Shown in pieces: positions 1-64,000 of a stretch of DNA of 64,000 nucleotides. The position numbers and the translations under genes are program-made. Each line of letters opens with the position of its first letter. Within the stretch, counting starts at the first letter, position 1. Under the pieces are notes generated by a model, which saw only the letters and a program-made list of their open reading frames with translations, had not been told where the DNA came from and did no database searches. Source of the stretch: Microthrixaceae bacterium (GTDB taxonomy: Bacteria > Actinomycetota > Acidimicrobiia > Acidimicrobiales > Microtrichaceae); assembly GCA_020845705.1 (NCBI GenBank), contig JADLFH010000020.1, forward strand, positions 20,559-84,558, in the 5' to 3' direction.

Positions 1-2
1 TC

Positions 3-881
3 GAGGCGCCGGTGATCTCGCTCGCATGTTGGGGTGGGACGGGAGCGAACGTGGTCGGACTGGCCAGCGTGTTGCGACCGTGGCAGGCGGTGATCGCGAC
101 AAATGCTGCACACATCGTCACCGACGAGTGCGGTGCACCGGCGCGCTTCAGCGGCGCGACGGTCGCGCCTGTGCCGCATGTGAATGGAAAGCTGGAGCCT
201 GAGGCACTGGCCGGTTATCTCGATTGGTTCGGAACCGAACACCACCCCCAGCCGGCGGTCCTGTCGGTGAGCCAGGCCACCGAACTCGGAACGATCTACA
301 CAATCGAGGAGCTCGCGGCCCTCGCTGATGCCGCGCACAGGGCGGGGATGCTCCTGCATCTCGACGGTGCGCGGATCGCGAACGCGGTGGCGTCCTCCGG
401 ATCGTCGATGCCCGAGATGGTGCGCGACACCGGGGTTGACCTGATGACCTTCGGGTTCACCAAGAACGGTGCGATGTACGGCGAGTTGGTGGTGTACTTG
501 CGTCCGGAGCTGGCCGCCGACGCGCGATTCGTGCGGAAACAGGCATCGCAGCTCACCTCCAAGTCCCGCTTCGTCGCCGCGCAGGTTCTGGCACTGGTCG
601 AAGGTGGGCTGTGGCTCCGCAACGCCGATCATGCGAATCGCATGGCGCGACGGCTCGCTGAAGGAGTCGGGCGTATTCAGGGCGTCGAGATAGCCCATCC
701 TCCCGAGGCCAATGCGGTGTTCGCCAGGATCCCGCAGTGGGCGATCCCTCCGCTTCAGGAGTGGTCGTACTTCTGGGAGTGGGATTCTTCGCAGTCGCTG
801 GTGCGGTGGATGACCAGCTTCGCGACGACCATCGCCGACGTGGACGCCTTCGTAGCGGGCGTGGCAGCGGTCATCGGCTGA
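3..881 (+). CDS. Threonine aldolase family protein (5'-truncated by window edge)
   Basis: A PLP enzyme of the beta-eliminating lyase/threonine aldolase family, which splits L-threonine or L-allo-threonine into glycine and acetaldehyde. The reading frame is open to the window edge and the visible protein begins near the GTGAN motif, so roughly the first 55-65 residues of a ~350-residue family member are missing. Visible landmarks are DECGAPARF, the cofactor-binding HLDGARIANA, and FGFTKNG with the Schiff-base lysine (codon at 462-464). A GTG at position 12 is probably internal. The stop lies 45 bases before recC, which has its own -10 box. The family call is firm; substrate stereochemistry cannot be read. 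Confidence 0.88.
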   Translation, partial: EAPVISLACWGGTGANVVGLASVLRPWQAVIATNAAHIVTDECGAPARFSGATVAPVPHVNGKLEPEALAGYLDWFGTEHHPQPAVLSVSQATELGTIYTIEELAALADAAHRAGMLLHLDGARIANAVASSGSSMPEMVRDTGVDLMTFGFTKNGAMYGELVVYLRPELAADARFVRKQASQLTSKSRFVAAQVLALVEGGLWLRNADHANRMARRLAEGVGRIQGVEIAHPPEANAVFARIPQWAIPPLQEWSYFWEWDSSQSLVRWMTSFATTIADVDAFVAGVAAVIG

Positions 882-913
882 GCGGGGCTCCCGTAGACGT
901 CACAGGGGATCGG

Positions 914-919
914 TAGGGT
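914..919 (+). promoter_or_regulatory. Putative leaderless -10 box for recC
   Basis: The sequence tagggt fits the actinobacterial TANNNT -10 consensus and ends 7 bases before the recC GTG, which would place the transcription start at or next to the start codon. Confidence 0.45.
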
Positions 920-926
920 CCCCGCT

Positions 927-3900
927 GTGTTGCACATGACCGTCGCGGAGGACATCAGGCGCCTTGCCGCCCGCCTCATCGACGTTCTCGGTGTTCCTCC
1001 GCAGGATCCCTTCGACCCGGAGTGGATCGCGGTGCCCACCGCCGCCATGCGCCGATGGTTGGGTCTCGAGTTCGCAGGTCACCTCGGTGCATCGGGCGCT
1101 CACGCCGACGGCGTGGCCGCCAACATCCGATTCGAGTTCCCCGGTGTCCTGCCGCGCCTGGTGTACGAGGCGGGCCAGAGCGGGGAGTCCCGTGCGAGCC
1201 GCTGGCGTTCCGAGGAGCTGCCGTGGGCGGTTCTCGAAGTGCTCGTGGCCAACAGCAACGACCCTCGGCTGGCGTTGGTCGCTTCCGATGCCCATCGCGC
1301 GACTGCCTACGGGCGAGCTCGACAGATCGCAGAGCTGTTCGACCGGTACCACACCCACAGGCCGGCGATGATCCGTCGGTGGGCGTCGGGCGACGACCTC
1401 GACGCAGCCGGGGCGCGATTGGCCGCCGGACAGCAGTGGCAACCGCACCTGTGGAGAGCCGTCCGTGAACACGTCGGCGTGCCCGCACCGCCCGAGGTGA
1501 TGCCGAAGTATCTAGAGGCTGTGGGCAACGGCGAGCTCGCACTCGAGCTGCCTGAGCGACTGTCGGTGTTCGGACTGTCGAACCTTCCGGGGGGTGCGGC
1601 CTACCTCGAGGTGCTCGATGCGATCGCCGCTCAGCACGACCTGCACGTCATGGTGCTCGCCCCCTCTCTCTCGGCGGGGCGATGGGCCGTGGATGCCTTC
1701 GGCAAACCGGGCAGCAACCTGCTGCGGGCTGAGGTCGACTTCGACGACCCGGATCGGAACTCGCTCGGGCGGTCCTGGGGGCAACTCAACCTCGAAACCC
1801 TCACCCTGGCCGGCGCCGCGGGATGCCGGCCAGGCCTGGCGCCTCCTCCTCCACCCGAACCGTCTTGCGGGCGGCCCAGATCACTTCTGGCATCGCTCCA
1901 GGCGGCAGTTCGTGATGATCGGCCCTTCGACGCCCTGCCGACGGAGGTCACCTCCTCAGGCGATTCGAGCGTGCAGTTCCACGCCTGTCCCGGCAGAACG
2001 AGACAGGTCGAGGTGTTGCGAGACGTGATCCTGCACCTTCTGGAGGCCGAGCCCACCCTGTCCGAGGACGACATCGTCGTCGTCTGTCCTGCCATCGAGC
2101 GTTTCGCCCCCACCATCGAGGCCGTCCTCGCTCGATCCGCCGGCGGGCACGAGCCCCTTGGGGGTGCAACGCCCAGGCTCCGCTACCGGATCACCGATCG
2201 GTCGCTTCGGTCGGTCAATCCGATCCTTTCCGCCATAGACGTGTTGCTCGACATGCCGACCGGTCGTTTCGAGGCCACAGCGGTACTCGACCTGTTGTCG
2301 CTGCCGGCGTTGCGGCACCGATTCGGTCTCGGAGAAGACGATGTCGCCCGAATCGTCGAGTGGGTCGAGAGGACCACAGTCAGATGGGGCCTGGATGCAC
2401 CCTCGCGCGAACCGTTCGGGCTGCCGACGGAGGTCGACGGATTCACCTGGCAACGCGGCGTCGATCGGTTGCTGCTGGGAGCTGCGGTGCTGGCAGAGGA
2501 GGAGTCGGGAGGGGTGTCGATCGGAGGGCTACTCCCTCTGAGCGTCGAGGGTGACGAGGTCCGGATAGTCGGCCGGCTCGCGCAGATTCTCCATCAGCTC
2601 CGCGAGCTGGCGACCGAAGCGGATCGGCCTCGCCCCGTCGGGGAGTGGATGGAACTGTTCGCAGACGCCGTCGATTCCCTGTTCGCTGTGGACCCAGATG
2701 ACCGGTGGCAGGTATCGGCAGCTCACCGCGTGCTGGCCGAGATCGTCGCGACAGCATCGACCGACGAGGTGCCGTCAGGCGTTCCGCTCTCCTTCGACGA
2801 GGTGCGCATGGTGCTGCGTGAACGTCTCGGCGGAACGCCCGGCCGGCCGGATCACTATCGGGGCGGCATCACATTCACCTCGCTTCGTCCCATGGGATGG
2901 CTGCCTCATCGCGTCGTGTGTCTGTTGGGGATGGACGAGGTGGCGCTCGTCAGCGGTTCATCCGATGGAGACGACCTGTTGGCTCTCGCGGCAGCCGTCG
3001 GAGATCGTGACCCCCGAGCCGAGCTGCGTCAGTCGCTGCTGTCCATGCTCCTCGCTGCGGAGGAACACCTCATCGTGATCCGCGACGGCCGAGACGTGCG
3101 GACGAACCAGGAGATCCCCGCCGCTGTAGCTGTTGCCGAACTGCGCGACGCGATCGTCGCCCTGGTTCCCGAAGCGCAGCGGGACGAGTTCGTGAGATGT
3201 GTCGAGGTTCACCACCCTCGCCAGGCCTACGATCAGCGCTGCTTCGAGCCTGGAGCGCTCGGTGCTGTGGGGCCTTGGAGCTTCGACATAGACGCACTGA
3301 AGTGCGCGCAGGCACGTGCTGGGGCCGACTCCGAACTACATCCCTTCCTCGACTCCCCGTTGCTATTGGCCGAGTCCGACGTGGTCCAACTCGACGACCT
3401 CGTCGCCGTCCTCCGCAATCCCCCGAAGGCCTTCGTCGAGCGGTCTCTCGACGCGAAGATGCCGACGAACAGCGACGCCGTCAGCTCGCTGCTTCCAGTG
3501 AACTTCACCGGACTTGCACAGTGGGAGGCTGGGGATCGACTTCTCCGCTCCCTCCTCGACGGAGCCGGCGTGGAAGAGTGGCGCGAGGGGGAGGTCCGCC
3601 GCGGGGCGTTGCCACCGGGGTGCCTCGGTGAAGCCGCGCTCGTCGAGCTCGCAAGCGAGGTGCAGGAGCTGATGCTCGCCTACGAGGCCTACTCGCCAAA
3701 CGCCAACGAACAGACCCACGACCTCGAAGTCACCCTCCCCGACGGCACCCGCGTCGTGGGGGCCGTCGGTTACGCCTTGCCGCGGGGTTCCGCCACAGGC
3801 GACCGGTTCGGGGCGGGTCCCGCGAGCATCCGCTTCGTCCGTCCCAAGGATGTGGAATCCCTCGGAGGGCGGCTCGAACTGATGATGCTGGTGGCCGCGC

Positions 3901-4358
3901 ACCCCGAAGAGCCGTGGCGGGCTTTGTCGGTGCGCCGCGGAGCCGGCTCGTCAAAGAAGCCCACGGTCAGCTGCTTCGGCCCAGCCGCCACTTTCGAGCA
4001 GGGGGCTCTTCGGCGGCAGAGGGGCGCGATCGCTGTGCTGGAGGTGGCAGTCGATGCCTACAGACGGGCACTTCGCGAGCCCATACCGCTGTTCCCCAGG
4101 CTCTCGCCGGAGTTGAACCGAGGGAGGGTCGCGTGGAAGGAGTGGCACGGCGGCGAGATGTCCAGCGGCGATCTGAACGATCCCGCAACCGTTCTGACCT
4201 ACGGTGCCTTCGACTACGAGGAACTCCTGAGGCTCCCCGCCCTCAAACACGACCCAGAGGGGCCCGAGGCGTCTCGTGTGAAGCGGTACGCGAAGTGGTT
4301 CTGGGGTGCCATCGACGCATCAACCCGTGATCTCGCCACCGAAGGCGAGGCGTCGTGA
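927..4358 (+). CDS. recC: Exodeoxyribonuclease V gamma subunit RecC
   Basis: Structural and Chi-scanning subunit of the RecBCD helicase-nuclease, which resects DNA double-strand ends for RecA loading. The 1143-residue protein is close to the usual RecC length. It has an inactivated helicase fold without a Walker A motif, and the recognisable family stretch MGWLPHRVVCLLGMDE lies near residues 656-671. It overlaps recB by 4 bases (GTGA), and the order recC-recB-recD matches other RecBCD operons, so the assignment rests on both sequence and context. The GTG at 927 is favoured because a TANNNT box sits 7 bases upstream; an ATG at 936 is the alternative. Confidence 0.93.
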   Translation: MLHMTVAEDIRRLAARLIDVLGVPPQDPFDPEWIAVPTAAMRRWLGLEFAGHLGASGAHADGVAANIRFEFPGVLPRLVYEAGQSGESRASRWRSEELPWAVLEVLVANSNDPRLALVASDAHRATAYGRARQIAELFDRYHTHRPAMIRRWASGDDLDAAGARLAAGQQWQPHLWRAVREHVGVPAPPEVMPKYLEAVGNGELALELPERLSVFGLSNLPGGAAYLEVLDAIAAQHDLHVMVLAPSLSAGRWAVDAFGKPGSNLLRAEVDFDDPDRNSLGRSWGQLNLETLTLAGAAGCRPGLAPPPPPEPSCGRPRSLLASLQAAVRDDRPFDALPTEVTSSGDSSVQFHACPGRTRQVEVLRDVILHLLEAEPTLSEDDIVVVCPAIERFAPTIEAVLARSAGGHEPLGGATPRLRYRITDRSLRSVNPILSAIDVLLDMPTGRFEATAVLDLLSLPALRHRFGLGEDDVARIVEWVERTTVRWGLDAPSREPFGLPTEVDGFTWQRGVDRLLLGAAVLAEEESGGVSIGGLLPLSVEGDEVRIVGRLAQILHQLRELATEADRPRPVGEWMELFADAVDSLFAVDPDDRWQVSAAHRVLAEIVATASTDEVPSGVPLSFDEVRMVLRERLGGTPGRPDHYRGGITFTSLRPMGWLPHRVVCLLGMDEVALVSGSSDGDDLLALAAAVGDRDPRAELRQSLLSMLLAAEEHLIVIRDGRDVRTNQEIPAAVAVAELRDAIVALVPEAQRDEFVRCVEVHHPRQAYDQRCFEPGALGAVGPWSFDIDALKCAQARAGADSELHPFLDSPLLLAESDVVQLDDLVAVLRNPPKAFVERSLDAKMPTNSDAVSSLLPVNFTGLAQWEAGDRLLRSLLDGAGVEEWREGEVRRGALPPGCLGEAALVELASEVQELMLAYEAYSPNANEQTHDLEVTLPDGTRVVGAVGYALPRGSATGDRFGAGPASIRFVRPKDVESLGGRLELMMLVAAHPEEPWRALSVRRGAGSSKKPTVSCFGPAATFEQGALRRQRGAIAVLEVAVDAYRRALREPIPLFPRLSPELNRGRVAWKEWHGGEMSSGDLNDPATVLTYGAFDYEELLRLPALKHDPEGPEASRVKRYAKWFWGAIDASTRDLATEGEAS

Positions 4359-7300
4359 GTCGGCCGTTCGACCTGCGCGGACCCCTTCCGGTGGGACGAC
4401 TCGCACTCGACGCGAGCGCGGGAACCGGCAAGACCTTCGCGCTTGCCGCCCTCGCGACCCGGTTCGTGGCGGAGCTCGACTACAAGGCGTCCGACCTGCT
4501 TGTGGTCACCTTCACCAGGGCGGCCACAGCCGAGTTGCGCGAACGCATCCGGACCCGCTGGATGACTGCCGCCGCCCATCTGCTCGACGCCGGCGACGGA
4601 GCTCGCAGGCAGGACGAACGTCGCGACGAGATGGTCGAGCACTTGGCGGCAGCAGGGCCCGCCGAAAGTCTCGCCCGGGGGCGGCGCCTGCGGAGAGCCG
4701 TGGTCGAGTTCGACTCGATGACGGTCGCCACGATCCATGGTTTCGCAGCGCAGGCACTGGGTGCGCTCGGCGCCACCGGCGGAGTCGGTACCGACGCCAA
4801 GCTCATCGACGACGTCGTGGCCGCCTCCAGCGAGGTGTGTGCCGATGTGTTGGCGGCTGCGTCCACGGGCGACGTCGCGACCTACGGAGAGCTGCCGAAG
4901 TACACGACGTTGGTCCAACGCACCCGCACTGCGCTCCACTCCCCGGATCTGGTAGTGGCGCCGGGCCCCGGGGAAGCGGGCGTGAGCCTCGCCGACCGGC
5001 GCTTCGTGGAGCTCGTCGAAGCATCCGTCGCCGAGCTCGCCCGACGCCGGAGATGTGCCGGCAACCTCAGCTTCGACGATCTACTCGTCGAGCTGCGCGA
5101 CGCGCTCGGTGGCCCTCGGCGCGACACGGTGCTCGACGCGCTCCGCCGTCGGTACAAGGTGGTCTTGATCGACGAGTTCCAAGACACCGACCCCATTCAA
5201 TGGTCGGTGTTCGAGGCGGTCTTCGCGGATGCGTTCAGCGACACGCCTCTGGTGCTCGTGGGCGATCCGAAGCAGTCCATCTACTCGTTTCGTGGCGCGG
5301 ACGTACACACCTATCTGGGTGCCGTCGAGGCCCTCGAAGAAGGCCGGCGTGTCCACCTCGCCACCAACTGGCGATCCGACCAGCGGCTCTTGACGGCGTT
5401 GGAGACCCTCTTCGGCGGAGCCACCTTCGGTGAGGGCATCGAGTTCAGCCCTGTCGTCGCACCGCCGGAACATCAGGAAACGGCCATCCGTGCGGCCGGC
5501 ACCGGAATCGAGCTGCCCGCAGTGTCGATCCGCCTTGCGCTGGATCCGTCCCTTCCGCTCACCCAGAACAAGAGGGCCTTCGACGTCGGTGGTGTGGAGC
5601 GGGCGATCTACGCGGATCTTGCCCAACAGATCCAGAACCTGCTCGAGGGCGCGACCATCCCCACCAGCGGCAACCCCGGCGAGTACCGGGCCGTGCGGCC
5701 CGACGACGTAGCGGTTCTCACCAAGACGCGGAACGAGGCGGCCGAGATCCAAGGGGCGCTGCTGGCACAAGGGGTTCCAGCCGTGCTCGCGAGGGGATCC
5801 TCCGTTCTCGAGTCGCCGGCGGCCGACCACTGGCGCTTGCTCCTCGAGGCGTTGGTGCGGCCTTCAGACACCCGCCGAGCCCGCGCCTTCGCGCTGTCGT
5901 GGTTCGGTCCGTGGGACGCGACGCGGCTCCAGGCCGCCACCGACGCCGAGCTGGCTGAGATCCAATCGCAGCTCCACCGCTGGGCAGAGGCCCTGGCCAC
6001 CTCGGGGGTGGCGGACTTCGTGGGGCGGGTGTGGTCGGAGAGTGGGGTCGCTCCACGCGTCCTCGCGCAACCCGGTGGGGAACGTGCGGTGACCGACCTC
6101 CAACACATCGGCGAGCTGCTCCAGCACGGCGTAGAGCTTCGTCATCCCAGCCCCGCGGCTTTGATCGAGGTGTTGGGCGTGGACCCCGTCGCAGAGGAGG
6201 AGGCGGAAACCGACGCGGACCTCGCGGCGCGGCGAGTCGAATCCGACGCGCGCGCGGTGCAGGTGATGACTATCTGGGTGTCCAAGGGGCTCCAGTTTCC
6301 GATCGTCTGCGTACCGACCCTGTGGCGCGGAGCCAGACCCGGTGCGCGCATCTACCTCGACCCGAACACCGGGAGACGAACCTTCGACGTCCTCAACGCG
6401 AACAGCCATTGGCCCGACAAGGCGTCTGCCGAGCGACGCAAGGCGCTGGTCTCCGCCGAGTCGACCGGCGAGCAGCTGCGGCTGACCTACGTGGCGCTGA
6501 CCCGGGCTCGACACCACACCATCATGTGGTGGACACGCGTCTCGAACAACGACTCGAGCCCGGTGTCGCGGCTGCTGTTCGCCCGGCGCCCGGACGGCAC
6601 CATCTGCCCCGACGCCTGGCACGAGCCAAGGGTGAAGGTTCCCGAGGGACTACAGGGCGCACTCGAGACGTTGGAGTCGGTGTCGCGTCGTGGTGGCGGG
6701 ACGATCGCGGTCGAGGCTGTCGGCCCGAGCGTCGCTCGGCCCCGCTGGGTCGATCCCGATCTCGCCTCCGTCCCCACAGATGTCGCCGCCGCGGAGTTGT
6801 CCCGGCTTCCCGACCGTCGAAGCCACCGCTGGTCGTTCACCGCGATCGCCGCCGGGCTCGATCACGGGTTGGGAGGAACCGATCCCACCGATCCCACCGA
6901 TCCCTCCGAGGGCGACGCCGGCGCGTCCGACGAGTCGCTCCGGTCGCTCGGGTTCGTACCCGAGGGCGAAGCCTCACAACCGCATGATGTGGCCGGGTTC
7001 GGCGCTCTTCCCGCCGGTGCCGAGTTCGGCTCACTGGTCCACGCAGTCCTCGAACAGCTCGACTTCACCGAAGGCGATGTCGCAGCCGTAGTTGGGAAAC
7101 TCGCACGGTCTCTGCTGGGTCGCCACCCCGGCGCACTGAAGTTCTCCGAAGCGGATCGCCTTGGCGAAGCCGTCTCGGAGATGCTCGACACACCGTTGGG
7201 CGCTGCGTTCGAGGGTTTCCGTCTTCGTGATCTCCAACGGCGTGACCGTCTCGACGAGATGGCGTTCGATCTGCGTCTCGGCGACGGTGGGGCGGCCCCG

Positions 7301-7822
7301 AAGTTGGTCGAGGTTGCAGAGGTGGTGTCGGCGCACCTTCCAAGAGACGACCGGCTCCGACCCTGGGCCGAGGCGCTGGCGCGGGGCGAAGGTGGCCCTG
7401 AGCTGGCCGGACACCTGACGGGATCGGTCGACCTGGTATTTCGGCATCACGTCGATGGCGTCGCCAGGCATTTCGTCGTCGACTACAAGACCAACCGGCT
7501 CGACGGCTACCGGCACGACGAGATGGCCGCGGCGATGGCGTGGCACCACTATCCACTCCAGGCGCTGCTGTACCAGGTGGCGCTGCACCGCTATCTGCGT
7601 TGGCGTGTTCCCCACTACGACCCCGCCGTCCAGCTAGGTGGTGTCGCCTACCTGTTCGTCCGTGGCATGGTCGGCGACGAGACACCCTGCTACGGCGACG
7701 AGGTCGAAGGCGTGTTCCACTGGCGGGTGCCTGCTCGGCTCGTAGTCGAGTTGAGCGACCTGTTGGGTGGTCTGCGACCGAGGTCGGGGACCTCGCAGCT
7801 CGGCATGGAGCTCGAACCGTGA
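4355..7822 (+). CDS. recB: Exodeoxyribonuclease V beta subunit RecB
   Basis: 3'-5' SF1A helicase fused to the only nuclease of the RecBCD complex. The helicase motifs run in order: Walker A DASAGTGKT (residues 19-27), LIDEFQDTD near 272, VGDPKQSIYSFRGAD near 305-315, ATNWRSD, the VSKGLQFPIV motif and TYVALTRAR. The C-terminal PD-(D/E)XK nuclease is intact, with GSVDLVF followed by the catalytic VDYKTN near 1042. The length, 1155 residues, is typical. Start and stop overlap with both neighbours (GTGA at each junction), which implies translational coupling so that the three subunits are made together. Confidence 0.96.
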   Translation: MSRPFDLRGPLPVGRLALDASAGTGKTFALAALATRFVAELDYKASDLLVVTFTRAATAELRERIRTRWMTAAAHLLDAGDGARRQDERRDEMVEHLAAAGPAESLARGRRLRRAVVEFDSMTVATIHGFAAQALGALGATGGVGTDAKLIDDVVAASSEVCADVLAAASTGDVATYGELPKYTTLVQRTRTALHSPDLVVAPGPGEAGVSLADRRFVELVEASVAELARRRRCAGNLSFDDLLVELRDALGGPRRDTVLDALRRRYKVVLIDEFQDTDPIQWSVFEAVFADAFSDTPLVLVGDPKQSIYSFRGADVHTYLGAVEALEEGRRVHLATNWRSDQRLLTALETLFGGATFGEGIEFSPVVAPPEHQETAIRAAGTGIELPAVSIRLALDPSLPLTQNKRAFDVGGVERAIYADLAQQIQNLLEGATIPTSGNPGEYRAVRPDDVAVLTKTRNEAAEIQGALLAQGVPAVLARGSSVLESPAADHWRLLLEALVRPSDTRRARAFALSWFGPWDATRLQAATDAELAEIQSQLHRWAEALATSGVADFVGRVWSESGVAPRVLAQPGGERAVTDLQHIGELLQHGVELRHPSPAALIEVLGVDPVAEEEAETDADLAARRVESDARAVQVMTIWVSKGLQFPIVCVPTLWRGARPGARIYLDPNTGRRTFDVLNANSHWPDKASAERRKALVSAESTGEQLRLTYVALTRARHHTIMWWTRVSNNDSSPVSRLLFARRPDGTICPDAWHEPRVKVPEGLQGALETLESVSRRGGGTIAVEAVGPSVARPRWVDPDLASVPTDVAAAELSRLPDRRSHRWSFTAIAAGLDHGLGGTDPTDPTDPSEGDAGASDESLRSLGFVPEGEASQPHDVAGFGALPAGAEFGSLVHAVLEQLDFTEGDVAAVVGKLARSLLGRHPGALKFSEADRLGEAVSEMLDTPLGAAFEGFRLRDLQRRDRLDEMAFDLRLGDGGAAPKLVEVAEVVSAHLPRDDRLRPWAEALARGEGGPELAGHLTGSVDLVFRHHVDGVARHFVVDYKTNRLDGYRHDEMAAAMAWHHYPLQALLYQVALHRYLRWRVPHYDPAVQLGGVAYLFVRGMVGDETPCYGDEVEGVFHWRVPARLVVELSDLLGGLRPRSGTSQLGMELEP

Positions 7823-9693
7823 GCTCGGGTGTCCCCTCCTCCGTCGGGGCGCTAGGCCCGTTCGTGGCCGCGGGCGTGTTCGAGCCGTCAGAGGTCCATC
7901 TCGCCGAGGTCATCGACAGACTCGTCGGCGGTTGCAGCTCCGAGGTCCAGCTTGGCGTCGCCCTCGCTGCGAGGGCGACGCGGCTGGGCCATGTGTGCGC
8001 CGAGTTGGCCGAGCCGCAGGATCTGGTGGAGGGGGAGTGGCCCGGAGGACCCGAGCCCGCACTCGAAAGCACCCTGCCGGCACTCCATTGGCCCGAGCGT
8101 GGCTCGTGGGTGGCGGCGGTCGCCGCGGCGGCCGATGTGGTCGCGCGGGCTGATCTGGACGACAGGGAACCGCAGCGGCTTCCGCTGCGTCCATTGGTCT
8201 GGGACGGCCGCCACCTCTACCTCCACCGTTACTGGTGTCACCAGCGGCGGGTTGCCGATGCGCTCAGCGAACGCGCCGGCAACCCCGTCCCGGCCGGCGA
8301 ACAACATTTCGACACCCACATGGCCACGGTGCTCGACGCCTTGTTCGGACCGGTCGAATCGGGCGAGGTCGACCTTCAACGCAAGGCGGCCGCCATCGCG
8401 CTCCAACGTCGCCTGGCGATCGTCGCGGGCGGGCCCGGCACCGGCAAGACCCGGACCATCGCCAGGTTGGCCGCCGCGTTGGGGCTGAGGGCGCAACATG
8501 CCGGCGTTGCACCCCCACGGGTGGCACTGGCGGCCCCCACGGGCAAGGCGGCCGCGAGGATGGGCGAGGCGATCGGTGTCGAACTCGACGCGGCGCTGGG
8601 CGAAGGTGTCATCGGTGCGTCGATCTCGGGGTGGCTGGGCGAGCTGGTCCCGTCCACGATCCACCGTCTCATCGGGGCTGCACCGGGCAGAACGGCTCGC
8701 TTCGGCCCCAAACGACACCTGCCTTACGACTGGGTCATCGTGGACGAGGTCTCCATGGTGTCGCTCCCGCTCATGAGGTACCTGCTCGACGCGATCAGTC
8801 CCTCCGCAGGCCTCGTCCTGGTCGGGGATCCAGATCAGCTCGTCAGCGTCGAAGTCGGGACGGTGATGTCCGACATAGTCGGTCCCACACGGTTCGGCTC
8901 CGAAGCCACCGGGCCACTCGAGGGGCTGGTCACGGTCCTGAGCAGGCCGCGCCGCTTCGGGGCGGCGTCGCCGGTGGCGCTTCTCGCGGAGGCAGTTCGC
9001 CGCGGCGACCTCGACGCTGTGCTCGACGCGTTCGCCGGCCACGCCGAGTTGCGGCTGATATCGCCGCTGGACGCTGCGGCGCTCGCCGAGCTCGAAGCCG
9101 AGATCGCAGACGGAGCGAGGCGGGTGGTGCAGGCTGCGGGAGGGGACCGCGGCGACGAAGGTCAGGCGGCGCTCGATGCCCTGGGAGCAGTGTCGGTGCT
9201 GGCTGCACATCGTGTCGGTCCCTCCAGCGTTGGCGACTGGATCCAACGCGTGGAGTCCTCGCTGCGGTCTCGCGGTGAGATCGACCGCGACTGGTACGTA
9301 GGTCGGCCGGTCATCGCCACCGCGAACGATCCGCTCACCGGTGTCTCCAACGGCGACATCGGTGTGGTGGTGGCAGACGGCGGTGTGGGAGGGCTCAGGT
9401 CTGTAGCGATGCGCGCGGCCGGCGGGCCACGACAGATCCCGGTGAGCCGCCTCGATCGAGTCGAAACCGCCTGGGCCACCACCATCCACAAGAGCCAGGG
9501 CTCTGAGGTGCTCCACGCGGTCGTGTCACTGCCCACCCGTCCATCTCCGGTCACAAGTCGGGAGCTGCTGTACACGGCAGTCACGCGGGCACGCGAGCGG
9601 GTCACCGTGGTCGCCGGTCCCGAAGTGCTCGCCGAGGCGGTAGCCAGGCCGGTGCAGCGGGCGTCGGGGCTCGGGGATCTGCTCTGGCACTAG
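7819..9693 (+). CDS. recD: Exodeoxyribonuclease V alpha subunit RecD
   Basis: 5'-3' SF1B helicase of RecBCD. The open frame reaches further upstream, but the GTG at 7819 is chosen because it overlaps the recB stop by 4 bases and gives a normal 624-residue RecD. Motifs: Walker A GGPGTGKT (204-211), VIVDEVSMVSLPLM, LVGDPDQL, and near the C-terminus TIHKSQGSE and YTAVTRARERV. The N-terminal ~130 residues match the RecB-interacting region only in general layout. The next gene has its own -10 box, so the transcript may end soon after recD or read through into the SbcCD-like pair. Confidence 0.95.
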   Translation: MSSGVPSSVGALGPFVAAGVFEPSEVHLAEVIDRLVGGCSSEVQLGVALAARATRLGHVCAELAEPQDLVEGEWPGGPEPALESTLPALHWPERGSWVAAVAAAADVVARADLDDREPQRLPLRPLVWDGRHLYLHRYWCHQRRVADALSERAGNPVPAGEQHFDTHMATVLDALFGPVESGEVDLQRKAAAIALQRRLAIVAGGPGTGKTRTIARLAAALGLRAQHAGVAPPRVALAAPTGKAAARMGEAIGVELDAALGEGVIGASISGWLGELVPSTIHRLIGAAPGRTARFGPKRHLPYDWVIVDEVSMVSLPLMRYLLDAISPSAGLVLVGDPDQLVSVEVGTVMSDIVGPTRFGSEATGPLEGLVTVLSRPRRFGAASPVALLAEAVRRGDLDAVLDAFAGHAELRLISPLDAAALAELEAEIADGARRVVQAAGGDRGDEGQAALDALGAVSVLAAHRVGPSSVGDWIQRVESSLRSRGEIDRDWYVGRPVIATANDPLTGVSNGDIGVVVADGGVGGLRSVAMRAAGGPRQIPVSRLDRVETAWATTIHKSQGSEVLHAVVSLPTRPSPVTSRELLYTAVTRARERVTVVAGPEVLAEAVARPVQRASGLGDLLWH

Positions 9694-9725
9694 CCGGGAT
9701 CCCCTTGGCTGTCACACCCCCTCGA

Positions 9726-9731
9726 TACGGT
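9726..9731 (+). promoter_or_regulatory. Putative leaderless -10 box for the sbcD-like gene
   Basis: The sequence tacggt (TANNNT) lies 8 bases upstream of the GTG at 9740. This suggests that the SbcCD-like pair can be transcribed independently of recCBD. Confidence 0.4.
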
Positions 9732-9739
9732 CTGTTCTC

Positions 9740-10876
9740 GTGGTCCGATTCATCCACACCTCCGACTGGCAGCTCGGAATGACCCGCCACTTCCTGGGTC
9801 CTGAAGCGCAGGCCCGCTTCAGCGCCGCACGGGTCGAGGCCGTGCGCGGCATCGGTCGCCTCGCAGTGTCAGAGCGGTGTGGGTTCGTCGTGGTTGCCGG
9901 CGACGTGTTCGACTCGAACCATCTCGAACGTCAGGTGGTGGTCCGCGCGCTGGAGGCCATGGCAGCCACGCCCGAGGTCACCTTCTACCTGTTGCCCGGG
10001 AACCATGATCCTCTCGACGCCGCCTCTGTGTTCCGCTCGCGGACCTTTCTCGATCATGTTGCGGAAAACGTGGTGGTCCTCGACTCGAACGAGGTCGTCC
10101 AAGCCGGAGAAGGCGTCGAGTTGATCGCGGCACCGTGGACCTCGAAGCGTCCTCTTGCAGATCCAGTGGCCAACGCCTCCCAAGGTGTGCCGGCTCCCGG
10201 TCCCGCCACGCAACGCATCCTGGTCGGACACGGCGCCGTCGATCTGTTGTCGCCCAGCACGTCGGATCCCGCGCTGATCTCGGTGAGCGCGCTCGAAGCC
10301 CAACTCGCGGAAGGGGCGCTGCACTTCGTGGCCCTCGGCGACCGACACTCCACAACCGACATCGGTGACACCGGTCGCATCTGGTACTCGGGTACCCCCG
10401 AGCCCACCGACCATCAGGAGAACGACCCGGCGAACGTACTCGTCGTCACCCTCGACGGCGCCGCAGCCGAGGTTGTTCCGCATCGTGTCGGCACATGGAG
10501 CTTCCTCCGTCTCGCCTACGACCTCACCGGCATCGAAGACGTAGAGCGTCTCGCACAGGATCTCGACTCCAGCCCCGAAAAGATGAACTCGGTAGTGCGG
10601 CTTTCCCTGGTGGGCCAGCTCAACCTGGCCGAACACGCCAACTTGCAGGCAGTCCTCGACCACCACACCGACCTGTTGGCCTCACTCCAGGTGTGGGCCC
10701 CCAGCAGCGACCTCGTTGTCCTCCCCGACGACGAGGACTTCGCCCAACTTCCGTTGGCGGGCTTCGCACGTGAGGCGCTCGCCGACCTTCGCACGGAACT
10801 CACCGATCCCGCCACGGCCGATGTCGCGCGCGACTCGCTGGGGCTGTTGTACCGGCTCGTGGGAGCGGCGTCATGA
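9740..10876 (+). CDS. SbcD/Mre11-like DNA repair phosphoesterase
   Basis: Calcineurin-like metallophosphoesterase of the Mre11/SbcD group, the nuclease partner of a Rad50-like ATPase in processing DNA ends and hairpins. Motifs: HTSDWQLG (residues 6-13), VAGDVFDSNH, LLPGNHDPLD, ILVGHGAV and ALGDRHST. The last replaces the more usual GHxH with DRH, a variant consistent with the shorter actinobacterial proteins, though that comparison is from memory. At 378 residues it has the nuclease plus a short capping domain. It overlaps the following ATPase gene by 4 bases (ATGA), the normal genetic signature of an Mre11/Rad50 pair. Confidence 0.87.
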   Translation: MVRFIHTSDWQLGMTRHFLGPEAQARFSAARVEAVRGIGRLAVSERCGFVVVAGDVFDSNHLERQVVVRALEAMAATPEVTFYLLPGNHDPLDAASVFRSRTFLDHVAENVVVLDSNEVVQAGEGVELIAAPWTSKRPLADPVANASQGVPAPGPATQRILVGHGAVDLLSPSTSDPALISVSALEAQLAEGALHFVALGDRHSTTDIGDTGRIWYSGTPEPTDHQENDPANVLVVTLDGAAAEVVPHRVGTWSFLRLAYDLTGIEDVERLAQDLDSSPEKMNSVVRLSLVGQLNLAEHANLQAVLDHHTDLLASLQVWAPSSDLVVLPDDEDFAQLPLAGFAREALADLRTELTDPATADVARDSLGLLYRLVGAAS

Positions 10877-13515
10877 GGCTGCACCGCATCTCGTTGCGCA
10901 ACTACCGGGGTGTCGAGGAATCCGATGTCCAGTTCGCCGAGACAGGTGTCACCATCGTCGAAGGGCGCAACGAAGTCGGCAAGTCCTCGCTGGCAGAGGC
11001 GCTCGACCTTCTCCTGTCGGTGCCGGATTCGTCAAAGAGCTCGCGGGTGCGCTCCATCCAACCTGTGCATCGAGATGTCGGCCCCGAGGTCGAGGTGGAG
11101 CTCAGCACCGGGCCCTACCGCCTCGTCTACTCCAAACGATGGGCGAAACGGCCCGAGACGCGCCTTGAAGTGCTCGCTCCCCGGCATCAGCAGCTCACCG
11201 GACGCGAGGCGCACGAACGCGTCGAGGAGATCCTTTCCGAGACCCTCGACGCAGAGCTGTTCGCGGCGCTTCGGCTCTCCCAAGGTGGGGAGCTGTCTGC
11301 CCCCGGCTTCGATGTCTCGTCCTTGAGCAGGGCGCTCGACGTGGCGTCAGCCGATGACCGTGCAGGGGATCGGGAGGATGCCCTGTGGGATCGGATTCGT
11401 GTCGAGCGTGACCGTTACTGGACTGCCACTGGTCAACCGCGGGGTGAGCGTAACGAGCTGGCGCGGGCGGTGGCCTCCAGCATGCAGATCGTCGAGGAGC
11501 GCCGGGCCGCAATCGAGCGCGCTGAGGCCGACGTGTCCGAGGTCGCGAGCCTCGATCGCGAGCTGGCCTCCATCGCCAAGCAGCTCGGCGATCAGCGGAG
11601 CCACGTCTCAGGCCTGGAGTTGCAGGCCAGCGGCATCGACGAGCTCCGCCACGAGCTCGACCGTCTGCTCGCACATGAGCAAGCAGCCGAAGCCGACGCT
11701 CACAGATGGAACGCCGCGGCCACGCGCCGTGCCGAACTGGTCGACGACGCCCGGCGTGCCCGCGACGGCCTTCACAAATGCGAGGCCGAGGCCCTCGGTT
11801 GCGAACCTGCCCGAGTGACGGCCGCCCGACGGCTCGACGCGGCACGGGCCGCCGCCGAGGAGTCACAACAGCAGTGGGCTGCCGCCGAGGCAGCGCACCA
11901 ACTCGCTGCGGCCGACTGCGATTTCCGCCGGCGGGAGATCGAGATCGACCAGCTGACCGAACGCCGAGACCGTGTGATCGAGGCCCGGGAGCGACTGGCG
12001 ACAGCCGAGGCCGGCCTTGCCCACAGTGCTGTCGACGACGAGGTCGTCGCCGAGATCGAGGCGGCGCATATCGCGGTGGTGCGTGCCGAAGCGGTCGCGG
12101 CCACCGGTGCCGCGATCGTCGAGATCGAGGCCACGGCCGCGTTCGCATTGGAGGTCGACGGCGACTCTTCAACGCTCGAGCAGGGCTCCACGTCGGAGCA
12201 TCGAGTGGGCGACCGGATGGTGCTGCGGTTGGGCGATCTCGCCACGGTCCGTGTGTCAGCCGGTGAGGAGTCGCGCCTGCTAGCGGGGCGTCTCGACGAC
12301 GCACGGGCCGAGCTTCAGCGTCGCTGCGAAGCGGCAGGTGTCGACGGCCTCGCGGCCGCGAGGCGGGTGGCATCGGAGCGTGTCCAAGCTGAACGTGAGA
12401 GAGCAGAGGCCCTTGCGGCGATCGACCGCGACCTAAGGGATCTCACTTTGGAGGAGCTCTCGGCGAAGGTCGACCGCTTGATCGAACGAGTGGCGGCCTA
12501 CCGTGCCGCCCGTGGCGATCTCCCGCCTCTCCCAGCGGACCTCGACCGGGCCCAGGCCGAGCTAGGGACCGCAGAGCGACGCCTCGACGGCCTGGGAGCA
12601 AGCGCGGAGCGCGCCGATGCGGCACTCAGGAGTGCCGTCGAGGCGCAGCACGACGCTGCGACCGCCGACGCGAGCACGGCGATCCTGCTCGACCACGCGC
12701 GCGCCGGGGTCGAGCGCGCCGAGGCTGCCCTTCTCGCTGCGCGGGAGGAGTGCGCCGACGAGCAGTTGGATGCGCACAGGCGTGAGGCGGTCGAGCGGAA
12801 GGGAGTGGCCGCCGCCGCGGTGGTGGGTGTGCGAGCCGAACTTCAGGCGGCGGACGCGGATTCCATGGATGTGAGACTGAAGAACGCCCGCGAGGCGCTC
12901 ATACGAGCGGAGGCGAGCCATGCCGAACGGACCGAGCGACGCATTGCGGTGCTCTCCCGGCTCGAGTTCGCGACCGAGCAGGGCCTCGGCCAGCTCGTAG
13001 CCGAGGCAGAAGCGGAGCTGGCTCGCCTGGAACGCGCCCACGCGCAGATAGAGACGCGGGCGCACGCAGCGCTGCACCTCCACGACACTTTTGCCGCCCG
13101 CCGAGACCAGGCCCGTGACCGTTACGCGACTCCGTTCCGTTCGCGGATCGACGAGTTGGGTCGCATCGTCTACGACGTCGGTTTCGCAGTGGAGCTCGAC
13201 GACGAACTGCGAGTGGCCCGCCGGCGCCTCGGGGGCGTCACCGTGGAGTTCGACGATCTGAGCACCGGAGCCAAGGAGCAACTCGGGATCCTCTCTCGTC
13301 TGGCCTGCGCCATGATCGTCTCGGCCGACGGCGGCGCTCCCGTCATCTTCGACGACGCCTTGGGATGGACCGACGCCGAGCGACTCGAGCGAATGGGCGC
13401 CGCGATCGCGGTGGCGGCTCGCACCTGCCAGGTCATAGTGATGACCAGCACCCCGAGCCGCTATTCCACCATCGGCTCCGCGAAGGTCGTTTCCCTCACC
13501 CGCCGGGATCTGTGA
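10873..13515 (+). CDS. SbcC/Rad50-like SMC-family ATPase
   Basis: AAA/SMC-type ATPase that would pair with the upstream Mre11-like nuclease. Walker A is GRNEVGKS (31-38); the ABC signature LSTGAKEQLG and Walker B VIFDDALGW lie near the C-terminus. Two long Ala/Glu/Arg-rich coiled-coil arms fill residues ~170-400 and ~480-760. No CxxC zinc hook is present: the arm tip instead carries a short beta-rich segment around residues 410-470 (including VGDRMVLRLGDLATVRV). At 880 residues it is shorter than E. coli SbcC. Its last 20 bases overlap the convergent engB gene. It could equally be named a YhaN-like ATPase. Confidence 0.85.
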   Translation: MRLHRISLRNYRGVEESDVQFAETGVTIVEGRNEVGKSSLAEALDLLLSVPDSSKSSRVRSIQPVHRDVGPEVEVELSTGPYRLVYSKRWAKRPETRLEVLAPRHQQLTGREAHERVEEILSETLDAELFAALRLSQGGELSAPGFDVSSLSRALDVASADDRAGDREDALWDRIRVERDRYWTATGQPRGERNELARAVASSMQIVEERRAAIERAEADVSEVASLDRELASIAKQLGDQRSHVSGLELQASGIDELRHELDRLLAHEQAAEADAHRWNAAATRRAELVDDARRARDGLHKCEAEALGCEPARVTAARRLDAARAAAEESQQQWAAAEAAHQLAAADCDFRRREIEIDQLTERRDRVIEARERLATAEAGLAHSAVDDEVVAEIEAAHIAVVRAEAVAATGAAIVEIEATAAFALEVDGDSSTLEQGSTSEHRVGDRMVLRLGDLATVRVSAGEESRLLAGRLDDARAELQRRCEAAGVDGLAAARRVASERVQAERERAEALAAIDRDLRDLTLEELSAKVDRLIERVAAYRAARGDLPPLPADLDRAQAELGTAERRLDGLGASAERADAALRSAVEAQHDAATADASTAILLDHARAGVERAEAALLAAREECADEQLDAHRREAVERKGVAAAAVVGVRAELQAADADSMDVRLKNAREALIRAEASHAERTERRIAVLSRLEFATEQGLGQLVAEAEAELARLERAHAQIETRAHAALHLHDTFAARRDQARDRYATPFRSRIDELGRIVYDVGFAVELDDELRVARRRLGGVTVEFDDLSTGAKEQLGILSRLACAMIVSADGGAPVIFDDALGWTDAERLERMGAAIAVAARTCQVIVMTSTPSRYSTIGSAKVVSLTRRDL

Positions 13516-14101
13516 GCCACGCTCGGATCCGCCCGCGAAGCTCCACGATGTTCACCTGCTTCGAGGCGCTGACCCACAACACGTCCCCGACGGCCAAACC
13601 GCAGCCCTCGGCCAGTTCACGACGGCGCTTGTCGCGCTTCGCGGGCCGCACCTTGTCGTGTTTGGTGGCCACCACTCGAAACGCGAGATCGTTGGCCTCC
13701 AGCCACTCCAAAGTGGTCACGTCGAGGGGCGTGGGCCCGACCTCGGCGTCCACCAGCACCAGCACCACCCGCAGGCCTTCGCGGCCCAACAGGTAGCCCT
13801 CGATCATCGGTGCCCACGTTGCCCTCACCTGTTTGGGGGCGTTCGCGAACCCGTAGCCCGGGAGGTCCATCAACGTCGTGCCGCCGCCCGCGTCGAAGAG
13901 GTTCAGCAGTTGCGTGCGTCCAGGGGTCTTGGACACCTTCGCGAGCTGGTTCCGGTTTGCCAAGGCGTTGATGAGCGACGACTTTCCGACGTTGGAGCGA
14001 CCGACGACCGCCAGCTCCGCGTTGGTCGGAGGGAGATCGCCTACTCGCCTGGCCGACATGACGAAGCGGAGCGGGAGAGGGGGAGCAGCGGCCACTGTCA
14101 C
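13496..14101 (-). CDS. engB: Ribosome biogenesis GTP-binding protein EngB/YsxC
   Basis: Small essential-type GTPase involved in large ribosomal subunit assembly. With the GTG at 14101 the protein is 201 residues, the normal size. G1 is GRSNVGKSS (34-42), followed by the G2/G3 region with DLPGYGFA, G4 TKHD and the SAS of G5. The open frame continues 90 bases further upstream, but the added sequence looks unlike the family; another GTG at 14095 is equally possible. It is convergent with the SbcC-like gene and overlaps it by 20 bases, so the two 3' ends are complementary. Confidence 0.9.
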   Translation of the reverse strand: MTVAAAPPLPLRFVMSARRVGDLPPTNAELAVVGRSNVGKSSLINALANRNQLAKVSKTPGRTQLLNLFDAGGGTTLMDLPGYGFANAPKQVRATWAPMIEGYLLGREGLRVVLVLVDAEVGPTPLDVTTLEWLEANDLAFRVVATKHDKVRPAKRDKRRRELAEGCGLAVGDVLWVSASKQVNIVELRGRIRAWLTDPGG

Positions 14102-14410
14102 GAGTCTGCCCGCTACGGTGCCCACCGGTGTCGATCGATCCGCGAACCCCTGTCCCGGTCGGCGCCGTACACGAAACGGCTCTGCTCCCAATGGAACCTC
14201 GATCAGGCCGCCGCTCTCTTGCTGTGCAGCGCGGCCGAGGCGTCCCGTCGGGCGATTCCCAGGCGGCGCTGGGTGCCGTCGAGCTGTACTCGTGTTTCCC
14301 TGTCGCGGTGCAGCTGTTGGCCGAGGGGTTCGGGCTGAAAGGGCTGAGCACCGGCTTGAGCGGCTTCCTCCACGAAGTGGGAGCCTGTGACGCCTTAAGG
14401 GCTGGTCGGC
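14102..14410. other. 309-base stretch with no recognised gene
   Basis: This lies between the engB start and the end of the SWIM gene, both on the minus strand. Open frames cross it on both strands, but none resembles a family I know, and I see no tRNA, SRP RNA, tmRNA or RNase P pattern. A weak candidate frame on the plus strand (start 14128) has a hydrophobic middle, but its C-terminal half lies over the SWIM gene. The stretch probably holds the engB promoter. Confidence 0.5.
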
Positions 14411-15637
14411 TCAGCGAGTTGGAGACGCGGGTGGAGGGTCCACCAGATCGCAGATGTCGTGTGACGGCGCGTCGGCGAGATGCAGCTCGCGCCGCTGGCC
14501 CCGCTCGCGGAACTTGTACCACCGGCGATCCGGCCCGATTGCCAGCCACACCGAGCCGCGCATCCGCAGGCTGTCGTAGTTGAGTGACACCGAACGACGT
14601 GAGTACCCGAGCTCCACGAGCGCCTCCCGTCCCGCGGAGAGCGCTGTCTGGTCGGTGGACCAGAGATCCAGGTCGGCAACCATGGCCACCCCTGCGTCGC
14701 CTCCGAGATGCCAGGCTTCTACATGGGCGGCCATCTGCGTGGGACGCATCCCGAGTCGGATGGACAGCTCGCTGAGCTGATGACGATCGAGGCTGCTTGC
14801 CCGCCGAGCGAGATCACCCGCGATGCCGGCCGCGAGGCCGAGCGACGTGCCGTCCGCCAACGCCGAATGCGCTCGCTCCGCAGCGTCCGATGCGAGCGCG
14901 TCGATGCCCGCGCGGGTGAGGGAGGTGCCCGACGGGATCTGCACATCCCAGCTAGGGGGATGCACGGCACGAGGGGGGAGATTCGCGAGCGCCGATGCCA
15001 CCTGAGGTGGAAGGGGAGCCAGTGGCCCGCCAAAGGGTTTCGCCTCCCATGCGGCCTTCGCGTCGATGCCTAGGCTTTCCGTTGGGTCCTGATGTTGGGA
15101 GGGTCCGCCACGGCGGGCGCGAACGAGTTGCAGCAGGTCGTCTCGTGCCATGCCGCGTAGGAGGAACAGCACGAAAGGATCGCGATCCAGCTCGGTTGCG
15201 ATGAGATAGCAGAGGGCGGCAGCGTGCTTGCACGGTTCGGCCCAGTCGGGACAACTGCAATCGGGGCGGAGATCCCCCGCCCCTGGGAGCAACCGGACGT
15301 CGACGGCGGCCGCGTCCTCGACGACTGCCGGACTCAGCTCACCGTCGAAGAGCGCGGCGGCGTGAGCGGACTTGGAGGCGATCGCCTCGGCAACCTGGTC
15401 CCATTCAGCGGGGCCCAAAGAGCGCACCGCAACGTCGGTTCGGTAGATCCGACCTTGCCGGCCGCGAACCCGTGCCGATGCGTAACCGGGGTGCAGGTCG
15501 ATGGATCCCACCTTGCCGCCCCGGGCGTAGGTGCGCCCTCGGGAGAGGCGTCCGGGATCGAGGGCAGCCGATTGCTCCAAGGCCTCCACCCACGCTCGCC
15601 CCCACCAGGTGGTACCGAAACGCGTGCGTGGGGCCAC
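14411..15637 (-). CDS. SWIM zinc-finger protein
   Basis: The 408-residue protein has a SWIM zinc finger, CxCxnCxH, visible as DCSCPDWAEPCKH near residues 125-140. SWIM fingers bind nucleic acid or protein and often travel with SNF2 helicases. The N-terminus (TRFGTTWWGRAWVEAL) and the following segment match the bacterial SWIM proteins of such pairs. Only one base separates its GTG start from the stop of the SNF2 gene, so the two are translated from one message and probably act as a complex. The C-terminal ~200 residues show no motif I can name. Its exact role in DNA or chromatin remodelling is unknown. Confidence 0.82.
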   Translation of the reverse strand: MAPRTRFGTTWWGRAWVEALEQSAALDPGRLSRGRTYARGGKVGSIDLHPGYASARVRGRQGRIYRTDVAVRSLGPAEWDQVAEAIASKSAHAAALFDGELSPAVVEDAAAVDVRLLPGAGDLRPDCSCPDWAEPCKHAAALCYLIATELDRDPFVLFLLRGMARDDLLQLVRARRGGPSQHQDPTESLGIDAKAAWEAKPFGGPLAPLPPQVASALANLPPRAVHPPSWDVQIPSGTSLTRAGIDALASDAAERAHSALADGTSLGLAAGIAGDLARRASSLDRHQLSELSIRLGMRPTQMAAHVEAWHLGGDAGVAMVADLDLWSTDQTALSAGREALVELGYSRRSVSLNYDSLRMRGSVWLAIGPDRRWYKFRERGQRRELHLADAPSHDICDLVDPPPASPTR

Positions 15638-15638
15638 C

Positions 15639-18362
15639 TCAGGCTCCTCCGAGCTGGACGAGGGCGGTGAGCTCGGCGTCGTCGAGCTCGCTGATCCAGG
15701 CTTCGCCGGAGCCGATGACCGCCTCGGCGAGGGCGGCCTTCTCGGCCAGCACTTGGGCTATGCGTTCCTCCACTGTGCCCTCCGAGATCGGGCGATGGAT
15801 CTGCACTGTCCGGTCCTGGCCGATTCTCCATGCGCGGTCCGATGCCTGTGACTCCACCGCGGGATTCCACCAGCGGTCGTAGTGGAGCACGTGGTTGGCG
15901 CGCGTGAGGTTCAGGCCTGTCCCGCCGGCTTTGAGGGAGATGACGAAGATCGGGAACCCGCCTGCCTGGAACCGCTCGACCATCTGCGAGCGTGCGGCGA
16001 TGGAGAGGGAGCCGTGGAGGAACTCGCTTTCGAGGCCGAGCTCATCGAGCCGTGCCGTGAGGAGGTTGCCCATCTGGACGTACTGCGTGAATACCAGCGC
16101 GGCGTCGCCGGCATCGACGATGGCTTCGAGGAGCTCGTCGGTGGCGTCGAGCTTGCCCGAACGCCCGCTCAACGGACCCGGCCGGCCCAGGTAGTGGGCG
16201 GGGTGGTTGCAGATCTGTTTCAGGGCGGTGAGCATCTTGAAGACCAGCCCCCGGCGCTCGATGCCGTCGGCCGATTCGATGCGAGCGAGGCTCTCTTCGA
16301 CCACAGCGCGATAGAGGCTCGCCTGCTCGCTGCTGAGGGTGACGAGGTGGTCGGTCTCGATCTTGGGCGGCAGGTCGGGTGCCACGTCCGGGTCGGACTT
16401 GCGACGGCGCAGCACGAACGGTGCGACCAGGCGGCTGAACCGCGCGAGGGTGGCGGGGTCGCCGTTTCGCTCGATCGGTATCGCGATCTCGCGTCGGAAC
16501 CGCTCGACGGAACCGAGCAACCCCGGTGTGGTCCAGTCGAGCAGCGCCCAGAGCTCGGTGAGCCGGTTCTCCACCGGTGTGCCCGTGAGCGCGACGCGTG
16601 CATCGGCGGAGAGGCTCCGCAATCCCTTCGACACCGACGCGTTGGGGTTCTTGATGTGCTGCGCTTCGTCGGCGGCGATGAGCCCCCACGGGATCTCCCC
16701 GAGTGCCTCCTGGTCGCGGCGCACGATGCCATAGGTGGTGACGACCACGATGGGCCCGGCGACGCCTTCGAGGCTTCGATCAGGCCCGTGATAGCGGCGC
16801 ACTTCGAGGTCGGGAGCAAAGCGTGCCAATTCGTGTTCCCAGTTCGGCACCACCGACGCGGGGCAGACCACCAACGTGGGGAACGGATCTCCGGCGTCGC
16901 GACGGGCGAGGGCCAGCGCAATGAGCTGCACGGTCTTGCCCAGGCCCATGTCGTCCGCGAGCACCCCGCCCAGGCCGAGCCCGGCCATCTCCGAGAGCCA
17001 TCCGAGCCCACGGCGCTGATATGGACGGAGCTCGGTGGCCAGTGCGGCGGGAGCCTCGTGTTCATGAGGTGCGGCCGCGAGGCGGAGGCGTTCAACGAGC
17101 GCGTCGAGGCGGGGTGCTGCTTCCACCGAAAGGGTCTCGCCGTCCAGGCGCAACTCGCCGCTCAGAGCGGCGGCGATCGCGTCTCCGGTGGAGATGGAGC
17201 GCGAACGGCTCATCTTCGCCACCAGGGAGGGGTCCACCAGCACCCACTCGTCCCGCAGGCGGACGAGTGGCCGGCTGGACGCGGCGAGCGCGCTGAGCTC
17301 GGCCGGGGTCAGGGGTTCGCCGTCGAGGGTGGGCCGATAGGTGAGTTGGCACAAGGTGGTGAGGTCGAACCGCGACGGACCGTCGCCGGCTCCGGGCGGT
17401 GGTTCGACATGGGCGGTGGGTCGGATCGAGCGGGTGGCCGTGACAGGAACCAACACCTCGATTCCCGCGGAGCCGAGATGGTTCGCCAGTGGCCCGAGCA
17501 GGTCGAGGGCATGGTCGTCTCGAAGGGCGATCTCCGATGGTGTTGCCTCTTCGAGCAGTTCGGCGAAGGGCGGCCAGATCCGTGCGCCCCTTCGCAGGGC
17601 CACGAGCAGATCGGCTTCCGCGTCGGGCCCGAAGCCGCTCGCGGTGCCATCCCACAGCTCGGCTGCGTCGGCGATCTGGGCAGGGTCGAGCGCGGAACGG
17701 ACCTGGAGCTGGATCCGGAACGGGTCTTCGCCACCTTCTGGGAGCAGGAGTCGCACGCCGAGCACAGCCCGATCTGCCCTCTCGGCGGGGATGAGCGCAG
17801 CGATGTCGGGTTGGGGGATCGCCTCGGATCCGGCGAATGCGTGAAAGCGGGTGAGCAGCGCGGCGCCGGCCGTGCGGGGGATGAGGTCGGCAACCGCGTC
17901 GGAGAACTCGGCTATGGCAACCGTGGGCGCCATGATGCGAGCGGGTTCGTGGCCGTGACGGACAATGCAGTGCGCCTCGGGAGGAAGCCAACCGGCCAAC
18001 GCAACACGAACCGTGAGGTCTTCGCCGTCGAGAGGCCCCAAGCGCCAGGCGTCGAGGTGGCCGGATGCGCCGGGTCGGATCCGGCCACGGGCGATGAGCC
18101 CCACTGCCACCCTGGCCACCGTCGCCCAGGCGTGGACCGAGCGCGAGACCGGCGAGTCGGTGCCAACTGCGAGGAGATCGTCGAGGATCGAGGCTACGGG
18201 AACCAGGCTCGCCTCGACCTCACACTGGGCGACCCCGTCGCCACGGGGAACCACCAGGTTGACCGTGATCCGACGGGGAGTGCGCACCGGCCACAACGCG
18301 AGCGCACCCAGCCGTGGCGGATCGCCCGTCACGAAGGTGGCGTTGATGTCTGGTCCCAGCAC
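15639..18362 (-). CDS. SNF2/Rad54-family DEAD/DEAH-box helicase
   Basis: Double-stranded DNA translocase of the SNF2 superfamily (907 residues). The C-terminal half holds the motor: Walker A LADDMGLGKT, DEAQ box AADEAQHIKNP, LTGTPVENRLTELW, VFTQYVQMGN, KAGGTGLNLT and the final DRAWRIGQ motif. The N-terminal ~420 residues are the family-specific region of bacterial SNF2 proteins. The frame stays open further upstream into the methyltransferase, but the GTG at 18362 is preferred: it follows the methyltransferase stop and has tagcct 8 bases upstream. It is followed immediately by the SWIM partner gene. Confidence 0.92.
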   Translation of the reverse strand: MLGPDINATFVTGDPPRLGALALWPVRTPRRITVNLVVPRGDGVAQCEVEASLVPVASILDDLLAVGTDSPVSRSVHAWATVARVAVGLIARGRIRPGASGHLDAWRLGPLDGEDLTVRVALAGWLPPEAHCIVRHGHEPARIMAPTVAIAEFSDAVADLIPRTAGAALLTRFHAFAGSEAIPQPDIAALIPAERADRAVLGVRLLLPEGGEDPFRIQLQVRSALDPAQIADAAELWDGTASGFGPDAEADLLVALRRGARIWPPFAELLEEATPSEIALRDDHALDLLGPLANHLGSAGIEVLVPVTATRSIRPTAHVEPPPGAGDGPSRFDLTTLCQLTYRPTLDGEPLTPAELSALAASSRPLVRLRDEWVLVDPSLVAKMSRSRSISTGDAIAAALSGELRLDGETLSVEAAPRLDALVERLRLAAAPHEHEAPAALATELRPYQRRGLGWLSEMAGLGLGGVLADDMGLGKTVQLIALALARRDAGDPFPTLVVCPASVVPNWEHELARFAPDLEVRRYHGPDRSLEGVAGPIVVVTTYGIVRRDQEALGEIPWGLIAADEAQHIKNPNASVSKGLRSLSADARVALTGTPVENRLTELWALLDWTTPGLLGSVERFRREIAIPIERNGDPATLARFSRLVAPFVLRRRKSDPDVAPDLPPKIETDHLVTLSSEQASLYRAVVEESLARIESADGIERRGLVFKMLTALKQICNHPAHYLGRPGPLSGRSGKLDATDELLEAIVDAGDAALVFTQYVQMGNLLTARLDELGLESEFLHGSLSIAARSQMVERFQAGGFPIFVISLKAGGTGLNLTRANHVLHYDRWWNPAVESQASDRAWRIGQDRTVQIHRPISEGTVEERIAQVLAEKAALAEAVIGSGEAWISELDDAELTALVQLGGA

Positions 18363-18370
18363 GATCGACG

Positions 18371-18376
18371 AGGCTA
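18371..18376 (-). promoter_or_regulatory. Putative leaderless -10 box for the SNF2 gene
   Basis: On the minus strand this reads tagcct and ends 8 bases before the GTG at 18362. It helps to fix that start codon and suggests the helicase/SWIM pair is transcribed separately from the upstream operon. Confidence 0.42.
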
Positions 18377-18421
18377 GGGGCGCCCACTGACACTTTGTCT
18401 CCGACGGCTTGCCGGCAAGGC

Positions 18422-19228
18422 TCAGAGTGTCGGCGCGCGTCCAACCGCCAAGAGCTGCTTGCCCGTGTCTGCCAGCTCGGGAACCGATGCGAGGTCGCGT
18501 TCGAGCTCGATGAGTTGATCGGGATAGCCGGCGTGCGCGGCGACCCATTCGCGGCGACCCAGGGTCGTGAATGCCACGAGCAGTCCACCGACGCCCACGT
18601 CCAGCAGTCCCGCGGCGCCGAACGCCTCTTGCAGCCTGAGCGAGTCGAGCAAGTGGTGTTCCACCGCCAGGTCGTCACGAACCCAACAAGCCCGGCGTGA
18701 GCGAGCTCGCTCCATGGCCTGGCCTACGTCGCCGGCGCGGATCAGCTCTTGGACGAGCGCGACGAGGGAGTCGCACAACACCACCAGGTGGCCGCCGGGC
18801 TTCACCCAGCGCGCCATGCGGGCGATGGCGGCGTCGGGATCGTCGGTGAACTGGACAGAGCCCATCGCCATGACCATCGCCGCCTCGCCCGCGGGTAGCT
18901 CGGCATCCTCGATCCGACACCGATGGAGCGTGAACCGATCCGCCATCCATCGGGCTGAAGCGACATCCGCCATGCGTGGGCTCGGCTCGATCCCGATCAC
19001 GTCATGTCCCATCGCCACCAGCCGACCTGCCAGGCGACCCGTCCCGCAGCCTGCATCGATGATGGTCGCGGGAGCGGATGGGAGCAGCGACGTGACCACC
19101 TCCCACGCCAGGTCGTCGTAGATGCGGCGGTGCGGGGCGTTGAACTCGTGGTCGTACGCGTCGGCCAACGGGTCGTAGAACTCCGCTGGATCAACGGTGC
19201 GATGCGTTGTGGTCAGGATGTCGCTCAT
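18422..19228 (-). CDS. Class I SAM-dependent methyltransferase
   Basis: Rossmann-fold methyltransferase, 268 residues. Motif I is IIDAGCGTGRLAGRL; the following acidic loop (IGIEPS) binds the SAM ribose, and an AMVMAMGSVQF segment fits motif II. The substrate is not visible. The ATG at 19228 is chosen because it overlaps the stop of the radical SAM gene by 4 bases (ATGA); the longer open frame would extend well into that gene. It is the last gene of a tightly coupled set (alg14-like, alg13-like, radical SAM, methyltransferase), which suggests that it modifies the product of the same pathway. Confidence 0.85.
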   Translation of the reverse strand: MSDILTTTHRTVDPAEFYDPLADAYDHEFNAPHRRIYDDLAWEVVTSLLPSAPATIIDAGCGTGRLAGRLVAMGHDVIGIEPSPRMADVASARWMADRFTLHRCRIEDAELPAGEAAMVMAMGSVQFTDDPDAAIARMARWVKPGGHLVVLCDSLVALVQELIRAGDVGQAMERARSRRACWVRDDLAVEHHLLDSLRLQEAFGAAGLLDVGVGGLLVAFTTLGRREWVAAHAGYPDQLIELERDLASVPELADTGKQLLAVGRAPTL

Positions 19229-20409
19229 TGGCGGGATCTCCCTCCGGTGGCACGGAGCCGCTCCAAAGAGTTGTGCATCAACGATGCGGGGCGCCAGCGG
19301 AGATTCAGGCTGTAGTTGCTGCCACAGCCGACGCACTCCTTTCGGAAGAAGCGCTCATGCTCGTCGCGGTACTCGGTGGAGTCGACGATCGTTCGGAGGC
19401 TCTGTTCGCGAACCGACATGGATGGGTCGTGTCCCCAGCACCCGCCGACCTGGCCCTGGGAGTGGATCATCAACTTCAGTTGCGACTCGGCGCAGGGCAG
19501 CGTGGCTTGCAGGCGATCCTCGAAGTGGTCGATGACGTAGCGGAGGTCTGCATGAGCCGGTAGCCACCGGCGGTCCATGCGAGCCATCGCGTTCACCTCT
19601 TCGAGGGCGGAGCGAAGCTCGTCGCGGTCCACCTGGGCTTCGCCGGTCACGAGGTCTGTGCGGAAGAGGAACGTGGTGTCGGTCGCGAGGTTCAGGTAGA
19701 GGCGCACACCCAGACGCTGTGCCAGGCGGGCAATCTCCGGCAGCACGCGGGCGTTGGAGCGCATCACGGTGAAGTTCATCCGCACCGCGAGCTTGTAGCG
19801 GTCGCGTTGCTCGATCACGCCCTGGAGGTGGCGGATAGTGGTCTCGAAGGAGCCCTCGACGCCGCGGATCTCGTCATGGGTTGCCGCATCGGGTCCGTCC
19901 ACGGAGATGTTGAAGCTCCGCACTCCCGCGGCGAGGATGCGTGTGAGCATCCCGGGGTCGAGGTGGATCGCGTTGGTGTTGAGGTGGATGTCGCGGATGC
20001 CCCGGTTCGCCGCGTACGCCACCAGGCCCACTGCGTCGCGTCGGACCAGTGGTTCGCCGCCGGTGAAGTTGACCTTGAGTATTCCGAGGTCGGCGAGCTG
20101 ATCGATGACGTTGCACCACTCGTCGGTACGTAGCTCCCCGCGGGTCGTGGTCGTCCAACATCCGCAACTGCGGCAGCGGAGGTTGCAGTTCTCCGTGAGG
20201 AACAGCTCCGCGACGAGCGGTCGCACGTGCAAGCGCGGTGCAACGTGTTCTTTCAGCGTGAGGAGTCCGAAGAAGCCGGCGAGTCGAGTCGTGCGTCGCG
20301 CTCGATCGAGTCCGCTCCATCGGTCGAAGCCCACAGGTGCCTCCGCAGGCAGCCTCGCTCCGGCGCGTGGCATCTCGATGGCCACCGCGGAGCCCGCTGC
20401 TGGGTTCAT
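19225..20409 (-). CDS. Radical SAM protein with C-terminal SPASM-like cysteines
   Basis: Radical SAM enzyme, 394 residues. The 4Fe-4S motif CNLRCRSC gives C75, C79 and C82; FTGGEP is the SAM-binding glycine motif and NISVDGPD follows the usual barrel pattern. The C-terminal region has further cysteines (CAESQ, CWGH, CVGCGSNY) that could bind an auxiliary cluster, as in SPASM/twitch proteins. The ATG at 20409 is chosen for its 4-base overlap with the gene before. No short precursor peptide lies nearby, so a RiPP role is unsupported. The context of a split glycosyltransferase, methyltransferase and aminotransferase points to a glycolipid or polysaccharide pathway, which is inference. Confidence 0.87.
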   Translation of the reverse strand: MNPAAGSAVAIEMPRAGARLPAEAPVGFDRWSGLDRARRTTRLAGFFGLLTLKEHVAPRLHVRPLVAELFLTENCNLRCRSCGCWTTTTRGELRTDEWCNVIDQLADLGILKVNFTGGEPLVRRDAVGLVAYAANRGIRDIHLNTNAIHLDPGMLTRILAAGVRSFNISVDGPDAATHDEIRGVEGSFETTIRHLQGVIEQRDRYKLAVRMNFTVMRSNARVLPEIARLAQRLGVRLYLNLATDTTFLFRTDLVTGEAQVDRDELRSALEEVNAMARMDRRWLPAHADLRYVIDHFEDRLQATLPCAESQLKLMIHSQGQVGGCWGHDPSMSVREQSLRTIVDSTEYRDEHERFFRKECVGCGSNYSLNLRWRPASLMHNSLERLRATGGRSRQ

Positions 20410-20924
20410 CGGCTCGTCAACTCGACCTTCAGTTCGTGGAGAAGGCGACTCCACGCACGGTCGAGGTCGGGCTCTGGGGGCAGGGGGCGGGTTGCCAGCA
20501 GATGCTGCTCCACATCGCGGTGGTCTGCCACCGCTGCTTCGAGCGCCAGGGTCAACTCCGCGGGGTCGCCCCAGAGCCCCACGGCGGGTGCATGTTGTTG
20601 CTCTCGACGAAGGAAGTGCACCTGATGATCGTTGCCCATCTCTCCACGAGCTGCCTCACGAGCCACGCAGATGGGCACCTTGCCCAAGCGCTGGACCAGC
20701 CGAACGGTGTTTCCGGCATGGGTGATGACGACATCGGCCTCGGCCATCATCCGCCGCAGCTCGCTGGGAACCACGGCGCGGGCCGATGCGCAGGCGAGGG
20801 GAACATCCGATGTCCCACGTTGCACGAACACGTCGTGGGTCAAGCTCAACGGTGCCACTGCGTGGAGGAGGCGGTCGAAGGGCCAGCGCCCCATGCCGAC
20901 TGTGACGACGATCTTCAGGATCAC
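20406..20924 (-). CDS. Alg13-like glycosyltransferase catalytic subunit
   Basis: A 172-residue protein resembling the C-terminal half of GT-B glycosyltransferases (Alg13/MurG C-domain, EpsE-like). Evidence: VVTVGMGRWPFDRLLHAV at the start, the EADVVITHAGNTVRLVQRLGKVPICVARE nucleotide-sugar-binding region (here cited in two parts: ADVVITHAGN and GKVPICVARE), and HVDEHQ-like NDHQ. Such proteins work as a two-component enzyme with an Alg14-like membrane subunit, encoded here by the overlapping gene upstream (GTGA). Donor and acceptor are unknown; a nucleotide sugar and a membrane lipid carrier are likely from the family. Confidence 0.78.
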   Translation of the reverse strand: MILKIVVTVGMGRWPFDRLLHAVAPLSLTHDVFVQRGTSDVPLACASARAVVPSELRRMMAEADVVITHAGNTVRLVQRLGKVPICVAREAARGEMGNDHQVHFLRREQQHAPAVGLWGDPAELTLALEAAVADHRDVEQHLLATRPLPPEPDLDRAWSRLLHELKVELTSR

Positions 20925-21391
20925 ATCAGTTCCCCCACCATCACCGTTCGCAGGTGGATGCCCACACGTTCGTCGTGTTGGACGGCGACCAGCGTGGCGT
21001 TGCGCGCGCAGATCCGCGCTGCGAGCCCCTGTGTGTCGATGATGTTCAGTGTCTCGACCCAAACGCGAGGTATGCGCAGCACTGCGGCCACGAGGAACCA
21101 CGGGACCGCAAGGGCTGTGCCCGCGGATAGCAGGAGATCAGGTCGGCTTCGCCGGAGCGACCGCCACGCAAAGAGCGACTCGGCCAGCAGTGTGTGCGGT
21201 TTGCGCAGCGCAGGTTCGGGCCGAAAGACGACCTCCTCGCCTTGGAGCTCTTCGCATGTGTCGAGCGAGTCCACGACCACGTGACGCCTCCTCCCGCTGT
21301 AGGCGCGGGCAAGTGCCAACACGTCCAACAGCACGCCTCCCGCGCTGCTGACCACCAGCAGTCCGCCTCCTCTCGTCTCCCCAGTGGCCAT
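20921..21391 (-). CDS. Alg14-like glycosyltransferase membrane/acceptor subunit
   Basis: A 156-residue protein resembling Alg14 and bacterial homologues such as EpsF/WelJ-type subunits. It begins with a hydrophobic strand ending in a glycine turn (LLVVSSAGGVLLDVLALA), carries RPDLLLSAGTALAVPWFLVA, and ends in a Rossmann-like C-terminal segment. It supplies the acceptor-binding half and the membrane contact for the Alg13-like subunit encoded next. The ATG at 21391 has an upstream aaagga ribosome site 6 bases away. It heads a minus-strand operon of four coupled genes and is divergent from the DegT-type aminotransferase across about 100 bases. Confidence 0.76.
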   Translation of the reverse strand: MATGETRGGGLLVVSSAGGVLLDVLALARAYSGRRRHVVVDSLDTCEELQGEEVVFRPEPALRKPHTLLAESLFAWRSLRRSRPDLLLSAGTALAVPWFLVAAVLRIPRVWVETLNIIDTQGLAARICARNATLVAVQHDERVGIHLRTVMVGELM

Positions 21392-21424
21392 CACCCGTCC
21401 TTTCGCGCCCCTTGGCGCGTTTCC

Positions 21425-21452
21425 GTGGCACAACCGATTCCGACCCTATGAT
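21425..21452 (+). promoter_or_regulatory. Putative promoter for the DegT aminotransferase gene
   Basis: A -10 tatgat at 21447-21452 is preceded, with a 16-base gap, by gtggca at 21425-21430, a 4-of-6 match to TTGACA. It lies in the divergent gap shared with the alg14-like gene. Confidence 0.35.
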
Positions 21453-21491
21453 GGCAGAGGCGCGGAGTTGACCGGCTGGGAGGCAACCGAG

Positions 21492-22610
21492 ATGCGTGAC
21501 GATGCTGTAGGAATTCCGCTGGTCACACCGGCGGGTTGGGGGGCGGGCGATGCGGAGGTGGCCCCGTTGGCGGCCGAGTTGGTGGGCATCCTCACCACCG
21601 GTCGGTATCGGGTCGGCGACGGGTTCGCGGCCGAGGCGGCTCGTCTGCTGGCGCAGGAGCTCCAGCTGCCGTCCGATTGGCGCGTCGTGACCTTTCGTTC
21701 CGGAACCGATGCGCTCGCCCGGGCTCTGGCGGGCTACGGAATCGGCGCGGGTGACCGTGTGGGTGTACCCGACCTCGCCTACCACGCGGTTGGCGGAGTG
21801 GTGTTGATGGCGGGGGCCACGCCTGTCGCCCTCGACGTGCGCGACGACGACTGGAACCTCGATCCCCGTGCCGTGGCCGAGACGGTCGAGTCGCTCGACG
21901 CCGTAATCGCGGTCGACAACTACGGCACTCCATGCGACCGGGTGACGCTAGGGGGGCTCTGCCGCCAGGCCGGGGTGCCGTTGATCCTCGACGCCTGCGA
22001 GAGCCTCGGCTCGGCACATCCCGACGGCGGCCCGGCTTCATCGGTCGACGCGGTGGCGGTCAGCTTCAGCTTCACCAAACCCGTCCATGCCGCCGGCGCA
22101 GGGGGGGCACTGGCTGTTCCCGCCGGTGTTGCGGAGAGAATCCTCGCCTCCGAGGAGCTTTTGGCGCGCCAGGTGCAGCTGCCCGAGCTGAACGCTGCGG
22201 CGCTGGTCCACTCGTGGCCGAAGTTGACCACCAACGTGTTGCGGCTTCGACAGCAGTACCGCGCGTACCGCGAGCTGCTCGAGCCCATGGGTCTGCAAGC
22301 CCAGGTGGAACATGTGCGCGGCACGCGGCTCCACGCGCCGTTCCTGTTGCCCAACTCGGTGAGTGCTGAGGCGCGCGGAGCACTTGTGGCCGGCCTCGCC
22401 CAAGCCGGGATCGAGGCACGGCCGATGTTCCCGTCACAGTCGCGGCTGTTGGGGTTGGGAGAGCCACCGCCGGTCTCGGCGCAGGTCGACCGCAGGGTGT
22501 TGTGCCTGCCCACCGGTGCGGGATTGGCTGTCACCGATGTCGCCGGCCGGGCCGCCTCGGTGATCGAGGGGTGGCTCGACGCACAAACCCCGGCGAGCTT
22601 GACCGCCTGA
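21492..22610 (+). CDS. DegT/DnrJ/EryC1/StrS-family PLP aminotransferase
   Basis: Sugar-aminotransferase-type PLP enzyme, 372 residues. The PLP-phosphate region SGTDAL, the cofactor aspartate in ILDACESLG, and the Schiff-base lysine K196 in SFSFTKPVHAAGAGGAL are all present. Family members transaminate nucleotide-linked ketosugars, though some act on other ketones. The ATG at 21492 is chosen because gggagg sits 8 bases before it; a TTG at 21468 is the alternative. It is divergent from the glycosyltransferase/radical SAM/methyltransferase operon and probably contributes an amino sugar to it. Its stop codon abuts the stop of the convergent acyltransferase (TGATCA). Confidence 0.87.
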   Translation: MRDDAVGIPLVTPAGWGAGDAEVAPLAAELVGILTTGRYRVGDGFAAEAARLLAQELQLPSDWRVVTFRSGTDALARALAGYGIGAGDRVGVPDLAYHAVGGVVLMAGATPVALDVRDDDWNLDPRAVAETVESLDAVIAVDNYGTPCDRVTLGGLCRQAGVPLILDACESLGSAHPDGGPASSVDAVAVSFSFTKPVHAAGAGGALAVPAGVAERILASEELLARQVQLPELNAAALVHSWPKLTTNVLRLRQQYRAYRELLEPMGLQAQVEHVRGTRLHAPFLLPNSVSAEARGALVAGLAQAGIEARPMFPSQSRLLGLGEPPPVSAQVDRRVLCLPTGAGLAVTDVAGRAASVIEGWLDAQTPASLTA

Positions 22611-23630
22611 TCAGCGCTGGGGCTCCGCGTTGTCCCTGACCCAGGTGTCTACCTCGGCCCACCTGTCATAGAGCCAGGCCACCAACTCGTCGCGGCCTTC
22701 TGGGATCTCCTCGCTGGGGATTCGCCAGAGCTCGTAGCGGATCGGATGGCCGAACGGTGCGATTCGCCACAGGTCCTTCGGACCTGCCAAGCCCTCGAAG
22801 CCCGTGTGGGCGACGATGACGACATCGGTCCCGGCGGGTCGTCTCGACAACGCCTCGATGGGACCCCCGGTGCGGGGCGGCATGGTTGCGGTGAGCTTCT
22901 CGGCTCGTTCGGCTGCGTCGGGGCTCGAGACTCGGAGCCGTTCGATGGCACGATCGCGCTTCGCCTCGGTGAAGCGCGATCCCTCGGGGAAGATGATGAA
23001 CGACTCGCTCGGCAGGGTCCCCGCCGCCAGCTCGCCTACGGCCCGGATGGCCTCTTGTGTGTTTCCGCCGGAGCGGTCCACGAAGTAGTTGGGGAATCGG
23101 TGGCCGATGAGGTCGAGAGCGGGGTCCCACAACAGCTCGTCCTTGAGGACGTAGCGACAACCCAGCCCCACGTCGTCGGCGAGTTGGATCGGGATGAGAG
23201 TGTCGATCATCGAGGCGTGGCGCGACAGGACCAAGACGGGCCCGGGACCAAGGCGACTGCCTCCGACCACCTCCAATCGCATGCGCAGGAACCGGTCGAG
23301 GTTGCGCAGATTGCTACGCGCCCAAGCGACCTGCACCTGGCGGTGGGTCTCCTGAAACCATCGTGTGCGGAGGAGCAGGCCGAATCCACTCACGATCCAC
23401 ATGACCGCCGCGACTGTGATCGCGATGAGCTCCCACGCGAGATAGGAGTAGCCGAACGCGAACACGCGCGCCGTGGGCAGGCGTGGCCGCGCCCGTGCCA
23501 CGTCGAAGACGGCGGCCGCGGGGAGCAGCACCACCGCCAAGGGAAACAGGATGATCGCCGCCAACAGGACGGAGGGCACGGTCACCATCCGCCGTCCCAG
23601 GCGCGAGTCTCGGAGTGAGCGGGCCGACAT
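22611..23630 (-). CDS. PlsC-type 1-acyl-glycerol-3-phosphate acyltransferase-like membrane protein
   Basis: A 339-residue member of the PlsC acyltransferase superfamily, which transfers acyl groups to lysophosphatidate or related lipids. The catalytic HX4D motif is HASMID, the substrate-binding block is FIIFPEGSRFT, and a PAGTDVVIVAHTG stretch follows. Two hydrophobic helices near residues 15-40 and 50-75 anchor it in the membrane. The ATG at 23630 gives MSARSLRDSR; the frame is open a little further upstream. It is slightly longer at the N-terminus than E. coli PlsC. The acceptor lipid cannot be determined from sequence. Confidence 0.86.
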   Translation of the reverse strand: MSARSLRDSRLGRRMVTVPSVLLAAIILFPLAVVLLPAAAVFDVARARPRLPTARVFAFGYSYLAWELIAITVAAVMWIVSGFGLLLRTRWFQETHRQVQVAWARSNLRNLDRFLRMRLEVVGGSRLGPGPVLVLSRHASMIDTLIPIQLADDVGLGCRYVLKDELLWDPALDLIGHRFPNYFVDRSGGNTQEAIRAVGELAAGTLPSESFIIFPEGSRFTEAKRDRAIERLRVSSPDAAERAEKLTATMPPRTGGPIEALSRRPAGTDVVIVAHTGFEGLAGPKDLWRIAPFGHPIRYELWRIPSEEIPEGRDELVAWLYDRWAEVDTWVRDNAEPQR

Positions 23631-23735
23631 CGCGTCATTCTTGCAGCTCGGATACCGAGCGCTCTGGCTCCAGTGCTCAGCCCGACCTACCATCCCGTCG
23701 CCAGGGGCGTTGGAACAGTACGGCGGGGGGTGGTC

Positions 23736-24560
23736 GTGGGGTTGAGGCGACAGCAGTTCTTGACGGGTGTGGCCGTCGTCGCGGGGGGCTTCGTCATCCT
23801 GGGGGCGTCATCTCCCTCGATTGCCAGGACCGAGGCCGACCGCCCGCACACCGCTGTTGTGGCCGAGCCGGTGCAGTCGTTGCCCATGGCGCTGGCGGAC
23901 CTGTTGGTGTGGACGACTGCTGTGTCGAATGCCGCCGCTCCAGCACCTACGGCACCCGCCGGGGGTGTCACCACGCCGCGAGCAACCTCCGCGCCGGCTG
24001 GACCGACGACGGCGGCACCCACGACCGCCGTGGTGGTGGGTCCGCGGCCGGGGACCCAAGCGGTGGTCACGAAACCCAGCGGCGGTGGAGCGGACCGCAT
24101 CGATGAGGCGACGGCGCGGGTCCGTGCCCGCTTCGACTGGACGAAGTGGCTGCCGGGATGGCGCGTCGATCTGTTGGGCGAGCGGCGTGGTTACAAGGGA
24201 AGCACCTTTCCGGATGAACGACTGGTGCAGGTCTACGTGCGCCCCTCCATGACGGCTGATCAGATCGCCCATGTGCTCGCCCACGAGCTCGGCCACGCCG
24301 TCGATGTGACCTACTTCGACGACACCGTCCGCTCCGCGATCCAACTCGCGCGGGGGCGAAGGGCCGACGCCCAATGGTGGGTGGAGTCAGGGACGACTGA
24401 CTTCGCGTCCGGGTCCGGGGACTGGGCGGAGATGTTCTCGTGGTGGGCGTCGGGGGGTCGAGGGCGCTGGCTGTCGACGGTGGGCAGGCCTCCGTCGGCG
24501 AGCGAGATGGTCTGGATCGAGGCGACAGTCCGTGCCGTGGTGGGAGCGGGCGGGAGCTGA
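23736..24560 (+). CDS. Secreted zincin-type metallopeptidase-like protein
   Basis: Exported protein of about 274 residues. A signal sequence (LTGVAVVAGGFVILGASS) is followed by a long Ala/Pro/Thr-rich linker, then a compact domain with the zinc motif HELGH in VLAHELGHAVDV. A glutamate in DWAEMFSWW about 50 residues later is well placed as the third zinc ligand. This is the architecture of small actinobacterial cell-wall-facing metallopeptidases; the substrate is unknown. The start is uncertain among GTGs at 23673, 23730 and 23736 and a TTG at 23742; 23736 follows a run of G that could serve as ribosome site. Confidence 0.72.
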   Translation: MGLRRQQFLTGVAVVAGGFVILGASSPSIARTEADRPHTAVVAEPVQSLPMALADLLVWTTAVSNAAAPAPTAPAGGVTTPRATSAPAGPTTAAPTTAVVVGPRPGTQAVVTKPSGGGADRIDEATARVRARFDWTKWLPGWRVDLLGERRGYKGSTFPDERLVQVYVRPSMTADQIAHVLAHELGHAVDVTYFDDTVRSAIQLARGRRADAQWWVESGTTDFASGSGDWAEMFSWWASGGRGRWLSTVGRPPSASEMVWIEATVRAVVGAGGS

Positions 24561-24563
24561 CCT

Positions 24564-25178
24564 TCAGCACGGGCCGGTGGGCTGGCGCCCGGCCCACTGG
24601 TAGTGGCCACTGGGGATATCGGCCAAGCCCAGCAGATATCGACCGAACGATGGTGGGTCGAACCAGCCAACCTGCGCGGGGCCCAGACCGAAGAAGCGTT
24701 CGCCGTCTGCGATGACCTCGGCGTGAAGCTCGTCCCAGGTGGCCCAGTCCGAATTCGCGGAGCTGTCTGCCGGCTGAAGCGGCTCTTCATCGGTTGGCAG
24801 GCCGAGGATGCGACGGCAGTAGTCCTCGACGCGACCTCCTGGAGCCGCCTCGCCGAGCTCGAGCTGGTCGCCCTCGGCTGTGGTCAGGGCTGACGCCACG
24901 GAGCCGTCGCGCAGGAGTGCGTAGGTCAGGCGTATCCGGAACTTGGCGTCGGGACGCTCCAGATCGCGGGCGCGACCCGTGGCGACCAACGCGACGCCGT
25001 CCCAGGACCGCGGCGCACAGAACCCGATGAGATCGTCCAGATCCTCGAAACCGCCCCCGCTCATGAGCTGCCAGCCCTGCGTCGAAGTGCGGAGCCCCAC
25101 GAGCGCGGGGGCCTCCATTGCGGCGACGGCGTCGCACGCATCGGAGAGTGTTCGGATGATGGTTGGATGCGACGACAT
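24564..25178 (-). CDS. Conserved hypothetical protein
   Basis: A soluble 204-residue protein with no signal sequence or membrane segment, and no family I can name. It has a mixed alpha/beta pattern and is rich in acidic residues; tryptophans and prolines cluster in the C-terminal third (WFDPPSFGRYLLGLADIPSGHYQWAG). The ATG at 25178 has a gaggag ribosome site about 8 bases upstream; the open frame extends further but reads as low-complexity. It is convergent with the zincin gene, with stops three bases apart, and sits downstream of the exonuclease gene on the same strand. Confidence 0.62.
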   Translation of the reverse strand: MSSHPTIIRTLSDACDAVAAMEAPALVGLRTSTQGWQLMSGGGFEDLDDLIGFCAPRSWDGVALVATGRARDLERPDAKFRIRLTYALLRDGSVASALTTAEGDQLELGEAAPGGRVEDYCRRILGLPTDEEPLQPADSSANSDWATWDELHAEVIADGERFFGLGPAQVGWFDPPSFGRYLLGLADIPSGHYQWAGRQPTGPC

Positions 25179-25246
25179 GGCGCGGCTCCTCGTGATGGTG
25201 TGTGAGGAGCGGCCGGAGTGGTCGGGCGGTCGCGACCCGAGTGGGA

Positions 25247-25897
25247 TCAGTGTGTCACGGGGGTGTGACAGCGAAGGCGAAGCCGATCCGCTGAGGCCAG
25301 AGCGTGGGGGAGCCGGCGATCCACGAGCTGGCGTGCAAGTCGCGCGTCGCTGGCGACATAGGCGGCCACCTGATCGCCGGAAAGGGTGTGGAGCGCAGCC
25401 ACATCGACCATCACCGACGGGAGCCCCACCGTGTTCGCCATCGACTTCAGCGCGCAAGACAGGCCGAGGGTGCGGCCGACATCGGCACGGTAGAGGCGAT
25501 AGCCGTCGAGGTGGTCGTGTTCGTGCCATCGGCCACGCTGGGCGTGGGTGAGCCCAGGCATCGGATCACGAAGTCGGATCGAAGGATCGTCCTCGGTGTG
25601 CAGTGCCACCTCGATGCCTAGCAACGCCGCTCGACGGGCGATGAAGGGCAGGTCGAACCCCGAGCCGTTCCAGGTGACCAGCACACCGGGGGCGAGCGCG
25701 GCGAGGTGGGCGTCCAGAGCCAACAGCAGGCTCGCCTCGTCCCCATCGAAGACGACGTCTCCCGACGTGGTGGACACGGCCGCCGCGATGACCGCGGAGA
25801 CCGAGGGGTCCAGCCCGCCTGCCGAGGTGTCGGTTTCGATGTCGAGTCCATAGCGCGGTGGAACCACTGGTCTGATCGTATGGCGGGGGGCTGACAT
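25247..25897 (-). CDS. DEDDy-type 3'-5' exonuclease (RNase H-like fold)
   Basis: A predicted 3'-5' exonuclease, 216 residues. The acidic residues of the DEDD family are in place: D19 and E21 in GLDIETD, an aspartate in TWNGSGFDLPFI, and the YxxxD motif in AAYVASDARLA. The full protein is a single nuclease domain, as in stand-alone proofreading or RNA-processing enzymes; the target (DNA or RNA) is unknown. The gene is divergent from the HIT gene across a 215-base gap that contains a tandem repeat and a palindrome. Confidence 0.82.
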   Translation of the reverse strand: MSAPRHTIRPVVPPRYGLDIETDTSAGGLDPSVSAVIAAAVSTTSGDVVFDGDEASLLLALDAHLAALAPGVLVTWNGSGFDLPFIARRAALLGIEVALHTEDDPSIRLRDPMPGLTHAQRGRWHEHDHLDGYRLYRADVGRTLGLSCALKSMANTVGLPSVMVDVAALHTLSGDQVAAYVASDARLARQLVDRRLPHALASADRLRLRCHTPVTH

Positions 25898-25950
25898 GTT
25901 CGGCCAAGCCGGGGATGGGCGCCGCCACCGGCGAAGTCAAGGGTGCGGGG

Positions 25951-26002
25951 GTGTCCCTCCACCGTGTCCCTCCACCGTGTCCCTCCACCGTGTCCCTCCA
26001 CC
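25951..26002. repeat. Four tandem copies of a 13-base repeat
   Basis: Four perfect copies of gtgtccctccacc lie in the divergent gap between the exonuclease and HIT genes, immediately before a palindrome. The copies are identical, as expected for recent slippage or unequal exchange. Confidence 0.95.
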
Positions 26003-26051
26003 GAACTTGCGTACGGATCCACCCTCCGAGGACGGAAACGTACGCAAGTTC
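26003..26051. repeat. Palindromic repeat, family 2, copy 1
   Basis: Arms gaacttgcgtacg (26003-26015) and cgtacgcaagttc (26039-26051) are perfect inverted repeats around a 23-base loop. The same arms occur at 30445-30495, and gggatctg follows both copies, so this is a dispersed element and not a local operator only. Confidence 0.85.
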
Positions 26052-26100
26052 ACGGGATCTGTAGGGTCCTCCGCTCCGATGAGGGATCCGCCCGGCGCCA

Positions 26101-26106
26101 TAGGGT
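26101..26106 (+). promoter_or_regulatory. Putative leaderless -10 box for the HIT gene
   Basis: The sequence tagggt lies 6 bases before the GTG at 26113, the spacing expected for a leaderless message. Confidence 0.4.
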
Positions 26107-26112
26107 GCGCAT

Positions 26113-26538
26113 GTGGGATGCGTCTTCTGCGCGATCGTCGATCGGCGGACCCATGCGTCGTCGGTATTCCGTGACGAGGTTGCCACAGCGTTCCTCGATT
26201 TCAGGCCGCTGTTTCCCGGCCATGTGCTCGTGGTGCCCAACGTGCACGTCGAGACGCTTGCCGACTTGTCCGCCGAGCTCGTGGGTCCACTGTTCGAGCG
26301 GGTCGCTCGGGTTGAACGCGCGGTGGAGTCATACCTCGGCGCGGAGGGGGTGTTGGTCGCCATCAACAACCGGGTCAGCCAGTCCGTGCCGCACCTGCAC
26401 GTTCATGTGGTGCCCCGGACCAGAGGGGATGGGCTCCGGGGCTTCTTCTGGCCGCGGGTGCGCTACCGCTCGGCCGAACACGCCGAGCAGGTCGCGGCCG
26501 GCATCGCGGAGGCCTACGCGGAGTTCGGCAACGTTTGA
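26113..26538 (+). CDS. HIT family nucleotide-binding protein
   Basis: Histidine-triad protein, 141 residues, of the Hint/Fhit superfamily, which hydrolyses or transfers nucleoside monophosphate esters. It opens with the CVFCAIV motif typical of Hint-like proteins, has FPGHVLVVPNVHVE in the middle, and carries the catalytic HLHVHVV near residues 95-101. The GTG start at 26113 is supported by a -10 box 6 bases upstream. The substrate cannot be inferred. It precedes metG, which has its own -10 box, so a functional link is not required. A second HIT gene is at 33.5 kb. Confidence 0.88.
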   Translation: MGCVFCAIVDRRTHASSVFRDEVATAFLDFRPLFPGHVLVVPNVHVETLADLSAELVGPLFERVARVERAVESYLGAEGVLVAINNRVSQSVPHLHVHVVPRTRGDGLRGFFWPRVRYRSAEHAEQVAAGIAEAYAEFGNV

Positions 26539-26579
26539 CGGTACCGACACGGGTGCCCGGCGTCGTCACATCCCCCAGT

Positions 26580-26585
26580 TAGCCT
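26580..26585 (+). promoter_or_regulatory. Putative leaderless -10 box for metG
   Basis: The sequence tagcct ends 7 bases before the metG ATG, consistent with a leaderless transcript. Confidence 0.42.
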
Positions 26586-26592
26586 CGGAGTC

Positions 26593-28302
26593 ATGGCCCG
26601 TCACCTCATAACGAGTGCTTTGCCGTACATCAACGGCGTGAAGCACCTGGGCAACCTCGTCGGCTCGATGCTGCCCGCCGACGTGTTCGCGCGCTACCTG
26701 CGCTCGGCCGGCCATGAGGTGCTGGCGATCTGCGCGACCGATGAGCACGGAACCCCCGCAGAGCTCGCCGCTGCCGCAGAGGGCATGAGCGTGGTCGACT
26801 ACTGCGATCGCTACCACGAGGTTCAGCGGTCTCTGGGCGAGCGCTACCTGTTGTCATGGGACTGGTTCGGCCGCACGTCGCGTCAACAGAACCACGAGAT
26901 TACGAACCACCTCGCGGCCCGCCTGAAGGCCGAGGGGTTCATGGAGATCCGCAGCATCGAGCAGGTGTACTCGGTGCTCGACGAGCGGTTCCTGCCCGAC
27001 AGGTACGTGATCGGAACGTGTCCCAACTGCGCATACGAAAGGGCCAGGGGTGATCAGTGCGAGAACTGTGGGAAGCAGCTCGATCCGACTGACCTCATCG
27101 AAGCCCGCTCGGCGGTTTCGGGTTCGTCCCAGCTCGAGGTGCGTGAGTCGAGGCACGTCTTCCTGAGGCAGGCTGCGTTGGCCGATCGCATTCGTGCTTG
27201 GGTCGACGAGCAGCGCGACTGGCCGCAGCTCACGCGCTCCATCGCCTACAAGTGGCTCGACGAAGGTCTTCAGGACCGCTGCATCACACGTGACCTCTCC
27301 TGGGGCGTGCCGGTGGATCCGGTGGAGTTCCCCGAGGTCGCAGGCAAGGTCTGGTACGTGTGGTTCGACGCTCCCATCGGCTACATCGCCGCCACGAAGG
27401 AGTGGGCAGACGACGATCCCACCGGCGGACGCGACTGGCAACGGTGGTGGCGCACCGACCTGGGGGCCGATGATGTCCGCTACACGCAGTTCATGGGCAA
27501 GGACAACGTGCCCTTCCATACGCTGAGCTTTCCGGGCACGCTGCTCGGCTCGGGCGAACCATGGAAGCTGGTAGACCAGCTCAAGTCCTTCAATTGGCTC
27601 ACCTACTACGGCGGCAAGTTCTCCACGTCGCAGGGCCGCGGCGTGTTCATGGACCAGGCACTGGATCTGCTGCCGGCCGACTGCTGGCGGTGGTTCCTCA
27701 TGGCCAACGCACCAGAGAGCGACGACGCGGACTTCACGTGGGATCTGGTGGCCGAGGCGGTCAACAAAGACCTGGTTGCCACGCTCGGGAACTTCCTCAA
27801 CCGCACTGCAACGCAGATCACACGTCACTTCGGCGAGGTGGTGCCCGAGGGCGGTGAGCCGGGAGCCATCGAGGCAGCGTTCGTCGCCCGGGTCGAAGCG
27901 GGACTCACGAACTACTGCGATCTGATGAATCGACTGGAGTTCCGCAAGGCCACAGCGGCTCTGAGGGCGACTTGGGCCGAGGGCAACGTGTATCTCGAGG
28001 AGCGCGAGCCCTGGCGGGCGATCAAGGTGGACCGCGACCTCGCCGCGATGACGTTGCGAAGCGCCATCGGGTTCGCCCGGGTCGTGGCGGTCGCCTCCGC
28101 GCCGTTCATACCCGTCGCGGCCGGGTCGGTGGCCGCGATCGTTCCCGATGCGAAGCTCGAAGGTGCGCTCGATCCGAGCCTCGCCACAACAATCCTGGAG
28201 GTGGCTCCGGGAACACGCTTCGAGGCGCCTGGGCTTCTGTTCGGAAAGCTGGAGGATGAACAGCTCACCGCCTGGGCCGAACGATTCGGCGGCGAAGGCT
28301 AG
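26593..28302 (+). CDS. metG: Methionyl-tRNA synthetase
   Basis: Charges tRNA-Met with methionine (class I aminoacyl-tRNA synthetase, 569 residues). The HIGH motif is HLGN (from H18) in ALPYINGVKHLGN. A zinc knuckle with CPNC and CENC cysteines lies near residues 145-160, and the KMSKS loop reads KFSTS (342-346), a variant with threonine in the fourth position. The anticodon-binding helical domain follows; there is no C-terminal tRNA-binding (EMAP-like) domain. The TAG stop codon doubles as the first three bases of the -10 box for the next gene. Confidence 0.95.
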   Translation: MARHLITSALPYINGVKHLGNLVGSMLPADVFARYLRSAGHEVLAICATDEHGTPAELAAAAEGMSVVDYCDRYHEVQRSLGERYLLSWDWFGRTSRQQNHEITNHLAARLKAEGFMEIRSIEQVYSVLDERFLPDRYVIGTCPNCAYERARGDQCENCGKQLDPTDLIEARSAVSGSSQLEVRESRHVFLRQAALADRIRAWVDEQRDWPQLTRSIAYKWLDEGLQDRCITRDLSWGVPVDPVEFPEVAGKVWYVWFDAPIGYIAATKEWADDDPTGGRDWQRWWRTDLGADDVRYTQFMGKDNVPFHTLSFPGTLLGSGEPWKLVDQLKSFNWLTYYGGKFSTSQGRGVFMDQALDLLPADCWRWFLMANAPESDDADFTWDLVAEAVNKDLVATLGNFLNRTATQITRHFGEVVPEGGEPGAIEAAFVARVEAGLTNYCDLMNRLEFRKATAALRATWAEGNVYLEEREPWRAIKVDRDLAAMTLRSAIGFARVVAVASAPFIPVAAGSVAAIVPDAKLEGALDPSLATTILEVAPGTRFEAPGLLFGKLEDEQLTAWAERFGGEG

Positions 28303-28305
28303 GTT
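28300..28305 (+). promoter_or_regulatory. Putative -10 box overlapping the metG stop codon
   Basis: The sequence taggtt begins with the metG TAG and ends 7 bases before the GTG at 28313, so one triplet serves as both terminator of translation and promoter element. Confidence 0.42.
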
Positions 28306-28312
28306 GGCCTCG

Positions 28313-29254
28313 GTGTCCCCATCCCCGCGACCCGGGCGCCTGAAGGGCTGGTTTCGGCGGACCGGAGCGATGACGAGTCGCTTCGGTCTGCTCGCGGCGA
28401 TCATCGCGCTGTGCGGTGTCGCCTTGGGTGTCGCGGTCGGCTATCCGATCTCCCAGCTCGACATCTCCACAGACGAAGCGGTTGTGTTGGACCAGAACTC
28501 GATCCGTTCCTTCGATCTCGAGGCCGCATTGCTCGGCGCCGAGGACCTGCCCGACGGCTGGTCGTTGAGCGAGAAGGACCTTTCGACCTTCACCATGATC
28601 GGCCAGCCGATCTGCGGTCAGACCCCCGTGATCGACAACCAGATGGGTCAGAAGCTTGCCCGCACCTATGAGAACACCCGCGACGGGGCTCTGTTGTTGA
28701 CCGAGGCGATCCGGGTTCGTCGGGTCGCCGATTCAGTCGGCTACGTGAACGAGATGGGCAAGACGTTCGAGGGTTGCAAGCGGGGTTTCTACCGGCAGAA
28801 CCAAGACGGGACCTCCACGAAGGTGGAGCTGCGGGCGGGGCAGCCGGACCCTCCCATCAGCGACTACCAGAGCCGCATGCTTCAGCCTCCGAAGGGCGAG
28901 CACACTCAGCTGCTGGTCTTCATGGCGGTGGGTGACGTGATCGTGTCGCTCCAGTACGTCGGGCCGAGTGTGCCACCGCGGGAGCTGCTCTCCGATGCCC
29001 AGCGAAAGCTGCTGGTTCGGCTGACTCCCGACCAGTTCGGCACCAAGCGCACGGTTCCAGGCGAGCAGACGCTGCCGAGCGAACCGACGACCACCTCCAC
29101 AACGACGACGACACTGCCGCCCACCACGCTGCCACCCACGACGACCACCCGTCCCAAGAAGCGAAGCAGTTCGGCAACGACCAAAGCACCCGCGACGGCT
29201 CCGCCGGCAACCGCTGCCCCTGCTACGGGCGCTACGGGGGGCCCGGGGCAATAG
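28313..29254 (+). CDS. Membrane-anchored extracytoplasmic protein with Thr/Pro-rich tail
   Basis: A 313-residue protein of unknown function. An N-terminal hydrophobic helix (GLLAAIIALCGVALGVAVGY) can act as a signal anchor. A folded domain of about 190 residues follows, beginning LLGAEDLPDGWSLS and containing two cysteines that could pair, a pattern seen in actinobacterial sensor-type extracytoplasmic domains. The C-terminus is a long Thr/Pro/Ala-rich, probably disordered wall-spanning tail. The start at GTG 28313 is supported by a -10 box; an ATG at 28370 with ggag upstream is the alternative. Confidence 0.66.
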   Translation: MSPSPRPGRLKGWFRRTGAMTSRFGLLAAIIALCGVALGVAVGYPISQLDISTDEAVVLDQNSIRSFDLEAALLGAEDLPDGWSLSEKDLSTFTMIGQPICGQTPVIDNQMGQKLARTYENTRDGALLLTEAIRVRRVADSVGYVNEMGKTFEGCKRGFYRQNQDGTSTKVELRAGQPDPPISDYQSRMLQPPKGEHTQLLVFMAVGDVIVSLQYVGPSVPPRELLSDAQRKLLVRLTPDQFGTKRTVPGEQTLPSEPTTTSTTTTTLPPTTLPPTTTTRPKKRSSSATTKAPATAPPATAAPATGATGGPGQ

Positions 29255-29284
29255 GCGAGCGTCGCCGTTAGCCGTCTGGTTCGT

Positions 29285-30022
29285 TCACTCGCGCCGGAGC
29301 ATCATGGCGGCACACAGACCGAGAACCGCGGCGCTGGCGATTGTCATGGCGCTCGACCATGCCGCCCCCAGCCCGAAGTCCCACTGATCGGTGTAGAGGA
29401 CCGCTGAGGCGATCAGGCAACCCGCGGCGACCAGAGCCAGCGCGGACACCAGGGCTCGCAGACGTGAGCCGAGTGCCACGACGGCTATCAGTCCCACGGC
29501 AGCGCTCGCGTAGAGCAGCCATTCCTCCAGAGGCGCATCCGAGAGCAGGTCGTTGTCGATCATGACGAAGAACGAGGGCACTGCCAGGGTTGCGGCCAGG
29601 GCGGCCAGTCCGACCACGGTGCCGGCGGCCCAGTTCCAGCGGAGGCCCATCGACTGGGCGGGGGGGCCCTGGGGGAGCGGAGTGGACCAGGTGGTCTGAG
29701 GCGCTTCGGGCATGGGCGGGCGGATCGTCGGTGCCGGCGCGCCCGTCAGGGTGATGGGGGCGTCGAAGCCTGGCTGGGGTGCCGGTGGGTGGAACATCGA
29801 GGGCCGCGGCGGCTCAGGTGGCGGCTGGATGTCGGGGGCGGGAGGGTCGGTGGCCGGTGGGGCCTGCGGGGCCGGCGGTGCCTGCGGGGACGCGAACGCG
29901 AGATCGCCCCACGCCGGAGCGCTGGGGGCTTCCGGCTGGGAGATCGGTGCCGGCTCGGGCACAACGGGTGCTGGAGAGGGCGGGTTGCGGTTCGGGGACG
30001 TTCCATCCCATTGGTCGCTCAT
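29285..30022 (-). CDS. Proline-rich protein with four predicted membrane helices
   Basis: A 245-residue protein of unknown function. Residues 1-~130 are strongly enriched in Pro, Ala and Gln (low complexity, probably cytoplasmic). The rest holds four hydrophobic segments, each about 20 residues, separated by short loops; the second contains LLYASAAVGLIAVVALG. The layout resembles small actinobacterial Pro-rich tetraspan membrane proteins, which are common and mostly uncharacterised. The ATG at 30022 gives MSDQWDGTS. The gene is convergent with the Thr/Pro-tailed protein and divergent from tRNA-Pro. Confidence 0.68.
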   Translation of the reverse strand: MSDQWDGTSPNRNPPSPAPVVPEPAPISQPEAPSAPAWGDLAFASPQAPPAPQAPPATDPPAPDIQPPPEPPRPSMFHPPAPQPGFDAPITLTGAPAPTIRPPMPEAPQTTWSTPLPQGPPAQSMGLRWNWAAGTVVGLAALAATLAVPSFFVMIDNDLLSDAPLEEWLLYASAAVGLIAVVALGSRLRALVSALALVAAGCLIASAVLYTDQWDFGLGAAWSSAMTIASAAVLGLCAAMMLRRE

Positions 30023-30102
30023 CGCGTCGTGTCTCCCGATCGATTCCTGTTCAGGGAACGCTATCGCCATGGCGAGATGCGAACCTCCCCTGCGTGGCCG
30101 GG

Positions 30103-30108
30103 TAAGGT
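30103..30108 (+). promoter_or_regulatory. Putative -10 box for tRNA-Pro
   Basis: The sequence taaggt lies 13 bases before the mature tRNA 5' end, leaving room for a short leader removed by RNase P. Confidence 0.35.
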
Positions 30109-30121
30109 GCGCCCCTCAATC

Positions 30122-30196
30122 CGGGCTGTGGCGCAGTTTGGTTAGCGCGCTTGACTGGGGGTCAAGAGGTCGGGAGTTCGAATCTCCCCAGCCCGA
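30122..30196 (+). tRNA. tRNA-Pro (anticodon GGG)
   Basis: The cloverleaf is complete by hand. Acceptor cgggctg pairs with cagcccg; the D-stem gcgc pairs with gcgc; the anticodon stem cttga/tcaag encloses the loop ctggggg, giving anticodon GGG; the T-stem gggag/ctccc encloses ttcgaat; the discriminator base is A. The first base is C, as is usual for tRNA-Pro. No CCA is encoded. No integrase or duplicated 3' end lies nearby, so it does not look like a used attachment site. Confidence 0.96.
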
Positions 30197-30200
30197 CGGT

Positions 30201-30230
30201 ACGAAGCCCCTGCAACTGCAGGGGCTTCGT
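30201..30230 (+). terminator. Hairpin terminator after tRNA-Pro
   Basis: A perfect 14-base inverted repeat (acgaagcccctgca and its complement) with a two-base centre starts 4 bases after the tRNA. A weak T-rich stretch (cgttgttgg) follows, so it is probably an intrinsic terminator, though the U-tract is poor. Confidence 0.75.
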
Positions 30231-30351
30231 CGTTGTTGGGCAGACGTTTTCGATACCGAGAGATCTTGACGTGTGGTTCAAAGGGGGTGGGGATGCCGAC
30301 TGGTTTGCGTCGGAGTGGTTTGGGGGTCGTTGGCGGAGGAACGAACCTCTC

Positions 30352-30424
30352 TGCCTCAAATTGGGCCATGAGGCAGTGAGGGTCGGGAACCGGTCCGCCT
30401 TGCCTCAAGAATCGATTTGAGGCA
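30352..30424 (-). repeat. 73-base composite double-palindrome repeat, copy 1 (reverse)
   Basis: Two 24-base palindromes with 8-base arms (tgcctcaa/ttgaggca, one arm imperfect in the first) and 8-base loops lie at 30352-30375 and 30401-30424, separated by 25 bases. The order of the two palindrome types is reversed relative to the copies at 41612 and 62438. Confidence 0.9.
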
Positions 30425-30444
30425 GGTGGGGCCGGTCTCTTTTG

Positions 30445-30495
30445 CGAACTTGCGTACGGATCCGTCGCCGGAGGCCGGATCCGTACGCAAGTTCG
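30445..30495. repeat. Palindromic repeat, family 2, copy 2
   Basis: Perfect 20-base arms (30445-30464 and 30476-30495, beginning cgaacttgcgtacggatcc) flank an 11-base loop. The outer 13 bases are the same as in the copy at 26003-26051, and gggatctg follows in both. It sits 20 bases after the composite repeat. Confidence 0.9.
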
Positions 30496-30795
30496 TGGGA
30501 TCTGCCCAGTCGTCGGCGACCCCATCCCTGGGGACGGAGGCATCCAGGGCCCGCCTGTTGCGCCGAGTCGGCTTGTGACCTGAGCGTGCTCTCAGGGCTG
30601 ACGGGGCACATGACGGTCGCTGAACGGAGACTTGTGATAGCTGGATTCGACGGTTCCCGCCGCCGTTTTGCCGGCGTCTCACCCGCTTCGGAGGCGCCGG
30701 CTCCAGCGATTCTCCGTTTCCTCGCCGTGTGCTGCGCACGGCCGGTGGGGAGTGCTCCACGCGCGATACTGCCGGCGGACGATGGGGGTGCGTGT

Positions 30796-31587
30796 GTGAA
30801 GTTGTACGGGCTGGCGCTTGTGAAGGATGAGGCCGACGTGATCGGTCAGAGCCTGCGCCATGCGATGGAGTTCTGCGATCGCATCGCGGTCCTTGACAAC
30901 GGCAGCTCCGACGACTCATTCGCCGTCGTAGAGGAGATCGCTTCGGAGAACCCCGGCCGGGTGTTGGCGTGGGGGGTGGATCCTCAGCCCTACCACCGTG
31001 GTCTTCGTTCCCTCATGTACGGGGAGTTGAGCGCAGAGCTCGGGGAGGAGGACTGGTTCCTGCAACTTGATGCAGACGAGTTCCTCATGGAGGATCCGCG
31101 GCCTCATCTGGCCGCGGTCGGTCGCCGGGGATTCGATCAGGTGGCGACCTGGCAGGCTCAATTCCAGTTCACCGATGTCGACCTTGCCCGATGGGAGGAG
31201 GGACTCGATGACCGCGACCTGCCGATCGAACAACGTCGCCGTCATTTCGTGGTGGACTGGCGGGAAGGTCGATTCTTCCGGAACGGGCCTGGGCGCGAGT
31301 GGCGTGGCACCACTACGAACCTGCCGGAATGGGTGACTCGGGCACCGCATGCACGTCTGGTGAATCGCCATTACCAGTTCCGCGATCCCGATCAGATCCA
31401 GCGTCGCCTCGAAATACGCGCAGCGGTGCGCTCCGAGCACGCTTTCACCCATGTCACCGATACGGAGTGGCGCCACCACGTGGTGGCCGCGTCGGGTCTA
31501 CGGATTTGGCATCCCGGTGAAGCCCTTCGCCCCCGGCCTTGGCGGTACTACCTGCGCCGGGCCCGTTCGATGTCGGGAATGGGGTGA
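30796..31587 (+). CDS. Glycosyltransferase family 2-like protein
   Basis: A 263-residue protein with a GT-A-like start, LYGLALVKDEADVIGQSLRHA, close to the many bacterial proteins annotated as glycosyltransferase family 2 (YWQDEAD type). The nucleotide-binding AVLDNGSSDDS and the acidic LQLDADEFL (a DxD-like motif) are visible. The true start is taken as the GTG at 30796; the longer frame upstream reads as noise and crosses repeats. The sugar and acceptor are unknown. It is convergent with the DPM1-GtrA gene. Confidence 0.8.
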   Translation: MKLYGLALVKDEADVIGQSLRHAMEFCDRIAVLDNGSSDDSFAVVEEIASENPGRVLAWGVDPQPYHRGLRSLMYGELSAELGEEDWFLQLDADEFLMEDPRPHLAAVGRRGFDQVATWQAQFQFTDVDLARWEEGLDDRDLPIEQRRRHFVVDWREGRFFRNGPGREWRGTTTNLPEWVTRAPHARLVNRHYQFRDPDQIQRRLEIRAAVRSEHAFTHVTDTEWRHHVVAASGLRIWHPGEALRPRPWRYYLRRARSMSGMG

Positions 31588-31615
31588 CGGCGGAATCGGT
31601 CATTCGCGCACGGCA

Positions 31616-32806
31616 TCACACCGAGTTGCGCCGGCCCCAGAGGTAGTTGACGTTCAGGTAGTAGTTGGAGACGAGCGCGACGAGGAAACCGACACCGTCA
31701 TGGGCTATCCGGGCAGCGTCCTCGCCCAAGGCCCGATCACCCCAGTTCGTCGACTCGAGGAACTGGAAGACCGATACGTGGACGATCACGCCCAGAGCCG
31801 AGACCAACTCGAAGAGAACGAGCCCGACGACCAGCGAGCGCCCACGGAAGCGGCGCTCCCAGAAGGTGAAGTAGTTGTTGAGTAGGAAGTTCCAGACGAT
31901 CGAGACCTGGATCCCCACCAGCAACGACCATCGGAGCGGCCGTCCGAAACCGACGCTGATCGCTCCGAAGTCGAGGGATTCCACCAGGGCGAACGCCACC
32001 AGGTTGACCACCACGCCGGATGCCCCGACAAGGCTGTAGAGCACGAACTGGCCCTTCACCTGCCGGCCCACCCACAACTCAACCACCGCGAGCAGATAAG
32101 AGCGGATGACCGACGGGCTCATCTTCGTCTCACCCGCGACCCGGTTCCGGAACGTGAAGCCCACCTCCGCGACTCGCAGTCGATGGCGTCGTCGGCCGAT
32201 GAACTCGAGGAGGATCTTGAAGCCCTGTGGGTTGATGTGGGGCGCCATCTCGTCGAAGGTCGCCTTCGACAGGGCGAAGTATCCGCTCATCGGGTCCGTC
32301 GTGGGCACCCGCAGGAACAGTCGTGCGATCAACGTCGCCACCCACGACACCACCCGGCGGCCGGCTCCCCACTCGCCATAGCTCCCGCCGTCGGTCGCAC
32401 GCGAACCGACCACCAGATCCGCTTCGCCGTCCCGCACGCGGCGGACCATCTCCGGAAGGATCGCCTCGTCGTGTTGGAGATCGGCGTCGATGACGGCGAG
32501 CACCTCGCCGCGCGCTGCGCCGAGTCCCGCCATCACCGCGGGGGAGAGGCCGTGGTTGTCGAAGCGCCGCACGACCCGAACACGCGGGTCGGCGTCCGCT
32601 ATGGCACCCGCGACCTCCCAGGTCCGGTCGGGGCTGTCGTCATCTACCACGATGATCTCGTGGGGAAGATCGCCGAGCGCCTCGTTGAGAGCGTCGACCA
32701 ATGGCCCCACGTTGTCAGCCTCGTTGTAGGTGGGCGTCACCACCGACACCACCGGATGGTCCGTGGCCCGGCGCGCAGGATGGGAGGGTTTCGTGTCTGC
32801 GCTCAC
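31616..32806 (-). CDS. Dolichol-phosphate mannosyltransferase-like GT2 fused to GtrA domain
   Basis: Two-domain membrane enzyme, 396 residues. Residues ~18-245 are a GT2 domain of the DPM1 type: VVTPTYNEADNV, EIIVVDDDSPDRT, VIDADLQHDE (DxD) and FKILLEFIGRR. Residues ~255-390 form a GtrA domain with four hydrophobic helices (including YSLVGASGVVVNLVAFAL and IVWNFLLNNYFTF). Such fusions make polyprenyl-phosphate sugars and move them across the membrane. The GTG at 32806 has a -10 box 9 bases upstream. It is divergent from the SRAP gene across 40 bases. Confidence 0.88.
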   Translation of the reverse strand: MSADTKPSHPARRATDHPVVSVVTPTYNEADNVGPLVDALNEALGDLPHEIIVVDDDSPDRTWEVAGAIADADPRVRVVRRFDNHGLSPAVMAGLGAARGEVLAVIDADLQHDEAILPEMVRRVRDGEADLVVGSRATDGGSYGEWGAGRRVVSWVATLIARLFLRVPTTDPMSGYFALSKATFDEMAPHINPQGFKILLEFIGRRRHRLRVAEVGFTFRNRVAGETKMSPSVIRSYLLAVVELWVGRQVKGQFVLYSLVGASGVVVNLVAFALVESLDFGAISVGFGRPLRWSLLVGIQVSIVWNFLLNNYFTFWERRFRGRSLVVGLVLFELVSALGVIVHVSVFQFLESTNWGDRALGEDAARIAHDGVGFLVALVSNYYLNVNYLWGRRNSV

Positions 32807-32815
32807 AAGTAATCG

Positions 32816-32821
32816 ACTCTA
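32816..32821 (-). promoter_or_regulatory. Putative leaderless -10 box for the DPM1-GtrA gene
   Basis: On the minus strand this reads tagagt, 9 bases before the GTG at 32806. The opposing SRAP box is only 12 bases away. Confidence 0.38.
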
Positions 32822-32833
32822 CGGACCGGGAGG

Positions 32834-32839
32834 TAGGTT
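32834..32839 (+). promoter_or_regulatory. Putative leaderless -10 box for the SRAP gene
   Basis: The sequence taggtt lies 7 bases before the ATG whose second codon encodes the catalytic cysteine. Confidence 0.42.
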
Positions 32840-32846
32840 CCGGCGC

Positions 32847-33542
32847 ATGTGCGGACGTTTCGTGGCTGCATCGCCGCCTGCTGAGATCGCGGCCTACTTC
32901 GGGGTGGACGAGGTGGCCGATACGCCCCTCGAACCGAACTTCAACGTGGCTCCCACCAGCGATGTCTACGTCGTCTACACCGAGGGAACGACCCGTCGCC
33001 TCGATCCCTTGCATTGGGGACTGATCCCGTCCTGGGCGAAGGAGACGTCGGTGGGCAACCGGATGTTCAACGCCCGGGGCGAGACCATCGCCACCAAAGG
33101 CGCTTTCAAGTCGAGCTTCGCGAGGCGACGCTGCATCGTCCCCGTGGACGGCTTCTACGAATGGAAGGTGGTGGCAGGCCAGAAGCGCAAGCAGCCGTAC
33201 TACATCCACCGCCCCGACGGAGAGCCCTATGCCTTCGGGGGTCTGTGGGCGCAGTGGAGCGGCTCGGACAGTTCAGGCGATGACGTGGTGATCCGCTCGG
33301 CGACGATCATCACCTGCGCACCCAACTCGAAGATGGCGGAGCTGCACGATCGGATGCCATTGATCCTGGCTCCGGCCGTGTGGGACGAGTGGCTCGACCC
33401 GTCGAACACCGATATCGAGCACTTGAGTCGACTCGTCGTGCCGGCACCGCCGGAGCTCATCGTGTTCCACCCCGTCTCGGCCGAGGTGAACAACGCCCGC
33501 CACCGGGGCGCGCACCTCATCGACGAGGTGGAGCTCGACTAG
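32847..33542 (+). CDS. SRAP domain protein (YedK/HMCES-like abasic site protector)
   Basis: SOS-response-associated peptidase fold, 231 residues. These proteins form a thiazolidine crosslink with abasic sites in single-stranded DNA through Cys2, exposed after removal of Met1. The motifs are MCGRFV at the start, NVAPTSD, HWGLIPSWAK, NARGET, RRCIVPVDGFYEW with the active-site Glu, and a conserved HDRMPLIL histidine. The ATG at 32847 is required to give Cys2, and the longer open frame is therefore wrong. Two bases separate its stop from that of the convergent HIT gene start-to-end. Confidence 0.93.
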   Translation: MCGRFVAASPPAEIAAYFGVDEVADTPLEPNFNVAPTSDVYVVYTEGTTRRLDPLHWGLIPSWAKETSVGNRMFNARGETIATKGAFKSSFARRRCIVPVDGFYEWKVVAGQKRKQPYYIHRPDGEPYAFGGLWAQWSGSDSSGDDVVIRSATIITCAPNSKMAELHDRMPLILAPAVWDEWLDPSNTDIEHLSRLVVPAPPELIVFHPVSAEVNNARHRGAHLIDEVELD

Positions 33543-33543
33543 A

Positions 33544-33978
33544 TCAGTCGGGGACCGATTCGCCGTGACCCGCGTCGCGAAGCGCCTGGCGGATCGATCC
33601 GGCAGCGGCGTCGAGTGCTTCGGATGAGGCGCCGTGATCCGCGTTCGCGAAGCTGAGGTCTGTCTCGCTGCGGATGGGAACCAGGTGGATGTGGCAGTGT
33701 GGGACTTCCAAGCCTGCCACGATCAGCCCGACCCGGGCGCATTCGAAGTTGGACTCCAACACCTTGGAGATGTGTTGGGACACCTCGCACGCGTGGAGCC
33801 AGGTTGCGGACGCGACATCGGTCCAGCGGTCGACCTCCTCGATCGGTACCACGAGCACATGGCCGGGACGAATCGGTGCGATGGTGAGGAAGGCGACGAC
33901 TGTCTCGTCGCGCCAGACGAACCGTCCGGGCAACTCGCCTCGGATGATCCTGCTGAAGAGGGTCCCGCTGTCTGCCAT
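33544..33978 (-). CDS. HIT family protein (second copy)
   Basis: Histidine-triad protein, 144 residues, with FSRIIRGELPGRFVWRDE at the start, IRPGHVLVVPIEEVDRW in the middle and the catalytic triad HCHIHLV. It is more diverged from the HIT protein at 26.1 kb than two recent paralogues would be; it lacks the N-terminal CxxC. The ATG at 33978 is supported by a minus-strand taggct 8 bases upstream. Only 24 bases separate its start from that of the phosphatidyltransferase gene, and the two -10 boxes overlap. Confidence 0.88.
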   Translation of the reverse strand: MADSGTLFSRIIRGELPGRFVWRDETVVAFLTIAPIRPGHVLVVPIEEVDRWTDVASATWLHACEVSQHISKVLESNFECARVGLIVAGLEVPHCHIHLVPIRSETDLSFANADHGASSEALDAAAGSIRQALRDAGHGESVPD

Positions 33979-33986
33979 GGCCACCG

Positions 33987-33996
33987 AGCCTAGGAT
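33987..33996. promoter_or_regulatory. Overlapping divergent -10 boxes for the HIT and phosphatidyltransferase genes
   Basis: Plus-strand taggat (33991-33996) lies 6 bases before the GTG at 34003; minus-strand taggct (33992-33987) lies 8 bases before the ATG at 33978. They share the central TA of cctagg, so polymerase probably cannot occupy both at once. Confidence 0.5.
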
Positions 33997-34002
33997 GGAC
34001 CG

Positions 34003-34641
34003 GTGCCCGAGCTGTTCGAACATCCCGAGGGCACCAGCACCGGCGAGTTCGAGATCGACCGCATCCTCACGGTGCCGAACCTCATCACCAGCTCGCGTGC
34101 GTTGTGCATACCGCTGTTCGTCTACCTGCTGTTCGCCCGCGACAGCCGCGGTTGGGCCGGAGTGCTGTTGGGCACCCTGGGAGCGACCGACTGGGTCGAC
34201 GGCCACGTCGCTCGCCGCTTCAACCAGACCTCCACCTTCGGGAAGATGTTCGACCCGTCGGTGGATCGACTTCTGATGGTGGTCGCGATCCTCAGCATCG
34301 TGGTCGATGGTTCGGCCCCCCTGTGGTTCTCGCTCACGATCGTGTCCCGCGAAGTCCTGGTGTCGATCTGGGTGATCATCACCCTGGCGCTGAGCGGCAA
34401 GCGCATGAACGTCACGTGGTGGGGCAAGGTGGGCACGTTCGCCAACCTCTGTGCCTTCCCGTGGTTCCTCTTCTCAGCCGAACGGTCGTGGAGCCCGGAG
34501 GTGCGTGACCTCTGGGAGTTGCTCGCGTACGCTGCTGCAATCCCCGGCGTGGTGTTCAGTCTCCTCGCGGGGTGGCAGTACCTTCGGTTGGGAGTTGAGG
34601 CCATCGGCGAGAGTCGGGAGGATCGGGTCGGAACGGGCTGA
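34003..34641 (+). CDS. CDP-alcohol phosphatidyltransferase (PgsA-like)
   Basis: Integral membrane enzyme, 212 residues, that joins a CDP-diacylglycerol to an alcohol in phospholipid synthesis. The full family motif D-x2-DG-x2-AR-x8-G-x3-D-x3-D is present: DWVDGHVAR, then GKMFDPSVD. About six hydrophobic segments fit the fold. PgsA (glycerol phosphate) is the closest guess, but inositol-phosphate or other acceptors are not excluded. The GTG start at 34003 follows a -10 box by 6 bases, so the mRNA is probably leaderless. Confidence 0.87.
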   Translation: MPELFEHPEGTSTGEFEIDRILTVPNLITSSRALCIPLFVYLLFARDSRGWAGVLLGTLGATDWVDGHVARRFNQTSTFGKMFDPSVDRLLMVVAILSIVVDGSAPLWFSLTIVSREVLVSIWVIITLALSGKRMNVTWWGKVGTFANLCAFPWFLFSAERSWSPEVRDLWELLAYAAAIPGVVFSLLAGWQYLRLGVEAIGESREDRVGTG

Positions 34642-34678
34642 GCGCACTGGACCCGGGCGGGTCGCGGGAGGTGAGCGC

Positions 34679-36589
34679 ATGATGTGGAAATCGGGATTTG
34701 GCGAAGGTGTCCCGCGGCGCGCCAGGGGGCGTCTCGTCGTGCTTGGCACCGTGCTGTGCGCGCTGGGGCTGCCTACCGTGGCGCTGGGTGCGGACGAGTC
34801 CCCAAGCCCCGGCGACGAGACGATCGTGTTGGTTGTCGGACGTGCCGAGGGCGTGTCGACCCGCGACATAGGCGACGCCCTCGATGAACTCGCCGTCGAA
34901 TCCGTGGAATCGGTTCCCAGGTTGGGAGCCACCACAGTCACGCTCGATGCGTCCGACGCAAAGGAGGCGATGGAGGAACTTGGCGATCGTGCGACGTTCG
35001 TAGAACGGAGCGTCACCTACCGTGCGCTTGATTTCGAGCCCACCGACCCTCTCTATGGGGTCCAGTACGAGCTCCCCCAGGTCGGCTTCCCCGGTGGGTG
35101 GGTTCGGACCACGGGTGCAGGGCAGAAGATCGCCGTGCTCGACACGGGGGTGAATCCGAACGAGGACCTCGTCGATGCCTCAGGCGCGTCGATCGTCGCC
35201 GGGTACGACTTCATCGACGACGATGCCGATCCCGCCGACCCGTCGCCCCCAGAGGCGGGCGCCCACGAGCACGGCACCTTGGTGGCCACCGTGGCTGCGG
35301 GCCGAGCGAACGGTGTCGCGGCGGTTGGAGCATGTCCAGGCTGTTCGGTCATGCCAGTGCGGGTGCTCGACGAGGCAGGTGAGGGCTCCGACGTGAGCAT
35401 CGCCCAGGGGATCGAGTGGGCGACGGATCACGGTGCCGATGTGATCAACCTCAGCCTGGGAGGCCCCAGCTCGTCCACGCTCGTGGCTACCGCCATCGAA
35501 AACGCCCGCGCCGAGGATGTGGTGGTGGTCGCGGCGGCGGGCAACCTCAACGAAGGCGAGTCCGGCGAAGCCGCCATGGTGCCGTTCTACCCGGCGGCAT
35601 ACCCCGGTGTGTTGGCGGTCGCCGCAACTTGTTCCCCGACTGCCCACGCGCTTGTGAGCGGCCCCTGCGAGGGGATCGCCGATGGGGCGGTCGCCCCGTT
35701 CTCCCATCGCGGTGAGGACTGGGTGGATGTCGCCGCCCCAGGGGTGAACATCGCCACGGGAACGGCCGGTGCCGTCTACTTCCGTGGTACGTCTTCGGCT
35801 GCCCCGCTCGTCTCCGGAGCAGCCGCGCTGCTTCGTGCCGCACATCCGGGTTGGAGCGAAGAACAGGTACGCGACGCCCTCATCGATACCGCGTCGCCGA
35901 TACAACCCGAGGGTGAGGTTGCCGGCGGCGAGATTCGCGTGGCGAGCGCGATAGTGGCCGAACCTGCACCCGGCACATCCCCGGGCGGGCCCGGAGGCGG
36001 CGGGGGTGGCACCTTCAGCTCTCAGAGCGACCTGACGCCACCGGGCGGCCGGGTCCTGGGGGAGGCGATGACGGTTTCGGGCATCACCTCCAGTTCGGTC
36101 ACCGCGACCGACGACGTGAAGGTCGCCTCGGTGACCCTCGAGGTCTCCGGCCGAGCCGTGGGTACAGCATGGGCGCCAACCAACGGGGTGTGGGTGGTGC
36201 CCTGGGATTCCCGCGAGTTCTCGGACGGATCCACGGGACTGCAGGCGGTGGTGACAGACAGCTCGGGCAACAGCACACGCACCGATGGCGTGTATCTCAC
36301 CGTCGACAACCACGCCCCCGAGATTCGCCTGGTCGGTCCAGCGTTCGGCACCCGTGTGAGGGGACCCTTCGGCGTGCTGAGCCTCGCGACCGATGCCGGT
36401 TCGGGGGTGAAGGTGACGTTGTTCGCCGCGGGCGCGTCCCTGGCCGGCATGTCGCGCGCTCCCCTTGCAGGGACGTTCGTGCCCACCCGTCGCAACGGGC
36501 CGCTGGTGGTACGCGCCTTCGCAGTCGACAACGCGGGGCACGTCTCGGTGTCGAACCCCGTCGTCGTCGTCGTGAAACGGGGGAGGTAG
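34679..36589 (+). CDS. Secreted subtilisin-like serine protease (S8)
   Basis: Exported subtilase, 636 residues. A signal peptide covers residues ~17-37 (cleavage near ALGADES). An inhibitor-like prodomain follows, then the S8 domain with catalytic D155 in AVLDTGVN, H198 in HEHGTLVA and S372 in RGTSSAAP, plus the oxyanion Asn in AAAGN. A glycine-rich linker (SPGGPGGGGGG) leads to two Ig-like/FN3-like beta repeats rich in Val, Ser and Thr, probably for surface or substrate contact. The ATG at 34679 has a gggagg site upstream. The long upstream open frame overlaps the phosphatidyltransferase and is not used. Confidence 0.92.
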   Translation: MMWKSGFGEGVPRRARGRLVVLGTVLCALGLPTVALGADESPSPGDETIVLVVGRAEGVSTRDIGDALDELAVESVESVPRLGATTVTLDASDAKEAMEELGDRATFVERSVTYRALDFEPTDPLYGVQYELPQVGFPGGWVRTTGAGQKIAVLDTGVNPNEDLVDASGASIVAGYDFIDDDADPADPSPPEAGAHEHGTLVATVAAGRANGVAAVGACPGCSVMPVRVLDEAGEGSDVSIAQGIEWATDHGADVINLSLGGPSSSTLVATAIENARAEDVVVVAAAGNLNEGESGEAAMVPFYPAAYPGVLAVAATCSPTAHALVSGPCEGIADGAVAPFSHRGEDWVDVAAPGVNIATGTAGAVYFRGTSSAAPLVSGAAALLRAAHPGWSEEQVRDALIDTASPIQPEGEVAGGEIRVASAIVAEPAPGTSPGGPGGGGGGTFSSQSDLTPPGGRVLGEAMTVSGITSSSVTATDDVKVASVTLEVSGRAVGTAWAPTNGVWVVPWDSREFSDGSTGLQAVVTDSSGNSTRTDGVYLTVDNHAPEIRLVGPAFGTRVRGPFGVLSLATDAGSGVKVTLFAAGASLAGMSRAPLAGTFVPTRRNGPLVVRAFAVDNAGHVSVSNPVVVVVKRGR

Positions 36590-36604
36590 GTGCCGGCCAG
36601 CGGA

Positions 36605-36610
36605 TAGGTT
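36605..36610 (+). promoter_or_regulatory. Putative leaderless -10 box for the nucleotidyltransferase gene
   Basis: The sequence taggtt ends 7 bases before the ATG at 36618. Confidence 0.42.
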
Positions 36611-36617
36611 CACGGCG

Positions 36618-39107
36618 ATGAAGGCCGTGATCATGGCCGGTGGTGAGGGAACCCGTCTCCGCCCGCTGACATCGAACTCACCGAAGCCGATGATGCCGCT
36701 GGCGAATCGCCCGATGATGGAACACATCGTCGAGCTGTTGCACCGCCACGGAATCGACGACATCGTGGTGACGGTCGCGTATCTGGCGAACTCGATCCGC
36801 ACCTACTTCGGGGACGGCTCGGAACTGGGCGTCCGGATGGTCTACGCCACCGAGGAGACCCCGCTCGGCACGGCGGGCTCGGTGCGCAACGCCATGGCCG
36901 AGCTCTCAGACGACACGTTCATGGTCATCTCGGGCGACGTGCTCACCGACATCGACCTGGGTGCGATCGTCGAGTTCCACAGGGCACACGACGCGCTCGC
37001 AACGATCGGTCTGGTACGCGTCGACAACCCGCTCGAGTTCGGCATCGTCGTCACGCGCGAGGACGGAACGATCGAGCGCTTCTTGGAGAAGCCCACCTGG
37101 GGGGAGGTCTTCACCGACACCATCAACGCAGGCATCTACGTGCTGGAACCGCGCATCTTCGACCAGATCCCACCGGAGACCGCCTGCGATTTCTCCTCGG
37201 ACATTTTCCCGAAGCTGCTGGCTCAGGGCGAGAAGATCGTCGGCGCCATTGCCGATGGCTACTGGGAGGATGTCGGCACTCTCGACGCGTACGTCCGCGC
37301 GCATCAGGACATCCTCGACGGACGCGTGAAGCTGACCTTGTCCGGCTTCGAGGTGTCAGACGGGGTGTGGGTGGGAGAAGGGGTGGAAATCCACCCCGAC
37401 GCCCTCGTGTCGGGTCCCGCCGTGATCGGGGACAACTGCTTCATCGACAGCGGCGTACGCGTCGGTGAGTACGTGGTGTTGGGCACTGGTGTGCGTGTGG
37501 GTCATGACGCCGCGTTGGAGCGCAGCGTCGTTGGGGAGAACGCCTACCTGGGCGAGGGGGTGCAGCTCCGCGGGTCGGTGGTGGGGCGTGCATCGGACCT
37601 GCGGCGCGGGGTCCGCTGCGAGGAGGGCGCCGTCTTGGGTGACGAGGTCTTCGTCGGCGAGGACGCTGTAATCACCTCGAACGTGAAGGTGTACCCGTTC
37701 AAGACCGTCGAGGCGAGGGCGGTGATCAACTCGTCGATCGTCTGGGAGACGAAAGGCGCTCGAAGCCTCTTCGGCCCCGACGGTGTAGTGGGCCTTGCGA
37801 ACGTTGACATGACCCCGGAGTTGGCCACGAAGGTCGCCCTCGCTCTTGCCACCTACCTGCCCAGGCGTTCCCGTGTGGTCATCTCGCGCGACTCGTCGCG
37901 CTCGGCTCGGATGCTCAAACGCGCCGTCATGGCCGGATTGAACGCGGGCGGGGTGGACGTGTTGGACCTCGAAGTGGCGTCCGTCCCGGTGACCCGCTTC
38001 GTCAGTCGCCTGGCGAACGTGACTGCCGGCATCACGGTGCGGCTCGTCGAGGAGGCCCCCGAGAACGTTTCAATTCGCTTCTTCGGCGACGGCGGAGCCG
38101 ACATCACGGCCGAGCAGCAGCGCAAGATCGAGCGGCTCTTCGCACGTGAGGACTTCCGTCGGGTTCGACCGGCCGACATCGGCGACATCGACCTTCCGCC
38201 CCGGGCGCTGGAGCAGTACGCCGTGTCGCTCGAATCGATCATCGACATCGCGGCGATCGCGGAGCGTCGCTTCAAGGTTGTGATCGACTACGGATACGGC
38301 TCGGTCGCCCATGTGATGCCGAACGTCCTGGCCAAGCTGCGCGCCGAGGTGCTCGCGGTGAACCCGTTCGCCTCGACCGCAGGGATGGTCGCGTTCGACG
38401 TGGGTGCGCACGCAGCGAATGTCTCCTCGCTCGTAACCGCGTCCGGGGCGCACCTGGGTGCGATCATCGATCCTTCCGGTGAGATCCTCACCCTCATCGA
38501 CGACACCGGCCATGTGCTGTCGTCCTCCGAAGCCCTCTACGTGGTGCTCGACTTGGTAACCGACCGGTTGCTGGGCGACACCATTGCATTGCCGGTGGCA
38601 GCAAGCGCGAAGGTTGCTGCTCTGCTGGAGTCGCGCGGTTTCAAGGTGTTGTGGACCCGCATGGGTGCCGCCGCGCTTGCCGAGGCCGCCAACCAACCCG
38701 GGGTCGGTTTCGCCGCCGACCTCACCGGGGGCTTCATTCTTCCAGGATTCCTCCCCGCATTGGACGGTGCCGCCGCGTTCCTGAAGGTGTTGGATCTGCT
38801 CGCCATTCGCCGGCGTCCGCTCTCCGAGCTGGTGGGCCAGGCCCCGCCGATACACATAGTGCACGACGAGGTGATCACGCCGTGGGAGGCGAAGGGCGTG
38901 GTCATGCGGTCGTTGGTGGAGCAGAGCAAGGGCCGTGACGTGGTGCTCGTGGACGGGGTGAAGATTCAACACGACCTCGGCTGGGTGCTCCTGTTGCCCG
39001 ATCCCAACGAACCGGTCACCCACATTTGGGCCGAAGGGGACAACGTCGGCGATGCCAAGTCCCTTGCCCAGGAGTACTCCCGTCGGATCCGTCAGATGCA
39101 GCGCTGA
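36618..39107 (+). CDS. Sugar-phosphate nucleotidyltransferase fused to degenerate phosphomannomutase domain
   Basis: An 829-residue fusion. Residues 1-~235 form a nucleotidyltransferase (MAGGEGTRLRPLT, SPKPMMPLANRPM, GDVLTDIDL, NAGIYVLEP) of the mannose-1-phosphate guanylyltransferase type. Residues ~250-380 are hexapeptide left-handed beta-helix repeats (VSGPAVIGDNCFI, VGEYVVLGTGVRVG). The rest has the alpha-D-phosphohexomutase fold but has lost its catalytic loops: no TASHNP serine (the region reads AGITVRLVEEAPENV), and DPSGE replaces the metal-binding DGDADR. The mutase half is probably regulatory or structural. Similar fusions are known from other actinobacteria, from memory; the nucleotide and sugar remain open. 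Confidence 0.85.
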   Translation: MKAVIMAGGEGTRLRPLTSNSPKPMMPLANRPMMEHIVELLHRHGIDDIVVTVAYLANSIRTYFGDGSELGVRMVYATEETPLGTAGSVRNAMAELSDDTFMVISGDVLTDIDLGAIVEFHRAHDALATIGLVRVDNPLEFGIVVTREDGTIERFLEKPTWGEVFTDTINAGIYVLEPRIFDQIPPETACDFSSDIFPKLLAQGEKIVGAIADGYWEDVGTLDAYVRAHQDILDGRVKLTLSGFEVSDGVWVGEGVEIHPDALVSGPAVIGDNCFIDSGVRVGEYVVLGTGVRVGHDAALERSVVGENAYLGEGVQLRGSVVGRASDLRRGVRCEEGAVLGDEVFVGEDAVITSNVKVYPFKTVEARAVINSSIVWETKGARSLFGPDGVVGLANVDMTPELATKVALALATYLPRRSRVVISRDSSRSARMLKRAVMAGLNAGGVDVLDLEVASVPVTRFVSRLANVTAGITVRLVEEAPENVSIRFFGDGGADITAEQQRKIERLFAREDFRRVRPADIGDIDLPPRALEQYAVSLESIIDIAAIAERRFKVVIDYGYGSVAHVMPNVLAKLRAEVLAVNPFASTAGMVAFDVGAHAANVSSLVTASGAHLGAIIDPSGEILTLIDDTGHVLSSSEALYVVLDLVTDRLLGDTIALPVAASAKVAALLESRGFKVLWTRMGAAALAEAANQPGVGFAADLTGGFILPGFLPALDGAAAFLKVLDLLAIRRRPLSELVGQAPPIHIVHDEVITPWEAKGVVMRSLVEQSKGRDVVLVDGVKIQHDLGWVLLLPDPNEPVTHIWAEGDNVGDAKSLAQEYSRRIRQMQR

Positions 39108-39161
39108 CGCCCTCGCGACGTTGCGCGTGCGAAGGCGTCTGAACTGCTTCGGGCGGTCCGG

Positions 39162-39167
39162 TAGGGT
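39162..39167 (+). promoter_or_regulatory. Putative leaderless -10 box for gcvH
   Basis: The sequence tagggt lies 9 bases before the gcvH ATG. Confidence 0.42.
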
Positions 39168-39176
39168 CGCGAACCT

Positions 39177-39557
39177 ATGAGCATCCCAGAGGATCTTCGG
39201 TACTCAAGCGACCATGAGTGGGTGCGGAACGAAGGCGACCTGCTACGGGTCGGCATCACCGACTTCGCTCAGGACAACCTCGGCGACGTGGTGTTCGTTC
39301 AGTTGCCCGAGGTCGGCGCCGTGCTGTCCGCCGGATCGTCGTTCGGTGAGATCGAGTCGACCAAGTCGGTGTCCGACCTGTACGCCCCCGTGGACGGGGA
39401 GGTGGTAGAGGTGAACAGTGAGTTGGAGAACCGTCCCGAGCTCGTCAACTCCGATCCTTACGGGGACGGCTGGATCTGCGTCGTGAGACCCGCCGATCCC
39501 TCCCAGGTCGGCGGGATGCTCGACCCGGCCGCGTATCAGGCCCTCATCCAAGACTGA
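39177..39557 (+). CDS. gcvH: Glycine cleavage system H protein
   Basis: Lipoyl carrier protein, 126 residues, that shuttles the aminomethyl group between the P, T and L proteins of glycine cleavage. The family start DLRYSSDHEWV and the lipoylation site K63 in ESTKSVSD are intact, followed by the typical NSELENRPELVNSDPYG. It heads the block gcvH-garA-ftsR-DUF151-MerR-gcvT. Only 3 bases separate it from the FHA gene, so the two are cotranscribed. No gcvP lies in the window. Confidence 0.97.
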   Translation: MSIPEDLRYSSDHEWVRNEGDLLRVGITDFAQDNLGDVVFVQLPEVGAVLSAGSSFGEIESTKSVSDLYAPVDGEVVEVNSELENRPELVNSDPYGDGWICVVRPADPSQVGGMLDPAAYQALIQD

Positions 39558-39560
39558 GCG

Positions 39561-40010
39561 ATGGTGGACGAGCTGGTCTGCTCGCGATGCGGTACCGGGA
39601 ATCCGGTGGACGCGAACTTCTGCACCACGTGCGGCGCCTCCCTTCCCCAGGACGGCGAGCACACCGAGACGCTGTTGGTGGCGAGTCCGCCCGACGGCGA
39701 CATCCCGATGATCGTGGTGGTTAGAGGGCAGAACGCCGGGTCCCGCTACGCCCTTTCCACGGCAGTCACGACGATCGGTCGTCATCCCGACAGCGACGTG
39801 CTGCTCGACGACGTAACCGTGTCGCGGCGACACGCCGAGGTCCGGCGCACGGCCGGCGGTGGCCTGGAGCTTGTCGATGTGGGTTCGCTCAACGGGTCCT
39901 ACGTGAACGGTGAGCGGGTTGAACGTGCTGAGCTCGCCGAGGCCGATCTTCTCCAGGTGGGGAAGTTCCGGCTCGTCGTGGTGGTCGGGAGCAGTGGTGC
40001 CGGCGATTGA
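39561..40010 (+). CDS. garA: Zinc-ribbon/FHA-domain protein (GarA/OdhI-like)
   Basis: Phosphopeptide-binding regulator, 149 residues. An N-terminal zinc ribbon (CSRCGTGNPVDANFCTTCG) is followed by a linker, then an FHA domain with IGRHPDSD, the phosphothreonine-binding SRRHAEV, and GSLNGSYVNG. In mycobacteria GarA inhibits 2-oxoglutarate-consuming enzymes until Ser/Thr kinases phosphorylate its N-terminal ETTSV motif. Here that region reads HTETLLVAS, so the double-threonine site is not conserved, and the regulation may differ. The position next to gcvH and ahead of an FtsR-like MerR gene supports the orthology. Confidence 0.87.
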   Translation: MVDELVCSRCGTGNPVDANFCTTCGASLPQDGEHTETLLVASPPDGDIPMIVVVRGQNAGSRYALSTAVTTIGRHPDSDVLLDDVTVSRRHAEVRRTAGGGLELVDVGSLNGSYVNGERVERAELAEADLLQVGKFRLVVVVGSSGAGD

Positions 40011-41025
40011 CGGTCCCTCGCATCTGGCCATCGGCGAGGTGCTGACCTTGCTGAAACTCGACTTTCCGGACGTGACGATCTCCAAGATCCGCTTTCTGGA
40101 GAGCCAGGGCTTGATCGACCCGGAGCGCACGGCATCGGGGTACCGCAAGTTCTACGAGGACGACATCCGACGCCTTCAGTGGGTTCTGCGTCAGCAGAAG
40201 GAGCGGTACATGCCGCTGAAGGTCATCAAGGCGAAGCTTGACGCGGGCGAGGACCACAGCGACGGACTGCAACCCACCCTCTTCGGAGACGCCGAACCCC
40301 CTCCACCGCTCGTCGGATCCGGCGCAACGGAATCGGCCGGCGTGGGACGGGCCGAGGGTGCAACGGGTGCAACGGGTGCAACGGGTGCAACGGTCGACAC
40401 CCCCCACGATGTCGCCACCTCCGATGTCGTCACCGGGGCCGAGCCGCGGGAGGTGCCCGAGGTTGGGTCGTCCGAGGTGCCCACTCGCCATCCGGCCGCG
40501 GCCAGAGTCGCCCCGCGGTCGCCGGATCGGCCCTCGGGGTCGGACTCGGCTGCATGGTTGGCGGCGCTTCAGGAGGGCCCGAATCGCCCGCCGACCCCGC
40601 GTCGGGTCGAGTCGCTCATGGACCTCGCCGGGGATTCCTCCGGCGACACGTTCTCCGAGGCCGAGGTGGCCGAGGCGGCGAAGTTGCCCTCCGAGCTGTT
40701 GGCCGCGCTTGTCGACTTCGGGCTCGTGGGCTCACGGGTGGTTGGAGGGGAACGCCGTTTCGATTCAGCGGCCGTGGAGGTGGCCCGAGCTGCGGCGGTG
40801 TTCATCGACAAGGGGATAGAGGTCCGCCACCTCCGCGGCTACAAGTTGGCGGCCGAGCGCGAGGTGGCCCTCTTCGAGCAGCTCACGCTGCCCCTCCTGC
40901 GGCTGAGGAACCCCGCGTCACGTCAGCAGGCGGCAAATGAACTGGCGTCGTTGACCGAGGCCGGTGCGGCGCTTCGGATCGCCCTGTTGCGCCAGGCGCT
41001 CGGCCCCCTCGTCAAGCCACGCTGA
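39997..41025 (+). CDS. ftsR: MerR family regulator (FtsR-like)
   Basis: Transcription regulator, 342 residues. An N-terminal MerR winged helix (HLAIGEVLTLL, KIRFLESQGLIDPERTASGYR) is joined by a long Pro/Ala-rich linker to a C-terminal domain (residues ~195-342) that resembles a second HTH-like unit followed by helices. In Corynebacterium the gene at this position, FtsR, activates ftsZ. The GTG at 39997 (or 39994) starts inside garA, a 14-base overlap. The linker contains four perfect copies of ggtgcaacg, which encode Gly-Ala-Thr repeats and could vary in number by slippage. Confidence 0.85.
   Translation: MPAIDGPSHLAIGEVLTLLKLDFPDVTISKIRFLESQGLIDPERTASGYRKFYEDDIRRLQWVLRQQKERYMPLKVIKAKLDAGEDHSDGLQPTLFGDAEPPPPLVGSGATESAGVGRAEGATGATGATGATVDTPHDVATSDVVTGAEPREVPEVGSSEVPTRHPAAARVAPRSPDRPSGSDSAAWLAALQEGPNRPPTPRRVESLMDLAGDSSGDTFSEAEVAEAAKLPSELLAALVDFGLVGSRVVGGERRFDSAAVEVARAAAVFIDKGIEVRHLRGYKLAAEREVALFEQLTLPLLRLRNPASRQQAANELASLTEAGAALRIALLRQALGPLVKPR
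40357..40392 (+). repeat. Four tandem 9-base repeats in the ftsR linker
   Basis: Four perfect copies of ggtgcaacg encode (Gly-Ala-Thr)4. Copy-number change would keep the frame and alter only linker length. Confidence 0.95.
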
Positions 41026-41043
41026 GGTCCAGCGGGGTGGAGG

Positions 41044-41049
41044 TAGGGT
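41044..41049 (+). promoter_or_regulatory. Putative leaderless -10 box for the DUF151 gene
   Basis: The sequence tagggt ends 7 bases before the GTG at 41057. Confidence 0.42.
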
Positions 41050-41056
41050 GGGCCAC

Positions 41057-41572
41057 GTGAGTAGCGAGCCCATCGCGATGGAGTTGATCGGTGTCCGGGT
41101 CGAGTTGCCGACCAACACTCCGATCGTGTTGCTGCGCGAGACAACGGGCGCGCGGCGGTATCTGTCCATCTTCATCGGGGCGCCGGAAGCCACCGCCATA
41201 GCTTTTGCTTTGGAGCAGGTCGACACTCCCCGACCTCTCACTCACGACCTGATGAAGAACGTGCTCGACACGCTGGGGGTGACGGTTGTGCAGGTCGTGG
41301 TAACCGAGTTGCGCGACCAGACCTACTTCGCCGAGTTGGTGCTCCAGGCGTTCGGCGAAACCCATGTGATCTCCAGTCGTCCCTCAGATGCCTTGGCGCT
41401 CGCCGTTCGTGTGGGGTGCCCCGTATTGGCGTTGCCCGAAGTCTTGGACATGGCGGGCTACCCGGAGGATCCCGAGGATGTCGATGACGACGAGAACGTG
41501 GATCCCGACGAGATGGTCGAGGAGTTCCGGCACTTCATCGACTCGGTGAACCCCGACGACTTCGCCTCCTGA
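41057..41572 (+). CDS. Bifunctional nuclease family (DUF151) protein
   Basis: A 171-residue protein of the DUF151/bifunctional nuclease family, with MELIGVRVELPTNTPIVLL, RYLSIFIGAPEATAIA, the HDLMKNVLDTLG helix and SRPSDALALAVR. It ends in an acidic tail (DPEDVDDDENVDPDEM). The M. tuberculosis orthologue is in the same position (Rv1829); its biochemical role is not settled, although plant relatives have nuclease activity. The GTG start is supported by a -10 box 7 bases upstream. The gene is followed by a repeat-rich 267-base gap. Confidence 0.87.
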   Translation: MSSEPIAMELIGVRVELPTNTPIVLLRETTGARRYLSIFIGAPEATAIAFALEQVDTPRPLTHDLMKNVLDTLGVTVVQVVVTELRDQTYFAELVLQAFGETHVISSRPSDALALAVRVGCPVLALPEVLDMAGYPEDPEDVDDDENVDPDEMVEEFRHFIDSVNPDDFAS

Positions 41573-41611
41573 ACGGGGGGCCCTCCTGCCTCAAAGACCT
41601 CCGATCTCTCC

Positions 41612-41684
41612 TGCCTCAAACTGATTCTTGAGGCACACGGGTGCGGTTTCCGGCCCCCTCCGCCTCATGAAGAGGTTTGAGGCA
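41612..41684 (+). repeat. 73-base composite double-palindrome repeat, copy 2 (forward)
   Basis: Palindromes at 41612-41635 (tgcctcaa-N8-ttgaggca) and 41661-41684 are separated by 25 bases. A further half-copy (tgcctcaaag) lies exactly 25 bases upstream, at 41587. The element fills the gap between the DUF151 and MerR genes. Confidence 0.9.
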
Positions 41685-41839
41685 CAGCGGCCCGGGCGGT
41701 GCTGTGAGAGGTGCGCCAAGCCACCCCGCAATCACGCAGTGGCGCTGAGAATCGTGTGGGTCGTTGCCACTGGCAGGCTTGGGTCCTACGCTTCACCGTC
41801 GTAATTCCCCCCATGTGATCCAACACTCAGGGAGCATGC

Positions 41840-42319
41840 GTGACCACTCAGGGCAGCGACATCGGATTCAGCGGAAAGAAGGCGGCCGAGATCGTCGGCA
41901 TCTCCTACCGCCAACTCGACTACTGGGCACGAACTGATCTGATCAGGCCATCGGTGGCGGACGCGGCCGGCAGCGGAAGCCGTCGCAGCTACAGCTACCG
42001 GGACCTCCTCGAGCTGAAGGTGGTGAAGCAGCTTCTCGACGGCGGGGTGAAGCTGGAGCAGGTCCGTGGCGCTTTCCGCTACATCCGCGATCATCTGGGC
42101 GAGGATGTCGCCTCCGCCAACATCGTGTTGAGCGGCAGCGGCACCGTGGTGGTGAAGTCCGACGACGAACTCATCGACGCCGTCAAGCACGGCCAGGGTG
42201 TCCTCAACCTGATCCTGGCGTTGGGGCCGCTGAAGGACGAACTGGACGCCCGGGTGGTGGAGCTTCGACGTGCCGAGGCGGATGGCCGCATCCAATCGGC
42301 TGACGCCGAGGCCATCTGA
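41840..42319 (+). CDS. MerR family regulator (Rv1830/McdR-like)
   Basis: Small MerR-type regulator, 159 residues. The N-terminal winged helix (FSGKKAAEIVGISYRQLDYWARTDLIRPS) has its recognition region cited here by GISYRQLDYWAR and LIRPSVADA. No effector-binding domain is obvious; a C-terminal helix-rich segment probably dimerises. Its mycobacterial counterpart in the same locus (Rv1830) controls cell division and antibiotic tolerance. The GTG at 41840 has gggag about 8 bases upstream; a tacgct at 41788 is a possible -10. It lies between the DUF151 gene and gcvT. Confidence 0.88.
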   Translation: MTTQGSDIGFSGKKAAEIVGISYRQLDYWARTDLIRPSVADAAGSGSRRSYSYRDLLELKVVKQLLDGGVKLEQVRGAFRYIRDHLGEDVASANIVLSGSGTVVVKSDDELIDAVKHGQGVLNLILALGPLKDELDARVVELRRAEADGRIQSADAEAI

Positions 42320-42329
42320 GCCGTCCTAC

Positions 42330-42335
42330 TAGGGT
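42330..42335 (+). promoter_or_regulatory. Putative leaderless -10 box for gcvT
   Basis: The sequence tagggt ends 8 bases before the gcvT ATG. Confidence 0.42.
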
Positions 42336-42343
42336 CGACACCC

Positions 42344-43402
42344 ATGGTCGACCTGCGTATCTCACCGCTCGACGCGCTCCATCGCTCCCTCGGGGCGAAG
42401 ATGGTGCCCTTCGGTGGGTGGGACATGCCCCTTCACTATCGGGGTGGCACGCTGGACGAACATCGGGCGTGTCGCGGAGGGGCAGTCGTCTTCGACGTGA
42501 GCCACCTTGGCACGGTCCGTGTAAGCGGGGCCGGCGCTTTCGACGCGCTCCAGGCGACGCTCACCAACGATCTCAACAAGATCGCCCCGGGCCGGTGCCA
42601 ATACACGCACCTCCTCGACGACGACGACGGCTCGGTCGCCGACGACATCATCGTGTGGTGGCGCGACGACGAGTGCTTCGACGTCATGCCGAACGCCTCG
42701 AACACCGACCGTGTTCGGGCTGCATTCGGCGGGGGAGAGGATGTGACCTCGACGCGGGCGGTCCTCGCGGTGCAGGGCCCGACCGCGCGTGAGCAGCTCG
42801 CCGGGGTGATGCCCGAGGCCGCCGCGGTGGGACGGTTCCGGGTCGCGACCTTCGACTTCGACGGCACCGAGTGCCTGGCGGCCGGCACCGGCTACACCGG
42901 TGAGGACGGAGTGGAGTTGGCTGTACCGGCAGACCGGGCCGCAGACGCGTGGGAGGCCATCACCTCCCGGGGTATCGAACCCGCTGGATTGGGCGCGCGT
43001 GACACCCTTCGGCTGGAAGCAGGGCTGCCGTTGCACGGCCATGAGCTGGGTGCCGGCATCACCCCGCTGAACGCCCGACTCGAATGGGTCGTCTCCTGGA
43101 CCAAGGGCGACTTCCGCGGACGTGGCGCGTTGGAGGCGCAAAAGGCGAAGGGCGTCACTCCGCTGTTGCACGGCCTGGTAGTCGAGGGCCGCAGGCCTCC
43201 ACGGGAGGACCAGACCGTGACCCTCGATGGCGCAGCGGTGGGCCACATCTCCAGCGGCAACTTCTCGCCCGTGCTCGAGTGTGGCATCGCGCTGGCGTTC
43301 CTCACCCGTGAGCTTGAACCCGGTACCGAGGTGACGATCGACATTCGTGGCACGGCGGTGCCCGCCGAGGTCGTCACCCCGCCCTTCGTGACGAAGGCCT
43401 AG
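42344..43402 (+). CDS. gcvT: Aminomethyltransferase (glycine cleavage T protein)
   Basis: Transfers the methylene group from lipoylated GcvH to tetrahydrofolate. The protein is 352 residues, and the family landmarks SPLDALHRSLGAKMVPFGGWDMPLHY (shown by LGAKMVPFGGWDMPL), FDVSHLG, GYTGEDGVELAVP, and DTLRLEAGLPLHGHEL are present, along with the C-terminal barrel ending in GHISSGNFSPVLECGIALAF. It lies two genes from gcvH, which is unlike M. tuberculosis, where gcvB is in this position. No gcvP or lpd is in the window, so the rest of the system is elsewhere. Confidence 0.94.
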   Translation: MVDLRISPLDALHRSLGAKMVPFGGWDMPLHYRGGTLDEHRACRGGAVVFDVSHLGTVRVSGAGAFDALQATLTNDLNKIAPGRCQYTHLLDDDDGSVADDIIVWWRDDECFDVMPNASNTDRVRAAFGGGEDVTSTRAVLAVQGPTAREQLAGVMPEAAAVGRFRVATFDFDGTECLAAGTGYTGEDGVELAVPADRAADAWEAITSRGIEPAGLGARDTLRLEAGLPLHGHELGAGITPLNARLEWVVSWTKGDFRGRGALEAQKAKGVTPLLHGLVVEGRRPPREDQTVTLDGAAVGHISSGNFSPVLECGIALAFLTRELEPGTEVTIDIRGTAVPAEVVTPPFVTKA

Positions 43403-43490
43403 ATCCCGAACTGGGCGCGAATCCCAACCGATTCGGGCGTGCTTCTCGCCCGGTACGGGGTGGTTCGGGTAGCGGACTCGTGGTGTGGTG

Positions 43491-44216
43491 TCAGCGGCGG
43501 GCTGCCTCGACGAGGTGCTCGAAGAGGGCCTGGTTGGCGGCGTCGGCGGCCGCGGTCTCCTCCGGGTGCCACTGCACACCGAGCAGCCACCCCTTGGGAT
43601 CCGCAGCCTCCAGCACTTCGACGGTTCCATCCGCGGTCCTACCGGTGACGACCAGGCCGGGAGCCACCTCGTCAACCGCCTGATGGTGATGGCAGCGGCC
43701 CACGACCGCCTTGCCACCAAGCACCTCCGCGGCAAGTGAAGGCGCCTCGATGATGATCGTGTTGGAAACGCCGCCGCCGCCGTTCGGGATGCCGTGTGGA
43801 TCGAGGTGCTCGGCTCCGGTGATGTGCTGGTGGAGCGTGCCGCCCAACGCCACGTTGAGCAGTTGCAGCCCACGGCAGATGCACAGCGTGGGCACAGCAC
43901 GGTCCAACGCCTGGCGCAGCAACGACAGCTCGAAGAGCTCCTGTGGTTCGGGCGCGGCCATCGTCTTTTCGTGCGGTTCCCGGCCGTAGCGCCGGGGGTC
44001 CACGTCGAAGCCGCCGATGAGGATCACACCATCTGAGTGGTCGAGGACCTCGGCGGCCTCGGAGTCGGGATCACCGGTGGGCAACACCGGCACCGGGAAG
44101 CCTCCAGCCCGCCAGACGGCATCGACGTAGTCGGAGATGACCGCCAGCGCGGGCTCCAGCTTCCACACCCTTGGCGGCTCGAGTCGCTGGCAGGTGATCG
44201 CGATGGTCGGCCGCAT
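43491..44216 (-). CDS. Class I glutamine amidotransferase-like hydrolase (PuuD/peptidase C26)
   Basis: Gamma-glutamyl hydrolase-type enzyme, 241 residues. The nucleophile C114 lies in LCICRGLQLLNV, and the His/Glu of the triad are in GVQWHPEE. The family includes PuuD, which releases GABA from gamma-glutamyl-GABA. The gene is 7 bases downstream of the glutamine-synthetase-like gene and therefore cotranscribed with it; the pair suggests gamma-glutamylation of an amine followed by later removal of the glutamyl group. The ATG at 44216 gives MRPTIAITCQR, the usual family start. It is convergent with gcvT. Confidence 0.87.
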   Translation of the reverse strand: MRPTIAITCQRLEPPRVWKLEPALAVISDYVDAVWRAGGFPVPVLPTGDPDSEAAEVLDHSDGVILIGGFDVDPRRYGREPHEKTMAAPEPQELFELSLLRQALDRAVPTLCICRGLQLLNVALGGTLHQHITGAEHLDPHGIPNGGGGVSNTIIIEAPSLAAEVLGGKAVVGRCHHHQAVDEVAPGLVVTGRTADGTVEVLEAADPKGWLLGVQWHPEETAAADAANQALFEHLVEAARR

Positions 44217-44223
44217 CAGCGGA

Positions 44224-45582
44224 TCACGCCTGCTCGAAGTTGCGGCGCCGTTCCCAGTCGGTGACCGTGTTGTTGAACTCGGCCCATTCCTGGCGTGCCA
44301 TGTGGAGCAGGTGGAAGTGTGCCTCCTCGCCGAAGGCCTCGCGCGCCACCTCGGAGTGCTCGAAGAGCTCGATCGCCTCCACCAGGGTGTGGGGGATCCG
44401 TGGAAGGTCCGCCACATATCCGTTCCCCTCGAACGGCGGTGGTGGCTCGATGCGGTTCTCGATGCCGTGCAGGCCGCCGGCGATCGTCGCAGCCAGAGCG
44501 ATGTACGGGTTGCAATCGGAGCCCGGCACACGGCTCTCGACGCGCATCGCCTGACCGTGGCCGACCACACGGAACCCCAGCGTCCGGTTGTCGCGGCCCC
44601 AGCCGACCGCGGTCGGAGCCCACGAGTCGGGCGGGTAGCGCTTGTAGGAGTTCACGAACGGGGCCCAGCAGATGGCGAGCTCCGCGGCGGTGGCCAACAT
44701 GCCCCCCAGGTACCAGCGGAACGTGTCACTCAGGTCGTGATCGTCGTCGGTCGGCATCAGTGAGCGGTCGGTGGTCGGATCCCACAGCGACGAGTGAACG
44801 TGGCACGACGATCCGGCGTCGTCGATGCTCGGTTTGGCCATGAACGTCAGAGATCGCCCCGCGAGCGAGGCGATCTCCTTGGCGCCGTTCTTGTAGAACG
44901 CGTGGTTGTCCGCCATCGTCAACGCGTCCGCGTAGCGGAGGTTCAGCTCGTGTTGACCCCAACCCGCCTCGCCCTTGGAGTTCTCCACGGGAATACCGGC
45001 GGCGGCCATGTGGTTGCGGATCTGACGGATGAGCCACTCGTCCTTGGTGGTGTGGAGGATGTGGTAGTCGATGATGTAGTTGCTCGACGGTGTCAGGCCG
45101 CGGAAGTCCTTGTCCCATGCCTCCTGGGGAGACTCCTGGAAGAGGAAGAACTCCAATTCGGTGCCGGCCTTCACCCCGTAGCCAAGTGCGGCGGCGGCGT
45201 CGATCTGGCGGCGGAGCATGGCCCGCGGTGAAACCACGATGTGCTCGCCGTCGTGATCGACCAGATCGCCGATCACCAGCGCAGTGCGCTCCAGCCATGG
45301 GACGAGTCGCATGGTGGAGAGGTCCGGTCGACAGACGAAGTCGCCGTATCCGGTCTCCCAGTTGGTGAAGCGGAACCCCTGGAGGACCTTCATGTCGAAG
45401 TCGACCGCCAACAGGTAGTCGCACGCCTCGATCGACCCACCGTTGCGGTCGAGCTCTTCCACGAAGAAGGACGCGACCACGCGCTTGCCCATGAAACGGC
45501 CCTGCATGTCGGCGAAGACCACCAAGACGGTGTCGACCTCGCCGCCGACGACGAGATCACGGAGCTGTTCTGTACTCAGCAT
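44224..45582 (-). CDS. Glutamine synthetase family protein (gamma-glutamylpolyamine synthetase-like)
   Basis: Glutamine synthetase fold, 452 residues. ATP/metal-site stretches are visible as GTELEFFLF, GEAGWGQHELNLRY, AGSSCHVHSSLWD and the VESRVPGSDCNPYIALAA substrate region (seen by RVPGSDCNPY). Its sequence and PuuD neighbour point to a PuuA/GlnA3-type enzyme acting on a polyamine or amino alcohol, not the housekeeping GlnA; the actual amine is unknown. The ATG at 45582 is preferred over the much longer frame upstream because of a -10 box 9 bases before it. Confidence 0.86.
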   Translation of the reverse strand: MLSTEQLRDLVVGGEVDTVLVVFADMQGRFMGKRVVASFFVEELDRNGGSIEACDYLLAVDFDMKVLQGFRFTNWETGYGDFVCRPDLSTMRLVPWLERTALVIGDLVDHDGEHIVVSPRAMLRRQIDAAAALGYGVKAGTELEFFLFQESPQEAWDKDFRGLTPSSNYIIDYHILHTTKDEWLIRQIRNHMAAAGIPVENSKGEAGWGQHELNLRYADALTMADNHAFYKNGAKEIASLAGRSLTFMAKPSIDDAGSSCHVHSSLWDPTTDRSLMPTDDDHDLSDTFRWYLGGMLATAAELAICWAPFVNSYKRYPPDSWAPTAVGWGRDNRTLGFRVVGHGQAMRVESRVPGSDCNPYIALAATIAGGLHGIENRIEPPPPFEGNGYVADLPRIPHTLVEAIELFEHSEVAREAFGEEAHFHLLHMARQEWAEFNNTVTDWERRRNFEQA

Positions 45583-45591
45583 CGCGTCGTG

Positions 45592-45597
45592 AGGGTA
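45592..45597 (-). promoter_or_regulatory. Putative leaderless -10 box for the GS-like gene
   Basis: On the minus strand this reads taccct, 9 bases before the ATG at 45582, within the 41-base gap to the SDR gene. Confidence 0.38.
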
Positions 45598-45623
45598 GTG
45601 GTAGTCGCGGTGGAACCCGGTGC

Positions 45624-46388
45624 CTACTCGGGTGTGGTGTAGGTCGAAGTGATGCCGCCGTCTATCAGCAGTGACTGGCCCGTCATGTAGGAGCTCTCGT
45701 CGCTCGCGAGGAACAGGGCTCCGTTGACCATCTCCGCGGCCTCGCCGAAGCGCCCCATCGGGATGTGGACGAGTCGGCGTTGCCGCTTGGCATCGTCGGA
45801 GAGGAACTTCGCCAGCAAGGGCGTCAGGACCGGCCCGGGGCACAGGGCGTTGGCCCGGATCCCCTGGCGTGCGTAGATCGCAGCGATCTCACGGGTCATC
45901 GACAACACCGCTCCCTTCGAGGACGTGTAAGCGATTTGCGGTGTGGCTGCTCCCATGTGGGCGACAAAGGATGCGACGTTCACGATTGATCCACCGCCCG
46001 AGTCGCGCATCGCCGGGATCGCGTACTTGCAGCAGAGGAACACGCCCTTGACGTTCACGTCGAAGGTGAGATCCCACGTGTCGATGCTGGTGAGCTCAGG
46101 TGTGTCGTCGTCGCCGGGGGAGATCCCTGCGTTGTTGTAGATCACGTCGAGGCGGCCGAACCGCTCAACGGCGGTGCTGACCATCGCCTCGACCTGGGCA
46201 GGGTCGCGGACATCGACAGCGACGCCGACCGCGGCGGGTAGGTCACCGGCGACCTCGGCCACCGCGTCAGGGTCGAGATCGGCCACCACGATCGCCGAGC
46301 CCTCCGTGGCGAAACGCTCGCAGGCGAGGCGGCCCATGCCGTTCGCGCCGCCGGTGATGATGCTGACCTTGCCGTCGAGGCGTCCCAT
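45624..46388 (-). CDS. Short-chain dehydrogenase/reductase
   Basis: Classical SDR, 254 residues. The cofactor motif is TGGANGMG (residues 12-19), NNAG is at 85-88, and the catalytic set S140, Y154 and K158 (YTSSK) is complete. An acidic VADLD after the second strand favours NAD(H). The C-terminal YMTGQSLLIDGG is typical. The substrate is unknown. It is transcribed with the GS-like and amidotransferase genes and divergent from an aldehyde dehydrogenase; the four may share one amine or alcohol catabolic route, which is inference. Confidence 0.9.
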   Translation of the reverse strand: MGRLDGKVSIITGGANGMGRLACERFATEGSAIVVADLDPDAVAEVAGDLPAAVGVAVDVRDPAQVEAMVSTAVERFGRLDVIYNNAGISPGDDDTPELTSIDTWDLTFDVNVKGVFLCCKYAIPAMRDSGGGSIVNVASFVAHMGAATPQIAYTSSKGAVLSMTREIAAIYARQGIRANALCPGPVLTPLLAKFLSDDAKRQRRLVHIPMGRFGEAAEMVNGALFLASDESSYMTGQSLLIDGGITSTYTTPE

Positions 46389-46456
46389 TGTGCGTTCACT
46401 CCCTTGGTTGACGAGCCGACGGTAGCCGCCGGCGCTTGTGGGGCCCAGAGCTCACC

Positions 46457-46462
46457 TACGCT
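46457..46462 (+). promoter_or_regulatory. Putative leaderless -10 box for the aldehyde dehydrogenase gene
   Basis: The sequence tacgct ends 6 bases before the ATG at 46469. Confidence 0.38.
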
Positions 46463-46468
46463 GCTGAC

Positions 46469-47929
46469 ATGTCTGTGCAGCGCTCCGGTCCCCTCGATCG
46501 TTGCTTCGAGTTGGTCATCGGCGGCAGGCGGCAGGCGGCTTCGAGCGGCGCAACCTTCGACGTGGCCGACCCTGCCACAGGCGAACGGCTGGCGACCGTC
46601 GCCCAGGGTGCCCCCGCGGACATCGATCTGGCGGTGGCTGCCGCTCAAGCCGAGTTCGAGACGGGTACGTGGCGGCGGACCAACGCCACCCAACGTGGAA
46701 AGGTGCTGTTGGCAGCCGGCACTTTGCTGCGCGAGCGCGCCGAGGACTTCGCCGTGGCCGAGTGCCGCAACGCAGGCCATCCGATAGGCAACGCCCGATG
46801 GGAGGCGAACACGGCGGCGGACGTCTTCGAGTACTTCGCCGGCGCTGCCAACAAGCACTTCGGCCAGGTGATACCGGTCCAAGACGGCGGCCTTGATGTC
46901 GTCTACCGCGATCCCATCGGAGTGTGCGGGCTCATCGTGCCATGGAACTTCCCGCTGCTGATCACCTGCTGGAAGGTGGCGCCGGCCCTGGCGTGTGGCA
47001 ATCCGGTGGTCATCAAGCCGGCCTCGTTGACGCCGATCACGGCGCTCATGTTGGCCGAGCTGCTCGTCGAAGCCGGCGTGCCCGAGGGGGCGGTGTCATG
47101 TGTTCCCGGTCCCGGCTCGGTCGTCGGCAACGCTCTGGCGGCAGACCCGAGAGTGGCAAAGCTGAGCTTCACCGGGGAGACGGCAACCGGTGCGAAGCTG
47201 CTGCGGGCGAGCTCGGACAACATCACGCGGGTGTCGCTGGAGCTGGGTGGCAAGTCGGCTTGCATCATCTTCGGCGACGCGGAGATCCACAAGGCCGCCG
47301 CCGCCGCTCCGCTATCGGTCTTCGACAACACCGGACAGGACTGCTGCGCGCGCAGTCGCTTCCTGGTGCACCGACCGGTGTACGACGAGTTCGTCGAGAC
47401 CTTCGCCCGTTACACCGAGGATCTCGTGGTAGGCGCTCCTCTCGACGAGAGCACCCAGCTCGGCCCGATGATCTCCGAGGGCCAGCGTGCAACCTCCCTC
47501 GAGTACCTCGCGATCGGGAAGGCCGAGGGCGCTGTGAGCGTGCTGGGCGGCGAGGCGCCCGAAGGCCCCGGGTGGTACCTGACCCCCGCGGTGCTGAGCG
47601 ATGTCGACAACGACATGCGCGTCGCTCAGGAGGAGATCTTCGGCCCCGTCGCCTGTGTGATCCCCTTCGACGACGAGGACGACGCGATACGTCTGGCGAA
47701 CGCCAGCCCCTACGGGCTGTCCGGGTCCCTCTGGACACGGGATCTGGGGCGCGCCATCCGCGTGTCGAAAGCTGTGCGCACAGGTGTGTTGTCGGTCAAC
47801 TCGGCCCGATCCGTCCGGACCGAGGCGCCCTTTGGTGGCTTCAAGCGTTCCGGCCTCGGCCGCGAGCTGGGCATGGCCGCGATGGACCACTACACCGAGG
47901 TGAAGAACGTCTTCTACAGCGACGAGTGA
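46469..47929 (+). CDS. NAD(P)-dependent aldehyde dehydrogenase (betaine/gamma-aminobutyraldehyde type)
   Basis: ALDH superfamily enzyme, 486 residues. The catalytic Cys is C292 in NTGQDCCARSR and the general-base Glu lies in LELGGKS; PWNFPLL, the KPAS lysine and EEIFGPVA are all present. Its length and motifs fit the class that includes PuuC and betaine aldehyde dehydrogenases, oxidising aminoaldehydes. It is divergent by 80 bases from the SDR/GS/amidotransferase set, which supports an aminoaldehyde substrate. An amine oxidase (PuuB equivalent) is missing from the window. Confidence 0.92.
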   Translation: MSVQRSGPLDRCFELVIGGRRQAASSGATFDVADPATGERLATVAQGAPADIDLAVAAAQAEFETGTWRRTNATQRGKVLLAAGTLLRERAEDFAVAECRNAGHPIGNARWEANTAADVFEYFAGAANKHFGQVIPVQDGGLDVVYRDPIGVCGLIVPWNFPLLITCWKVAPALACGNPVVIKPASLTPITALMLAELLVEAGVPEGAVSCVPGPGSVVGNALAADPRVAKLSFTGETATGAKLLRASSDNITRVSLELGGKSACIIFGDAEIHKAAAAAPLSVFDNTGQDCCARSRFLVHRPVYDEFVETFARYTEDLVVGAPLDESTQLGPMISEGQRATSLEYLAIGKAEGAVSVLGGEAPEGPGWYLTPAVLSDVDNDMRVAQEEIFGPVACVIPFDDEDDAIRLANASPYGLSGSLWTRDLGRAIRVSKAVRTGVLSVNSARSVRTEAPFGGFKRSGLGRELGMAAMDHYTEVKNVFYSDE

Positions 47930-47950
47930 GCAGACGTCGCTCCCTGGGCG

Positions 47951-49093
47951 TCAGTGGAGGGGTACCGTCCACTCCAGGCGGGTGCCGCCGGTTGGTACTT
48001 GCGATACCACCGTCGAACCGCCGAGCCGTTGCGCCCGTTGCCTGATGTTGTCGAGCCCTCGACCCCCGCGGTCGGGCGAGTCGATGCCAACTCCGTCGTC
48101 TTGGACGCGCAGGTACACCGTGCCTCCGCCCACGCGGATCCAAACCTTCGCGCTGTGCGCGGCAGCGTGCTTGGCCACGTTGGAAAGCGCCTCTCGCAGC
48201 ACCGCGGTGAGGTGCTCGGCGGCGGCATCGACCACCGCGGTGTCGATCGGCCCATCCACGACAACCGAGGGCTCGAAGCCCAGAGCGCGTGACGCCTCGG
48301 CGCAGACATCGGAGACGGCCTGACGGGTTGACTGGCCTACCAGGTGGCTGGTGTGGAGCTCGAAGATCGCGGAGCGCAGCTCGCGGACCGTGGCATCGAG
48401 CCCGTCCACCGCCTGTTCGATGCGGCTGATCAGCGTCGCGTCGCTACTCATTCGCACAGCTCCCTGGAGGCTGAGCCCCACCGCGAACAGCCGTTGTATG
48501 ACCGTGTCGTGCAGGTCACGTGCGATCCGATCGCGCTCCTCGAGCAGCGCCACCTCGGCGACACGAGCGTGTAAGCGGGCGTTGTCGATGGCGATCGACG
48601 CTGCGCCGGCGAGGGTCACCACCAGGTCCTCATCGACATCCGTGAAGGACTCGCCGTTCACCTTGTCGCACAGGTAGAGGTTCCCGAAGGCCTCGCCGTG
48701 GATCATGATCGGCACTCCGAGGAAAGACGTCATGTGCGGGTGGTAGGGGGGGAAGCCGAAGCTGTCGGGGTGAGCACTCAGATCTGGAAGGCGTAGTGGC
48801 CGCGGATCGTGGATGAGAGTGCCGAGGATGCCGTGGCCTCGTGGGAATTCCCCGATCTGCTCGCGGGTGTCGTCGTCTATCCCGACCGCCACGAACTCGG
48901 CGAGGGTCTCACGGCGTTCGTCCAGAACTCCGAGAGCGCCGTACCGGGCGCCGGCAAGGTCTGCTGCGGCGGCAGTCACCCGGCGTAGGACGGTGAGTAG
49001 GTCCAGGTCGGAGCTGACCGCCAACACCGCGTCCAGCAGGTGCTGAAGCTGCTGCGGACCTGCCGCTGCGTCGGTCGCGTTGCTCACGCTCAT
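47951..49093 (-). CDS. GAF-domain sensor histidine kinase (DevS-like)
   Basis: Sensor kinase of the HisKA_3/HATPase type, 380 residues. A single GAF domain covers residues ~15-175 and includes HPHMTSFLGVPIMIHGEAFGNLYL, cited here by SFLGVPIMIHGEAFGNLYL, as in DevS/DosT; whether it binds haem cannot be seen. The phosphoacceptor H195 is in DRIARDLHDTVIQRLFAVG. The HATPase region has NVAKHA (N-box), DDGVGID and GGRGLDNIRQRA. DevS has two GAF domains, this protein one. The ATG at 49093 lies 60 bases from the divergent response regulator gene. Confidence 0.88.
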   Translation of the reverse strand: MSVSNATDAAAGPQQLQHLLDAVLAVSSDLDLLTVLRRVTAAAADLAGARYGALGVLDERRETLAEFVAVGIDDDTREQIGEFPRGHGILGTLIHDPRPLRLPDLSAHPDSFGFPPYHPHMTSFLGVPIMIHGEAFGNLYLCDKVNGESFTDVDEDLVVTLAGAASIAIDNARLHARVAEVALLEERDRIARDLHDTVIQRLFAVGLSLQGAVRMSSDATLISRIEQAVDGLDATVRELRSAIFELHTSHLVGQSTRQAVSDVCAEASRALGFEPSVVVDGPIDTAVVDAAAEHLTAVLREALSNVAKHAAAHSAKVWIRVGGGTVYLRVQDDGVGIDSPDRGGRGLDNIRQRAQRLGGSTVVSQVPTGGTRLEWTVPLH

Positions 49094-49153
49094 CGGGCAG
49101 CGCAGTGTAGAAGCCAACGAGGTGTACCCGCCCAATGGGCGTGAGCCGCGAAG

Positions 49154-49813
49154 ATGGTGGACATGGCTGTGAGAGTGTTCCTGGTCGACGACCACGAGGT
49201 GGTTCGCCGAGGCGTCCGTGACCTGTTGGAGGCGGACGGGACGATTGAGGTTGTCGGTGAGGCGGATTCGGTGGCAACCGCCCTGGATCGGGTCCGGCTG
49301 GTGGATGTCGACGTGGCGGTGCTGGATGTCCGGTTACCCGACGGCAGCGGGGTCGAGGTGTGTCGCGAGCTCCGGTCGATGAACCCGGACCTCGCGGTTC
49401 TGATGCTCACCTCCTATTCCGACGACGAGGCCCTACTCGACGCGGTGATGGCCGGGGCGGCGGGTTACCTTCTCAAGCAGCTCCGAGGTGCTGACATCGT
49501 CACTGCGGTCCACCGGGCGGCAGCCGGGGAGGTTCTGCTCGATCCGCTGCTCACCGCGCGGGTGGTGGACCGGTTGCGTCGCGGGCCTGAGGAGGACCCT
49601 CGACTTCGAGACCTCACCCAACAGGAGCGACGGATCCTTCACCTACTCGCCGATGGTCTGACGAACCGACAGATCGCAGCGGAGATGTGCCTGGCGGAGA
49701 AGACCGTGAAGAACTACGTGTCGAACCTTCTTGCGAAGATGGGTATGTCACATCGGACCGAGGCTGCGCTCTACGCCGCCAGGCTCTCCCAGCGTGAGGA
49801 CCTCCGCCCCTGA
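49154..49813 (+). CDS. NarL/FixJ-type response regulator (DevR-like)
   Basis: Two-component response regulator, 219 residues, partner of the divergent kinase. The receiver has the acidic pair D12/D13, the phosphoacceptor D58 in AVLDVRLPDGSG, and the conserved Lys in YLLKQLRGAD. A C-terminal LuxR-type HTH (LTQQERRILHLLADGLTNRQIA, cited by LLADGLTNRQIA and LAEKTVKNYVSNLLAKM) binds DNA. In mycobacteria DevR drives the hypoxia/NO dormancy response; the same role here is plausible but unproven. An ATG at 49163 is an alternative start. A PNPOx-like gene follows. Confidence 0.9.
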   Translation: MVDMAVRVFLVDDHEVVRRGVRDLLEADGTIEVVGEADSVATALDRVRLVDVDVAVLDVRLPDGSGVEVCRELRSMNPDLAVLMLTSYSDDEALLDAVMAGAAGYLLKQLRGADIVTAVHRAAAGEVLLDPLLTARVVDRLRRGPEEDPRLRDLTQQERRILHLLADGLTNRQIAAEMCLAEKTVKNYVSNLLAKMGMSHRTEAALYAARLSQREDLRP

Positions 49814-49818
49814 GGGTT

Positions 49819-49834
49819 AGGGACCTGGGACCCT
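49819..49834. promoter_or_regulatory. Imperfect palindrome between response regulator and flavin-fold gene
   Basis: AGGGACCTGGGACCCT matches its own reverse complement at 12 of 16 positions. Its gggac core recalls half of a DevR box. Two direct copies of gcgtaggcggg follow at 49842-49852 and 49859-49869. Confidence 0.3.
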
Positions 49835-49869
49835 GGAATGGGCGTAGGCGGGGGCGCAGCGTAGGCGGG

Positions 49870-50181
49870 ATGCGCGTGGTTGACGAGGCGTGCCTGCGAC
49901 GGCTGGCTCGCAACGAGGTGGGACGGCTGGGATTCAGTCTCGACGCTCTGCCCGTTGTGGAGCCGGTCACCTATGTGATCGAAGGCCTGACCGCGCGTCT
50001 GGCGGTTGGCCGATCCGCGTCGAGTGCCGCCAGGCAGGGCGCGGTCGCATGTCTTCAGGTGGAGGACCGACCCGATGGCGAACCGGCCATGAGCGTGCTG
50101 GCAACCGGTCGGCTTCGGTTCGTGGACGACGGGTTCGCCGAGATGCTCATCGAGTTGTTGTCGGAAACGCCCACCGGCTGA
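49870..50181 (+). CDS. Short pyridoxamine 5'-phosphate oxidase-like (split-barrel) protein
   Basis: A 103-residue protein that resembles the start of the FMN/F420 split-barrel family: LARNEVGRLGFSLDALPVVEPVTYVIEG and a following TARLAVGRSASSAARQGAVACLQVED (cited by NEVGRLGFSLDALPVVEP and RLAVGRSASSAARQ). Full-length relatives are about 130-140 residues, so it is short at the C-terminus. Mycobacterial DevR regulons contain related proteins, which suits its place directly after a DevR-like regulator. The cofactor and substrate are unknown. Confidence 0.7.
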   Translation: MRVVDEACLRRLARNEVGRLGFSLDALPVVEPVTYVIEGLTARLAVGRSASSAARQGAVACLQVEDRPDGEPAMSVLATGRLRFVDDGFAEMLIELLSETPTG

Positions 50182-50274
50182 CCACGCGACTGTCCGCAAG
50201 ACGTGGATTCCCGGCCCGCCGGCAGGGCTGTCCTAGGCTGCCGCCCGCTCGCATGCCGTTGAAGGAGCCGGTAG

Positions 50275-51255
50275 ATGTCCGCCCCCACCCAGACCAGGGC
50301 TTACCGCAACGGCGAGTTGATCGCCGAAGGTTTCACCCTCGACGAGCTCTCCGAGCAGCTCGAGGACGACTCGACGGTCGTGTGGGTGGACCTGTGCAGA
50401 CCCTCCACGGGCCAGCTCCAGCTGCTGGCGACCGAACTCGGGCTCCACGAGCTCGCTGTGGAGGATGCTCTGGGCAACCGTCAACGCCCGAAGCTCGACC
50501 AATACGAGAGCCACGTGTTCCTGGCCTGTCACGCGGTTGAACTCGGCGACTGCCCGGGACGGATGACCGAGCACGAGGTCGACACTTTCATAGGAAAGCG
50601 TTGGATCGTCACGGTCCACAAGAACGACGCGGCGATCATCAACGAAGTCGTGGCCCGGTGGGACCGCAGTCCGACCCTCGCCGTCCACGGGGTGAGCTTC
50701 CTGCTGTGGGGTCTGCTCGATGTGGTGGTCGACGGCTACTTCGAGGCAGTCGACCGGCTCGACGCGTTCTACGACGAGATGAGCGAGGGGATATTCGAGG
50801 ACCGCCCGCTGGACCGAAGCCGCCAGCGGGAGTGGTTCGAGGCAAGACAGGCGCTGGTGCATTTCCATCGGATGGTGGTACCGATGCGCGAGGCCGTCTC
50901 CTCGGTCATGCGCCGTGAGCGCGAGCTGGTTCCCGAGGCGATCTACCCCTACTACCAGGATGTGTACGACCACGTGTTGCGGGTCACCGAGTCGACCGAC
51001 GCGCTTCGTGACCTGGTGGCCACGATCGTGGAGACGAACCTCAGCTTGCGTGACTACCGCCAGAACCAGGTGATGAAGAAGGTGACGAGCTGGGCGGCGA
51101 TCGTGGCAGTTCCCACGCTGATCACCGGGTTCTACGGCATGAACGTGCCGTACCCCGGTTACGCGCTCACTTGGGGCGTGTGGGCGTCGCTGGTGTTGAT
51201 GGTGGTGGTGTCGGCAGGGCTTTTCGTGACCTTCCGTCGCAGGGACTGGCTCTGA
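50275..51255 (+). CDS. corA: CorA-family magnesium/cobalt transporter
   Basis: Pentameric divalent-cation channel, 326 residues. The soluble N-terminal funnel is followed by a long stalk helix and two transmembrane helices near the C-terminus; the signature GMN is present in FYGMNVPYPG. The second membrane helix (ASLVLMVVVSAGLFVTF) ends in a short basic tail (RRRDWL), as usual. The ATG at 50275 has gaaggag about 10 bases upstream. No link with the neighbouring regulators is visible. The exact ion (Mg, Co or Ni) is not defined by sequence. Confidence 0.94.
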   Translation: MSAPTQTRAYRNGELIAEGFTLDELSEQLEDDSTVVWVDLCRPSTGQLQLLATELGLHELAVEDALGNRQRPKLDQYESHVFLACHAVELGDCPGRMTEHEVDTFIGKRWIVTVHKNDAAIINEVVARWDRSPTLAVHGVSFLLWGLLDVVVDGYFEAVDRLDAFYDEMSEGIFEDRPLDRSRQREWFEARQALVHFHRMVVPMREAVSSVMRRERELVPEAIYPYYQDVYDHVLRVTESTDALRDLVATIVETNLSLRDYRQNQVMKKVTSWAAIVAVPTLITGFYGMNVPYPGYALTWGVWASLVLMVVVSAGLFVTFRRRDWL

Positions 51256-51263
51256 GACGGCGA

Positions 51264-51269
51264 TAGCCT
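51264..51269 (+). promoter_or_regulatory. Putative leaderless -10 box for xdhC-like gene
   Basis: The sequence tagcct ends 8 bases before the GTG at 51278 and would drive xdhC plus the overlapping Fae-like gene. Confidence 0.42.
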
Positions 51270-51277
51270 CCCAATCG

Positions 51278-52438
51278 GTGAAGGAGCTGCTCGACGACTT
51301 GGAGCGCTGGGGTCGGTCAGAGACAGCCGTGGTCCTGGCCCGAGTGGTCGACCTGGAGGGTTCGGGCCCACGAACGCCGGGCGCAGCGATGGCGGTGTCT
51401 GCCGACGGCGAGGTCAGCGGGTCGGTGTCGGGTGGATGTGTCGAGGGTGCCGTGGTGGCCGAGGCGATGCGGATCCATGAGGCCGGTGGTGGGCGTCTCG
51501 TGAGCTTCGGGTACTCCGACGACGACGCCTTCGCGGTCGGGCTGACCTGCGGAGGGACGATCCATCTCTACATCGAGCTGTTGGACCGGCGCCGTGGGTG
51601 CCTCGAAGTGCTCCAGGCTGCGCTGCGTGTGGACGAGGCGACGGTTCTCGCAACGGTCGTCGAGGCGGAGGTGCCTGCGCTCGTGGGAGCGAAGCTGGTG
51701 CTGGTCGCCGCCCGCGGCGGGGAGCCGGTCCAATCCGGAACGCTTGGCGATTCGGACCTCGATCGGGTCGTTGCGCGCGATGCGCTGGGGGAACTGGCAG
51801 CGGGACGTTGTGGGGTCCGGCACTACGGCCTTCGCGGTGAAGCTCGTGAGCGGGCGGTCTCGGTGTTCATCGAGTCCTTTGCCCCGCCTCCGCGAATGGT
51901 GATCTTCGGCGCGGTCGACTTCACGGCGGCGCTGGTCCGGGTGGCGAAGGTGTTGGGCTACCACGTCACGGTCTGTGACGCTCGCGAGATGTTCGCGACC
52001 CGACGACGTTTTCCTCTCGCCGATGAGGTGGTCGTCGACTGGCCGCAGCGACTCCTGGAAAGGATCGGCCCGCAACTGGGCCCCCGTGACGCCGTGTGTG
52101 TGCTTACTCATGACCACAAGTTCGATGTGCCTGCGGTCGTTGCCGCCCTCGGGACCGATGTCGGGTATCTGGGGGCGATGGGGAGTCGGCGAACGACCGA
52201 GGAACGGCGCGAACGACTGCTCGAGGCCGGAGTTGGGAAAGCGGACCTGAGGCGTCTGATGGCGCCCATCGGCCTTGACATCGCCGCGCGGACACCCGAG
52301 GAAACGGCGATCTCGATCTGCGCGGAGATCATCGCCGCTCGCACCGGTCGCGCACCGGCGTCGTTGCGTGACACGGTGGATGCAATACATCCGAGAATCG
52401 ACGTGGAGCAACACGACAAGGCGGTGGCGCGCCGGTGA
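51278..52438 (+). CDS. XdhC/CoxI family protein
   Basis: Accessory protein of the XdhC/CoxI family, which handles molybdenum cofactor (sulfuration and insertion) for xanthine dehydrogenase or CO dehydrogenase-type hydroxylases. The N-terminal XdhC_CoxI domain has VVDLEGSGPRTPGAAMAV, SGSVSGGCVEGAVV and FGLTCGG-like VGLTCGGTIHLYIE; the C-terminal Rossmann domain has MVIFGAVDFTAALVRVAK and YLGAMGSRRT. No hydroxylase subunit lies in the window. It overlaps a formaldehyde-activating-enzyme homologue by 4 bases (GTGA), an unusual partner. Confidence 0.88.
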   Translation: MKELLDDLERWGRSETAVVLARVVDLEGSGPRTPGAAMAVSADGEVSGSVSGGCVEGAVVAEAMRIHEAGGGRLVSFGYSDDDAFAVGLTCGGTIHLYIELLDRRRGCLEVLQAALRVDEATVLATVVEAEVPALVGAKLVLVAARGGEPVQSGTLGDSDLDRVVARDALGELAAGRCGVRHYGLRGEARERAVSVFIESFAPPPRMVIFGAVDFTAALVRVAKVLGYHVTVCDAREMFATRRRFPLADEVVVDWPQRLLERIGPQLGPRDAVCVLTHDHKFDVPAVVAALGTDVGYLGAMGSRRTTEERRERLLEAGVGKADLRRLMAPIGLDIAARTPEETAISICAEIIAARTGRAPASLRDTVDAIHPRIDVEQHDKAVARR

Positions 52439-52968
52439 GCTGGGTCCCCCCACCGTCGTACCTGCCCACCCTGATCGGTGAGGGCTACGAGGGCTCGGGC
52501 GTTTCAGCGGCGAACATCAAAGTCATGCTCGGAGACCGAAACGGGCCGGTTGGAACGGCGTGGGCGACGGCGCTGGCGACGCCGACGACGGGCCACGAGC
52601 CGTTCATAGTGGTGGCGCGGCCCGGGCTGCCGGTGAAGCCGTGGACGTTGTTTGTCAACACGGTGGCAATAGCGGGAGACGACCATGGCACGCTCACGGT
52701 CGGGGCGGCCCACGCCGGGGTTGCTGCGGGAATCATCGAGGCCGTGGGTGTCGGGGTCCTTCCCCCTGAGCCTGCCGAGTCGGCGGTGTTGATCGCGTCG
52801 GTTTGGGTGGATCCGGCCGCGTCGCTGGTGCATCAGGACGTGATCTTCGTCAACAACCGCGTTGCGACGGTCGCGGCGATCCGTTCCGCCATTGTGGGTG
52901 GCCCCACCCTGCGTGAGGTGATGTCCGACACGGGTGGAGTGTGGAACGCGGCCTATCACCCGAGCTGA
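52435..52968 (+). CDS. Formaldehyde-activating enzyme (Fae) homologue, divergent
   Basis: A 177-residue protein with the Fae fold. True Fae joins formaldehyde to tetrahydromethanopterin. Matching landmarks are IGEGYEGSG at the start, GPVGTAWATALATPTTGH, the KPWTLFVNTV stretch (KPNTLMFNKV in Methylobacterium Fae, from memory), an AAHAGVAAGIIEAV helix (AQHGVA in Fae) and a C-terminal HPS. However, the catalytic His17 of true Fae aligns with an asparagine (N27 in SAANIKVML). It may therefore catalyse a different reaction or bind another C1 or pterin ligand. It is translationally coupled to XdhC. Confidence 0.76.
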   Translation: MSWVPPPSYLPTLIGEGYEGSGVSAANIKVMLGDRNGPVGTAWATALATPTTGHEPFIVVARPGLPVKPWTLFVNTVAIAGDDHGTLTVGAAHAGVAAGIIEAVGVGVLPPEPAESAVLIASVWVDPAASLVHQDVIFVNNRVATVAAIRSAIVGGPTLREVMSDTGGVWNAAYHPS

Positions 52969-53017
52969 ACGGGCGAAGAATTGCCCCTCGGTTGCTCGAA
53001 CGAGCAGAGTTGACGCC

Positions 53018-53332
53018 ATGGTGCAGCTTCCCAAGCCGCTGTCCGCGGTCGTATTCGGTTCCGTTCTCACCCTCGCTGCCGCCGGGTGCTCACACCCCGA
53101 CCCAAACCCGCCCATGAAGGTGACCGGCGACATCAGCGAGGCGATCCCCACCACGACCACGACCACCACGACATCGGTCGAGGCGACCACCACCACCCTT
53201 TTCTATCCGGGGGTCCCGACGCCGACTACGACCGAGGCTCCTGTCGCCGAGTCGGCGGCTACGACGACAACGGCAGTCGACCAGGGCGAAACGTCCTCGA
53301 CCGAGGACACCACCACCACAACCGAGGGCTGA
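53018..53332 (+). CDS. Small Thr-rich lipoprotein
   Basis: A 104-residue predicted lipoprotein. A signal peptide ends in a lipobox LAAAGC, with the cysteine at residue 24. The remaining 80 residues are Thr/Pro/Glu-rich (long threonine runs) and have no fold that I recognise; they are probably a disordered, glycosylatable wall linker. No recognisable domain remains at the C-terminus, so this could be a truncated form of a larger lipoprotein or a genuine small surface protein. The ATG at 53018 is the only start giving an intact signal peptide. Confidence 0.68.
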   Translation: MVQLPKPLSAVVFGSVLTLAAAGCSHPDPNPPMKVTGDISEAIPTTTTTTTTSVEATTTTLFYPGVPTPTTTEAPVAESAATTTTAVDQGETSSTEDTTTTTEG

Positions 53333-53418
53333 GCGCCGCGGGTTCATGGGTCCGGGTTCACCGGAGGCGGTGAGCGGCAAATCTCAATCGTTGCCGCGGG
53401 GGTGACGATAGGCATGGA

Positions 53419-54087
53419 GTGGCGCTGTTCGACGTAACTCCATCGCTGGTCTCCCCCCGCCGGTTCGGAGCCGCGCTCCATGCCACTCGCGTCGGCACAG
53501 GCTCCACTCTCACCGCGATCTCACGGCGCTGCGAGGGATGGTGGACTCCCGACGAGCTGTTGAACGTAGAGCGAGGATCCGTGTCGCTCGGAGACGCGTC
53601 GATCGTCTCCTTCTGCCGGCTCTATGCCCTCCCAGGCCGGGGCCTGGGCGATGTGGCCAGCCTGGATCTGGTGCTCGATCGGAGTGAGTCGGTGGATCTG
53701 GTGGATGCCGGGTCGGCAGAGGGGTCCGACCATCTGAGCGCCTGCCGACACATCCTCGTGAGGCTGTGTGCGATCAGTCGACTTGTGGGCCTGGATGCGG
53801 AGGAGTTGGCCGACTCGCCTGTTCTGGGCGAAGCCATGGATCTCGACGCCCCCGCGATCCGCAGATCGATCCGTGAACTGGAGGCGGATGGTGACCGGAT
53901 CGGGCAGGTGGCGTCGGTGCTCGATGAGCGGGTTGCCGTACCGCTGGTAGGGCTCTCGATCGGCGAAACCCCCCAGGGAGTCCTGCTGCTGGTGCGGCGG
54001 GCCGGGGGAGCGGTTCGCCCCTCTCCGGAACCTGTTCCCGCCGCCGGACCCCTGCGGTGGTTCACGGCGGCACCTCTCAGCGTCTGA
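53419..54087 (+). CDS. Hypothetical protein with Xre-like N-terminal HTH
   Basis: A 222-residue protein with no clear family. Residues ~15-70 follow the pattern of an Xre/Cro helix-turn-helix (RFGAALHATRVGTGSTLTAISRRCEG and the ERGSVSLGDASIVSFCRLY segment, each fitting the LxxxRxxxGLSLxxIA...ExG layout). The C-terminal half is helical with no signal peptide or membrane segment. It may be a DNA-binding regulator of its neighbours, such as the convergent sigma-like/hydrolase fusion, with whose stop it is separated by 9 bases; this is inference. Confidence 0.6.
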   Translation: MALFDVTPSLVSPRRFGAALHATRVGTGSTLTAISRRCEGWWTPDELLNVERGSVSLGDASIVSFCRLYALPGRGLGDVASLDLVLDRSESVDLVDAGSAEGSDHLSACRHILVRLCAISRLVGLDAEELADSPVLGEAMDLDAPAIRRSIRELEADGDRIGQVASVLDERVAVPLVGLSIGETPQGVLLLVRRAGGAVRPSPEPVPAAGPLRWFTAAPLSV

Positions 54088-54096
54088 GCGAGCGGG

Positions 54097-55497
54097 TCAC
54101 TTCAGCCCGAGGGTCAACTCCAGCACTGGACCCGCAACCTCCGGCGGCCAATCGTGGCCGTAGCCGACGCTGGTCCTCGAGACGACCGCAACCCCATCCC
54201 TGCACGAGTCGCGCCCGGTCACCTCGATACCGCTCGCGTCGCCCTCTCGGGTCTCCTCGGTGCTGCACTCGTTCAAGGTCGCCCACGCCCCGAGGGTTGC
54301 CGCGCTGGCGCCCGGCTCATACGAAGGATCGCGCGTGGCGGATATGCCCCAGCCGCCGTCGAAGGGCAGGATCGCATCGGTTGTGTCGCTGTCGATCAGG
54401 ACCGAGATGCCATGCGCAAGGGCGCAGGAGGGAGGGGCATAGGCGCCTCGCACCATTACCAGGCCACGGATCCGATCCTCGCCGCTGCACGCGATGGCGG
54501 CGGCGAGATGGGCCCCTGTGCCAAACCCGACCGCCACGGTTCTGTCGACATCCAGACAAGAGTCCTCGGCGGCGCGTGAGAGCGCGTCCGCCGCCATCGC
54601 AATGTCGTCTTCCCGGTCCGCGACAGCGCTGACATTCCAGGGTTGGGCGGTGCCGTCGAGGCTCATGACTGCGATCCCCTGGGTTGCCGCTGCCGCTTCG
54701 AGCCCGGTTGTATGCACGACATCCTCGGCCGACTGGCCCGTGTCCCCGATCAGCAGGATCAGCGGCGCTGCCTGAATCCGCCCGGGCGGGAGCGCGAGAC
54801 GCGCAGGTCGATTGCCGGCACCCACCTGAAGGGTTGTCGCGTCGGTCGACCCGTCCGTAGTGCAGGCGGCGCCTCGAGCGCCGCCGGGGTCGGACCTCGG
54901 AGCAGCAAAGGTGGGGCGCTCACCGTGTGGAACCGTGACCAGCAGGACGAGGCCGATCACCAGGAGGATGGACAACGCCGTCCCCACGCTCGCGGGGAGA
55001 CGGGGCGCCAGGAGCGTGGGCGGCGCCGCCGGCTGGGTCTCAGGCAAGGCCTGCACGCCGGGCTGCGTTGTCGGCTCCGGCTCGGACCGGCGCAGAATCA
55101 CAAGGTCTTCGAGGATCTCGCTGAACGGGGCGAGCAGAGCGTCGATCTCTTCGACCCGACGCCGTGAGTACTGCGAAGCGGTCAGGCGGTCGAATCCGCA
55201 GATCCCGACCAACGCCAACGCGACCCGGGTCGAGACGGGTTGAGCGGCCACTTCCTCTGCCAGCACCTCGCGCGCCCGGTGGTAGGGGCGATCCGGGTTG
55301 GGTGGCGTGGCCAGGGAGCGCTCGACGGCGATCGCGGTGACCCAAGCCAAGGGCGAGTCGCCGACCTTTTCGGCGTTGGCCTCCATCCACTCGATCGCCG
55401 AGTACGCAACCGACTCCGCGCTCGCCCGGTCGCCGAGGAATGTCTCGGCGATGGTCAGGGCGATCGCCCGGAGAAGAGTCGGATCCGCGGATGCCAC
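54097..55497 (-). CDS. Sigma-like N-terminal domain, TM helix and degenerate alpha/beta-hydrolase fusion
   Basis: A 466-residue three-part protein. Residues 1-~130 resemble an ECF sigma factor in layout (ETFLGDRASAESVAYSAIEW and SPLAWVTAIAVERSL like region 2; a later helix pair like region 4). A Pro-rich linker and one membrane helix (171-189) follow. The outer domain (~230-466) resembles LpqC/PHB-depolymerase-type hydrolases: a DIAMAADALSRAAED helix, SCLDVDRTVAVGFGTGAH and a terminal GHDWP. The nucleophile elbow GxSxG reads GFGTG, so the serine is replaced by G326. This domain is probably not a serine hydrolase. A GTG at 55497 has a TANNNT box upstream. Confidence 0.64.
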   Translation of the reverse strand: MASADPTLLRAIALTIAETFLGDRASAESVAYSAIEWMEANAEKVGDSPLAWVTAIAVERSLATPPNPDRPYHRAREVLAEEVAAQPVSTRVALALVGICGFDRLTASQYSRRRVEEIDALLAPFSEILEDLVILRRSEPEPTTQPGVQALPETQPAAPPTLLAPRLPASVGTALSILLVIGLVLLVTVPHGERPTFAAPRSDPGGARGAACTTDGSTDATTLQVGAGNRPARLALPPGRIQAAPLILLIGDTGQSAEDVVHTTGLEAAAATQGIAVMSLDGTAQPWNVSAVADREDDIAMAADALSRAAEDSCLDVDRTVAVGFGTGAHLAAAIACSGEDRIRGLVMVRGAYAPPSCALAHGISVLIDSDTTDAILPFDGGWGISATRDPSYEPGASAATLGAWATLNECSTEETREGDASGIEVTGRDSCRDGVAVVSRTSVGYGHDWPPEVAGPVLELTLGLK

Positions 55498-55506
55498 GGT
55501 GCGAAG

Positions 55507-55512
55507 AGTCTA
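55507..55512 (-). promoter_or_regulatory. Putative leaderless -10 box for the sigma/hydrolase fusion gene
   Basis: On the minus strand this reads tagact, 9 bases before the GTG at 55497, within the 55-base divergent gap to the LCP gene. Confidence 0.38.
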
Positions 55513-55552
55513 TGAACCCGTGCAAGCCACTCGATGTGGGAATATCACCACT

Positions 55553-56743
55553 GTGAGCGGACGTGATGACGACCCGGGGGCCCCGCCGCGCCAGTACTAC
55601 GTCCCAGCGCCGGAGGAGATCCCCGCCCCTCGCCCGCCGGTTGCGCCCAGCACGCCGGTTGCGCCCAGCGCGCCGATTGCGCCGCATGCGCGGAGCTCGC
55701 GGAAGAGGAACCCCGCGGGGAGCGCCGCGCCGACTCCCCCTCCGCCGATCCGCTCCCGAAGTCGCTCAAGACACCGGCTCCGGCGGGCGCTTCGGCCCAA
55801 GCTGCGCTGGATCTACCTGTACTTCCCGCTCCTGGTGCTGTTGTTGGTGGGCAGCGCGCTGGGTTGGGGTTGGTATCGCTTCAACTCGCTGTACCGGGTG
55901 GACCTCGACGGCGCGCTCGCTTCGCCAAAGGGTGAGGCGGTCAACTACCTCCTCGTTGGCAGCGACAGCCGTGACGGCGTCGATGCGGACACCACGAACG
56001 TCGGGGCGATCGGCACGAACGTCTCGGGGCGGCGCGCGGACACGATCATCGTGCTGCGAGTAGGTGACGGGGCGGCGACGATGATGTCGATCCCGAGGGA
56101 CCTGTGGGTGACCAACTCGAAGACCGGACGCGCCGGTCGAGTGAATGCCACCTACAACGACAGCCCTGCGAACCTGGTGCGCACGGCCACTGCGAACCTG
56201 GGTATACCGATCCACCGCTACCTCGAAGTGGACTTCGTGAGCTTCTCGGGGATGGTCGACGCGATGGGTGGAGTGAGCATCGACTTCCCGAACCCGGCGC
56301 TGGATCGGCACTCCGGGCTGAACGTCATCGCTTCCGGGCCGGTTCGCCTCGATGGGCCCCAGGCCCTCGCCTACGTCCGCTCCCGTCACTACGTCGAGAT
56401 CATCGGCGGCAAGGAGGTACCCGATCCGACCGCGGATCTCGGTCGCCAACAGCGCCAGCAGACCTTCATTCGCACAGTGCTCAAGTCGGTTGGAGACACC
56501 CGAAATCCCATCACCGCTTTGCGGATCGTCGGTGCCGCGGCAAAGGGAACACGCGTCGATGACCAACTGGGTCTCGGCGACATCGTGTCGCTGGCCCGCA
56601 ACCTTGCCGGAGCAGAACCCGAGACAGTGGTCCTGCCCACGAGGGGCGCCAGGAAGGGGAAGGCCTCGGTGCTCGTGCTCGAGGCGTCCGAGGCAGGCCC
56701 GGTGCTCGCCCGCTTCGGCGGGGAGCCCCACGCGCCGCAGTAG
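55553..56743 (+). CDS. LytR-CpsA-Psr (LCP) family protein
   Basis: Cell-wall glycopolymer ligase of the LCP family, 396 residues. A cytoplasmic Pro/Ala/Arg-rich tail of ~80 residues precedes one membrane helix (YLYFPLLVLLLVGSALGWGWY). The LCP domain follows, with the conserved block LLVGSDSRDGV, the Arg-Asp RRADTIIVLRV, SIPRDLWV, GMVDAMGGVSIDF and LDGPQALAYVRSRH. It transfers a polyprenyl-linked polymer to peptidoglycan. The GTG at 55553 is chosen because it follows an intergenic gap; the open frame upstream overlaps the divergent gene. Confidence 0.9.
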   Translation: MSGRDDDPGAPPRQYYVPAPEEIPAPRPPVAPSTPVAPSAPIAPHARSSRKRNPAGSAAPTPPPPIRSRSRSRHRLRRALRPKLRWIYLYFPLLVLLLVGSALGWGWYRFNSLYRVDLDGALASPKGEAVNYLLVGSDSRDGVDADTTNVGAIGTNVSGRRADTIIVLRVGDGAATMMSIPRDLWVTNSKTGRAGRVNATYNDSPANLVRTATANLGIPIHRYLEVDFVSFSGMVDAMGGVSIDFPNPALDRHSGLNVIASGPVRLDGPQALAYVRSRHYVEIIGGKEVPDPTADLGRQQRQQTFIRTVLKSVGDTRNPITALRIVGAAAKGTRVDDQLGLGDIVSLARNLAGAEPETVVLPTRGARKGKASVLVLEASEAGPVLARFGGEPHAPQ

Positions 56744-56773
56744 GGTGGCGTTCCCCGATCGAAAGGCACATGA

Positions 56774-57328
56774 ATGCCCACCCCCGCCCCTCCGGCCGAC
56801 GGTTCCGCCGAGCGGAAGACGAAGTTCTCCGAGCCCTTCGAGATGGCCGTCGATGCCGACAAGCAGTACCAGGCGGCAATCTCCACCTCGCTCGGCGACA
56901 TGGTTGCCTTCCTGTACCCCCAGCGCGCGCCCGAGACGGTGAACAACTTCGTGAACCTGGCTCGGCACCACTACTACGACGGGTTGATCTTCCACCGCGT
57001 CATTTCGGGGTTCATGATCCAGGGCGGCTGCCCGGAGGGGTCCGGCAGAGGCGGCCCGGGCTACCGGTTCGTCGATGAACTGCCCCAGCGTGGCCAGTAC
57101 GAGATCGGTTCGCTCGCCATGGCGAACGCCGGTCCGAACACGAACGGCAGCCAGTTCTTCATCGTCAGCGGACCCAGCGGCGTCGGGCTGCCCCCGTCGT
57201 ACTCGCTGTTCGGCAAGCTGATCTCCGGGCTGGACGTGTTGGACCAGATCGAGAGGGTCCGCACCGGCGCTGGTGACCGCCCGGTAGAGGACGTGGTGAT
57301 CAACTCGGTCGTCATAACCGAGGAGTGA
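56774..57328 (+). CDS. Cyclophilin-type peptidyl-prolyl cis-trans isomerase
   Basis: Single-domain cyclophilin, 184 residues, which speeds proline isomerisation in protein folding. The catalytic and binding block is typical: APETVNNFVNLARHHYYDG, FHRVISGFMIQGG, GSLAMANAGPNTNGSQFFI, and SLFGKLISGLDVLDQI. It lacks a signal peptide, so it is cytoplasmic; a short hydrophilic N-terminal extension (~25 residues) precedes the domain. The ATG at 56774 lies 8 bases after gaaagg. Its stop overlaps the next start (GTGA), so it heads a three-gene operon. Confidence 0.93.
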   Translation: MPTPAPPADGSAERKTKFSEPFEMAVDADKQYQAAISTSLGDMVAFLYPQRAPETVNNFVNLARHHYYDGLIFHRVISGFMIQGGCPEGSGRGGPGYRFVDELPQRGQYEIGSLAMANAGPNTNGSQFFIVSGPSGVGLPPSYSLFGKLISGLDVLDQIERVRTGAGDRPVEDVVINSVVITEE

Positions 57329-58806
57329 GGCCCAGCCGCGCCCTGGTCGCCGGCCTGGGCGCGGTCGGTGCTCTCGCTGCCGCCGGTGCCGCCACAGCAT
57401 GGTGGCGGCGTCGCGGGACCGCCTCGGTGTCGCCTGCGGTCGTCTCGCAAAGAGCGGCCCGAACAGCGGAATTGATCCGCCTCACGTCGAGGGCTGGCGC
57501 GGGCTACGCGGCAGTCTCTGCGCGTTCGGCGTTTTCTCCGCCCGACCGGAGGGCCGAGGCACGGGCTGACTACGAGATCCGGACCGCCGCGCAGGTGGTC
57601 GAGTCCCTCGGCAACATGAAGGGCGCGGTCATGAAGCTCGGCCAGATGGCCAGCTATCTGGACCAAGGCCTGCCGGAACCGGTTCGCGACGCCCTCGCCC
57701 AGCTTCAGTCGGATGCTCCGCCGATGGCGCCGGAGTTGGTGTCGGAGGTGTTGGTCACCGAGTTGGGTGAGGCGCCCGAACGGCTCTTCGCCGAATGGTC
57801 GGACGCGCCGATCGCCGCGGCATCGATCGGCCAAGTGCATCGCGCCCTCACCCGGGACGGTCGCGACGTTGCCGTGAAGGTCCAGTACCCCGGTGTCGAC
57901 GAGGCCATAAGGGCGGATCTGGAAAACAGCGACCTGCTCTTCGGCGCGTTGGGCATGCTCTTCCCCGGTCTGGACCCCAAGCCGATAGTCGCCGAGTTGA
58001 AGGAGCGGATCTCCGAAGAGCTCGACTACCGGCGTGAGGCATCCAACCAACGAAGGTTCGCCGAGGCGTTCGCAGGGCATCCCACGATCCACGTCCCCCT
58101 CGTGGTGGAGGAGCTGTCCACCGCCCGGGTGCTCACCACGGAGTTCGCGGCGGGCGCCTCCTTCTCCGAACTGTTGGGCTGGTCCCAGGCCGAGCGTGAC
58201 CTCGCAGCCGAGACGATCTACCGGTTCGCTTTCGGCGGCATCTACGAGCTCGGCGTGTTCAACGGCGACCCCCATCCGGGCAACTACCTCTTCGAGCCCG
58301 GTGGCAGGGTCACATTCCTCGACTTCGGTCTGTGCAAGGTGTTTACACCTGAGGAGGTCGTGTGGTTCGAGCGGCTGATCAGCGCGATGGTCATCCGTGA
58401 CGACCGGGAGGAGTTCACCCGATTGTGCGAAGAGCTCGGCTTCATCTCGGGTGCGTCACGCCTTGATCCGGATCTGCTCTACGACTACTTCCGCCACTTC
58501 TACGAGCTCGTTCTCGAAGACGGCCCTATGACGGTCACCCCCGGGTACGCGGCCGAGTCGATCCGTCGCTTCTTCGACCTGTCAGGCCCGTACGCGGAGG
58601 TCATCCGCTCCGCGAACGTGCCGCCGTCGATGGTCATCGTGCAGAGGATCAACCTCGGCCTCTACGGCGTGTTGGCCCAGCTCGGAGCAACCCGCAACTG
58701 GCGTGGCATCGCGGAGGAGATCTGGCCGTTCGTCAATGGCCCCCCATCGACGCCGATGGGAGTCGCCATCTCCGCGTGGCGTCGGGAGCGAGGCCGCTCG
58801 TCGTGA
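57325..58806 (+). CDS. ABC1/AarF/UbiB-family atypical kinase
   Basis: A 493-residue protein of the UbiB/ADCK family, atypical kinases and ATPases linked to isoprenoid lipids and quinones. The family motif KxGQ is K104-L-G-Q in GNMKGAVMKLGQMASY, IGQVHRA matches the glycine-rich loop, VAVKVQYPGVDEAI holds the ATP-site lysine, and NGDPHPGNY plus FLDFGLCKV are the catalytic and metal-binding motifs. An N-terminal hydrophobic segment (ALVAGLGAVGALAAAGAATA) may anchor it. Overlaps with both neighbours (GTGA) indicate translational coupling. The lipid substrate is unknown. Confidence 0.9.
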   Translation: MRPSRALVAGLGAVGALAAAGAATAWWRRRGTASVSPAVVSQRAARTAELIRLTSRAGAGYAAVSARSAFSPPDRRAEARADYEIRTAAQVVESLGNMKGAVMKLGQMASYLDQGLPEPVRDALAQLQSDAPPMAPELVSEVLVTELGEAPERLFAEWSDAPIAAASIGQVHRALTRDGRDVAVKVQYPGVDEAIRADLENSDLLFGALGMLFPGLDPKPIVAELKERISEELDYRREASNQRRFAEAFAGHPTIHVPLVVEELSTARVLTTEFAAGASFSELLGWSQAERDLAAETIYRFAFGGIYELGVFNGDPHPGNYLFEPGGRVTFLDFGLCKVFTPEEVVWFERLISAMVIRDDREEFTRLCEELGFISGASRLDPDLLYDYFRHFYELVLEDGPMTVTPGYAAESIRRFFDLSGPYAEVIRSANVPPSMVIVQRINLGLYGVLAQLGATRNWRGIAEEIWPFVNGPPSTPMGVAISAWRRERGRSS

Positions 58807-59195
58807 ACCTCGTGACTCGTCTGGTGGCGGGCGTGCTCGCCGGTGTGTTCGCCCTCGCGGCGGTCTCGAAGCTGGCGGACCGCCCAACCACCACGCGTAG
58901 CTTCGAGGATCTGGGCCTCAGGTGGCCCGCGCCTCTGGGGATGATCGTCCCCCTTGTGGAGCTCATCACGGCTGTTGTGTTGGTGTTGTGGCCCCCTGTG
59001 GGAGCGGCCGCGGCGCTCGCGATGCTCTGCGCGTTCAGCGTGATCCTGGTGAGGGTCGTCCGGGGAGGGTTACCGCTGGGTTGTGCATGTTTCGGCGCCT
59101 GGAGCGCGCGGGGCGACACCGGTGTCGGATGGGCCTCGGTGGTCCGCAACGCCGTGTTGGCCGCCATGGCCACGCTCGTCGTCGTGGTGGGCTAG
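58803..59195 (+). CDS. MauE/DoxX-like membrane protein
   Basis: A 130-residue protein with four hydrophobic segments. LVAGVLAGVFALAAVSKL at the start and the GLPLGCACFGAW motif after the third helix are the hallmarks of MauE/methylamine-utilisation-like (DoxX superfamily) proteins, which are thought to move reducing equivalents for disulfide exchange. The motif CxCFG could be redox-active. Actinobacterial members often neighbour a DsbA/thioredoxin-like gene, but none is seen here. The GTG at 58803 overlaps the UbiB stop. Confidence 0.82.
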   Translation: MNLVTRLVAGVLAGVFALAAVSKLADRPTTTRSFEDLGLRWPAPLGMIVPLVELITAVVLVLWPPVGAAAALAMLCAFSVILVRVVRGGLPLGCACFGAWSARGDTGVGWASVVRNAVLAAMATLVVVVG

Positions 59196-59254
59196 ATGGT
59201 TGTTGGATGGGAGCGGACCGGTCCCAGATGCTCATTTCCACGGAACGGTACTGG

Positions 59255-59821
59255 TCAAGCGCGTGCGGCACCGCCGGCGACGAGTTCGTCGAAGAGGAGT
59301 TCGGTGACCGCGCCGATGGGCGGTGAGGGCGAGGAATCGAGTGGCTCGATTGCGCAGCACAGCTCCGTCACACCCGTCGCGCGGCCCTGGAGGGTGATGA
59401 GTAGCTGGCACATGATTCGGCTGCCCGCGGCATCTCGTAGCTCCATCAGCACTTGAACCAAACCCGATGGCGGTTCGACCCCGATCACCTCGCCGAGTCG
59501 GTGGGCGGCGTCCAGCGCTGCCAGGTAGGCGTCGGTGGGAGGGAGAGCCACGGCGATCGTGTCGTTGCCCGCCATCGAGACTCCGGCGGACTCCTCCTTG
59601 GATTCAGGCGCATGTGTCGGTGAGGGAAGGGGTGGCTGCTCGAGCGCCTCAAGCACGGCCTCGTATGCCTCCAAGAGCGCGACGGTGGCGTCGTTCGCGG
59701 CGGGGGAGTTCGAGCGATCGGGGTGGACCTCGCGTAGCCGGTGGAGATAGGCGACTCGGAGTGCTCTTCGGTCCGATGTGGGTGCGATCCCGAGACAGCG
59801 CCATGCGTCGTCCAACAGCAC
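59255..59821 (-). CDS. J-domain protein
   Basis: A 188-residue protein with an N-terminal J domain (residues ~3-62), including the helix-loop HPD motif in REVHPDRS; such domains stimulate DnaK ATPase. The remaining ~120 residues are not those of DnaJ: no Gly/Phe-rich stretch, zinc centre or C-terminal barrels. A Pro/Glu-rich linker is followed by a compact domain (VALPPTDAYLAALDAAHRLGE) that may bind a specific client. The GTG at 59821 has a TANNNT box 6 bases upstream. It is convergent with the UbiB/MauE operon. Confidence 0.78.
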   Translation of the reverse strand: MLLDDAWRCLGIAPTSDRRALRVAYLHRLREVHPDRSNSPAANDATVALLEAYEAVLEALEQPPLPSPTHAPESKEESAGVSMAGNDTIAVALPPTDAYLAALDAAHRLGEVIGVEPPSGLVQVLMELRDAAGSRIMCQLLITLQGRATGVTELCCAIEPLDSSPSPPIGAVTELLFDELVAGGAARA

Positions 59822-59827
59822 CAGCGG

Positions 59828-59833
59828 AACGTA
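59828..59833 (-). promoter_or_regulatory. Putative leaderless -10 box for the J-domain gene
   Basis: On the minus strand this reads tacgtt, 6 bases before the GTG at 59821. Confidence 0.38.
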
Positions 59834-59906
59834 CCGCGCGGGCTGGAACCGTCGGTGATCGGGAGATATACGCTCGGCGGATGACGCTCATCGAGGAGGG
59901 CCGTCT

Positions 59907-61316
59907 GTGACCGACACCGACAACCAGGCGGCGGCGATGGCCGCCTCCTATGGAGAACTCATCGCAGGGCTGCGCCAGACCTTCGAGTCAGGCAGGACCC
60001 GGCCCATTGCCTGGCGACGTGAGCAACTCGCCGGCCTCGTCCAGTTCCTCGTCGCCCACGAGGACGAACTGATCGAGGCACTGCGGACGGATCTCGGCAA
60101 GCCACCGTTCGAGGCCTACGGCACCGACATCGGGGTGGTGCGCATGCACATCCGCGACATCTCCCGAAAGCTCGACCGCTGGATGAAGCCCGACAGGGTG
60201 TTCCCGGGGCTGCTCTCGCTTCCCGGCACTGCCGAGGTCATCAAGGAACCCCTCGGGGTCGTCTTGGTGATCGCTCCGTGGAACTACCCGGTGCAGCTCC
60301 TGTTGGAACCGGTGGCGGCTGCACTCGCCGCGGGCAACTGCGTGGTCGCCAAGCCCTCCGAGTTGGCACCCGCTACGGCGTCGGTGTTGGCTCGACACCT
60401 CCACCGTTTCGTCGATCCCGACGCGGTGGCGCTGGTCGAGGGCGGTGTCCCCGAGACGACGGCATTGCTGGAGAACCGCTTCGACCACGTCTTCTTCACG
60501 GGCTCGACGGCTGTCGGCCGAGTTGTGATGGCCGCCGCGGCGAAGCACCTAACGCCGGTAACCCTGGAACTCGGAGGTAAGAGTCCCACCATCGTCGCGG
60601 CCGACGCCGATCTTGCCGTCGCCGCACGTCGGATCACCTGGGCGAAGTTCATGAACGCAGGCCAGACCTGCATCGCACCCGACTACCTCCTCGTGGAGCG
60701 GTCGGTCCGCGACGAGCTGGTCGATCGGATCCAGGGCGCGATCCGCGAGTTCTACGGTACCGATCCGAAGGTCACCGCGGACCTGGGCCGGATCGTCAAC
60801 GAACGGCACCACGACCGACTCACCAGGTTGGTGTCAGGAAGCGGCGGCGTCGTCTGTGGCGGCGACCACGACCGTTCGACCCGCTATCTTGCGCCCACGA
60901 TCGTGCTGGACCCCGATGTCGATTCGGGCCTCATGTCCGAGGAGATCTTCGGTCCAGTGCTACCGGTCCTTGCGATCGATTCGGTCGAGGACGCGATCGC
61001 GTTCGTCAATGATCGCGACAAGCCGCTGGCGCTCTACGTCTACACGCGCTCGAAGGAAACGGCCGATCGGGTGCTCGCCCGCACCAGTTCGGGTGGTGCA
61101 TGTGTCAACCATTCGGTGATGCACATCCTGCCGGAGAACCTGCCCTTCGGTGGGGTTGGGCCGTCGGGTATGGGCGCGTATCACGGCAAGGCCGGCTTCG
61201 ACGTGTTCAGCCACCACAAGTCGGTTCTTCGCAAGCCCACGTTCCTCGATCCCAAGCTGCTCTACCCGCCGTACGCGTTGTGGAAGGCGAAGATCATGCG
61301 GGCCGTATTCCGCTGA
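59907..61316 (+). CDS. ALDH3-type aldehyde dehydrogenase
   Basis: Class 3 aldehyde dehydrogenase, 469 residues, typical of enzymes oxidising fatty or aromatic aldehydes with NAD(P). The catalytic Cys is C255 in NAGQTCIAPDY, the Glu is in LELGGKSPTIV, and IAPWNYPVQLL and SEEIFGPVLPV are present; the C-terminal segment KPLALYVYTR to GMGAYHG is of the ALDH3 group. The length is shorter than classical ALDH, as expected for class 3. The GTG start has gaggagg 7 bases upstream. Its stop lies 15 bases before the inverted-repeat unit. Confidence 0.93.
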   Translation: MTDTDNQAAAMAASYGELIAGLRQTFESGRTRPIAWRREQLAGLVQFLVAHEDELIEALRTDLGKPPFEAYGTDIGVVRMHIRDISRKLDRWMKPDRVFPGLLSLPGTAEVIKEPLGVVLVIAPWNYPVQLLLEPVAAALAAGNCVVAKPSELAPATASVLARHLHRFVDPDAVALVEGGVPETTALLENRFDHVFFTGSTAVGRVVMAAAAKHLTPVTLELGGKSPTIVAADADLAVAARRITWAKFMNAGQTCIAPDYLLVERSVRDELVDRIQGAIREFYGTDPKVTADLGRIVNERHHDRLTRLVSGSGGVVCGGDHDRSTRYLAPTIVLDPDVDSGLMSEEIFGPVLPVLAIDSVEDAIAFVNDRDKPLALYVYTRSKETADRVLARTSSGGACVNHSVMHILPENLPFGGVGPSGMGAYHGKAGFDVFSHHKSVLRKPTFLDPKLLYPPYALWKAKIMRAVFR

Positions 61317-61331
61317 TCAACCACCTCCGGC

Positions 61332-61356
61332 CCCCGCTGCCTCAAACCTCCGGCCC
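61332..61356 (+). repeat. Outer inverted repeat, left arm
   Basis: A 25-base end with core ccccgctgcctcaaacc. Its reverse complement, apart from a one-base gap, is at 62515-62538. Confidence 0.88.
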
Positions 61357-61360
61357 CCGC

Positions 61361-61433
61361 TGCCTCAAACCTCTGCATGAGGCAGGGAGGACCGATTTCC
61401 GGCCCCCGCTGCCTCAAGGATCGCTTTGAGGCA
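61361..61433 (-). repeat. 73-base composite double-palindrome repeat, copy 3 (reverse)
   Basis: Palindromes at 61361-61384 and 61410-61433 with a 25-base spacer. Read on the minus strand it aligns with the copy at 62438-62510 at 60 of 73 positions by hand count. Confidence 0.92.
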
Positions 61434-61455
61434 TAGCGGCCCGGTCCATGCTGCC

Positions 61456-62382
61456 TCATGCAGCGCGTAGCCGATGGTGGTAGGTCTCGGCTATGGCCTT
61501 CGCGAGGTCGGCCGGGTCGTTGACGATCTGCTCGTACATGATCCGGATTGTGTGCCAGCCACGCCGGCTCGCCTCGAGGTCGCGTTCGTGATCGGCGGAC
61601 ATCGCCTTTTGCCGAGCATGCCAACGCCGACCGTCTGCCTCGAGGAGGAGCGTGGCCTCGGGGAATCCTCGGTCGGTCAGGCCGGAGCGCCGACCCGTGT
61701 TCGGCAAGGGGTACTGCGTTGTGCCCTGGCCGATGCCGGCCAGCTCCAGAATCTCGCTGAGAGCGACTTCGAGCCGGCTCGATGCGATGGCTCCGCCAGG
61801 CGAGAGCTCGTCCAGCACCACGCCGAGTTGGCTTCCGCGTGTGCGCCCGAGCACGCCCACTCGCAACAGGGCCATCCCGAGTGCCGCCTGCGACAACCCC
61901 CGGTCGAAGAGGGCGGCTTCGACGATTGTGCGGACCCGGGGTAGCGACAGGATCGTGGAAAGGTCACACACAGTCCGCGCGAGGCCGGTGTAGCGGAGGT
62001 CGTCGACGACAACGACATCGCAGGGATCGAGTTTCATCTGATGGAGTTCAACGCCGGCACGTCGTCTGTGATCGAAGTGGGGCACTATGCAGGCTTGGGT
62101 CTCTGCCGCGATGGCGGGCAGGTCGAACATTCGGCCGGCCGTCTGGTGGGAGAGTACCGAGCGCTCTCCGAGGGATAGCTGTATGCACCAGTTGCGTTGG
62201 GTCTCGGACTCGGGGGTTCCCGGGATCACGAGCACCCCTGGCAGGTCGGGCCTCCAGCGACCCGAGGCCACTCGGCGCTTCACCGCCGAAGGGGTGTAGC
62301 CCCGGTCGATCGCCTGGGCACGGGTGAATGCCCCTGCCTGAGCGGCCGCGACAATTGCAAGGAGGTCATCTCGTTCTGTCAT
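61456..62382 (-). CDS. AbiEi-type wHTH/DUF559 (VSR-like) protein
   Basis: A 308-residue protein. The N-terminal winged helix (residues ~18-55: GAFTRAQAIDRGYT, RRVASGRWRPDLPGV) is the AbiEi_4 antitoxin-type DNA-binding domain. The C-terminal ~70 residues, from LEADGRRWHA at 247, fit the DUF559/very-short-patch-repair-like nuclease fold, with E248 and D250 as likely metal ligands. No AbiEii-type toxin gene follows. Such orphan proteins are common in actinobacteria and unassigned. The ATG at 62382 has tatctt 7 bases upstream. The stop codon lies within a half-copy of the repeat (gcatgaggcag). Confidence 0.8.
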   Translation of the reverse strand: MTERDDLLAIVAAAQAGAFTRAQAIDRGYTPSAVKRRVASGRWRPDLPGVLVIPGTPESETQRNWCIQLSLGERSVLSHQTAGRMFDLPAIAAETQACIVPHFDHRRRAGVELHQMKLDPCDVVVVDDLRYTGLARTVCDLSTILSLPRVRTIVEAALFDRGLSQAALGMALLRVGVLGRTRGSQLGVVLDELSPGGAIASSRLEVALSEILELAGIGQGTTQYPLPNTGRRSGLTDRGFPEATLLLEADGRRWHARQKAMSADHERDLEASRRGWHTIRIMYEQIVNDPADLAKAIAETYHHRLRAA

Positions 62383-62389
62383 GCGCTGG

Positions 62390-62395
62390 AAGATA
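62390..62395 (-). promoter_or_regulatory. Putative leaderless -10 box for the AbiEi/DUF559 gene
   Basis: On the minus strand this reads tatctt, 7 bases before the ATG at 62382 and inside the repeat-bounded unit. Confidence 0.42.
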
Positions 62396-62437
62396 TTGAG
62401 ATGCTGTGACAGTGAGCTCGAGATGGCCGGTCCCTCA

Positions 62438-62510
62438 TGCCTCAATCCGATTCTTGAGGCATGACGGACCGGAAACCGGCCTTCCCTGCCTCATGCCGGG
62501 GTTTGAGGCA
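62438..62510 (+). repeat. 73-base composite double-palindrome repeat, copy 4 (forward)
   Basis: Palindromes at 62438-62461 and 62487-62510, arms tgcctcaa/ttgaggca, with a 25-base spacer. It lies upstream of the AbiEi/DUF559 gene in the opposite orientation to copy 3. Confidence 0.92.
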
Positions 62511-62514
62511 ACGA

Positions 62515-62538
62515 GGGCCGGGGTTTGAGGCAGCGGGG
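62515..62538 (-). repeat. Outer inverted repeat, right arm
   Basis: Reverse complement of 61332-61356 except for one base. It ends one base before the stop codon of the M18 aminopeptidase gene. Confidence 0.88.
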
Positions 62539-62539
62539 C

Positions 62540-63817
62540 TTACGTGGTGAGCCAGGCGGCGAATACCTCGACCATCATCGCCACATCGGCGGAGGCCATC
62601 AGCTCACGAATCGAGTGCATCGACAGCTGAGCCATGCCCACATCCAGCGTCGGGATGCCGAGACGTGCAGACACGATGGGCCCGATGGTGGAACCGCAGG
62701 GCAGATCGTTGCGGTGGCTGTACTCCTGAACGGGCACACCCATTCGGTCGCACAACAGCCGGAACCGTGCGCCGGTCTCGCCGTCGGTCGAATAGCGCTG
62801 GTTCAGGTTGGTCTTGATCACCGGGCCGCCGCCAAGTGCGATCCGATGGTTCGGCTCGTGGCGGTCGGGGTAGTTCGGGTGCGTGCCGTGCGCCATGTCC
62901 GCCGACAGGCACATCGAAGCGGCACACGACCGGATCAGATCCTCGGAATCACCGCCCCGCGCCGAGACGAGACGCTCCAGCACGCTTCGCAGCAAGACGG
63001 AGTCGGCGCCGGTAGCGGAGCCCGATCCCACCTCCTCGTGGTCGAGGAGCGCGATGGCGGGAAGCACCTCGGCTGAGGCATCGACAGCGGCGATAAGGGC
63101 ACTTACGGCCCCGAAGCACGAACAGAGGTTGTCGAGTCGAGGTGCGCTGATCAGTTCCTCGTTGGCGCCGATGAATCCAGCTGGGAGTGTGTCGTGGCAC
63201 ATGGCGTCCCAACCCAGCACGTCGCCGCTGCCCACTCCGGACACCTCGGCGAGCCAGGAGACGAAGTCACCGTCGCTCGCTGGGCCAAGCCCCCACACAG
63301 GGGTCAGGTGCTGTTGACGGTTGAGCAGCAGACCGCGCTCGGATATCTCCCTGTCCAGGTGGATCGCGAGTTGCGGAACTCGCAGGAGCGGTCGATCGTC
63401 GCGAAAGAGCCTGGTGGCGAGATCCCGCGAGCCGCTCCGTACGACTACCCGTCCTGCCAGCCCGAGGTCACGGTCGAGCCAGGAGTTCATGAGCAGACCG
63501 CCGTAGGGCTCCACGTCGAGCTGGCGAAAGCCGGCGGCTCCGATGTCGGGGCGGGGCTTGATCCGCAGGTTGGGCGAATCGGTGTGTGCGGCGATCAGGC
63601 GCATCGGCCGAGCCGGGTCTCCCTCGGGGGCGGCCCATGCGATCAGCGAACCTGCCTGCGCGACGAACGCGGGTCCCCCGGGCTGCCACCGCGCCGCAGG
63701 GTCCATCTCCGCAAAACCCGCTGCCCGCAGACGGCCGGCTGCCTCGGCGACCGCGTGAAATGGGGTTGGGGCGGCGTCGATGAAGGCGAGGAGGTCGTCG
63801 GCCGGGGTGACGGGCAT
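62540..63817 (-). CDS. apeB: M18 family aspartyl aminopeptidase
   Basis: Zinc aminopeptidase that removes N-terminal acidic residues, 425 residues, the usual M18 length. The metal ligands and catalytic residues can be placed in AAHTDSPNLRIK, APRLDNL, LLDHEEVGSGS, SADMAHGTHPNY and the C-terminal MHSIRELM. GSTIGPI and the DLPCGS segment are also typical. The ATG at 63817 follows a TANNNT box by 6 bases. The gene's 3' end runs directly into the right arm of the repeat unit. The enzyme is cytoplasmic, without a signal peptide. Confidence 0.93.
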   Translation of the reverse strand: MPVTPADDLLAFIDAAPTPFHAVAEAAGRLRAAGFAEMDPAARWQPGGPAFVAQAGSLIAWAAPEGDPARPMRLIAAHTDSPNLRIKPRPDIGAAGFRQLDVEPYGGLLMNSWLDRDLGLAGRVVVRSGSRDLATRLFRDDRPLLRVPQLAIHLDREISERGLLLNRQQHLTPVWGLGPASDGDFVSWLAEVSGVGSGDVLGWDAMCHDTLPAGFIGANEELISAPRLDNLCSCFGAVSALIAAVDASAEVLPAIALLDHEEVGSGSATGADSVLLRSVLERLVSARGGDSEDLIRSCAASMCLSADMAHGTHPNYPDRHEPNHRIALGGGPVIKTNLNQRYSTDGETGARFRLLCDRMGVPVQEYSHRNDLPCGSTIGPIVSARLGIPTLDVGMAQLSMHSIRELMASADVAMMVEVFAAWLTT

Positions 63818-63823
63818 GCCACG

Positions 63824-63829
63824 AGGCTA
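63824..63829 (-). promoter_or_regulatory. Putative leaderless -10 box for apeB
   Basis: On the minus strand this reads tagcct, 6 bases before the ATG at 63817. Confidence 0.42.
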
Positions 63830-63844
63830 TGAGCCGCCGGCTCA

Positions 63845-63890
63845 TTCCCAGCAGCCTCAGGCCGGAATTCCGGCCCAGTGCTGCTGGGAA
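63845..63890. repeat. Nested palindrome upstream of apeB
   Basis: Perfect 11-base outer arms (ttcccagcagc and gctgctgggaa) enclose a perfect 16-base palindrome ggccggaattccggcc at 63860-63875. The last four bases of the right arm form the first bases of the tandem repeat. Confidence 0.88.
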
Positions 63891-64000
63891 ACGGCGAGCG
63901 GGGCTCTTGGAAACGGCGAGCGGGGCTCTTGGAAACGGCGAGCGGGGCTCTTGGAAACGGCGAGCGGGGCTCTTGGAAACGGCGAGCGGGGCTCTTGGAA
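63887..64000. repeat. 22-base tandem repeat array running off the window
   Basis: Five perfect copies of a 22-base unit beginning ggaaacggcgagcgg (63887-63996) and a partial sixth are cut by the window edge. There are no spacers between copies. Confidence 0.95.

What the first reader, a model, noticed from the sequence alone, without database searches (positions are those of the whole stretch)
61332..62538. Lone AbiEi/DUF559 gene inside nested inverted repeats: a possible new REP-type mobile unit
The gene at 61456-62382 is bracketed by two nested layers of inverted repeats: outer 24/25-base arms, and inside them 73-base composites in opposite orientation (60 of 73 identical). Solo composites occur at 30.35 and 41.6 kb without any gene. 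In RAYT/REP systems a Y1 transposase sits between inverted REPs and solo REPs are scattered elsewhere; here the protein is a winged-helix plus DUF559 (VSR-like) nuclease-like protein. A nuclease of this fold spreading palindromic repeats would be new. The repeat layout is seen; mobility and any role of the protein in it are inference.
Basis: partly seen in the sequence, partly recalled or inferred. Interest (0 to 1): 0.78.

Follow-up and report, generated by a model that had tools for sequence, protein, structure and literature searches.

The report
Nuclease-linked family of spreading DNA palindromes
In this bacterium and its relatives, genes for a predicted DNA-cutting protein are often bracketed by short, mostly self-complementary DNA repeats that differ from gene to gene and, in the four families counted, are scattered elsewhere in the same genome but nearly absent from relatives that lack the matching gene, so the protein likely spreads them, a job so far credited to an unrelated transposase.

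Summary

Among 92 usable family genes (window's included) 60 share a repeat between their two flanks, against 0 of 272 control ORFs. In one complete genome all 10 paralogs have inverted pairs, each of different sequence, 8 of 10 clearly palindromic. In four families counted, the palindrome is multicopy only in genomes with its gene. Two congeneric orthologs keep the palindrome's outer ends but differ in core, alike at both gene flanks and at a solo copy 18 kb away.

Most likely this is a REP-like system whose nuclease, unrelated to RAYT transposases, binds and cuts its palindrome and so spreads and homogenises it. Association is shown; binding, cutting and mobility are inferred. Ten literature searches found no description. 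A global co-evolution test was null; no RAYT was searched for.

The parts
61456..62382 (-). AbiEi-like + Vsr/EDxHD-like nuclease gene, 308 aa from ATG (open frame to TTG at 62445)
61345..61444 (.). left composite repeat (inverted match to 62427-62526)
62427..62526 (.). right composite repeat
61361..61384 (.). palindrome TGCCTCA-N10-TGAGGCA
61410..61433 (.). palindrome TGCCTCA-N10-TGAGGCA
62438..62461 (.). palindrome TGCCTCA-N10-TGAGGCA
62487..62510 (.). palindrome TGCCTCA-N10-TGAGGCA
61332..61355 (.). outer arm, left (tandem half-unit)
62515..62538 (.). outer arm, right (tandem half-unit)
61317..62539 (.). interval between the ALDH3 and apeB stop codons that holds the whole unit (1,223 nt); 9 nt in same-genus G001 (L175)
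30352..30424 (.). solo composite, two palindromes
41612..41635 (.). solo copy, one intact palindrome

Best explanation
The window gene encodes a predicted AbiEi-type DNA-binding domain fused to a predicted Vsr/EDxHD-type nuclease, it sits between inverted copies of a palindrome present 53 times in its genome, and the protein likely binds and cuts this palindrome so that the repeat spreads and stays uniform. Shown: the flanking inverted repeats, their recurrence around 60 of 92 family genes, a different repeat for each of ten paralogs in one genome, solo copies, genome-level co-occurrence of gene and repeat in four families, a site without the unit in a same-genus genome, and a core sequence that differs in parallel at gene flanks and at a solo copy between two congeners. 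Predicted from sequence and model: the two domains and the catalytic residues E205, D237, E248, H255, D264. Inferred: the AbiEi module reads the palindrome, perhaps as a hairpin or cruciform; two nuclease domains cut near the tagged ends (CGTTCT or CGCTTT read inward); repair of the break copies a palindrome into a new, mostly intergenic site or overwrites an older one. The layout and co-variation are those of RAYT/REP systems, but the enzyme is unrelated.
Against: A rank correlation of protein and palindrome similarity over all between-genome pairs is null (rho 0.020, 649 of 2000 permutations reach it); the top-pair test was chosen after it, its pairs are not independent, and at the strictest cut-off (>=15, 7 pairs) 37 of 5000 permutations reach it. 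32 of 92 genes show no flank pair, among them all four tested from G004 and L069 in this genome. Two of the ten G005 pairs (L096, L102) are inverted repeats without a clear palindrome. For 11 of 21 repeat cores no copy away from the gene was seen in samples of 278-337 kb. The ortholog of the G097 gene in G041 does not have the G097 core, and at a fourth orthologous place G041 has a palindrome with yet another core. Faster evolution of the gene than its neighbours, reported for RAYTs, is not seen: 67% identity against 48-98% for 15 neighbouring ORFs. In G005, 8 of 15 solo copies lie inside crude ORF calls. Foldseek alone gives 6y8q at 2.9e-5 but I-Bth0305I only at E 0.18. The similarity test restricted to the putative recognition helix was not stronger than for the rest. 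Nuclease activity, DNA binding and transposition are untested, and no RAYT search of these genomes was made.
Confidence: 0.62

Rival explanations
1. The palindromes are spread by something else, for example a RAYT elsewhere in the genome, and the AbiEi-nuclease gene is a tenant that tends to integrate in or next to such repeats.
For: Only one movement comparison.
Against: Ten paralogs in one genome have ten different repeats. Congeners without the close gene have 0 or 2 matches. Gene-flank and solo cores differ in parallel while the gene stayed in place.
Confidence: 0.12
2. The palindromes are binding sites of the AbiEi winged helix used for autoregulation and a wider regulon, or are bidirectional terminators, and the protein does not move them.
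For: AbiEi antitoxins bind inverted repeats in their own promoters (PMC7319586, abstract seen). Many solo copies lie between convergent genes, as terminators might: 16 of 25 in G097, 10 of 24 in G000, 6 of 15 in G005, by crude ORF calls.
Against: Copies sit on both sides of the gene, and few lie between divergent genes: 1 of 25, 3 of 24, 0 of 15. In G097 copies are near identical over 39 nt. The conserved putative active-site residues and the lack of the repeat in congeners are not expected of a regulon.
Confidence: 0.14
3. A stand-alone defence or toxin nuclease whose target is foreign DNA, the flanking and scattered palindromes marking self DNA or serving as decoys.
For: PADLOC AbiEi models match residues 3-165 (best E 4e-24); the nuclease domain is Vsr-like.
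Against: No toxin partner: the neighbours are the aldehyde dehydrogenase and aminopeptidase genes. Palindromes differ in core between congeners and number only tens per genome.
Confidence: 0.08

Closest known systems
RAYT / REP (REPtron) systems
   Same: Gene between inverted palindromes, scattered solo copies and composite doublets, cognate repeat abundance tracking the gene, a short tag at the repeat end (PMC2817692, PMC3733652; passages seen).
   Different: The enzyme is an AbiEi fold plus Vsr/EDxHD-like nuclease, not an IS200/IS605 tyrosine transposase; other tag; palindromes of about 39-52 nt; ten unlike gene-repeat pairs in one genome.
CGTC-tagged REPs
   Same: Short tagged palindromes in many prokaryotes, described as apparently lacking a dedicated transposase (PMC3733652, passages).
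   Different: No AbiEi-nuclease gene is mentioned in the passages seen; whether they have one is untested here.
EDxHD homing endonucleases (I-Bth0305I)
   Same: Same predicted catalytic fold. I-Bth0305I is described as dimerising on a target of nearly 60 bp (PMC3943268, passages), about the size of these palindromes.
   Different: No intron was looked for or seen around the gene; AbiEi module in place of the DNA-binding regions described; associated with multicopy palindromes.
AbiE type IV toxin-antitoxin
   Same: The N-terminal about 190 residues share the AbiEi antitoxin fold (6y8q).
   Different: No AbiEii toxin neighbour; a nuclease-like domain is fused at the C-terminus.

Membership tests
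RAYT / REPtron | IS200/IS605 Y1 (HUH) transposase domain | tested here: not met
   Pfam hits are AbiEi_4, MTES_1575, DUF559 for the window protein; no Y1 model among the families listed for the 31 aligned sequences.
[quoted passage not shown]
   Window; inverted pair in 46 of 92 usable family genes, either orientation in 60 of 92, 0 of 272 controls.
RAYT / REPtron | cognate repeat abundance tracks presence of the gene | tested here: met
   Four palindrome families.
RAYT / REPtron | GTAG (or related) tetranucleotide at the repeat end | tested here: not met
   The commonest outer 5-mers are CGTTC (22 of 56 cases, 5 in the next 16 nt) and GTTCT (20 vs 4).
RAYT / REPtron | gene evolves faster than its neighbours | tested here: inconclusive
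   One ortholog pair, 67% identity within a neighbour range of 48-98%.
EDxHD homing endonuclease | catalytic fold and conserved E, D, H, D residues | tested here: met
EDxHD homing endonuclease | site-specific cleavage that copies its own gene into an empty allele | not testable with these tools
   A site without the unit is seen in G001; activity unknown.
AbiE toxin-antitoxin | adjacent AbiEii nucleotidyltransferase toxin | tested here: not met
   The two neighbours are the aldehyde dehydrogenase and aminopeptidase genes.

The most novel reading that the evidence does not exclude
AbiEi-nuclease proteins are a second, independently evolved class of enzyme that makes and maintains bacterial REP elements. 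Each paralog reads its own palindrome, cuts it through a homing-endonuclease-type active site, and break repair both plants new palindromes and rewrites old ones in place, so that the core sequence of a whole repeat family changes together with its enzyme.
Probability: 0.5. Interest if true: 0.93.

Novelty: categorically new. Interest (0 to 1): 0.85.

Why it matters
REP elements are a long-standing puzzle, and the only enzyme class that I found tied to them in print is the RAYT tyrosine transposase; one large class (CGTC) has been described as apparently lacking a dedicated transposase (PMC3733652). A gene family with matching repeats, present ten times in one genome with ten different cognate sequences, gives a testable enzyme-repeat system with built-in specificity controls, and would mean that the REP way of life arose more than once.

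Tried and rejected
Global rank correlation of protein and palindrome similarity: null. I then tested only the most similar palindrome pairs, with same-genome pairs and five named close pairs removed: cut-off 12, 31 pairs, mean identity 0.382, 0 of 5000; 13, 16 pairs, 0.408, 0 of 5000; 14, 9 pairs, 0.417, 0 of 5000; 15, 7 pairs, 0.372, 37 of 5000. Whether the recognition helix alone explains palindrome similarity: not stronger than the rest of the protein. Two of the window's solo sites in G001: those stretches did not align, so no empty-site test. G005 against G018 around L105: no clean junction. The G134 place of the G097 gene unit lacks the unit but holds about 525 nt of other sequence. In the 27 other family loci with an aminopeptidase match no such junction was seen; two have a 38-41% dehydrogenase match nearby that I did not pursue. 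Plasmids (1 partial hit) and viral contigs (1 partial hit) add little. A strict hairpin finder missed many imperfect palindromes. In some searches upstream and downstream are swapped for genes on the minus strand, because loci from the genome search are not turned; scores are unaffected.

Rows dropped: of 97 gathered cases 5 had under 150 nt on one side. Before that the script left out 5 loci fetched twice, 4 loci from the same contigs as earlier ones, and 7 genome contigs matches under 600 nt. No further exact duplicates were found.

Full report
Observation. The unit repeat is TGCCTCA-N10-TGAGGCA. The window has 7 (0 in 100 shuffles) and the genome has 53 (reversed pattern 0). I read 50 of the 53 in 26 clusters; 15 clusters are exactly two oppositely oriented palindromes 49 nt apart. 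Many clusters can also be read as a longer tag-to-tag palindrome centred on AAA/TTT whose outer ends resemble CGTTCT...AGAACG, with tandem half-units alongside (my reading).

Generality. Of 148 genomes searched (own included) 80 have a match at E <= 1e-5. A profile search of 10 genomes gave 2 to 11 match rows per genome. I compared the two 350-nt flanks of each gene: 60 of 92 usable cases (window included) share a repeat, 46 of them inverted, against 0 of 272 control ORFs from the fetched stretches. Many of the repeats are palindromic: score >=16 on at least one side in 46 of 92 against 5 of 282 controls, on both sides in 14 against 0. All 10 G005 paralogs have an inverted pair, each with its own sequence; 8 of 10 have a hairpin score of at least 15 on one side or more, L096 and L102 do not. 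Named loci with the layout are mostly Acidimicrobiia or unresolved Actinomycetota MAGs, with two in a MAG labelled Acidobacteria. The 92 are the better-scoring homologs plus those of a few genomes, not a random sample.

Copies and co-occurrence. The window's palindrome is absent from 144 of 147 other genomes, with one match in each of the other three, and absent from same-genus G001, which has no close homolog of the window protein (best E 2e-28; G001 is about 75% complete). Three other families behave alike: 56 arms in G097, 39 in G005, and 22, 17, 14 in three genomes of genus g11 against 0, 2, 0 in the three others, which have no match or only weaker ones. For 11 of 21 repeat cores, though, no copy away from the gene turned up in 278-337 kb samples. 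G097 copies are near identical over 39 nt, and their ends are mainly of two types, TTT and TCC, one of each in 15 of 27 palindromes. In G005 the solo copies of the L105 family mostly end in TTCT, while the two gene-flanking copies carry a CTTT end outward.

Empty site and rewriting. In G001 the dehydrogenase (84.7% identical) and aminopeptidase (77.8%) genes are convergent with 9 nt between stop codons, where the window has 1,223 nt. Polarity is unknown. In G097 and G041 the gene is orthologous and in place (67% identity). Both gene-flank palindromes and a solo copy about 18 kb away keep the outer CGAGTAAATA (with small variants) but differ in core, each genome having its own core type at these three places. 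At a fourth place G041 has another core. G134, same family, has no palindrome at that solo site and lacks the gene unit. I read this as rewriting in place by break repair (inference).

Co-variation. Over all between-genome pairs the rank correlation is null. Among the 16 pairs with palindrome score >=13 mean protein identity is 0.408 against 0.294 permuted, 0 of 5000; this test was chosen after the null. The recognition-helix segment is not more strongly linked than other parts.

Mechanism and standing. The best account is a REP-like system with its own nuclease. Shown: association, a different repeat per paralog, co-occurrence, parallel core difference. Predicted: domains and active site. Inferred: binding, cutting, copying, rewriting. 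It is not a RAYT (no Y1 domain, other tag) and not an AbiE toxin-antitoxin pair (no toxin neighbour). It has the predicted catalytic fold of EDxHD homing endonucleases, but homing was not tested.

Literature. Searches of the held library listed no paper that, by title, abstract or the passages I opened, joins DUF559, MTES_1575 or AbiEi proteins to REP-type repeats; subscription papers and preprints are mostly not held. I saw passages of PMC3710099 (MTES_1575 as a Vsr-fold domain), PMC3943268, PMC2817692, PMC3733652 and PMC12306157 (a table with Acidimicrobium; RAYT, transposase and nuclease not found in its text), and the abstract and section list of PMC7319586.

Noticed in passing
L002/L069 (G000:C97) and L041 (G001:C239): A second paralog has a similar gene in both genomes of the genus, each with an upstream palindrome containing CGTTCTCGGCAG and no flank pair found (L041 has a short flank); it may be an older or decayed unit.
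   Followed up: partly
L070 (G000:C58): A third paralog in this genome is flanked by a different palindrome, CGTTCTGTGGTGCG...CGCACCACAGAAC, which resembles that of G005 paralog L105 (score 15.0).
   Followed up: partly
window 30444-30459 and L116 2022-2037: Two composites are bordered by the same sequence (GCGAACTTGCGTACGG and nearly its reverse complement), possibly another repeat family.
   Followed up: no
L243 around 19648 (G097:C45): By comparison with G134 the palindrome replaces the end of the left gene and appears to supply its stop codon (GAG TAA).
   Followed up: partly
G005 loci L101, L104, L105: Gene-flanking palindromes carry a CGCTTTG end, outward in L104 and L105, whereas L105-type solo copies mostly carry CGTTCTG-like ends.
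   Followed up: partly
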